Assembly: GCF_964340395.1 (NCBI RefSeq)
Contig: NC_135555.1
Location: 12,682,246 to 12,746,245 of the forward strand
Reading direction: 5' to 3'
Length of the DNA: 64,000 nt
Origin: Glandiceps talaboti
Lineage: Eukaryota > Hemichordata > Enteropneusta > Spengelidae
In this document: positions 1 through 64,000 of the stretch, in pieces
Layout: each line of letters begins with the position of its first letter
Numbering within the stretch: position 1 is the stretch's first letter
Made by a program: the position numbers and the translations under genes
Notes under the pieces: model-generated
Told to the model about the DNA's origin: nothing
The model's database searches: none
The model's input: only the letters and a program-made list of their open reading frames with translations

Positions 1-576
1 TAATCTTGTTAACAGACCTACTGTACATGTTACCCCGGCCGGGACTGTTACAATATCATGTCCCTGAAATGACGACTGGGAGATGTACGGAGTAGCAATA
101 TATGCTAGATCGAAAGAAACACTGCGGCGCCCATTCAACTAATACGCACGGTCTGTGGGGCAAAGTGTCTCGTGGAACGATCGCTTGACTGTCTGGGTTC
201 AATCGGCGTGAATTTTGATTCATCACCCAGCGTGGCGAAAGACTTTGAAAATATTTTCGCGATTTCACATTTACGAGATTCAGAATCATATGAATGGGTG
301 GCTCGAGCACGGACATGACGATCGTCAATATTAATCGATCGATTGACCATGATCATTTTCCAGGGTTTTCCAGGGGTAGGGCGCATTTTTCCAGGGTTTT
401 CCAGGGTTTTCCAGGGAGGGTTTGAAATTCCAGGGTTTTCCAGGACCGTGCGAACCCTGTTTTATAGTCTATATATGCTTTACTATATGCTTTACTATAG
501 GTGAGGCCTCCTTGCTCTATTTTGACACTCTAGCACTAGGTGAAATGCTATTGTAGGTACATGTAACAAGTCTTAC
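1..576. other. CENP-T intron sequence with a short tandem repeat
   Basis: This lies downstream of the last visible CENP-T exon on the minus strand and should be intron. At about 355-455 a roughly 14-bp motif (ttttccagggttttccagg) is repeated irregularly. No exon with matching phase was recognised here. Confidence 0.5.
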
Positions 577-1681
577 CTCCTCATCACTGTCTTCCTCAAT
601 CAACTCTTCCATCACCGCCTCCTCCTCCTCCTCCTCTTCCTCCTCCTCATCATCATCATTTTCATCAACACCTTTCTCTATGTTGTTGTCATTGATATAT
701 TCAGCTTTCTCAGCATCATCAACAGATGGAATGGGTTCACCATGAATTTCAGTGTCTGCTGGCATATCTGCATCTCCACTATGACTGTCAGTGTCTGCTG
801 GCATATCTGCATCATCTCCACTATGAATGTCAGTGTCTGCTGGCATATCTGCGTCATCTCCACTATGACTGTCAGTGTCTGCTGGCATATCTGCATCATC
901 TCCACTATGACTGTCAGTGTCTGCTGGCATATCTGCAACGTCATCGTCATGAATGTCAATGTCTGCTTTTGAAAGAGTGGAATCATGATGACCGTCAGTG
1001 TCTACTTGTGAAGGAATATTGTCATCATGAATGTCAGTGTCTTCTGGAGTCTCAGCCACTTCACCCTGAACATCGGTGTCTGCTGATGTCTCAGCCACTT
1101 CACCCTGAACATCGGTGTCTGCTGATGTCTCAGCCACTTCACCCTGAACATCGGTGTCTGCTGATGTCTCAGCCACTTCACCCTGAACATCGGTGTCTGC
1201 TGATGTCTCAGCCACTTCACCCTGAACATCGGTGTCTTCTGATGTCTCATCCACTTCACCCTGAACATCGGTGTCTTCTGATGTCTCAGCCACTTCACCC
1301 TGAACATCGGTGTCTGCTGATGTCTCATCCACTTCACCCTGAACATCGGTGTCTGCTGATGTCTCAGCCACTTCACCCTGAACATCGGTGTCTGCTGATG
1401 TCTCAGCCACTTCACCCTGAACATCGGTGTCTTCTGATGTCTCAGCCACTTCACCCTGAACATCGGTGTCTTCTTGTGTCTCAGGGACTACCCCATCGTT
1501 ATCACTGTCTGCTGGTGTTGGAGCAACTTCATCACTATCTGATACATCATGTGTGATAGTCTCTTTCACTATACGACCAAATGTACCTACAGACATTCTG
1601 TCCTTTCTTCTACGTGTAAACTTTGGAAGGTGATCTGGCCCTGCAGAATCATCCAGTTCATAATACCCAGGAGGTGAATGC
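577..1681 (-). CDS. CENPT: CENP-T exon with expanded 13-residue acidic repeat
   Basis: This 1105-nt exon opens with the second basic RRRKDRMSVGTFG motif. It then encodes about eleven near-identical 13-residue units of the form VAETSADTDVQGE, a degenerate stretch, and about five units of the form DADMPADTDSHSG. A run of glutamates and aspartates and the donor at 571-576 follow. Unit length at DNA level is 39 bp, so slippage or unequal exchange keeps frame. Every unit contains Ser or Thr within acidic context. The antisense frame is also open across the array because the repeat lacks stops; that is a by-product. Confidence 0.75.
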
Positions 1682-4600
1682 CTGCATGAATAATTCACAG
1701 TTCTAAGAGATTAATGTTTAAAATATTTACCTAGATAAGTAACATTAGTTTTAAAATGTGTCTCCACATTTACAGTACTACAACACTGACAGACATTGTG
1801 GAAGTTGTACTAAAATTTAGAGATGATATACAGTAATTATACATTTATTGCCTGGTAATGCAGGCACTAGTAGACATCCATTACCACAAAGGTTGTTATG
1901 CAGAATTAACTGAGGCAGAAAGCTGAGGGAAATTAGTTGCTACATAACAGCATGAGAGGTAACAAGACATCTACTAGTGCCCAAATAAGGCAAGGTAATA
2001 AGTGATTTATAACACATCACATTCTCTGGAAAGTATTCTTTCTAGAGTCAAAGTAAATCATGGGTAGATAGAATTCCTGTGCTATAATAGTGCTCTAGAG
2101 AAAATAGAAAAGGAATATCACCCGCTGTATGCAAATTGAGGTCACTATGTATGGGTCAATAGTCTATACCATGTGATACAATCTAAGCCAATCAATAATG
2201 GTTATGTGAAAATAATGTATTTTAACAGCATTTAATGCCCTGGCAACCTAATCAAGGAAAGGCAGACCACCCATTGTCTGTTTGCTCCTTTGCACTTATT
2301 CATGTTTCGCAATATTGCATTTATGAAGTTATAATTACATTACCCTCCAATGTTTTCATCATTCAGCCTAAACATACTTATGACATATCATTAAGTATTT
2401 TGTCACTACTGGTCTTGGATGGAACGACAAGGCCTGTTAGGTCACTCATACTTTCCTTGGCTGAGTGAAGACATTTTTGGGGGGAACAATAACTTTAATA
2501 TTCAGTTGATATTCACCTGATTGCATTCTGTGTTCTAGTTTTCACACCACTGGCTGCTGTCACATCAACTTGTGTGTCGTCATCATCCTCGTCATCTATC
2601 ATCTTTTCTTGGACAACTTTCCCAAATGTTCCCACAGACATTCTCTGTTCTTTTCGTCGCTTGAACTTAGGGGGTTCTCTTGTGTCAAAAGAGTCATTAT
2701 CTTGATCAGAATTGACAGTTTCTCTGCATGAAATAATATGAAAACATTGAACGGCTGTTTTGCATGACACTGCTAGACTTGTTACAATAGCAAACATATT
2801 GATGGCGAGATTTAAATGTTTTATGAATTTCTACAACCCCTAACATTGAAGTAAAGCACTTTTGTATGCATCACTCATTTATGGGTGTTTGTATCAAATG
2901 TAAAAGTATATGCTTTCAATAGGGAACTTGCAAACCTGCCATGTTGAATGTTGCATTATGGGAAATGTGACGATAAATACTAATTGATTAGTATTGTAAA
3001 CAATGTTGATACATTGTTTGTAACCACAAATAATCAATTCATAGTTACCCTGACCATTGTGGGAGGTTTATTTTATCAGTAGCTCCAGATTAGGTACATG
3101 TATTACGATAACCACAGATAATCCCATAGTCCTTTGCGTCTGAGCATGCTCAGTCTGGATTGCAAGTTCCCTATTGCTTTCATATCATAAACCTGGTTTG
3201 TGGCCTTACCAACATACCAGTAGTCATGTTATAAACAGTATTTTCTGGTAATGAACAGCCAACTGATTACAGTGAAGGATGTCATGTGACTATATTTAGC
3301 TCTCAATCTAGATCTAGACAATGTTTTACATTTTAGCAATTGACTGTTTACTTCCTTTGCACTGCTAAGATTGTTTACAGATTTTATTACACTGGGAGAC
3401 ACCCCATACTGGGCTATAATTGAAATAGTATACCTTTACCATTGATATGGATGCATTTAAATATTATGGAAAATCAAGTAAATGTTTTACTTGAGTGTTA
3501 TGAGTAACAGAGTTGTATTTTATTCATGAAGTGTCAACAAATCTTGCTGACTCCTGTTATCTGCCATGTTGCCATGAAAATGACACTCGGTAAGGTATGG
3601 AATGGTGAAATAAATGTCACCATTTCATAGCTAACTCTTTACAGCAAACTCTAAAAAAAACATTGCTGAGCCCTGTCACACCAATTAGGGGCATGATACT
3701 CACTAATTTTGTGCAATATTTCTATTAACATACATGTAAAACATCAAGGGCTTTCACTTTATCAGGGAATACTGAACCGATCCCTGATACATCACAGGGT
3801 ATAGTACATATAAACAATAACTATTATCATATACACAGAATCTATTCCAATGCAATGCAATGGAGAGCACGCACATTGAACCGGGGCAATAATTTTCTGT
3901 ATCACAGCCCGGCACACTTTGCCCAAATATGGCAAGTGGCACTCTCATCGATATCCATTCGCTCAGTGGTTTGGCTTTGTTAATTTCTTCACTATTGTTA
4001 CGTTTCTGAGAATAAAATAATATTTCAGTGCCAATTTATGTGATTGTGTCATTCAAATTATGTTTTCATGCAACTACATGTTGTATATGACAAAACTCGG
4101 TAGTACTGCATAAGGACCCTCCTAAAGTCGGGCCCTTCTGCCATACAACCTCAGTCTGCAAAACCCATATCCAGGCCATAAAGATTAACAGTACCTGACA
4201 GTATCCATCTGTGGAACATCTTTCGCAAGTTGTACATCTGGTAACTTTGGAGATGCCTTTCGTTTTCTTGGTATGTACACCGCAGGTGTTCCTGGTGGTG
4301 CTGAGAACAAAAAAAAATGACACACTTAAAGTCAGGTTAAAAATCAAAGTCCAAACCGGAACATAACCATACAACAACCAAATTCAAGTTTAATATGTTT
4401 GAAATATTTTTATAGCAAATTTTGGGGACATACTTGTCCATGCCATGTAAACTGTGAAAGCACAGATTTTCTCTCTACTTGAAATCACAGTAAAACGTCA
4501 ATTAGTGCACCTAATGATATTCCGAAACATCAAATGAGAAAAGGGCTTGGCTTTAATACACATAGTACCAATAACAGGCAAATATTAACAATAATCTTGT

Positions 4601-5709
4601 AACAAACAGGGAAAGTAAACAGAGGATTGGGTTTAGTAACACTTGGCATAGCAAGTTGGAGTTTGATATGCATTACATTCCATCATTTGATAAGAGGACT
4701 TGGATGGCATCTTTACATAATACTGGTAGCTCACATTCACAAACAAAGTTAAAGTCCCCAAGTATTTCATATACATATGAGGCCATAAAACTTCCTATCA
4801 AACTATGAAACATAATATTCTGTAGTTCAGACATACCTTTGCACTAAAATGTTATGAGCCAATTCACTTACTTTCCCTGTTTGTAACAAATTCTGCTTGT
4901 TACTGCTTGCCTGTCGCTAGTTGTAGTACAGTGACGTTTTATTTTTACCTCAAAATAGAGAGTACCACAGTTTTAAGATTCTTAAGACTTACCATGTTGT
5001 AAAAAACCTTTTATTAAAGTCTTTGGTGTTGGTCTACTAGTGTCTTCTGTCAAAATGGACTGTGGTATCTTCTTGCTTGCACTTCTAGTAAGTCGTCTTT
5101 GCAGAGGTATCTTTTTAGCCGAGGGTTGATCCACTGGTTTTGGTTGAGGAGATGAAAGCCTGGTTACCCTCTTACTTTTAGGAGGTAACTTCACTGTTTC
5201 TGCATTTTGAAGAAAACCTCTGATCTATATGATGAGAATAGAGGAAAGATTTTAATAGAATAACAAATAATGGCAATGGTATCATTTTAAGTTGGACATA
5301 CAATTCAAAATAATATGAATTCATAATGACAAATACCACTACTTCTAATTCATAGTTAGTACAAATTAACTACCGGGTAGTGATAAATCTTGATTCCATG
5401 AATGTGATAATGGGACATGTTCATGGTTGCTTACAAGTTTCCTTTTGTCATCCATCTGCACTCTATCATGTTACAATATAGCAAATCAATTTCGATTTGG
5501 ACTCTTAATCTCGTATTTCTGCACCACTTGACTGAGATTGAATGGAGTCACACTGACCAAACATATCTGACCCTGTATTCAAGTCAAAGTTTCCTCAGAT
5601 TACATGCATTTGTCACATCACTGCCAATTGAATTACACATGTAGGTGTCACTCACCAGAGTCTTAGGAGTTTCTGCTGGAGCTGACAGTTTACTACTTCT
5701 TCGAGACAT
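577..5709 (-). CDS. CENPT: CENP-T-like kinetochore protein, N-terminal part (3' end outside window)
   Basis: CENP-T links centromeric chromatin to the outer kinetochore: its disordered N-terminus, phosphorylated by CDK, recruits NDC80 and MIS12 complexes, and its C-terminal histone fold binds CENP-W and DNA. Coding exons on the minus strand are 5656-5709 (start codon 5707-5709), 4993-5224, 4195-4300, 2517-2723 and 577-1681. All junctions keep phase and give 568 residues. TPKTL occurs with Thr14 and again with Thr84, each followed by I(R/K)GFLQ. Human CENP-T has the same paired motif at Thr11 and Thr85. The first motif is split by a phase-0 intron. A basic motif, RRKxxRMSVGTFG, near residues 153-163, is repeated near 224-234. 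Exon 577-1681 carries a long acidic repeat. The histone fold is not seen and should lie left of position 1. Identification rests on the motif pairs; the rest is low complexity. Confidence 0.72.
747..1490. repeat. 39-bp coding tandem repeat in CENP-T
   Basis: Near-perfect 39-bp units run from about 1040 to 1480, with Ala/Glu and Ala/Asp substitutions scattered between units. A diverged 36-39-bp subfamily runs from about 747 to 960. The high identity between neighbouring units suggests recent expansion or homogenisation. Confidence 0.85.
2919..3174. mobile_element. hAT-like MITE with perfect 15-bp TIRs and 8-bp TSD
   Basis: The element begins atagggaacttgcaa and ends with its exact reverse complement. 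It is flanked on both sides by tgctttca (2911-2918 and 3175-3182). A 256-bp size, no coding capacity, an 8-bp target duplication and a TAGGG-type terminus fit a non-autonomous hAT element. It sits in a CENP-T intron. Confidence 0.85.
4595..4945. repeat. Repeat family with TTTCCCTGTTTGTAACAA arms
   Basis: The sequence tgtaacaaacagggaaagta at about 4599 is inverted as ttactttccctgtttgtaac at about 4870. The right arm continues into a stretch that recurs in NTF2 intron 1 at about 8762-8960. It looks like a dispersed non-coding element; its ends were not defined. Confidence 0.45.
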
Positions 5710-5873
5710 ATTCTCTATACACAGGTCCTACAAACACAATTTATCACTGACATCATATTCTATGGAAGTGCATGTTTACTACCAAACCAGCAAGACTATA
5801 AATATTGGCATAATGTTTTTCACTACTCCCACATTTTTTGTTACGAATTACGCAAACAAAATCAGGCACTGAT

Positions 5874-5875
<2 letters not shown>

Positions 5876-5954
<79 letters not shown>
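5876..5954. repeat. (CA)n microsatellite
   Basis: An almost pure CA dinucleotide run of about 78 bp, in the first intron of the CENP-T model. Confidence 0.97.
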
Positions 5955-5955
<1 letters not shown>

Positions 5956-6703
5956 AAATGCTACATTTTATGTCACTGTGAACACACAAAAACAATTTTG
6001 TGTTTGAATCTTCCTTGTTTCATCCAACAGTGATGTTGATTTGTGTTCACCGTGAGATAAAATGTATCATTTTTATATGCTTGGCTGCTATCAGTGTCTG
6101 TATTTTGTTTTATTAATTTGTAACAAACCACATTATATTATGGCATTGAAAAAAAATGTTGCATTGCCTAACTGAAATTCTGTAGTCACTCTGGTTTGGT
6201 AGTAAAACTGCAAAAGAGTATAATTTTTTTCGATAAAAGCAACCAGCAATATATTCACTGAAAATTGTTAACATATCAATAACTAGACATTATATACAGT
6301 AACATGATAGTTTTTTTTATCTATAAGAAGTACATTAACAGGTTCAAAATTGATTGCATTGGGGTGCTGATTTGCATACAAGAGAAATTGACCAGTTGCA
6401 AAGTCGACAAGTATCAGAACTTGGCCAACTGTAATACAACAAAAATATAAATTGTGTATTAATCTGAAGTATCCAGAATCTATCTAATTAGCTTTATCAA
6501 GTGTACATCTAATGATTACAGGTATTTGTCACTATTGGCGAAACTGTCTCTTGAAGACAATACAAACCATCTTGACCTGTGTCTGTCACTGCCAGAAGAT
6601 TCCTGTTACTTTATGTACATCATCAATTCAATTTTCTGAGTGTACATACACCAATTTACTTCATAAAAGTAAACAAGATATATTTTATATACATGTACCT
6701 AGC

Positions 6704-6816
6704 TGCAATAATTGTAGCGTTTGCTGTGATTTTGAGGGCTTTTTCTTCTGTTTTTGTGCCTTTTTTCATTCCGATGTTTAACCTGAAGCAAAGCAAACGC
6801 TACAATTATCACAGCT
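6704..6816. repeat. Inverted repeat (hairpin) in CENP-T first intron
   Basis: The arm around aattgtagcgtttgctg at 6709-6725 is repeated in reverse complement at about 6796-6812. The spacer is about 70 bp. It is probably a small palindromic transposon relic. Confidence 0.5.
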
Positions 6817-6995
6817 AACATGTACCCTGCCTTCAAAACTTTGCTTGTTTATGTTTATAACAATTTTATTGGAGTAATTGTTTTCATTATTGGCCGACTT
6901 CTCTAGAGTGCACACCCAAATTAAATCTGATTTAGTGAAAATGTTTCTCTATTGCATTCTTTGTCACTAACGTCTGAAGAGAGTACTTTTAGTGG

Positions 6996-7100
6996 CATAG
7001 GCACTCGAATCAATTTGTATGATTTTTTTTAAAAATTGTAGAGTAAGTATGGCATACTTTACATTTTTTAAAATCATACTAATTAATTCGAGTGCCTATG
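6996..7100. mobile_element. Palindromic MITE, family CATAGGCACTCGAAT, copy 1
   Basis: The termini are cataggcactcgaat and its reverse complement, with the palindrome extending further into an AT-rich core. Flanks are tttagtgg (6988-6995) and attagtgg (7101-7108), a one-mismatch 8-bp duplication. The size is 105 bp. A second member lies at 63095-63209. Confidence 0.8.
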
Positions 7101-7375
7101 ATTAGTGGTATTTCAATTTTCTATGTATATGTATTGCTGTTGGCAACAACCGTCATGATGTTGAAACTAATGAAAACGAAATATAGATTTGTATTTACTC
7201 AATGAATCATGTACGAAAAAATATATAATTTCTTTATAAATAAGTTTTAATAACAACTTCAAGAACAACTATAATTATAAACTCGGTGCAAGATTACGCG
7301 TCCCTGTGTTCTTCAGAGCCACTGGTTCGTATTTTAGACACAATCAAAACATATAAAACATCAAAGAAAACTTAC

Positions 7376-7510
7376 CTGTCCAATATTGAGATAGGTTTGT
7401 TGGTCGAAGTACTAGTAAGTGTAGCCGTTTCGTTTTGCTTTCACTTTCTTTTACGCTTGAAAAAATGACAACAAGCGTTTCTGGAACTTCAAGTTTTCAA
7501 AATGGCGCCG
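7376..7510 (-). other. CENPT: Probable 5' noncoding exon of CENP-T
   Basis: A consensus donor (CAG followed by gtaag on the minus strand) lies at 7371-7375. The sequence upstream has no minus-strand ATG up to about 7510. It would splice to the acceptor just above 5727, 18 nt before the CENP-T start codon. This is inferred only from position and splice signals. Confidence 0.4.
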
Positions 7511-7845
7511 TTTTGATAAGACTGCCTATCTCCCTACTTAATATTAGTAATATTTCTAAAATGTTATATCATCCATGAAATGATCACTTTATGTTGATGT
7601 TATTTCAATAATAAAGTTACATGTAATATTGCTCAATGGTTGATTTCGTACAAAAATATATTTTATAAACACACAATCATGATGTATAAAAAGAAGTGTA
7701 TTTCGCTTTACCAACTTAGGGGTTTCAATATTTTCTCGCGAGATATGAACGTGAGTTGAAATCAAGATCTTCGAGCATTGCCCGTCCATGTCAACTGTCG
7801 GTGAATGTCTTGAGTTTTTAACAGCCGCCGAGGACACAACTAATC
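7511..7845. promoter_or_regulatory. Probable bidirectional promoter between CENP-T and NTF2
   Basis: The first inferred CENP-T exon (minus) and the NTF2 start codon (plus) diverge from this roughly 335-bp interval. No TATA box is obvious in either direction. The call rests on geometry, not on recognised factor sites. Confidence 0.35.
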
Positions 7846-10002
7846 ATGAACGTGTTTGCGCAATTCAAAGAGATAGGATTTGCGTTTGCTAACCATTATT
7901 ACATCACATTCGACGCAAATCGATCCAACCTCAGACCTCTTTATGTAAGTATGGAACAAGCTCCTGTCTATGTCTGCATAGGCTTTGGCTTGCAAATGAC
8001 ATTCATGTTTCGCTCTCTCTGCAGTAAATAGTACAGCCCTGTAATCACGATGTGTTCTTGGTATTCATAATCATTTGAATGGTAAAAAAATAGACAATGT
8101 GCCTCCATTGTCTATGGATCATTACACACTATTACGTCAAGAGTGTTTGGAACAGGGTGTGTGTGAATCCAAGTTCACATGCAGTACTAGTCCTGCTTGC
8201 AAACGGAGGAATTCGGGACTCGATTCTGACAATTGTCCCTCCCCTCCAAGTCAGTAATACAGACTCGTGCACCGTCATGGAAGCAGGACTAATGCAGTAC
8301 CTGCTGTACAGTGTGTACAGTATATTGCAGTGCTATGTAAAAGTCAACAGCCAAAGCAAAATCCATGTAAATGATTAATGTATTGCATCACATTACTTGA
8401 AATTGTCAATGTAATTACTTGGGTTCCCTAAGCAATTATTCAAACACCAAGCAAATTAGGTGAATTTGTGACAAAAAATGTCTGAATTCGAAAAAAATAA
8501 ATACAGTATTGCACAACAAGAATCTTTACAAAGTTACATATACATATTTGTATATGTTTGATGAGGATAATTTATTTCTAGAGCATAGGCTTACATTCAT
8601 TTACTCACAGTCCTATAATAGAGTTAGGGCCTGTGATTTACTAGGAAATCTCAAACAAATACAATCAGGAACAGGCAACCATTTACAAGCTAAATTTTAG
8701 GCCTAAAGTGTTATCAAGGAGGTTTAAGACTTTATACTTCCTTGGTTATTAATCCAATTCAGTTGTTTACTTTCCCTGTTTGTATAAGATTCCGTTTTCA
8801 TCCATGGTCTCATATCGCCAGCTGTACTTGTCTCTGTACTTCCACCATGGTGTGAGAAGTGTTATAAATCCAATTCATTACATACTTCCCTGTTTGTAAC
8901 AAGTTCTGCTTGTAAAAGCTTACCTGTCACTGGTTGTAATACGGTTATGTACCAGTTATACACATTTATGCCCTGCACAAACAAAGTTTTATGCATGTGA
9001 ACAGAAAATAAGTTATTTATTTTCTTGTTCTGTGTAATGACAATGAAAAGTACACTGTAAGAGTCAAAATGTTATAAAAAATAACCATTGTGTGTCCTCA
9101 TACTTTGCACAGGTATAATTATATATAATTCTCCAATATTTTCTTGTGGAAAGTAAATACCTGAATCTAGCATTATTATGAGAGTAATTTTGCTTTGAAT
9201 GCACTACCAGTTTTGTATTTCGCAGGACAGTATGTTCAAAATATAGAAAAGCTGTCCTTCGCTAGCCATTCACCAACAGCTTTTATTGTGAATATACATG
9301 TACCTCTTGTTTGATTTGCAGTGACAAAGGACATTATGTCACCTCAAGTTTATGGAGAAAGTTGGTAACTTATTCAATCATAGACCCTACCACTTGTAGG
9401 GTCTCTGATTCAAAGAGACTAACGTTAAAAAAGTATGATGGGTTCGTTTGTTAGATGATGTTGGATGTTCAATGTTTTTGCTATGGTTTTTATAACCCCT
9501 AGTGACTTACTACTGTAACAAAGAGGGGAATCAGGGACAATTGGTGTAAATCGCCATACCTCTAAGGCTCTTTTGGGTGGGGAACCCAGGTAAAATACCT
9601 GGGGAACTCTGGTACATTTTATGTGCCTTCACCTTAATAGTACTGGTACTCAAAGTGGCACAAGCTGAGTTTATAAGCTTTCTACTCAATTGAAAATACT
9701 TCAGTAAAATCCCATTCCTGTATAATGGTAATGTCGATGCATGTCTTCTATAACATTACTTACAACTGTCTTCTGGCATTGTTAGAAGTTACTGTTGATC
9801 ATCAGATCTGTATCTTAATAGTAATAATACCAGGTTTGAGTTCAGTCAATTGCAAGTGGTGGCTAAGTATGCTAGAACTGTGAGTACAATACTGCGAGTA
9901 CCTTTTAAATATACATCAAAAACTACACCTAAATACATATAAGCTAAACTTGTGCCCTGTTAACAAAGAAATTGATGATGGTGTTGTTGTTTTTGTTGTT
10001 AA

Positions 10003-10038
<36 letters not shown>

Positions 10039-13000
10039 ACATGATGCAAGTTAAAGTGTTTTTCATGTTTTTTTAATCTACAGGCTCCAAGTGCTTTACT
10101 AACATTTGAAAATGATCAGTTCCAAGGACCTGATGCTATTATTACAAAACTTACTGTAAGTATCTGATGTTACCTATTGTAAGATATTTTGGATTTGTAC
10201 CAATGAACATCAGCTTTCATTATACTCTCTCACAGCCCTCACCAGCTTTGCTAAAGTGTCTGTTTTACTGTCACCAGTTTGATGAGGACACACAATAATT
10301 GGGGATTGAGCTAGTTGTTGGGTCAAAGTAAAGGGGAAAAAACCACATAATTCTGCAAAGTCAGTGATGGCTGTGAGAGAGTCTAGTTAATGTCAAGATC
10401 AACACAATGGAGATAGTGCACAATCATTGCTTTCAAAGTGTCTGCTTTGTAACTGGCAAATGATGTAAATAGTAGCAACATGCATCCTACTGCTTTTAGT
10501 ACATAGGCATTTAGATATGAACACAGGTGTGCATAGCAACCATGCAGACACCCATAGCAACAGCCGTGCATATCTTGGACAAAGATAGCCGGGGTGTGTA
10601 TGAATCAACTTACCAAGACAGAATCAGAAAAATGTCCTATTAATCAAACCCACTGAAAATTGCAACATCAATCATTGCCCTAATTCTACAGTTGTGCTAC
10701 AGTGCCATTGGCACTTTTTTCAAGATTCTGTATCAGTAAATGTAGTTAGTTAGTCCAAAAGTATTTCAACTTTAAGCAGAAACAAAATGTGGATATGGTC
10801 ATTGTTGCATTATGGGTTGTAAATACAAATGTATGTCATATACAAGTTACAGTCTGGACATTCGATCTCATTTGCATACGGTCAGAGTTGAATCACATCA
10901 AATGGCGCGCTATTTCATGTGTTCCTTCGAGATGCTATCTACATAACAATACAGTGTTATTTTTAGAATGCTGCATGTACAATGTTCCAAAGTCACTGTA
11001 CAATCTACAAGTGACCTACTCGCATGTTTAGTACCTTCAAAAAACATAGTTTCACGTGAGATTTTTCATTATACCGTTTTGTTTGGTCGATGTTCGTTTT
11101 CAGATTTCTCAGTTTCACTTCCGTGAAGAAAACATACCCGTCGTAAAACGGCCTGGGCTAAGAGAAAGACGCACGGGCTAAGCATGTCACATACATCATT
11201 CGATTTGTTATTAAATTCTACACAGATGAAGCCCTGCAACGTAAAATCTGTCCATGCAATGATATTCAACTATATCTCTGAACATGTAACCTTGTTTGTT
11301 TTTAGAAATTGAGTGCAACGTACTCTCGACTACTGTAGGTTTTACTGGCTCGTTTTCCGTCCGTATGCAAGTAAAATGTGATCAAAATGCATCATGCTAA
11401 AAATCACCGCACAGTTAATCACTGTATGAAAATTCACGAAATTTGACCACGGCCTTTATTTTTGCCGATAAAGTCAAATGACAGTCAAACTTTCAAGGCA
11501 ATTTTTATTTTCAATAATTCAGTTTTAGTCATCATTGATCAGCTAGGAGTTATAATTTCTATGCGATGTTTTAAAAATAATAAACACAATTGGCCCATGT
11601 ATTTTCCAGATATAAATTTCATCTCATGTGATTTTCTTGGTGCTTGTTTATGTGTAAACATGTTTTTCATCAAAGAACATTTCACTTTACGTATATTTTT
11701 TTGTGTCGAAAATATGTCACTTGGATAAGTCACGATGCACTCTGTGATCAATCGATAAAAATGTTGTAATTCTTTCCGAACATTTGCTGGAATTTCCACT
11801 TCTCAGAGAGCCTTATTCATAATAATGTTGGTCATGTTGTATTTAAAGATTCAAACTCTATAAAAGCATCAAATTCTATGAATATTTAGACCGAAGTAGG
11901 ATTTCAACGTTAATGCACGATAAATATGCGCAGACAGGCTGCGCAGACGAATGTCCAGACTGTAATACAAGTATAGAGTTGGTATCAGATTCAGAATCAG
12001 ATTCACATTGGAGGACAATATGAGGCCAGTCTCATATTGAGCCTCAGGTTCAGTCTCGTATCTGAAAAATCATGCGATAACACCACAGCAGTCAAACAAG
12101 AAATTATCTCACTTGTCACCCATCAAAAATATTACTTCTACAGACTTTTAAATAAGACTACAATCTTTTTAAACAGCCGCAATTCAGATTCCATTATTGG
12201 AATAGTGCGCCTACCAACAAACACATCAGCTGAACTTTGACCTCTCGCAAATGTCTTAATGCCATCAGACAACAAGCTTCTATCTCTGATTTTCAGGCTT
12301 GGCTTGTTCAAGCTGAGACATCCCCCCCCCCCCCCCCCCCCCCCCCCATCAAGTGAATGTGAAGGGGGAACATTTCCTGTAGCCTGGACATTATCATTTC
12401 TTGTTTGACTGCTTTTCTCTGGTGTTATCATGATTTTTCGAATATGAGACTGAACCTGAGGCTCAATATGAGATTGGCCTCATATTGTCCTCCAATGTGA
12501 ATCTGATTCTGAATCTGAGAACAACTAATATACTCGTCTTCATATTCCAATATCAGGAAAATAAAAGATATTTTAGTTTGGCCACTGGAGGGCGCAATTT
12601 AAAAGCATATATTTTGGTCAGAATTGTTTCAGTACTTAAATTGTACCTTGACAGTAGTAATCCTTTTCCAACAAAAAAAATGTCAAAGGTTTTTTTTACA
12701 TCTTTTTATTGATTGCTTCACGTACTGCCATGCATTTTGCGTACATGATGAAATTTAAATTTAACCTGATTTTTCTATATCTTGTGTGTCATTTGCACTG
12801 TGCTTGTTAAAAGATGACTGGAAAGTAGATAACTAGAATATGCTTTGTGAGTTGAAATAGCAAAGTACGGTTTACTAATGCTATCTTTGGTGTCTTTGTT
12901 ACAGTCACTACCATTTCAGGTTGTCAAGCATGTAACTACAACAGTAGATTGCCAACCTATTGATGAACGTACCGTTCTTGTCTTTGTGGTTGGTCAGCTA

Positions 13001-14102
13001 AAGGTATGTGATTCCTCATCACTCTATCTTTTATTGTATCTTTTATACTTTATTGTACATGTAGTGTGTTTAGTTTTGGCGCACAGAAAAGTTGGACAGA
13101 ATGGCAACTTATTTAAGACATGTCAGGTGCACTTTAATTTGGTTGACACGGTGCAATGAGAAATTAGGCAGTAAGTTGTACTTGTGAAGAACTCATCTGG
13201 TCTCTCCATCATATTCAGCTCAACTACTTTTGACACCTTTCGCAACAGCTGAAAATACCAGTATGTGAGCCCCCTCCATACAGATGTTATTGTTATTGTG
13301 TGCATGTTTTGTATGAGAGGTCATGTTGCTATGGCTGGCCACAGCATTGATGCAAGTGTATCCTTTATTTGCACCAAATTTACAACTCAAGTTAATTCAC
13401 ATAATGTTTGTAAAGTATGGTAGCAAGACTTGTGTCCAACTTTCTTCTCTTTTTTTTTTGGCACATATCCAGCTAAAATAGTAAAATACAATGCCTTGAT
13501 AATGCAATGATGTAAAAGGATGGAAGATTTACGGACATGAAAGTATTTTAATAACAAACATATTTCCAATAGAGGAGCCCTGTTTTCAGTTCAGGAATGA
13601 CTACTGGTCACCATCCTTGGGCTATACCAATATCTGCAATGGGTAGCCCACGGGGAGTACCATAGAAAAAAGTTAATTTCAAGCCCTGGTAACGTTTCAC
13701 CTGTTCAGGTTGACAGGCTTCGTCAAACTGTACATTTGCTAGCTTTACTGCTAGGTGGCAAAGTGGCGATGACGTGATCCTAGAGATGATGTTATTGGTA
13801 TTCCCCCTTGTTCCCTGTTCATGGGACGAATAGTAAAGCCAGCAAATGGACAATTTGACAAAGCCTGTGGACCTGAACAGGTGAAATGTTACTCCCAAGT
13901 AATATAATCAGAAACCTTGGTTGTGATACCAAGATGTTTTACCGACCTGATGTACATATTTAAGAATGTTCTTGTGTCTTTTCTCTTACAGACAGATGAT
14001 GACCCACCTCACGGATTCAGTCAAGTTTTCCAATTAAAAACAGATGGTAATACTTGGTTCATTGTCAATGATATGTTCAGGCTTACTTTGCATCATCAAT
14101 AG
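7846..14102 (+). CDS. NUTF2: Nuclear transport factor 2 (NTF2)
   Basis: NTF2 is a homodimeric carrier that binds RanGDP and FxFG nucleoporins and imports RanGDP into the nucleus. Four coding exons join in phase 0: 7846-7944, 10084-10155, 12905-13003 and 13992-14102. They give 126 residues, against 127 for the human protein. Family sequence is clear throughout: FANHYYITFDANRSNL in exon 1, LTFENDQFQGPDAI in exon 2, SLPFQVVKH and VFVVGQLK in exon 3, and GFSQVFQLK with WFIVNDMFRLTLH in exon 4. The ATG at 7846 matches the usual family N-terminus. Introns hold several repeats (a tandem GTT run, a long-arm palindrome and a second palindrome) but no other gene. A possible polyadenylation signal AATAAA is at 14413. 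Confidence 0.96.
8762..8960 (+). repeat. Dispersed repeat shared with the 4870 region
   Basis: Two partial tandem copies (about 8762 and 8879) contain the ctttccctgtttgta / acttccctgtttgtaacaa block. The second is followed by a stretch closely matching 4880-4945. It lies in NTF2 intron 1. Confidence 0.5.
9970..10036 (+). repeat. (GTT)n microsatellite
   Basis: A trinucleotide gtt run ending about 45 bp upstream of the NTF2 exon 2 acceptor. Confidence 0.9.
10500..10715. repeat. Dispersed repeat family (atagcaacagcc), NTF2 copy
   Basis: The block holding gcatagcaaccatg, catagcaacagcc and gttgtgctacagtgccattg also occurs in HACL1 intron 2 at about 20880-21072. It is non-coding and was recognised by internal comparison only. 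Confidence 0.55.
11985..12518. mobile_element. Foldback element with ~90-bp terminal inverted repeats
   Basis: The left arm 11985-12074 is repeated in near-perfect reverse complement at 12429-12518. The interior is about 354 bp, non-coding and includes a run of 26 C at 12322-12347. No target duplication was recognised. It lies in NTF2 intron 2. Confidence 0.8.
13689..13894. mobile_element. Palindromic MITE in NTF2 intron 3
   Basis: The left arm about 13689-13751 (containing tttcacctgttcagg) pairs with the right arm about 13833-13894 (containing cctgaacaggtgaaa). Arms are about 60 bp with scattered mismatches. Confidence 0.7.
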
Positions 14103-14619
14103 ATACATTCTAGATCTGAAACTAATACCTTTACATTACCGCATTTCATCAATTTCTTAGCCTTTCCTCGTCTTCAGAAACATGATCCTTGCTACGTTGG
14201 AAGTTGGAATAACTTCACTATCTTTGCCTAATTTCAGATTTGTAGCTATAGTAACGAGTTAAACAGTTCAGCTGTGGTGCTTTATGGTGGAGCGCTTGGA
14301 GAGTGTAACAATGTCACAAATAATAATGTCGATGTTGTTATTTATTACTGTCCAGCATATTTTTTTTTATATATTTTTATTTTTATTTTTATTCCCAAAT
14401 GAATCTTAACATAATAAATTGTAAGTTCTGCAAAGACTTGGCCATAGCAAAGCCTAAATGCTGCCTTTACATACATCATCATTATCAGCAAGTTAAATTG
14501 CTCTCATCATAGAACCAGGCTGTGTTATGTAACCCCTTATGTAATAAAGTATTGAGAACATTTCAGTAATAAAACTTTGTCAAAATCGTGATATGACCTA
14601 GACTGTAAGATACGTCGTG

Positions 14620-14700
14620 TCACTCCACCCTCACTGGTGAGAGGGGTTGACCGATGTGTGAGGGTGCCCCATCACGGCGTACCTCACAGACTAAATATGA
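14620..14700 (+). repeat. Dispersed repeat family (ggggttgaccgatgtgtgag), copy 1
   Basis: It shares a core around ggggttgaccgatgtgtgag followed by ggtgcc with related sequence at about 17697, 26380 (reverse) and 37000. The flank ctagactgtaagata at about 14600 is also shared with the 26380 copy. Confidence 0.6.
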
Positions 14701-14837
14701 CCCTGATGTAAAAATGTCCTGAAAGGATCTTCTTTGATGTGAGACAGTTTTAATTGTTTCAAGTGAGGACTCTTCAGTCACTGATCAGCAACTTGATGTG
14801 TATTCTCAACTGTAATTTAGAATTATTGTCTATTTTT

Positions 14838-15232
14838 GAGGGGTGATCGCACAATGTTACACATGCTCAATAAATGAACTTTGTTTGTTTAGAGGGGGAA
14901 AGGTCTGGCATCAGTGCGATTGCTGAACTTCATTTTCACACTTCTAACCAAATTTTGAAAATGTTCATGCCTTGAATGATGACAAGTTCTTGATTAACTA
15001 CTGAGATTTTTATAAGTCGATAATTTAACATTTACGTCTCGCGTGATATACAGTGCTGGGTTTCCAGTAGCATCATATTTTTACATTGTATCAGTCATAG
15101 TTCATCATGGTTTACATCATATATAAACGAGTGGATGTAGCACTTGTGAACGTTCGTTTAGGGGGAGGGGGTTTGTCCTAAACAAACGAAGTTTTATTGA
15201 GGTTGAGCGACATTGTGTGATCTTCCCTGAGA
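14838..15232. repeat. Large inverted repeat downstream of NTF2
   Basis: The left arm about 14838-14897 (gtgatcgcacaatg through ctttgtttgttta) matches the reverse complement of about 15166-15232. Inner arms around ctcgcgtgatatacag and ctcgtgtatatcag also pair. It is probably a nested palindromic transposon relic. Confidence 0.6.
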
Positions 15233-16684
15233 TCTCGTGTATATCAGCCAGTACAGTGGAAACGATGAAACCTTGGCAAATGTGTAGTGTCAATTCAGAT
15301 CACACACGTCAATTATAGTGTATATTTAGTTAGAGGTTAGTAAAACCACAGAAAACAGAAGTCTTTGTACAAAACTGAACTATTCAAGTTCATCACAGAG
15401 AGTGGCCAGCACTGGAGCTGTCAGTTTTATAGTAAAAGCAATCAAGAAAGAGAAGGTATGACTTGAATGTGATTTGTCTTTTATTTCCACTGGTTTTTAT
15501 CTTTCAAAGTTTTGTTTTTTGAGTTTACAGTCACTTCTTCATCTGTGACTCAACAAATCTTGAAATACAATCATACATACAATAAATTATAAAATAGATA
15601 CAGCCGGAAAAAGACTCTGTGATCAATCACGCCATTTTATCGGAATTATTTCACATTTGCACTAACATTGAATCCGTCATATTTAGAAAGGGGATATTGC
15701 AGCTTTAACACAAAAAAACAGCGATCTCTATTCAAATTCATCATAACACTCTGTATTATAATAATAATGATAATAATAGTAGCTTTGTTTATGAAATAAA
15801 TATTACAGCAACTATTTGCCAGTTTTAAATCATTACTAATTGTAATTATGCATATTTGTTATCACTGTAAACGATTTAATTTGTTATATTGGTGGGTGAA
15901 GTTATAGCTTATAATTGACCGATTCTTTCCACTATTTTTTCTTTTTGCCAAGAACAGTTGTAACATTTTATTGAAATATTTTCTCCAGTCCTCTCAATAT
16001 TTCACACACGAGTACTACTGTACAGTGAAGGATGAAAATCTTCAAATTTGTCGTAACAGCACATTAAATCACAGACCTTGTTCACCATTTCAAACATTTC
16101 TAAAGACGATAAGAATGTCATAATTTGACAGTAAGATATGGTTTAAGTTTAATAGATTATAACCCAGTGGTCGTATATAGCATTTATGAAATACAGCTCC
16201 TTACAGTATCACTTGGTTTTTTTTTCAAGTCAGGTGAATAATTATGTGAAATAATTTTCATTTTTGGTTATTGCCCATGTTTTCATGAAGCTCTTTGAAT
16301 AAAGCTTTGGTTTTTCAAGTATTTTTTTGTTTGTTTGCATTCCCTGTGTATTTCTTTAGCTGTTTTATCCAATGATATGATCTATCTAGCTACAAGAAAT
16401 TACTAAGAAAACATTACTTTGATGGGACTTCCTAATTAAAATATTCCAATTTCTGTTGTTTCCAAAGATATGTTTTTGATACGGGCTGAAAGTAGGTGAG
16501 TGGTTTACTTGGGCTCCCCACCTAAAACATGATACCAAGATATGGCAATCTATACAAGTTTCATCATTTGAAGTTCATTGCTATGTGAATGCTTTAACCC
16601 TATGTACTAAAAGAGTCTGCAATGGAGTATGTGCTTCCCAGGGAGTTGAAGTATGTATAAGCCCCCCCCCCCCAAAAAAGAGAA

Positions 16685-17130
16685 TTTTTTCTGGTCAGCA
16701 TGTACACCACTTACAGCTGTAAATACCCTTATATCTGTCTTTTTTTTGTTTGTCCAGCCCATGCAGTCTGCAGATTCTAGAGGGGAAACACAAAAATAAC
16801 CCTCTCTCCTTCAGTGAAGACAACTGCAGAGCCAATCATGAACAAGCAAATGACATCTGCCACACATACACACTTGCTCTAAAGTACTAAATAAAAAGAA
16901 CAGCAACTGCCATAAATAGTAGATTTAGTGACAGGTTTGAGAGAGATAAAAGAAAAAACCGCATCATCGCACCACTTTAGACAAAATGTCCTGACCAGAA
17001 ATATTTCTTCTTTTTTTGGCCTAAAGGGCTGTTGTATTATTATAGGTCCATGGCAAGGGTAATGATTGGAAGGCGTACAGAGTAGACAGGCGCTATATAG
17101 AAATACTATTAGTAGATCATTATTATAATA
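16685..17130 (+). repeat. Probable non-coding transposable-element remnant
   Basis: The segment ttttttctggtcag at about 16686 is inverted at about 16991. It is followed by a tail (caggcgctatatagaaatac then att-rich) of the kind often seen at the 3' ends of SINEs. No promoter head was recognised. Confidence 0.35.
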
Positions 17131-17696
17131 CTGTAGACCAAATGATAAGGGTACAAACTAAACTTATTTTTTTAGTTATTACAAAAAAAGGTCTGTATGT
17201 TTGATTATTCAGAAACACACTCGGTCAACATGACATTAAAAGAAATTTATTAAAATCATTAAGAAACACTTGTATTGCAAAAATAATACATTTTAAAAAC
17301 AAGTCAAGTAAGGAAGCATTTGTATATGGTCTATGAGTTGTGTAAGCAGAGTAGTAATGACAGGCCCAACAAGCAGGAAGTATATTTTTATATATAATGG
17401 TATTTTCATTTATTCATTCTTCAGATTATTTCTGCAACACACTCTCTATAGTGATAATATGTCAGCTTTTGTGGCAGAATTCTAATTGTTTAAGGTCACT
17501 CTTTCACTTGTGTTTCTTAACCCTCTGAAAGCATGCATCTTTTTTCAAATAAGACTGAAATCAGTGTGTGTTTACTATGTGTGCCAGGTGCTAAGTAGGT
17601 AAAAAGTTTCCAATGTTCAACCCAGCTTTGGAGTATGCCTCTCAATGATTAGAAAGTGGAAATTTATGCGAGTTTTAGCAGATTTACCCTTTTGAT

Positions 17697-17755
17697 GAAA
17701 GGGGTTGATCGATGTGTGAGGGTGCCTCTGATACAGTGTACTTTACAGACTATCC
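17697..17755 (+). repeat. Dispersed repeat family (ggggttgaccgatgtgtgag), copy 2
   Basis: ggggttgatcgatgtgtgag and the following ggtgcc, plus tttacagacta, match copy 1 in the same orientation. Confidence 0.55.
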
Positions 17756-18004
17756 TTTCTGTTACAAGAGTTCCTAAACCTGGTTCATTATGTTTAATAA
17801 TTTATTGTTCACAAGTAAACAAAATACCTGGGGGTGTCTGATAAAATTTAGTTTCCTGTAAAATATGTGGGGATCTCAGGTAGAAATGAATACCTACTTA
17901 CTGACATTTATTAAAAAAAATTGCTTGTCCAGCAAAAATTAAATGAAAGCAAGAAATATCGATAAGTATTCTTTACACAGCGATACCAATCACCAAGTTC
18001 CTTG

Positions 18005-18939
18005 CTAGACATATTGAACACCACCATCTGTTATAAATAGTCTTTGTTGGTCCGATTCTTGCGACTGTAAGCAAATAGTAAATTCTGATGCAGAACGTTT
18101 CCACATAAAGTATCGCTTAGTGGATATTTTCTGCCAGATCCTGCTAATTGGGTCCACGTTAAGATGCCATGAGTTGACACTACCCCCGTTGTCATCTCGA
18201 TTTGGGGTATTATAATTGACAAGTGAGTTGGTTAGAAATGTTACAAGTTGATAGTCCTGGGTAACCTTCTGTAGAGTACTTGTCAAGTGTTGGAGTTTTG
18301 TCTCTCCATAATTATTGCGGTCCATCCAGTAAAAAGCACTAATACTGTCTACCATAACAACAGCAATGTTTGGTTTGTTGCCTAGCAACGTCTCCAACAT
18401 TTCTATAGTAACCAGGAGTTCAACTGTGTTGTGACAACGTTCGTAATGAAAATGTTGCAAGCACGACTTGATTAGCGTTTCTACATCATGGTTATTTGAT
18501 TGGTCTGTACTACCAGTCTGGTGGATGTAGCCCTCAACTTTGCTTTCGAGTATACTGACCAGTCGTAGAATGGAGAAATGACAATCATTGTCAATAAAGA
18601 GAACATCAACATCTCGACCTCTGCATGGAACACCTTGCCAGCTGTCAGGTAAGATACAATGTGCAATCCAATGCAGTAACATTTCAGTTTTGCCACATCC
18701 ACTCTCACCACACACCTCAATTATGTTTCCTGGTTTTAAGGACATGGTCTGAGTGAATAGCCTTGGGTCTATTCCATCCAAGTTTGGTCTGGTTCCCAAA
18801 CGAGCCAGTAACTAGAAAGATAAGGGGAACAAATGATATTTCATTTCGATTCAACAAAGGTCGTTAAATTTGTAACAAAATGTCACTAACAAATGTGTTC
18901 ATCTATCCACCCACCCATTCATCTACCCACCCATCAATG

Positions 18940-18996
<57 letters not shown>

Positions 18997-19124
18997 CATC
19001 CAGCAGAATGAAATTCATGAAAATTCAGTCTCTCGATCTGTGCCAGCTTTTCACCAGATTGGATAATTTCATTGACAGAAGTTATGTTTACCTGTGCCCC
19101 ACTTTCCGAATTACAAGCGCACAT
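18005..19124 (-). CDS. XRCC2: RAD51 paralogue XRCC2
   Basis: XRCC2 is a subunit of the BCDX2 RAD51-paralogue complex that supports RAD51 filaments in homologous recombination. Two exons: 19092-19124 (ATG at 19122-19124, MCACNSESGAQ) and 18005-18811, joined in phase 0 to give LLARL, as in the vertebrate protein. The total is 279 residues against 280 in human. Walker A is GESGCGKT at residues 46-53, followed by EMLLHW. Walker B lies in VVMVDSISAFYW. DVDVLFIDNDCHFSILRLV matches the family's LFIDTDYHFDMLRLV block. Human XRCC2 has three coding exons, so one intron is absent here. The short first exon is supported by the MC...ESG match, its in-frame ATG and its consensus donor. Confidence 0.95.
18934..18993. 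repeat. (ATCA)n microsatellite in XRCC2 intron
   Basis: A tetranucleotide run of about 60 bp, preceded by degenerate ccatccatccacccac-type sequence. Confidence 0.9.
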
Positions 19125-19586
19125 ATTTCCTCATATACATCTATTCCATCGGTAATCGACAGCAGACAAGCTGCATCTAGATCTAATCGATCTGACGTCA
19201 AGCAGACAGCATAACAGCAAAGTATAACTTGTACTAGACACGGATACAGATTCGCGTACATGAGGGTAGAGATCCGACAAGATCCGCGGACATACTTAAT
19301 GAAAATATATGAACAGATTATGGCCGTCCTCGTCAGTTTACAAATGTCGTGTTAAAGTTGTGAGCTGAATCGTACTTTACCCCAAAATACATGTAGGAAA
19401 CCCTTTTCAGAGTCTTATGCAAAGCGCTTCAAATCGGGATGTATCTGTTGCTAATTTCACACTCGAGAATGTTGATTGGCCAAGAGGCAGGGCCAAAGGT
19501 TACTGTACGGAGGTCGAGGGTTCATTCGTCTCAGTACACAAATCGTCAACATCAGAAAAGGGTCTTGCTGAACAACCGAATCTACG
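19125..19586. promoter_or_regulatory. Probable bidirectional promoter between XRCC2 and HACL1
   Basis: The two start codons diverge across 462 bp. A perfect CRE palindrome, TGACGTCA, lies at 19193-19200. No TATA box was noted. Promoter function is inferred from the head-to-head arrangement. Confidence 0.45.
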
Positions 19587-21888
19587 ATGGCGAGCGAAGA
19601 AAGTTTGGATGGGGCTACAATTCTATGTAGATCCCTAAAAGATCAGGTTGGTTTTTCAATCTCACTTTTGCTGAAATATAGTGCATTACTGTAAATATTA
19701 CCCAATGCAATTAACAAGTTTGTAAATAAGCGACCCCAACCACTGACAGTGACACAGAGTCCAAAGTTACGCCACAATACCAAAGGTCCACGAACTTTAG
19801 ACCGAAGCACCCATGGTACCCTAGTGTTTTCCTATGGCTAGCCGCGGTATTTAGAAGGGGAAATAGGATGTGTTACTTACAAACACTGCATAATTCTATA
19901 CAAAAATTCAACTTTAAATTTTGGTTGAATAAGATATTGACAATTGTAATATTTGTCGAAAACGTGTGTGTGTGTGTGTGTGTGTGTGCTGCTTTTCATA
20001 ATATATATTCAATGATTCATACACAGCGTCTTATGTATTTAAAGGGGAATGTTTAATTCTCTTTTCTTCATTGAAATTCAAAATGATGCATATACAATAC
20101 AGTACACTTGTATTTTCTTTGCGACATTCTTTTTATCTTTCATTGTTGAAATTGTTAACCTTATTCTTGCAATTCTTGAAATACATCACTCATATTATAA
20201 CACAACTTTACCATGTTTATACTTCAGATTCTTTGTTTTAAATTTTCTTCATCTTTGAAATTAAGGTGTGTTAATAATTCTTTAGTGTTTTTTTGCTTCA
20301 TGTGCCTTAAAATGTTTTAGATATTTTATGCTGGAAACATTTTTTTTTATTTATATTTTTATTTAGGGTGTTGAATTTGTGTTTGGTATTGTTGGGTTTC
20401 CAATCATAGAAGTTGGTGTTGCAGCCCAAGCAGCTGGTTTGAAGTTCATTGCTATGAGAAATGAACAAGCTGTGAGTATATCAAAGTTATAATCATATCA
20501 AATCAATGAATCAACTCATAGACTGCCATATGTAGTGTATTGACCCTCAGTGTGCTCTCTAAGCCCATTTGATGTGTCATTGATGCACACCAATTTCATG
20601 TGATCTCACCAAATTTGAGGTGTCTGTATCACTCACTACCGGGGTATGCATGCAGTGACTCATAAACAAACCCAGCTTTTATCATTTTGACTAGTGATTC
20701 AAACTTTTGTCTCTTAGTAGCGGACACACTGTGTGACTCTTTAGGCTAAGTCTTAAATTCACCCTTACACACTAGGACATGGAAAAATCGTAATTTTAAA
20801 ATCTTATTTTGCTGATTTGCATATACATTGTTAGCATGATTAAATATGTATTGATAGGCAAACAAATAATCATTCAAAAAATGTATGCAAATATCCCTAG
20901 CAACAAAACCACACACATAGCAACAGCCAAATTGTGGTGTACATTTCAAAGATAGCAACTGGAATGGATAGGCATGTGAATAAACATTTTCAAAATGTAT
21001 GCAAATATGCCTAGCAACAAAACCACGCCCATAGCAACAGCCACATACAGTTGTGCTACAACGCCATTGATGCTATATTATTTATTGCAGGCATCCTATG
21101 CAGCATCAGCCATTGGTTACTTGACAGGCAGGTAATAATGACAGTTTACATCATAGTTTTCTACTATTTGTCTTTGTTAAAACTTCTTGTAAGTAAAGGT
21201 AGCAAACTTTAAAAGTTTCATTATTTCAGTATTACATCGTAGATATGTACATGCATCGATACAAGTAATCATTGGTACAAATGTCATAAGTTACCAGGAC
21301 TGATCAGAAATGAGAACTTAAAACAAAACTTGCTTAAACAAAAGTACTGAGCTCTTGCTCGAGTGAGGGCAGTAACACGGTTACACATGTATGTATGAAA
21401 ACAGTCAAGTTCAAGGTAGTGTTGATGGCTTACTGAATTTGTATGTATCAATCTGTTGAGACTCAGGTAAAGTACAAAACTGGCTGATCTCTTTTTAAAC
21501 CGCCACTATTGATCAGATTTATGACAGGGTTTATTTACCTATAGTAAATTTTGATATTTTAAAGACAATGTTGATGATTGAGTTCCTGTCTTTAGTTCTC
21601 ATAATGTTTATTTTGTTATGTCTATGTAGGCCAGCAGCATGTTTGGTTGTATCTGGTCCAGGTCTTGTTCATGCACTTAGTGGAATGGCTAATGCTATGG
21701 CCAACGCATGGTAGGTAATTTTTTGAACTCATTCCACATTTTATTTTACATTTTTAGTGAAATTAACATTGTAACACTCGTTGACAATGTCTTGTGTTTT
21801 CCAGAGTTTTGAATGATTGAAAGGTTAATTAATTGGATGATTGATTGGTTGATTGATTGATTGATTGATTGATTGATTAATTGATTGG

Positions 21889-21921
<33 letters not shown>

Positions 21922-24900
21922 ATTTGATTGATTGATGGACGGGTGAGTGGGTGGATGGATGGATGGATAATATGATGGATGGATGGATGGATGGGTGGGT
22001 GGAAGGATAGATGGATGGATTTATTTTTTGTTGCTTCAACTTGAGACTATAAATGCTCAAAATCTTCACTGAAATCAAAGAACTTGTTTCATAATAACAA
22101 TCAATATCAATCTTTATTGCGTAACATCATGCTTTAGCGAGCATGGTAAAGCATACAAAAATAAGTAAATAAAATACAATCATTTAGCCAACTGCTATAT
22201 TTTTTACATTAACAAGAAAGTTTCCAAGAGAAAGTTTATCATCTGCAGACAAAATATGTAAAAATTTACTTTAGTTATCTAAGGAATGAAAATTGTAATT
22301 ACTTAATGAAAAAGAAGAAAAAAGTTTCTTTCTCTCATTTATGTAATGAGAACAAATAATTAAATGATGAAATTCATCTTCTACCATATTTTGGCAAAAT
22401 TTACAGAATCTTTCATTCGCAGGAATCTTAATTCCATTTGAATGTTATAATCTGAAATTCTAAATTTAGTCACTAGTGTTCTATGGACAGGATTTGAACA
22501 AGGTATTTCTCAAAAACAAAATCTGTTTTAAACAATCTATATGTTCTCAATTTGTTTTTATCAGTACTATTTCTTCTAATGTCATTATGTAATTCCCTGA
22601 ATCAAGATTTTCAAAATTCTTTACATAAAGTATCATGAACTTTTTTGATTGTATAATTGAATTTGCAAAGATTTGACCAAATGCTGTTCTCACTATATTT
22701 ATCAAGTAAATTTCTTATATAAATGCCCCATTTTGAGTAACGCATAGAAGACATATAGGCTGCTCTCAGTAAACCATCTCCATCAACAATTAATCTATAC
22801 CAATACTTGAGCATCAGTTTTATTACAGTGAAATTGATAGGAAAACGACCCAATTCTCCAATAATACCACACCTTGAGGCCTTTTTAGAAACCCCAAGTA
22901 AAAATCTATAAAAAAAAAAAAACTAACATCATCAAGAAAATTTCTTTTGCCTTCAATTTCATAACCCCAAACTTCACAACCATAAGTCATAATAGGAACA
23001 ATTAAACGATCAAAAAGATCTAGCGCAACATCAATAGAAATACTCCCATTTGGAGAAATAGTTCTACGTAAACTAAACAGAGCTCTCATCGATTTAAGTT
23101 TTAAATTATTGAAGTTTTGTTTAAATTTACCATTAGCAGAAATGATGATACCATAATAACTATAATCCTCCTGCAGTCTACATATACGTATTATCTGATT
23201 CCGTTGTAGGCCATTGATTGTCATTGGAGGCTCCTGTGATGCAGATCAGGAAGGCATGGGTGCTTTTCAGGAATTTCCACAGGTAACATGCCATCACTTG
23301 ATATAATATAGGACCACTTCATGGCTAATGGCAGCCAAATTCGTGGAGATAAATGAATGTTTTATGAATACAGAGATTGAAATGGATATATTGACACCAA
23401 AGATATATGTATTAATACCAAAACTTCCTTCACAGATATTCTAGGAGGACACATGTGACCTGTATGCAACAACCCTTGCAGCCCTGTTGGTAGCCATCTT
23501 GAATATTCAAACCTCTATAGGGATGCATGGGTATCATCATGCAGATCCATATCAAACCAGTAGATCTTACAGATAACAAATTTTGAAGAAGAAATGTCAG
23601 TTTTGCATGGTTCAAACATTGTGACCTTTGCTGCATGTATTATGCAATACTTGTACTTAATAATTAGGAAGCTGAGCAATCATATTTTGAGAGCAAAACT
23701 TATTATAAGTTGTGGGATGTTATAATCATTACTTGCAATATTTTATTTGTTGACAGGTTGAAAGTACACGACTATACAGCAAATTTGCAGCAAGACCGTC
23801 CAAGATTGAAAGGATCCCATTCTATGTAGAAAAGGTAAAAATCTAGGAAATATTTTAGACTTTGTACTCCAGTTCTGACTTTTTCAGTGAATGCAAGTGC
23901 ATTTCTTGTCGCTCATCAAAGTAAAAGATACAATAACTCCATTGTTATCAGTAGTACAACAGATTTTGATACAACCATCAATATACTGTATCTATCAAGT
24001 ATAGAAAACACTGTTAGTAGAATATACCCCAGCATCTTACTTCTTCTTTTTCAAACTTTTCAAAGATGTTACCCGTGCTGACCAAATAGACAAAATTAAT
24101 CTCAGCATCTCATGTTCAGCTTTGAATGCACATCTTACTGTTTCTTGTATTTGCTTTAACTGATGATAGTCAAGGTGAAGGTATAAGTTAAAGGTGAGTT
24201 TATAGAGACCACCCAGTTTTCATTTCTGTTCTAGTGATATCCAGCTGTCATTTCTAAGATTAGTACATATTTTAGTCTCTGTTTTCCTCTACAGGCTGTG
24301 AGAACCAGCATAACTGGAAGACCTGGTGCCTGTTATATTGATCTTGCCGGTAGTATGGTCAACAAGAGAACATCATCATCTGAAGTAGAGTATGTTGAAC
24401 TTGCAAATACCATAAACATTTTGGGTGCAGATTATGTTAATGACTTTATTGGAAAAAGACTAATGTGGGAAAATTACTTTCATGAAATTGTACTTTCTTC
24501 TAGTAAATTTCTAGCCACATTGTGACCAGGACTCAACAGTACAATGTATAGTGTAAAAGTTTGACATTATGGACATATCTTTTTAGCTTCTGCTGGAAAG
24601 AGATCATGTGGTTAGTCTGTCTGCCTGTCTGTCTGTCTGCCTGTCTGTCTGTCTGTCTGTCTGTCTGTGTCATCGATATCTCAATAGAGTGGGTGGATGG
24701 ATTTTTGCTAGCAGTCACAGCATTATAACCTAATACTGGAGAAATGAATTTAGACATTTTTCAACAGCTTTCTTTTTTTCTCAATTTCTGTACACCATAT
24801 TACTTCGATCAGCTCTCCCTCTGACATCCACCATTTTCTGTCATCATAACCCTTCACTCTTTCTCCCTCTGACCCTACCCCAGTTTGGCTACGGTCACTG

Positions 24901-27900
24901 TAATTATCAAGTGTTTACACTCATTCAATTTCACTATAGGTTTGTAGAGAAATGTAGAGCTGGTCCACGTATGATGGCAGACCCTGATGCAGTGAAGGAA
25001 GCTGTCAATTTACTTACATCCTCATCAAGACCGCTGGTCATTGTTGGCAAAGGTCAGTATATCCATGGCAACTACAACCCCTGCAGCAGTTGTCTAAAGA
25101 TGCCTCTGATCAGATCATCATTTTATCAGTGGTGAACAATTATAACTGGCTATGTACATGCCAAAAAGTCTTCTCTGTATCACACTATCAAATTGCCATA
25201 CACTAATTCAAATCAACAAAGAGTTTCTCTAACGTAAGTTTCATGCCATGGTCTTATCAGTTAATTTATGTCTGGGAAAGTTAGTCATATTGCTGTGTAC
25301 TATATGACTAACTTTCACCGCATAAACAAACTGATAAAGCATGGTGTGAATCTATGTCTAAGGCATTTGTTGTTTTTATATCAATACATGTCAGTGTGAT
25401 ATGGAGAAGACTTTACAGTATCAAAGCTTTAATTGTCCAGTACTGATAATGTAATAATCTGATCAACAGCCTCTCTAAACACCTGCTGCAAGGGTTGTAG
25501 TACTGCAGGGTTTGTGAACCATAATGTGCATGCACCCAACACTGTTTTTTCCAACCATTTGTATTTTGTTGTCTTCAACACTTTTTATTTGGTTTCTTCA
25601 TAGGGGCTGCCATAGCACGTGCAGAAGACAGTGTACGTCAGTTCATTGAAACTCATAAACTGCCATTCCTACCAACACCAATGGGGAAAGGTGTTCTTCC
25701 TGATGACCATCCACTGTGTGTTGCACCTGCAAGATCCAGGTAAGCCTAATTCACTGGCATACATGTTGATTCATACATGTAGATTGTTTAATATATGGGA
25801 AGTGACCTCTACACGTGCATACTGAATGTTACATTGTGATTACTTCTGATTTAATACCCAATTTGTTTCCAAATCACTTCCTGTACAAACCTTTTACACA
25901 TTTATATTTTGCAACTTTAATATTAGGCTCTACAAATTCAGAATGGGTCTGTGTTGTTTCACACACAAGAAGAAGAAAAAAAAGGAGTTTATGCAACCTT
26001 GTGTCACTTAAATTTGATCATCAAGTCCCAGCATAAAGATTTACTAGTGCCAATGACTCTACAGTGGACTAACACTGGCTTTATGTACAAACCAAAATGA
26101 AACTATAGATTTTTATGAAAAGAAAGGAATGACATTTAATCGCTCAGTATGAAAATTTTACCTCTTATTGTAGGGCTTTGCTGAAAGCTGATGTTATTAT
26201 ACTGCTTGGTGCACGTTTGAACTGGATACTTCACTTTGGGATTGCACCAAGATTTGCTCCAGACACAAGATTTATACAGGTAGGAAATTATTCATTTATT
26301 GAAAGCATGGCGTCAAGATTTTATACTTTCTAATTACCAGGATGTTCTTGTGTTACATTTGACTTCATAGACCCATGGGCACCCCCCTCATACATCGGTC
26401 AACCCCTCCCAGGTGAGAAGAGGCCAGTGAGGGTAGAACAACATGACATATCTTACAGTCTAGTCATTTCTCCGTTCGACTTAGACTGGCACCAGTGGGA
26501 GACTTTTTTTGTCTACTAATCTTCAAATGTTTTGAATTTGTTATTCATTTCAAATTTTGTGAAGGAAAACGTGGTCAACTTCTTTTTAATTTAGAGCTTT
26601 AGTGTTCACCCAACTATTGCAACGTACCACTCACTCAGGTTGCTGTTTAACAAAAATGAACACAGCTGCCTTTATTCACAAAAAGGGTGAAAAAAAACAG
26701 AGACTTGATTAAGGCTACAGTTGACACTGATAAATGTGATAACCCATCTTTATTAACAGGGAGAAAATTGCTGGAATATGTTAAAATACCAAAATGGATT
26801 ATGTATAGCTATTGAATTTTTCTTGTATTTTCCATGTTGAAATTTAGGTTGATATATGTCCAGAAGAACTCAACAACAATGTGGGTTTAAGATGTACAGG
26901 TCTTGCTGGTGATGTGGGCCTAGTTACAGAACAGGTGAGTTGTAACTTGTAACAACAGACTAAAATGGTTATACCTGTTAGATGAAATACTTACTTTTCT
27001 TCACATATAATTTATTTAACGGTACTACTGTAAAACATTATTTAAAAGTTGATCTGAGTGAAAGAATGTTGCCAATCACTTGCATCATATGGATTTGAAA
27101 TCCCTTTTCACTTAATGTTTAACCTTATAAAGCCTAACAGCCTGTATTTATAGTATAATCATTTAGTGGTTAAACAGCTAAGTATCTGAATTCAGAATTT
27201 CATTTGAATTACAGCTAATGCAAGCACTTGGTAAGTTTCCTGGTGTGTATAAACATCCAGAGACAAGTTCATGGTGGAAAGAATTAGATGACAAGATTGC
27301 CAGTAATGTACAAGCTAGTAACGACCTTGCTGCACAGACATCCTTACCTATGAACTATTACAATGTCTTTGATAAGGTAAGTCATAAACTAATTGTTGTA
27401 AATGTACATACTCACCAGTAAATGAGTACAAGAAAAACTAGTTAGAATTGTCGACTAGTTTTGTACCTCCGCAGGCTTTATCAAGAAGTTTGATTTACAT
27501 ACACAGTGTAAATGTACATACTAACAGACTGTACTAGCTTTTTATATTTGACAATTATTCATCAGTGATGTTTTTTTTTGTTTCTAAAATTTTTGAATGA
27601 AACTCTGTTGATTGACATTATATGTACATGTTTGTATTTATCAACAGATGAGGAAAGTGTTACCTAAAGACTGTATTATTGTCAGTGAGGGCGCTAACAC
27701 CATGGATATTGGTCGCACTATGTTACCAAATTATTTACCAAGACATAGGTTTGACAACTTTACTTTACAATTACTTTTTACAAATACTTTGGTAATTTGT
27801 TTTTTTTGACAGGACAATCACTATCGTTGTCATTTTATGGTAGATTGTCACTTTGGTCTCTACAATACCCATCATGCAATAGTTTGACAACTACTCGTTT

Positions 27901-30476
27901 TCAATATGTCATCAGTTCAGGAAAAATCAAAACATTTTGAAAGTCTGCTAACAATTTTTTTTCTGTCAAGTCACAATAGAGTATAAAAATGTAAATTGTT
28001 CTTACTTTCAACAAATTCTGTTGAGTTTCTTTGTGAATTTTATCTGAAGTCCTATCAAAGTTAGGCACTAAACTTGATTCTCAACACTTTATTATTGTCA
28101 GTAGTGTTGTGGCTCTAAAATTGGTACGTTGTGATTTCTAAAATTGTTGTACTGTATGAATTTGAATATCAGAAAGACAAAAGATTGCATACTTTGGCCA
28201 CTTGGAGTGCTGTTCAAAAATGGCTTTTAGAACACAAGTGAGGGCCATTATAGTTAGTTGATTACTAAAACCTTCTTTGAAAAAAATATTAATTACCCAT
28301 TGTTTCATGGCAAAACTTGGTGACATCAGTCAATTGAAAAAGTATGCAAACTTTGTCTCAGATCATGTAATTTACAGGAACTTAAGATATTTTAACCACA
28401 TTTGTTGACTGCAAGGTGGGTAACCAAATTTAATGGTGTCATTGCTGAAACCTCTATGCATTGATAACATTTCTATAAGTGATCTAAACTTTTTTATTTT
28501 GTCATACATCCAGGTTAGATGCAGGTTCATTTGGTACAATGGGAGTTGGCCTAGGGTTTGCCATTGCTGCTGCAGTCTGGTTAAAACACATTGGATCTAA
28601 TAAGAGAGTTGTATGTGTGGAAGGGGATAGTGCATTTGGATTTTCTGGTATGGAATTAGAAACAGTTCATAGGTAAGAAACTCTGCACTTACTTTGGATT
28701 TTATGATATGGAAAGAAGTTTGTCTAACACAAATGACTGATCCCATCCTATCCTTATTACGCCACTGGTGCAGTAATACAAATACAAGAACTTGGGATTG
28801 AGTCATGGGCCTTTAAGTACTTTAAGTGTGTCAGATACCAATAACTAATCTAACACAGTACAATACATTTTATTCATTTACTTTAGATACAATCTACCTA
28901 TTTTATTTGTGGTTGTTAACAACAATGGCATTACCATGGGAATAGATGAGGACTTCTACCAAGCTGTGAGGGAAGAGAAACAAGAAGAGTCAAGGTTAGA
29001 AACTGAGATCACTGTCTTATCATACCAAGGTCTTTAGAAATCTAGTGTTATGCATCCTTTTTTTAAAGAAGAAATATGATAACATTATTATTATTGGGTT
29101 GTTGATGATCGCAGAGTGGTAAAAGCACTTGCCTCTGAGGTCAAAGTTCAAACCTTGGTTTGATTAAAATTTGCCATACTGTATTAGTGTCAAGAGTGTT
29201 CATCAGTTTGACAGTACTGAAAAATAGTCTGAAAGGTCCTGTCATTGGTCTGCTTATGTAACCACTAACTACCCACATGTGTGTGAGTAGATTTAAGCAG
29301 AAACAAAGAAGCCTGGATCTTTCAGGCTACACTGAACAACACAGGTTTTCCTTGGCCACTCTGGTTTCCTCTTGCCTTAACTCTAAGAGGTTGACCCTCA
29401 ATGAACTTTTGGAGAAGATATAAAGTCTCGTAGAATTGAACAGCATTTTAGGATCAGAATTTACTTTCTAACAAAAAGTCCGAAGCAGCAAAACCTTCAT
29501 TAAAAGTGGGATGGATATGTTATGAATTCAATTTGTTTACAAAAAGTTACAATTCATGCAAATTTCATACTGATAAGTGAAAGTGAATGAAACCAATGCA
29601 TATCTCATTTGACATCCAAGTTTTTTTATGAGTTAGTGAATTCAGAAGGTATCCTTGAAAATATCAAAATAAATCAGATAAAGTAACCACAAGTTTGTTC
29701 TTACAATTACTCTGGGTATGTATTTTGATTACAGACTACCGGTGGTAGCACTCTCACCCAATGCTAGGTATGACAAAATGATGGAAGCATTCCATGGCAA
29801 GGGTTACTATGTCAACACACCAGAAGAATTAGAGAAAGCATTGGATTCTTGTCTAAATGTGCATCCAACAACGCCCTCACTCATCAATGTTTTAATAAAT
29901 CCATCGTCTGACAGGAAAAAACAGGTAAAATATTCAGTTTGGGTCTTCTCTTTAGTATCTCACCATTGTAGCTACCTGATGCATGTATTGTGTTTTGTAT
30001 GTACATGTAGTAAATGATTCGAGTTGGTCATCACCCTGTTTTCAAATGTGTAATTCCAAATAGCTTGAATTTCACAGTGAAATAGACTATGCAGACCCTC
30101 CTGGGGGGAAGGGGGTACTTCCATTGAAAGGCTATGGTACATGCTACCCAAATGAGTCTACTTTTGGGTGTCTGAGTCTGCAATATGAGTCTTGGGGAAA
30201 AGGGGTTCATACCATGAAGATCCATATTGATTTTGCCTGTCAAATGGTAACTGTACCAATAGGGTGTCCATTAGTCATATGTTGTCTGGAAAGGAGAAGG
30301 GCTTTTCTCTTGCTAATCACGCATTCCTAGGTGACTAACCCCCACCCCAAGGGCTGACAACCCCATTGACATCCCTTTGCTCTGTTGGACATCATCTGAG
30401 GCCAAGTAACACTCATTCCATTGTCATTTTGTTTTCTCTGTAGGATTTTTTCTGGTTGACAAGAAGCAAAATGTGA
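19587..30476 (+). CDS. HACL1: 2-hydroxyacyl-CoA lyase 1 (peroxisomal, TPP-dependent)
   Basis: HACL1 cleaves 2-hydroxyacyl-CoA to formyl-CoA and an aldehyde in peroxisomal alpha-oxidation. Seventeen exons keep phase and give 575 residues (human 578): 19587-19646, 20367-20471, 21091-21131, 21630-21710, 23210-23282, 23757-23834, 24295-24389, 24940-25052, 25604-25739, 26174-26279, 26848-26934, 27215-27376, 27648-27748, 28514-28672, 28887-28994, 29735-29924 and 30444-30476. The catalytic-type Glu is in MRNEQA (about residue 53). The TPP/metal motif runs from GDSAFGFSG to NNNG (about 450-479). [23 protein letters not shown] and [12 protein letters not shown] match the family. The C-terminus is [11 protein letters not shown] is a PTS1-type signal where human has SNM. 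Possible polyadenylation signals are at 31314 and 31459. Confidence 0.97.
19966..19987 (+). repeat. Short (TG)n run
   Basis: About 11 tg dinucleotides in HACL1 intron 1. Confidence 0.85.
20880..21072. repeat. Dispersed repeat family (atagcaacagcc), two tandem copies in HACL1 intron 2
   Basis: The block aaatgtatgcaaatat...ctagcaacaaaaccac...catagcaacagcca occurs at about 20878-20930 and again at about 20995-21045. The second continues into gttgtgctacaacgccattg, matching the NTF2 intron copy at about 10690. The second copy ends 18 bp before the exon 3 acceptor. Confidence 0.65.
21830..22010. repeat. (ATTG)n / (GGAT)n microsatellite
   Basis: Interrupted tetranucleotide runs, first gatt then ggat, in HACL1 intron 4. 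Confidence 0.9.
22090..23200 (-). mobile_element. 5'-truncated non-LTR retrotransposon (LINE) fragment
   Basis: The minus strand encodes the C-terminal region downstream of a reverse transcriptase: [20 protein letters not shown], then [20 protein letters not shown], then after a frameshift at an A-run (22909-22922) LLGVSKK-type and [20 protein letters not shown] sequence. This arrangement is typical of the Jockey/CR1-like region after the RT palm. A 3' UTR-like stretch runs to about 22090, ending in an ataaagattgatattgattg tail. Upstream RT and endonuclease are missing. It is inserted antisense in HACL1 intron 4 and its 5' truncation point lies close to the exon 5 acceptor at 23209. Confidence 0.75.
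24605..24668. repeat. (GTCT)n microsatellite
   Basis: A tetranucleotide run with gcct interruptions, in HACL1 intron 7. Confidence 0.9.
26366..26470 (-). repeat. Dispersed repeat family (ggggttgaccgatgtgtgag), copy 3, reversed
   Basis: The reverse complement gives ctagactgtaagata, ccctcactgg, and aggggttgaccgatgtatga followed by a g-run and tgccc, in the same order as 14600-14660. It is in HACL1 intron 10. Confidence 0.6.
29098..29430 (+). mobile_element. Probable tRNA-derived SINE in HACL1 intron 15
   Basis: An A-box-like tggtaaaagcacttg at about 29117 and a consensus B box gttcaaacc at 29146-29154 are spaced as in a tRNA internal promoter. The body continues to about 29430 and includes ccactctggtttcctcttgc, reminiscent of conserved SINE core segments. 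Acceptor-stem pairing for a functional tRNA was not found, so a SINE is preferred. Confidence 0.55.
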
Positions 30477-31189
30477 TAACCATACCGATAATGCTGGATG
30501 GATAGGAATTTGTAATAACTCATCAGCACCAATAACCATGGCAACAAAAATATGAAGTATGTCAAAATTATGAACAGCCAAAAAATGTATCATTTGTCAC
30601 ATGAACATTGTTAACATGACTTCATGTTACCATGACAATGGGAATAAATCAGAGGGAACATAATTTTATAGATTACTCCAAAAAGTACTATGAATACTGG
30701 TACATCATATTAGCCGAATAGTAAAATCACAAGAATTGGTTACCATGACAACATAAGTGAATTAGCAGGAATTCGATATGTGGATTTCTCAAATATTTTG
30801 GACAGCCAAGTTATTGTTAGTCACATGACCAAAGCTAAAATGACTTGCATTGATCCTTTATTGGCTAGGAAAGGGTTATGGATGACCAAAAACAAATCAG
30901 AAGATATTTGTGAAAACACAGACTGAAAGTTAGTAGTACTATGAGTATCAGAAAGGTGCAATATTGACAACTGTGTAAAAATTTTACTAGACTAAATTTT
31001 GTAAATTGTCAAGGATTTTTTTTTTCAGAAGACATTTTTCATGCAAAAACAAAGTTGACAGCATAGCTAGACTTTTGTTATACTGATTCAAAGCTGCACT
31101 AGCTGCAAGTGGAACATTTTTTGAAACTTGTTATGTTAGATAGAATGACTTACTTGGAATATCGTACACCCTGCTGAACAGTGTTGAAT

Positions 31190-31310
31190 AACAGATATAT
31201 ATGTAGCTGTACACATAGTATGGTGCTATATTTTCAATCAAATTAATTTTTTTGGATCCGCACCCAAAAAATCACACTTTCAACTTACATTTTGTATTAC
31301 TGTACTTCTT
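31190..31310 (-). repeat. Dispersed repeat shared with lipid-transfer-gene intron (48320-48440)
   Basis: The reverse complement of this stretch (agttgaaagtgtgatttttt...atcaatt-rich...caccatactatgtgtac) aligns with 48330-48440 by eye, including accatactatgtgtac. Confidence 0.5.
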
Positions 31311-31524
31311 ATAAATAAAATAGATGAGTAATTGACATGTACAGTGTCTAATTATTGTATTCTAACAAATTTCAGTGAATATTGTATATCAAGATGTTTT
31401 GAAAAAATAACACCCCAGTTACAGTTAGTGCAGGTTTCAGACATATGTAATAATTAAAAATAAAGTCTTTGTAAAAAATAATTTTGTGTTTTTTTATTTT
31501 GTGTGGAAAAGAGACTGTAGAGAG

Positions 31525-31930
31525 GGCATGTATGTAATCACATAGAAGGTATGTATGTAGTCACAGAAGATATGTATGTAGTCACATAGAAGGTATGTAT
31601 GTAGTCACATAGAAGATATGTATCTAGTCACATAGAAGGTATGTATGTAGTCACATAGAAGGTATGTATGTAGTCACGTAGAAGGTATGTATCTAGTCAC
31701 AGAAGGTATGTATCTAGTCATATAGAAAGTATGTATGTAGTCACATAGAAGGTATGTATATAGTCACATAGAAGGTATGTATGTAGTCACATAGAAGGTA
31801 TGTATCTAGTCACAGAAGGTATGTATCTAGTCACATAGAAGGTATGTATCTAGTCACATAGAAGGTATGTATCTAGTCACATAGAAAGTATGTATGTAGT
31901 CACATAGAAGGTATGTATGTAGCCACATAA
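31525..31930 (+). repeat. ~23-bp minisatellite
   Basis: Units of the type gtatgtatgtagtcacatag plus aag are repeated about 18 times. Common variants are gtatctag for gtatgtag, and a shortened unit lacking 'tag' after tcaca. It lies just downstream of the HACL1 polyadenylation signals. Confidence 0.93.
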
Positions 31931-33639
31931 AATTATAGGTGTTAGAAAGATCTATGAAGGTATGTATGTATCAGGCATTTCACCTTGCCCTTGGTAAATG
32001 AAAGACCAAAGCTTGTGCAAGACAATTAATTACTTTCTTTATTTCATATAAGTTTCTCACATCATTATATTGCTATTTTTACAATCAAAACAGTAATTTC
32101 TTGAAAGATCATCAGTAAAAAATAATCACAGGGATTCATTACATCTTTGGACACAAGTCTTGCATAGTAAGTATCTGACACATTTACTCTACTTAGTAAG
32201 CAACATTTCTACTCACGAAATCAAATCATTTCTTGGAAGTGAATCCGCAAATTTTTGCCAATGTCTCATCAGCATCATCTAGGGGTGTACTACAAGAAAT
32301 ACCAAGAAGTTATTTGACTCTCTGTAAGTCTAAATTTTGATTAGTAACTATGAACCTAGAGTACATGAACAGTCAATCTCTCTCAAATTTATTCTTGTCC
32401 TAACACAAGGTATCCTAAGCATTATATTACAGACCAGCTTGACGTAAAAGATATGGGCTGTCACTGTATGGTCCAAGATATTAACTTTAGTTTCAATTTC
32501 AAATACTATGTTATTCCAGCTAGTATACTATGTTGAATCATATCTATCTACCAACTGGTATACACTCTCAGTAGACATTCGTACATATAAAAAGTCACAT
32601 AAAGATGTTACATTTGGGGTACCAATGAATTCAAAAAAACATCCCCTCTTAGTTCTCAGCTTCTCTGTGCATATGTAAGCAGGCTGCATTGGTTGCAATT
32701 CTTGGTACCTGCAATAACATTCTACCTCATGCTATTGGGTCAAAATAGAAGAAAAAGGTTGACTTATTCTCACATGCACCTATTAGTGATGCATGTGTAG
32801 ACAGAAGATTTGATGTTGAACAAGAAATGGAATGATTGTATCTTTGTGACAAGCCCAGGGGGTAAAGTCCATTTCAGGTATCGAGTATTCACTGCTTGAT
32901 AACTTTTAGTCCATATTGTGCATTTTATGTTGTACTCAGGCTTTGATTGAAAGTGGAGTCTCAGTTACAGACTACCACTTTGAAAACTGGAAAAAAACAA
33001 AGACTTGATACTTGAGAGTTGAAAAGTTATTTTAGAATCCAACCACTGCACATACTGCTAATATACATTTCTGTTAGATAACAGTGCCAAACCACATAAG
33101 TATACATACATAAATACCATATATCTTACTCTGTTGTGTCATTTGGTACTTTACTGTGGGGAGGGGGCAGTGACATCTTTCTTCCCAGGGGGCATAAATA
33201 TGAAAAATATTAATTTTCAGGCGATAAACCGTGTATTGTACAGAAAAAAAAAAATCAGTCATCAATGATGCTTGAGTTCAAAATGGGTCAAATGAGTTAT
33301 TACAACACCCTGTATGATGCCTCAGCTGTTGTCAAACAACACAATATAGATGAAAACATTTCTACAATCTTGTAACGGGAAGGTTTATTATAGTCTCTTA
33401 TCAGTAGAGTTTCCTAAAAAAAGAGACTTTACAACAATACAACAATAATTCTCTACTCAATTCTATGTGCAATTACAGTCTAGTCTACCTCAACTAAACA
33501 TTTTCAGGAAAGTTTCTTCAAGAAAATTTATCGAGCACAAAATTAAGTTACTGAATTTGATCATGACATTTAACAAAGTACAAAATCTATCTACATGTGT
33601 GTATGGATATAATGTACATGAACATATGTATGTTATGTG

Positions 33640-33725
33640 TGTGCATGTATGTATGTATGTATGTATGTATGTATGTATGTATGTATGTATGTATGTATGT
33701 ATGTATGTATGTATGTATGCATGCA
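33640..33725. repeat. (ATGT)n / (ATGC)n microsatellite
   Basis: A near-pure tetranucleotide run, open in all frames, which explains the long reading frames in this spot. Confidence 0.97.
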
Positions 33726-33898
33726 TGCATGCACACACGTACGTACGTGTCTGACTCTCTTGAGTATTTCAAACTCCTTTGGAAATCGCTACCATGAAAT
33801 GTGACAGCACTGGATTGTAATTCATTGAGTAGGAGATTTCACCACCAATGTCACCACTACAAATGTTTTGCTTTCATGACTCTATGTAATAAATATTT

Positions 33899-36800
33899 TC
33901 ATTGTAGCAGTATTGTGACTGGTTTTCCATCTTTTCCAATCTGTTTGACGCCGTGAGTTAAATCGTACTCTCGTCTAAGAAATGCATACATCAGATCCGT
34001 TATCAAAAACACCTGTAAGCAAAAGGAAACCAAATATTTGAATATCATGACCATAATGCAGCGCTCGCTATACAACATAATACTTAGTTTAAAAAATAAC
34101 AACTTTAAGATCAAATGATATGCATGTAACAGCTAACCTGTAATTACCTATAGAGGGAATGTGTGTGGTTCTCATTCAAACAGGTTAGTCACTATCATAC
34201 CAATGTACTCTACTTTGATTCAGTGTCGATGGTCAGATATCTGTATATAATTATTTGTTTTGTACATTTAATGTACACCATCCCAGTCAGTAGTGGCTAT
34301 CACAGAAGGAAAGCTAATGTTGAAGATGGGTGTTGTGTTTTTTGTTGGCGGAATGGAGTGTTTGCAAAGAGTGGTAACTTAGACTAATTACTGGTACACT
34401 TAAAACCATGGACCAATTATGGCAACTCTGGACCAATTACTTTGAGCAGTAGACATAGTTTTTTATTGATTGCCATTGGTCAACAGATTGGTATTCTAGA
34501 TACAATGTTTAGTAGTCTATGTGCCCTGCAGGCCTGGACTACTGCTAATCTCAAGACTGTAACAACATTGACTTACCTGTGCTGTTGTATAAACCAGAGT
34601 CATGGCAAAGAAAAAATTGGCATTAGCACTGCCAGCAAAGATCCATAGATGCCATACAACAAAAGCAAGTATTGATGATACCACATACATAACACCAACT
34701 ACCAAACTATTCTTTAAATCTGAAAAGAAGACAGACAAATTATTTACAACTCTAGTTGGTTGAAGGTGTAGCCATTTTATGATATTTTGTCATGGCAAGT
34801 TCAAGGTCAAAGGTCAGCCTATTGTTTTCTATTCCATTGAATTTGGCTTTGACTGTATGATTGCCTGCTTGTTAGTGCCAAAGTTGATGTTATAAAATTA
34901 CACTGGGCTAGGCTGTTTAACTGCAGAAAGCTGGGGTGAGTTCAGGATAAAAACAGTTTGTGATCTGTTAGCTTAATTGTCCATGGCACTGATCTGTAAC
35001 TATGCTATGGACAAGACTAGGTGCAGTAACACATCCAGTGATGCAGACAGGCTAGCTAACGGATCACTAACCATTTTTATCCTGAACATATCAGATTATG
35101 GTAGATTAAGCTGGTTTTAACATTTTACGTGTATTGCACTGGTAGTTTTGACTCAGTTAGGATGTAACAATTAAATATAGTAAACTGATGAGGCTAGAAT
35201 TATGTTTCAGAAGGGTGGGTTAGGCTGTAAAACATGTAGTTAATTTACATGTAATTAGTTAGGTTGAAAATGTCAGGTTATAGCTGTATAGTCTGTTTTA
35301 GTGTAGAGAATTGGTCTGGTTAATTATGATAGATACACATAGGTTATACTTACAAATACAGGTATGTGACCAGACAGGTAACAATGCTAAATACACATAG
35401 GTTATACTTACACATATAGGTATGTGACCAGACAGGTAATAATGCTAAATACACATAGGTTATACTTACACATATAGGTATGTGACCAGACAGGTAACAA
35501 TGCTAAATACACATAGGTTATACTTACACATATAGGTATGTGACCAGACAGGTAACAATGCTAGATACACATAGGTTATACTTACACATATAGGTATGTG
35601 ACCAGACAGGTAACAATGCTAAATACACATAGGTTATACTTACACATATAGGTATGTGACCAGACAGGTAACAATGCTAAATACACATAGGTTATACTTA
35701 CACATATAGGTATGTGACCAGACAGGTAACAATGCTAGATATACATAGGTTATACTTACACATATATGTATGTGACCAGACAGGTAACAATGCTAAATAC
35801 ACATAGGTTATACTTACACATACAGGTATGAGACCAGACAGGTAACAATGCTAGATACACATAGGTTATACTTACAAATATAGGTATGTGACCAGACAGG
35901 TAACAATGCTAGATACACCCAGGTTATACTTACACATATAGGTATGCGACCAGACAGGTGACAATGCTAGATACACATAGGTTATACTTACACATATAGG
36001 TATGTGACCAGACAGGTGACAATGCTAGATACACATAGGTTATACTTACAAATGTAGGTATGTGACCTGACAGGTAACAATGCTAAATACACATAGGTTA
36101 TACTTACACATATAGGTATGTGACCAGACAGGTAACAATGCTAGATACACATAGGTTATACTTACACATATATGTATGTGACCAGACAGGTAACAATGCT
36201 AGATACACATAGGTTATACTTACACATATAGGTATGTGACCAGACAGGTAACAATGCTAAATACACATAGGTTATACTTACACATATAGGTATGTGACCA
36301 GACAGGTAACAATGCTAGATACACATAGGTTATACTTACACATATAGGTATGTGACCAGACAGGTAACAATGCTAAATACACATAGGTTATACTTACACA
36401 TATAGGTATGTGACCAGACAGGTAACAATGCTAGATACACATAGGTTATACTTACACATATAGGTATGTGACCAGACAGGTAACAATGCTAAATACACAT
36501 AGGTTATACTTACACATATAGGTATGTGACCAGACAGGTAACAATGCTAGATACACATAGGTTATACTTACACATATAGGTATGTGACCAGACAGGTAAC
36601 AATGCTAAATACACATAGGTTATACTTACACATATAGGTATGTGACCAGACAGGTAACAATGCTAAATACACATAGGTTATACTTACACATATAGGTATG
36701 TGACCAGACAGGTAACAATGCTAAATACACCACTGCATCCCCAAATGATGGATAGGATTTGAATATAGCAATCAAGGCACATTGGATATACATAATCATG

Positions 36801-39800
36801 AATGGATGGTCCCTGAAAAGAGAAATACAGGGCTTGCGTCAAGAACTTTACCGCGTAACAATACATGAGGCTGCAGTAGTACTACTGCCTTATTATTGAA
36901 GTTTTCAAATACTACACGCATCAAATATACTCTCCCTCGAATTTTTTCATATTCAGCATGTTGGGTCCTAGTCTGTCTGGTACACCATGACAGGGTTCTT
37001 GAAAGAGGTTAGCCAATGCATGAGGGCACCCTGTCACAGCATACCTTACAAGCCAAAATTAAACAATCAAAACCAGTCTGTGTGTTGCCTCTGTCATAAC
37101 TGCCATAGTAAGATTTCACATAGTTTACAAGTTGTTTATTGGTATCAGTCACATAGGAATGTATCATACTAGGTTCTTATCCACTATGATTTCCTCTTTT
37201 TGCAGTTTGATTAATTTTCATTGTACATGCTGTCATCACTACCTGGTTCTCTAATTACTGACAGGTCCATGTCTTTCATTCCTAGTTAGTACTTATTTGT
37301 AGTAAGGTCCCTAATGCACAAATTCTCAAGTGATTGGTGGTTATTACCATGTTTGCTTGACTGCCACGTAACCATGCCAACATAATTTGAAGGATACCGA
37401 CAGCCTTCCCTACCAAGGAGTACATGACATTACTTGAAAGAAGCAACTAAATAAAACCGTGGGTGCAGTCAAAGTCCTTATATCATTAGAAACAAGCTAG
37501 AGAAGGGATAATGATTAATTTTATGCACTACCACTCACTATTAATATTATAGTATTAATCTAACCAACAGAGGACCTGTCTTTCATTAACCCACTTACCT
37601 GAGTTTTATTACTAGGGGTATTGTGTAGATGAAGGCATTGATTTGAAAGACCAGGATAAAAAAGATACGAAAGTGTTCAAACATCTCAGTGAAGAAGTAC
37701 CAAAACAATCCCATGTTGGGTCTGAGGTTGGGTACGGATAATCTGTAAGAAACACAGAATATGTAGATTATATGAACATAGTTATACATAGAAACATAAT
37801 ATGGAGTCTCTGTGTACTCAATTTGTCATGTTCAAGTAAAAAATTTAGCTTTTGTGAAAAATAGTAAAATAATAAATAACTACCAAAAAACTGCTCACAA
37901 AAGATCTGTGCAAATGCCCACCATATCATATGATGTGTGCCACATTTAGTTGAAATTGACTTGGAGGTGTCAGCGATCTGGCAAACAATTTTATTTTTGG
38001 GGGGGCCTTATAACATGATCACTTTCTATAAAAGAAATCTGAGCTAACCATTAATCATCATACTTACATAAAGCCATAGGTAGAATACAAGAAGTCAAAG
38101 GATGAAAACATCAGATACGATAGCAACAGTAACCATACCAACCACACAAAATAAACACACAAAGTTTTCCCCATAGAAACGACTGCTTTCTTACTGGTGT
38201 AGTCAAAATCAACCTTGTTTTTCTGAAAATAAACAAAAGTATAATGTTTTTAGAAATATGACGCAAAGTGAAGCTGCTTTTTGTGAAGCTATGTTTGTTA
38301 CAATAGATGAAATATTTACATGTAATAGTTACTCAACATCTTGTTCAAAAAAATATATCTGATACACTTCAGTTTCATACGTTAAAATTTGATAAGGGTA
38401 CAAACAAAAGGAATGCAAATCCCATTGCCATAGGTCCCTGGAAAGGTGTGTTTTTCTTTGTTCTCGCAAGGCATGAGAAAGGGCACACTTCTTTGGCTGG
38501 AAGACTTTAGAAACACCTGCCAAACTGGAATGGTAGATTTCGTTCCAATTTTAGTTCAGAATAAATCTATAATTTTCAAAATAATTCTTGCAACTGTTCA
38601 AAGTAAGATTCCATTTTCCAAAAACAATTATTTTGATCAGGTTTTAGCTATTTCTTCAAATGAACTGTCATTTGCATGTATCATCGACTCTATTTTGTGC
38701 AATACAGTTGGTATGAGAAAGGGTCTCCTTTTTGGGGTGTGTGGTATGAAAACAGCTTGGGTTTGGAGGTCTCAGCAGAGCCTCTCCATATCATTTCACT
38801 TAGAGTTGCCCCCTCCCAGGATATATATAACAATAACTTAAAACCATCAACTCACCTGTGCTATAAACATTGTACATGGAACTATCAACATGGCAGGGTA
38901 GAAGGACTGATATGTTGCTATGGCAATGGCTAACGTTGAAATGGCTCTGTGACCTGAAATTGAAATCAATTTAATGATCACATCTTACAAAGGTACGACA
39001 TGCTTCTGAATGGAACATCAAGGTATTGCCAAGAGTTTTCAAGTCATTTTCGTAAGTTTTACAACTACAGTCTTCAGCGTACATGTAACAAACATATTGT
39101 CATTTGGATTGTCACAAAGGAAGGTCAACTTGTGAAACATCGACAAAATTTAAACATTCTACACTTCATCATTTCAATAATCTCATTTCCAAGGAATCTC
39201 TCACAGTATCCCAGTAATTCACATCTTTCAAACATTTTCCAGGAGTGGTTTCTGGAATTTGAGGATTGACAAGGATTTATTCGGAGTTCTTGAATTCTTT
39301 CATGCCCTTACCTTTCAGTGTATACAGAATTCCTATGACCACAGCAAGGTTGTTGAGTAAGATAGTTGACTTGGCTACACATGTTGCTATAGTGTAAGGA
39401 TTTAATAAATATCTGGAAAATAGAGTAAAAATATGTTTACTTTAGTTTACCAAAAGAGAAACTCATAATTAATGCTGCCAATGGCTACAGAAGATATGAA
39501 TTTGAAATCAACTAGGCAGTATAGTGGGCCACTTATAGTAATTTATATTAATGGAAGCGTGCTCCAGTTATGGTTGTTGTAGTTTTCAAAATTCAATCTC
39601 TGCAGAATTGCGTTTTCTTTTCCTAGATAAAATCATAAATTAGGCAGGCTTTTGATCTTTGAAATATGTACATGTGTAATAACTATTGATGTAATCAACT
39701 GACAACAAACATGTACCTTATGTAACTTTCAACCCTTCCCTTCCCACTTGCACTCTAATGATAGCCAAATTTTGTTGTTGTTGAGTCAAAATGCTAAAAG

Positions 39801-42044
39801 CTGACATTTCTTGTGAGTCGGCACATAGTAAGAGTTATGGGAACACAATATTTTGGTGCGTCACTTGAAATTGTGTTTGTCAGAGGCACATCAAATTGGC
39901 TTAGAGGGCACACTGCTTCCAAGAGATCAATTTTCAATATCGGTCTATATTCAAATGCATGGTTCTGAATAGGCCTTTCCAAAATTTGCCACATGGTGGC
40001 GCTCTACTTCCTGTCTGTGTGTACCTTGGGGGTATACATGCTATAGGTTACTTGGTTAATCAAAGAACACTGCTGCTTTCCTCGATGTCTGAACAATATG
40101 AAAAACATCCCCGATTTACACTTCTACAGAATACATAGAACAAAGCTCTTAGGAAACGGTACTATGAGGTGATGATATCTGAGTGAGGGCGCTGTATTCT
40201 CAATTTCCTGTTTGCAGTCTGCATACTCTATTTACTGATACGTGCACAGTCAAAACATGTTTAATTTATGGAGACTGTATTGTTCTTGTTTTCAAGAATC
40301 AATAGACAGTCAAATACAGTTACTTTGGAATGGTAAGATAGAAACGAATGTGTCATCAAGGTATAGAGGATAGCAACATCACATTCGTTTCTAATTTACC
40401 ATTTCAAAGTAACTATATTTTAATACTGGCCTATACTTCATTTACTTACAGAGCTGCAACTTGATCTGGGAGTTCTCGGACGTTCACTAACTTGATTAAT
40501 ATACTGTCAATATCTTTAGCAAATTTCTTCCTCATTTGAACTTGTCTATCAATCTATGTGAAACAAATACAATATAGGTGCAATCAACATACACAGCTGT
40601 ATATTCAAGTCAATACAGAATGTAGCACAGGGTGGAATGGAACCTCTATCTAGTCACTAAAGTCATCACACAACAAGATAGTATGGAACCCACTGTCATA
40701 AAACCACAGGCCTCTTTACACTGCTGTCCATGAGACACTGCTGATGTGTCTGCTGAAAATATGATTTACAGCTGAAGAGGATGAATAAATGACCTACTAT
40801 ATGGAAAGGTCAAATGACCTTCTAAATGGTAAGGTCAAATGAAAATCTACATGGTAAGGTCAAATGACCTTCTAAATGGTAAGGTCAAATGAAAATCTAC
40901 ATGGTAAGGTCAAATGACCTACATGGTAAGGGTAAATGACATTCTATGTATAATGTAGCAAGTATGGGCACATGCCCTTCTTGGTGGCAAGAAAGAGCAT
41001 ATGACCTCCTACAAGGTAAGTGCAAATGACCTGTACAGTTAATAACTTTACCATGAGTCTTGAAGCAGAGTTGACAATGTTCCTCAGTAACCAGGCAATG
41101 TAAAGATCCAGTAGAACAAAGATCATAGGAATCCAAGCTGATGATATAGACTTGATGTAATGGAAAATAAGAAGAATCAAGGGTGTCTGCAAAATAGAAT
41201 AAACCAATTACTCATCCGTAAATACAGAATTGGAATAAAAATACCTGGGGTAATAGCTTTATAACAATAAAAATTATCTTAGTTTTACTATACATAGCGT
41301 TTTCTCACACTGCACCTACAGCACTTTATGATTACTACCCTGGCACAGACCTAAAGTGACACAAATGCTCTTTATACTTTCTGAATACTTTAAGCCATGG
41401 ATAGTCTCTAGACTAGTACCATGCATGTTTACAATTTTGACTTTGGAATCATTGTGTTGTTATACTATGATGGATTAAGTTGTGTCATACCTCATGAAAG
41501 ACATCTCCAGAGTATGGAGATATACCACTTTCAAAGAGAGCTAAACCCTCTACAACTGTAAAGGAAAAATAGAAAGCTGGTTAGCATTCATTTGTACAAA
41601 TATATCCATGACAGTCATAAGTCATAACTTCATAAGTCTCGCACTGCAATGTAAATTGTAACAGTCGGACTGTCTACGGTAGCACAAATGCCACTAATGG
41701 GATGTCATAATATTGTAAGAAATCATCTTGATCTGCCATGTCCGTTACATACTGTACTCCATCACAGTTCAATTACCAGCTACAATGTCAGTCTCCAAGC
41801 CAATATTGTCAATATATACAGACTGTATCAATCATCAAAATGTGTCACACATTGTGTGCATGTCCAGAGTACAAAGTAGACCCGTGTGAAGGAATGCTTA
41901 GAAGTGTTACCAACCTCCATCCCAGCTTGTAATTGGTGTTATAATCTCGACCCTGTTGGCTAACCAGTCTGCGATCGACGACTTAAAGAGGAGAAAACGC
42001 ACTGATACTGCGAGCAGTCCAATCACAAGTATGGGCGCCGCCAT
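33899..42044 (-). CDS. PIGU: GPI transamidase subunit PIG-U
   Basis: PIG-U is a polytopic ER-membrane subunit of the GPI transamidase (with PIGK, PIGT, PIGS and GPAA1) that attaches GPI anchors to proteins. Eleven phase-consistent exons give 437 residues (human 435): 41915-42044, 41491-41555, 41052-41186, 40450-40553, 39312-39412, 38856-38953, 38068-38222, 37599-37742, 36688-36812, 34577-34719 and 33899-34012. Diagnostic blocks are MAAPILV at the start, [51 protein letters not shown] followed by [36 protein letters not shown] and [14 protein letters not shown]. Most exons encode hydrophobic helices. The ATG at 42042-42044 matches the human start. Odd feature: exon 9 and its donor have been amplified into the following intron. 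Confidence 0.97.
35328..36728 (-). repeat. 58-bp minisatellite made of PIGU exon 9 end plus 5' splice site
   Basis: About 24 copies of a 58-bp unit. On the minus strand each reads atttagcattgttacctgtc, then tggtcacatacctatatgt, then gtaagtataacctatgtgt. The right-most unit is the genuine end of PIGU exon 9 with its donor (gt at 36687-36686). Every further copy keeps gtaagt. Variants are mostly single substitutions, so the array looks young. Its presence in the gene's intron was checked by the phase match of exon 9 to exon 10. Confidence 0.95.
37000..37060 (+). repeat. Dispersed repeat family (ggggttgaccgatgtgtgag), diverged copy 4
   Basis: agaggttagccaatgcatga followed by gggcaccctgtcacagcatacctta matches copy 1 with several changes. 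It is in PIGU intron 8. Confidence 0.45.
39993..40222 (+). repeat. ~230-bp dispersed repeat, copy 1
   Basis: The segment from ggcgctctacttcctgt to atttcctgtttgcag recurs in reverse complement at about 60976-61172. Shared blocks include tgtctgaacaatatgaaaaa and gtttacacttctacagaat-type sequence. It is in PIGU intron 4. Confidence 0.65.
40790..40960. repeat. ~25-bp tandem repeat rich in AGGTCA/TGACCT half-sites
   Basis: Alternating units with aaatgaccttctaaatggta and aaatgaaaatctacatggta, joined by aggtc. Three units hold the palindrome aggtcaaatgacct, an inverted pair of nuclear-receptor half-sites with a 2-bp spacer. It is in PIGU intron 3. Regulatory function is unproven. Confidence 0.75.
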
Positions 42045-42355
42045 TTTGTATTGGATTTATAGTAATAGCTTCTGACTCAGATTCATTTAAATATTCGAGT
42101 ATGAACTCTTTTTTTTCTGAATGACCACTCCGGACCACATGTTTCGCTATTTTTTTTTATTCAAAAAGACATTTCTATCAATGAAAGCAGAGACAAGTTT
42201 TTAAGGGCTGTATACATTAAGGGATGGAAGCCACCAATTTATCATAAACCTTCAGGCTTCTTTAAAAAACATATGCATCGATTCAGAGTTGGAATGAGCT
42301 ACGAATTCGGATCACAGCAAAGAGCTACTATAGGGAGCAACGAAACTTATTTAAA

Positions 42356-42421
<66 letters not shown>

Positions 42422-42473
42422 GGACGGACGGACGGACGGACGGACGGACGGACGGACGGGCGGGCGGGCAGGC

Positions 42474-42518
<45 letters not shown>

Positions 42519-42519
42519 T
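42356..42519 (+). repeat. (ACAG)n / (ACGG)n compound microsatellite
   Basis: agac tetranucleotides flank a central ggac block. All frames stay open, producing spurious reading frames. Confidence 0.97.
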
Positions 42520-43318
42520 GTCTGCATAGTAACATAAATGGCAATATCTTTGGGAGCGGTCCTTGGGATCGGAGGAATCGGAGCTGGGGAGTCGAGTCAC
42601 TCAAAAAATGCTAAGCTAGAAGGGGGTTACTCAAAAACTAGGGCGTGAGGGGGGGGGTAGTCAAAAGTTTTACAAGCACACTGAAGTATAGAGCACGCCT
42701 ATATTATACACAATTATGTAAGTTTAAAAAAATTAACACACAGTGTTTCTTCTGTTAATTTTCCAAGAATTTTCAAGTACATATTGCATAATATACATAG
42801 CCCTACGAAAATGTATATACACATTCATAATGCATACAGTGGTGTGGGCATATACTAAAACCTGGGATGGGATCCGGGGATGGGATATTGGGCTGGACCG
42901 TTGGGCTGGGCTTTTGAAAAATGAAACTGAAATATAGTCAATAAAAAGTTCTTCTTGTCTGCTACTCTTTGAAGCACTGTTAAAGTCACGTAAGGGAAAG
43001 CGCACTATTTTCCTATTGTACTTTGACCTTGACCCCCACCTTAAGGTCAATTGCTCACTAATGCGGGAAGTTTTGTAGACACCATTTTCAAGTGTCTGTA
43101 CCTGTATGTGTCATGGCCATTGATCTCTTGGGTCAAATGGTTAGTTGTAAGTTAAACATGCAAATATTTATTTCCCTCTTCACTCCAGACAGAGATAGAC
43201 ACAGAAATTCTGACAGACTCTGGCACCATCCATTGACATTTGTATCTCTCTTTTGAATGTATAGCTTCCTTGCTCTTTTTATTTGTAAGTAAGCACTTGT
43301 ATATAGTAGGAGTTTATA

Positions 43319-43379
43319 TCACCACCACCACCACCACCACCACCACCACCACCACCAACATCATCACCACCACCAACAA

Positions 43380-43420
<41 letters not shown>

Positions 43421-43478
43421 CCACCACCACCACCACCACCACCACCACCACCACCACCTGCACCACCATCATCATCAC

Positions 43479-43516
<38 letters not shown>

Positions 43517-43541
43517 CCACCACCACCACCACCACCATCAT
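43319..43541 (+). repeat. (CAC)n / (ATC)n compound microsatellite
   Basis: Alternating blocks of cac and atc trinucleotides over about 220 bp. A similar compound run lies at 56407-56610. Confidence 0.97.
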
Positions 43542-43737
43542 CTTTTACTTCATGAAATTGTATAATTCGAAAGAAATTGCAACACCAATCAACAACACTT
43601 GTGCGCATCACCCAACCATTTAGATAACTGTCATTTCCCCTTACATTACATCATGAAGTGAGTGAATACTATTAGTTCAAAACAGAAGAATGTAAAATTA
43701 ACAAAACAAAACATAAACTGTTGTGTAAAATTGCATT

Positions 43738-43979
43738 TTAATATTGGAAATCTCTGTTATGTTTTAAGTACAAATGTATGAACCAAAACTTTGAATACAT
43801 TATCAAGACTAATACTAAAATTATATATTTATATCTTGTGCTGTGAATGAATGCATCATATAAAAATGGGTTATACAAACCCAACTCTATAACCAATTTA
43901 AACACCTCTACAGCTCCTTTCACATCTATCGAGTTAACACCCCATTGTAGTAACAGCTCTGACGATGCTGACGAGACGT
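43738..43979 (-). CDS. Candidate terminal exon of the lipid transfer gene
   Basis: A tttgcag acceptor at 43980-43986 opens a frame that accepts the one-nucleotide carry from the exon ending at 44436. It runs 80 residues to a stop at 43738, starting DVSSASSELLLQWGVNSIDV. The last third becomes AT-rich and hydrophobic. Alternatives are a short exon from about 44371 ending in CSTDVAVRV, or read-through to the stop at 44374. No homology was recognised. Confidence 0.3.
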
Positions 43980-44435
43980 CTGCAAATATTTGGATTCCTT
44001 CCGATAATTTTTGTGGTTAGCGATTTTCATTTGAAATTAAAATCCCATCCACCAAATTTACAAATTAAAGATCAAACAGGTCTTGAAGTTCTTTCTACAG
44101 AAGCATCTAAAAAGTACTGTCTAAAGGTTTCTGTGAACACACACACTCTTCTGGAATGGAAGTTGTCTTCACTATTCTTACAGCAGAATCATTACCTGTA
44201 TAAGAGATATATCATAATAGTTAGCTTTTTGTCTAGACAGATCCGTCGGGATATATTCATTCTGACAAAGTTATTATCCTTATCCACGGAGGGGGGAGAC
44301 GAATACCCTATTCAGACACGCACAGCTACATCAGTGCTGCATAGGCGTAAAGTTACAACTGAATTTTCTCAAGCTACCAACTTTTATCTGATGATGCCAT
44401 ACGACAAAAACGACAAACAGTTAAAAGAATCGTAC

Positions 44436-60517
<16,082 letters not shown>

Positions 60518-60975
60518 CTTGTTTACACCGACGAATAAGAGCAACTGGGGCTAGAGGAAATATTGACTGGTTCTTATATTGATAGATGTTGACATGGATG
60601 GTTGTTTTTGAAGCAGGTTTGTGATAAACACCGTGACGTATTTAACAACAATGGTAGTTGGCAACGACAACCTCAACCAATCAATGGCTCAGTAAGTTTT
60701 GATTGACAGATTTTTCAACAAAAAAAGCAGCTAGCCGACTTGGCTCTGCAAGTGAGGAGTACTTTAGAATTGACAAAACAAGAAAAGCGCAACCCTATCA
60801 ATAAAACAGCAACAACACAAATAGAAGAGAAAGAAAAAAGTACACGGTGTGAGGTCGGGTACACAGTCTACCCATCCAATGAAGGGCGCCCTCTGGTCGC
60901 GTTTAAATGACAGATGAAATACTTTTCCATGGAATTTATTTAGATACTATTTCACAATGCAATGGGCCATTCCAG

Positions 60976-61172
60976 GCTGCAAACAAAAAATTGCGAATAC
61001 AGTGCCCTCGCTCAAATTGGGGGTATCATCACCTCACAGTACCTTTTCTTAAGATCTTTGTCCCTTGGTATTCTGTAGAAGTGTAAATCAGGAATGTTTT
61101 TCGTATTGTTCAGACATCGATCGAGGGAAGCTTCAGTGTTCTGTACCCCCAAAGTACACACAAACAGGAAGT
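60976..61172 (-). repeat. ~230-bp dispersed repeat, copy 2 (reversed)
   Basis: The reverse complement aligns by eye with 39993-40222 in PIGU intron 4, including acttcctgtttgtgtgtac-type start and the gtgagg/cctcac block. Confidence 0.65.
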
Positions 61173-61665
61173 AGCTAGATCTGTTTTATTCAAGGTAGAG
61201 TGAGGACGAATCTTAGTGTTCTTAAACTCTCTCTAAACCTAGCAATATGGAAAGTTTATTTCTGGTTCTTTTGAAATTATAAAAGATATTTGTGGGTCAC
61301 CACGGTCTTGTTTCAAAGGAAATCAACAACACAGTACATATCATTTGGCAACGACATTGGAATCTAAAATGGATTAATAGACAATTTTTGTACGGTGACC
61401 TATGACTTTTCCCCATTTGTAACAACTGTAAACTGCGAACTGTCATGACTGAAGTAAGACATATTTCTACTTTGAGTTTTCCCCTCCAAAAGAAAGAAAC
61501 CATTAAATTGACGTTGGCCCAAGTCAAGTTGTGACTATCATATCAACGTTCATGACCAATGGTATATTTTGTTTTGAAGCTTTAATCTATGTGAAACTAT
61601 CAATTTAGATAAGAAAGGGGTAAACTCTTAGTAAATAATTTATGTAATGTAAGTTATATTTTGAC

Positions 61666-61838
61666 TAGTATCGTTGCCAGACTCGTGACTATCGTCCCTA
61701 ATCTTTGTATGTTAGCCGCAAGAAGAGAGGGAACTAAAGTTCTTCGCTGTTCGCTGCTTCGGCGCGCGCCGCTCAGGGCGCATTTCGTGCGCCTTACAAA
61801 GAAAGGGACGATAGTCATGAGTCTGGCAGCGAGACTAC
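61666..61838. mobile_element. hAT-like MITE with 8-bp TSD and GC-rich core
   Basis: Arms of about 34 bp (agactcgtgactatcgtccc and agggacgatagtcatgagtc) pair with few mismatches. Flanks are attttgac at 61658-61665 and again at 61839-61846. The core contains a GC-rich palindrome around ggcgcgcgccgctcagggcgc-like sequence. The size is 173 bp. Confidence 0.85.
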
Positions 61839-61867
61839 ATTTTGACAAAATAATAGAACCATTATTA

Positions 61868-61966
61868 GCACAGAATAGCATAGAATAGCATATAGCATAG
61901 CATAGCATAACATAACATAGCATAGCATAGCATAGCATAACATAACATAACATAACATAACATAAC
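61868..61966 (+). repeat. (CATAG)n / (CATAA)n pentanucleotide repeat
   Basis: Degenerate and then regular cataa/catag pentamers immediately downstream of the MITE. Confidence 0.9.
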
Positions 61967-63094
61967 CACAGACAAGAATATAACATTAACATGACATGGC
62001 ATAACACAGAGGCATAGAATAGCATAAAATACCGCCAATGGCATTGTAGCACAACTGCACAGTTTTTAATAATGTTTATCCATATGCTAGTCCATGCTAA
62101 CAAGAGGTGTTCATTTGCTGAAATAAAAAAAATCACACTGACACCCCCGACATCTGTTGACAAGAAATATTCTTCTTGTGCTTGAAAAAAGACACTCTAG
62201 ATTCTCAAAGCACAATGCAGCACACTGCATAGTTAATTTTACTTCTTACATTTTATAGTAATTTTAAGTGTATCTGGCAAATTCCTGTCCCAAATCCATT
62301 GCTTCACATGATGTATAAAGCTCTTTAGACAGGAACCCTATGAGAAGTATGATTGTCATCGTCGCAACCTGCGACCTGTTTTACGGCAACGTTCTTAACG
62401 AGCCTCTCACAGGCTTATTCGAAATGTAGTGGTAGAAATATTCATGGTTTTAAGTTCTAGGATATCGCTTAGATTGAGTGGACTATTACCATTATATATT
62501 AATTCAGCTAATTATAAAGTACAATATTAGAAATGGAATTAAAATAATTGTAAACCTAGGGGTTTCAGTAAGTTTCAAAGTAGGGAGAGAACTGGAAACA
62601 GTATGGAGAGAAGTGCACGCAACGCGCATGTGTGTCTGCTATACAAGCGGGGGGGGGGGAGGTGTTGGGATAATAAAAAAAAAGATCAAGTAGAAAGTGA
62701 GAAAATTTGCGGACAACATGCACAGTACTAGTGGAGGCCAGTTACCATTTAGAGATACAAATTCACTAAATTATTTGGAAGTGTGTATCTATTGGCTATG
62801 CTTGTGTGCAATTCAACAATGTTCATGTCAATGGAGGCACAGATTTTAGAGTAAGTCCATTCAGTAAATTTCAAGGTATTTCATTTCTTATGGTTTATTG
62901 TATGGACATACATTTGTTGTATGGAAATTTAAGTACAGCAGGGTGGTGCATGATTTCGTTCAGTTGTTGAAAATAAGGTGACCTCCCCTTTATTCACTTT
63001 GTAAAATGATGACCCCCCTTTGAGTCCCAAATTAAGGTGCCCCCCCCCCCCCGATTTACCGCCCCCGGCCGTAAAGAACTGATCGCTCCCTTAG

Positions 63095-63209
63095 CACAGG
63101 CACTCGAATCAATCTGTATTATGCTTTGGGGGAAACATGTATAGTGAATAATTTCAATATACCGTATACATTTTTAAAAAAATCCTACATATTTATTCGA
63201 GTGCCTGTG
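63095..63209. mobile_element. Palindromic MITE, family CAYAGGCACTCGAAT, copy 2
   Basis: It begins cacaggcactcgaatcaat and ends attcgagtgcctgtg. The termini match the 6996-7100 element. The interior has diverged and no clear target duplication remains. Confidence 0.75.
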
Positions 63210-63589
63210 GGTTTTTAGAAGTAATTGTGGCGAAGCCGCGAGAAATTGTTTAATTAAACAACTGCTCCTGGGGTTTCAGGGCCCCCTTTCAGACTATCAG
63301 ATTTTTCATGCCCCCCCCCTCCCCTTTTGAACCCTCAATTTTTTCATGGCCCCCAATTTCCTCCTAGCCCCTCCCCCTCCGTAAATACTGACCCCAGCCT
63401 TTGTTCTCCCACGCAGTATCTCCGGTCTGCAACAGTATTTCTACTGCATATACTGACCTTGAAAACGACATACCGTTTTCAGAGTGACGTAACCTTAGTT
63501 TGTGGCCAGTCTCATATATCGCGTATTGTTGTTTACTTGCTTGATATCGGACGCGCGACGCTGATATTGTAAAAGCTTTTCGATGCAAG

Positions 63590-63692
63590 ATGGCAACCAA
63601 CGTCCCTCAGTACTTTGAGTACATTGTCGTGGGTTGTGGTGGTATAGGCAGTGCCACAACTTATTGGCTGTCGAAAACAATCGGCGGCAAAG
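63590..63692 (+). CDS. Sarcosine-oxidase-like FAD enzyme, first exon only
   Basis: The 34-codon first exon encodes MATNVPQYFEYIVVGCGGIG and continues SATTYWLSK. It shows a beta-strand followed by a GxGGxG dinucleotide-binding turn, the start of an FAD-binding Rossmann fold of the DAO/monomeric sarcosine oxidase family. Such enzymes oxidise N-methyl amino acids such as sarcosine or pipecolate, often in peroxisomes. A consensus donor gtatgt follows at 63693. The next exon was not identified before the window ends. An out-of-frame ATG at 63583 starts a 12-codon frame (stop included) overlapping this start. The family call rests on one exon. Confidence 0.65.
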
Positions 63693-64000
63693 GTATGTAC
63701 ACGAGAGCTTGCTTTGTGGTTTGGGGTTTTCTTCTGATGTCATATTCCCGGGTCATATTCTGTCTGATCTTGTCTCTGCAAGGGTACCGGATCACGTTGT
63801 TGGGCAAGGATGTACCTATATTTGTTAAATTAATATTGTTTTTGACTGTAAACTTCAACCCTACTGCTACCTTAAAAAACACAGTTCTTATGTATAGACG
63901 TAACATGTTAGTAATTTATCGAACCAAATGGGCGACACTGCACTGTTTAAACAATTTAAGCTTACTTGTAGTTTCCTCGACTCACTTGTTTAGTCTACAT

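Follow-up and report, generated by a model that had tools for sequence, protein, structure and literature searches.

The end of coding exon 9 of PIGU in the acorn worm Glandiceps talaboti (a hemichordate), together with its 5' splice site, is amplified as a minisatellite with a 58-bp unit that carries the donor hexamer GTAAGT in every copy. We consider it likely (probability roughly 0.8) that this is a passive donor-spanning minisatellite, in which donor 1 is taken because of its proximity on the exon side, with some leakage to donor 2. Minisatellites that span a donor are a kind already known from human genes, and the PIGU array adds another case. The window analyzed, to which all positions refer, is the whole stretch of 64,000 nt from contig NC_135555.1. 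A first-pass annotation of this DNA had proposed that the end of PIGU exon 9 and its donor were amplified as a minisatellite, which is confirmed by repeat detection and by the match of the coding sequence to the NCBI protein. Its overall interpretation is partly supported.

Joining 11 exons on the minus strand (coding region 33899..42044) gave a PIGU protein of 437 aa, identical at 437 of 437 residues to the NCBI entry 'GPI-anchor transamidase component PIGU-like [Glandiceps talaboti]' (P0001). In the protein search (best 120 of 710 hits), Ptychodera flava came next after the Glandiceps protein, at 82%. Among the open frames, the profile PF06728 exceeded its cut-off for exons 8, 9 and 10 and fell short of it for exons 1 and 7; the profile search did not find it in the frame of exon 11. 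The gene is thus identified as PIGU by both the PF06728 match and full-length homology. Note that the NCBI protein name carries no isoform label. Coding exon 9 (36688..36812, minus strand; 125 nt, ending ...ACC TAT ATG T) and exon 10 (34577..34719, minus strand; 143 nt, acceptor CTTCTTTTCAG) lie in the joined coding sequence where they had been placed before, at 36812-36688 and starting at 34719. Exon 9 does not end elsewhere, an objection raised in advance by the first-pass annotation, and the NCBI protein uses the first donor. The PIGU exons are 65-155 nt long. Intron 9 (34720..36687, minus strand) measures 1968 nt, and the nine other introns 304-1037 nt (intron 4, 1037 nt; intron 8, 786 nt). 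Extra units add 1334 nt to intron 9, all intronic; subtracting these 23 units leaves 634 nt, within the range of the neighboring introns.

Tandem Repeats Finder (TRF) reported a period of 58 bp with 24.2 copies and 96% matches at 35326-36730. The array starts at 36730 within exon 9 and is continuous with the authentic donor, which lies in unit 1 (36730-36673). On the coding strand the unit reads GTGTATTTAGCATTGTTACCTGTCTGGTCACATACCTATATGT|GTAAGTATAACCTAT, in which the bar separates the 43 nt that end exon 9 from the 15 nt that open intron 9. The earlier description of the unit as exon end plus gtaagt plus 19 bp of intron was right about the exon/intron make-up and differs in the proportions, which are 43 + 15 nt when the unit is cut at the left edge, 36730; a 13-nt partial copy at the far end makes the edge ambiguous, and only this leaves room for a larger share of intron. 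This partial 25th copy (GTGTATCTATCAT; 35326..35338, minus strand) matches the start of the unit and marks the border between the array and unique intron sequence. The 24 full units occupy 35339..36730 on the minus strand. GTAAGT is present in 24 of 24, in agreement with the earlier statement that every copy keeps the donor and as expected of a minisatellite of the ABCA7/IFI6 kind. The hexamers are spaced exactly 58 nt apart from 36687 down to 35353, with donor 1, the authentic site, at 36682..36687, donor 2 at 36624..36629 and the 24th and last at 35348..35353 (all minus strand). The figure of about 24 decoy donors given previously is correct as a count of GTAAGT hexamers, of which one is authentic and 23 are extra.

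A pattern search allowing ≤3 mismatches recovered 23 of the 24 full units, with 0 expected (100 shuffles). The unit that was missed (35919-35976) has 5 differences from the consensus, and the units deviate from it by 0-5 bases. We counted 13 distinct unit variants in 28 cells. Of the 11 variants that fall in the exon part, five recur in two or more units, and the variant T7C alternates through units 3-10 (TCTCTCTC), as would follow from copying of a block of two units. Intron 9 contains 23 internal GTAAGT hexamers versus none across the nine other PIGU introns; the GTAAGT ladder exceeds chance. TRF returned 25 rows with a period of at least 10, of which 17 were compared for GTRAGT after 8 overlapping rows had been dropped. 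The motif occurred in the consensus of two of these arrays, the PIGU array and one at 59407-59496.

Each of the 24 donors was joined to exon 10 in silico and translated. Donor 1 produced the 437-aa PIG-U, and it was the only donor to do so. Use of donor 2 adds 58 nt and shifts the frame, resulting in a TAG at 34709-34707, no more than 13 nt into exon 10, and a product of 375 aa; this stop lies 130 nt upstream of the exon 10/11 junction. Donors 3-24, as well as full retention of intron 9, run into an in-frame TAA at 36628-36626 (372 aa), which for donors 3-24 is 197-1415 nt ahead of the exon 10/11 junction. Thus, a premature stop results from all 23 donors other than donor 1. The first-pass annotation had predicted a frameshift from the second donor, an in-frame TAA arising in the second unit for the later ones and truncated PIG-U from all but the exon-proximal donor, and the computed frames bear this out. 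Stops located further upstream than the usual 50-55 nt before an exon junction make an mRNA a target of decay. The mRNAs from donors 2-24 should be such targets, given exon-junction-dependent decay in the cell. Computed skipping of exon 10 gave a product of 364 aa. Its stop falls in the last exon, 38 nt from the start of that exon, and because of this position the mRNA would escape exon-junction-dependent decay.

What could set donor 1 apart from the copies that follow it? The first two donors share all 122 nt between -43 and +79. The U1 pairing energy is -7.3 kcal/mol for all 24 array donors, and ten real PIGU donors range from -5.3 to -13.2 kcal/mol, so a difference in donor strength within the array is ruled out on U1 pairing. 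The array donors have the form TGT|guaagu, with TTT in three units. The 11-nt donor site had a predicted accessibility of 0.001-0.017 across the 24 donors and two settings, with a value of 0.001 for donor 1. A 314-nt segment comprising exon 9 and the units down to 36499 was predicted to fold less stably than shuffled sequences (z +2.14), 99 of 100 shuffles folding at least as well. Masking of the extra donors by RNA structure is therefore unsupported, accessibility being low everywhere, including at donor 1, and the fold being weaker than that of shuffles. Since U1 pairing is equal and donor 1 is no more accessible than the others, only position can favor it. By position the donors differ in the exon that they define, which is 125 nt with donor 1, 183 nt with donor 2 and 1459 nt with donor 24. 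Among 12 aligned PIGU proteins, taken from the best 120 of 710 matches, none had an insertion at the array position.

Competition between two donors has been measured in minigenes. Carranza 2022 (PMC9225289) placed two identical CAG|guaagu sites in an internal exon, at a distance of 52 nt and with flanking introns of 365 nt, and only the upstream donor was used. PIGU resembles these constructs in having identical guaagu donors at a similar spacing (58 versus 52 nt), and its introns 8 and 9 (786 and 1968 nt) are longer than the 365-nt introns of these exon-definition minigenes. However, the minigene donors are two in number, artificial and stronger (CAG|guaagu), whereas those of PIGU are 24, natural and of the form TGT|guaagu. 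The older intron-side rule, which favors the downstream donor, applies to short introns. Carranza 2022 also gives an upstream preference of ~60% for human near-equal donors, and a downstream preference of ~60% when no strength filter is applied; an upstream preference of only ~60% counts against passive first-donor choice.

The best-measured array of this kind lies in intron 18 of human ABCA7, a 25-bp VNTR with 23.7 reference copies whose first two bases are those of the exon 18 donor and which varies from about 12 to 427 copies among 452 people (PMC5954066). As in PIGU, the array begins at the authentic donor, and retention of one unit causes a frameshift (25 and 58 each leave a remainder of 1 on division by 3) and a premature stop. 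In contrast to the 58-bp PIGU unit with its 43 nt of coding exon, the ABCA7 unit is C-rich, begins at GT and contains no exon sequence. Moreover, length polymorphism and RNA were measured for ABCA7 in human, whereas the PIGU array is known from the sequence of a single assembly. Out-of-frame one-unit retention accounted for 2 ± 1% of ABCA7 mRNA (on one reading of the paper's 'respectively') and showed no dependence on VNTR length, while longer VNTRs gave more skipping of exon 19, with a 3.2-fold increase from one extreme cell line to the other (PMC5954066). Blocking decay substantially raised the stop-containing transcripts, and the second donor is thus in truth used more often than the 2% suggests. 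Note that the 2% refers to surviving mRNA, and that a higher real use of the second donor counts against the passive interpretation. Together, the ABCA7 and two-donor minigene results make a passive minisatellite the most likely explanation for PIGU. The first-pass annotation had presented the array as a natural test of donor choice. That this choice is a wholly open problem is not supported, since both sources point to a dominant first donor.

Three further systems bear some likeness to the PIGU array. The minisatellite of IFI6 has several donors, two downstream units of which are used to give three mRNAs (PMC4526556, citing Turri 1995). It shares with PIGU the location of donors inside minisatellite units; the IFI6 products are described there as isoforms, whereas the 23 alternatives of PIGU all give stops. 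This use of downstream units in IFI6 counts against a purely passive array. In UBC, tandem dual-specific splice sites also lie within a tandem repeat, but AGGT there acts as both donor and acceptor and the units are coding and in frame (PMC10809524). No AGGT was found in the PIGU consensus unit on the minus (sense) strand. In intron gain by tandem duplication, the duplication likewise spans an exon-intron boundary, but a new intron is made, whereas in PIGU an old one is only lengthened and the coding sequence uses no in-array junction beyond donor 1. Our literature search returned nothing on the Glandiceps genome or on intron gain with microhomology.

The passive minisatellite may have arisen as follows. 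A short repeat (GTGTATYTANCAT) present in both exon 9 and the intron probably seeded the first 58-bp duplication over the exon 9/intron 9 boundary, and the 13-nt partial copy noted above is the likely seed. Slippage or unequal exchange would then have expanded the array to 24 copies and kept them alike. During splicing, the spliceosome would pair donor 1 with the 3' splice site of exon 9 itself over a normal 125-nt exon (exon definition), and as a result donors 2-24 would mostly be skipped despite their near identity. Some leakage to donor 2, and less to later donors, would yield stop-containing mRNAs that are likely cleared by nonsense-mediated decay. The array would be nearly neutral, and its length, if it matters at all, would more likely act on exon 10 than by way of donor slippage. 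The NCBI protein model of Glandiceps uses donor 1, in support of this interpretation, and the premature stops from the other 23 donors and the lack of an insertion in the 12 aligned proteins point the same way.

The unit variants bear on whether the extra donors are maintained. None of the 13 variants falls in the GTAAGT hexamer, where ~1.3 would be expected (P = 0.24). Selection preserving the extra donors is unsupported at this level, and a donor kept in every copy is what recent homogenization yields. Read in the frame of exon 9, 7 of the 11 exon-part variants are synonymous versus 2.4-3.1 expected (P 0.003-0.016, depending on transition weight; a post hoc comparison with small n); in either of the remaining frames it is 2 of 10. 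This excess is not predicted by plain neutrality and counts against the passive interpretation. Exchange with the coding copy, considered as its source, predicts that synonymy goes with sharing; by a manual count, 2 of 5 shared variants were synonymous versus 5 of 6 single-unit variants, and this source is not supported.

A more active role was suggested by the first-pass annotation, namely that repeat length acts as a rheostat on GPI anchoring. More copies would pull U1 off donor 1, so that longer alleles would produce more stop-containing mRNA and less PIG-U. The shared GTAAGT hexamer and pairing energy of the 24 donors, the 122 nt common to donors 1 and 2, the stop after every misused donor and the use of downstream units as donors in IFI6 are all consistent with this proposal. 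Against it stand the constancy of ABCA7 one-unit retention across VNTR sizes (PMC5954066), the exclusive use of the upstream donor in the minigenes (PMC9225289) and the NCBI protein, which is the donor 1 product. We therefore regard a donor-slippage rheostat as improbable. By analogy, ABCA7 would instead place any effect on the next exon: a long array may slow or weaken the removal of intron 9, so that exon 10 is skipped like ABCA7 exon 19. The rise of exon 19 skipping with VNTR length in ABCA7 favors this route, and its outcome in PIGU, the 364-aa product, could be computed. Exon 10, however, has a pyrimidine-rich acceptor (pyrimidine fraction 0.88) and its own donor, CAG|gtaagt. A length effect of this kind is possible by analogy with ABCA7; as the explanation of the array we consider it unlikely.

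Alternatively, pieces of the units might be spliced in as microexons. Each unit has TATAAC and TATYTAG upstream of the exon part, and 33 nt (CATTG...TATGT) run from that AG to GTAAGT; these pieces could be inserted as in-frame cassettes of 11 residues each after residue 352. If so, the array would supply PIG-U variants in a way that depends on allele length. The 33-nt piece is in frame and stop-free for the 1-4 copies tested, the AG is invariant in the 24 full units, and the synonymous excess in the exon frame is compatible with this reading. On the other hand, the pyrimidine fraction of the acceptor is 0.56, compared with 0.56-0.94 in 10 real acceptors and below 9 of these. Two of the 7 synonymous variants fall outside the 33 nt, where they would be unconstrained, and 5 of 9 variants inside are synonymous. 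Open in-frame 33-mers are also common by chance, and the insert is missing from the NCBI protein. We give this reading hardly any credence. Assemblies frequently mis-size tandem arrays, and the array might be absent from the animal or have a wrong copy number. Its 13 variants, some shared and one alternating, are nevertheless the pattern of a real minisatellite, whereas copying by software would tend toward identical units, making an artefact very unlikely.

The PIGU array places a donor-spanning minisatellite, of the sort described in human ABCA7 and IFI6, in an invertebrate deuterostome. Through it, a conserved gene from a non-model deuterostome offers a natural, many-fold counterpart to the two-donor minigenes, and with 122 identical nt around donors 1 and 2 their relative use would gauge position almost alone. 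Nearly exclusive use of donor 1 would make the array a natural case for cross-exon proximity; otherwise, it would be a real exception. Of general relevance only, SRSF1 and hnRNP A1 shift donor choice (PMC8724738, PMC5585400).

Among the unit variants in the 43-nt exon-derived portion of the 58-bp PIGU repeat (35339-36730), 7 of 11 are synonymous in the exon 9 reading frame, above expectation. Downstream of this array, intron 9 also contains an inverted repeat at 34940-35087, with arms of 34 nt that are 88% complementary and separated by 80 nt.

Donor-like motifs were observed in two further arrays. At 31521-31929 (plus strand), a 23-bp unit is present in ~18 copies, and its plus-strand consensus, which includes AAGGTATGT, resembles a splice donor. 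This array is flanked by the 3' ends of PIGU and of a gene that we take to be HACL1-like; one exon of the latter matches TPP_enzyme_C in Pfam, below the cut-off. No recognised intron contains the 23-bp array. The second, a 36-bp array at 59407-59496 (plus strand), carries GTAAGT in its consensus.

Two coding minisatellites lie within a long minus-strand open frame of 397 aa at 520-1710, for which a Pfam search at 0.01 returned no match. The first, at 1037-1484, has a 39-bp unit equivalent to 13 aa (11.5 copies, 97%), and the second, at 738-967, has a 42-bp unit.

A 268-aa open frame on the minus strand at 18008-18811 matched Rad51 (PF08423, 2.9e-9) and is presumably XRCC2-like. Finally, several minus-strand open frames across 44803-58015 carry vitellogenin-type lipoprotein domains. 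PF01347 was detected on this strand above the cut-off at 57644-58015 and below it at 51504-51737, and PF09172 at 47697-48056. A TSP1-like open frame, also minus-strand and below the cut-off, is located at 44803-45027.
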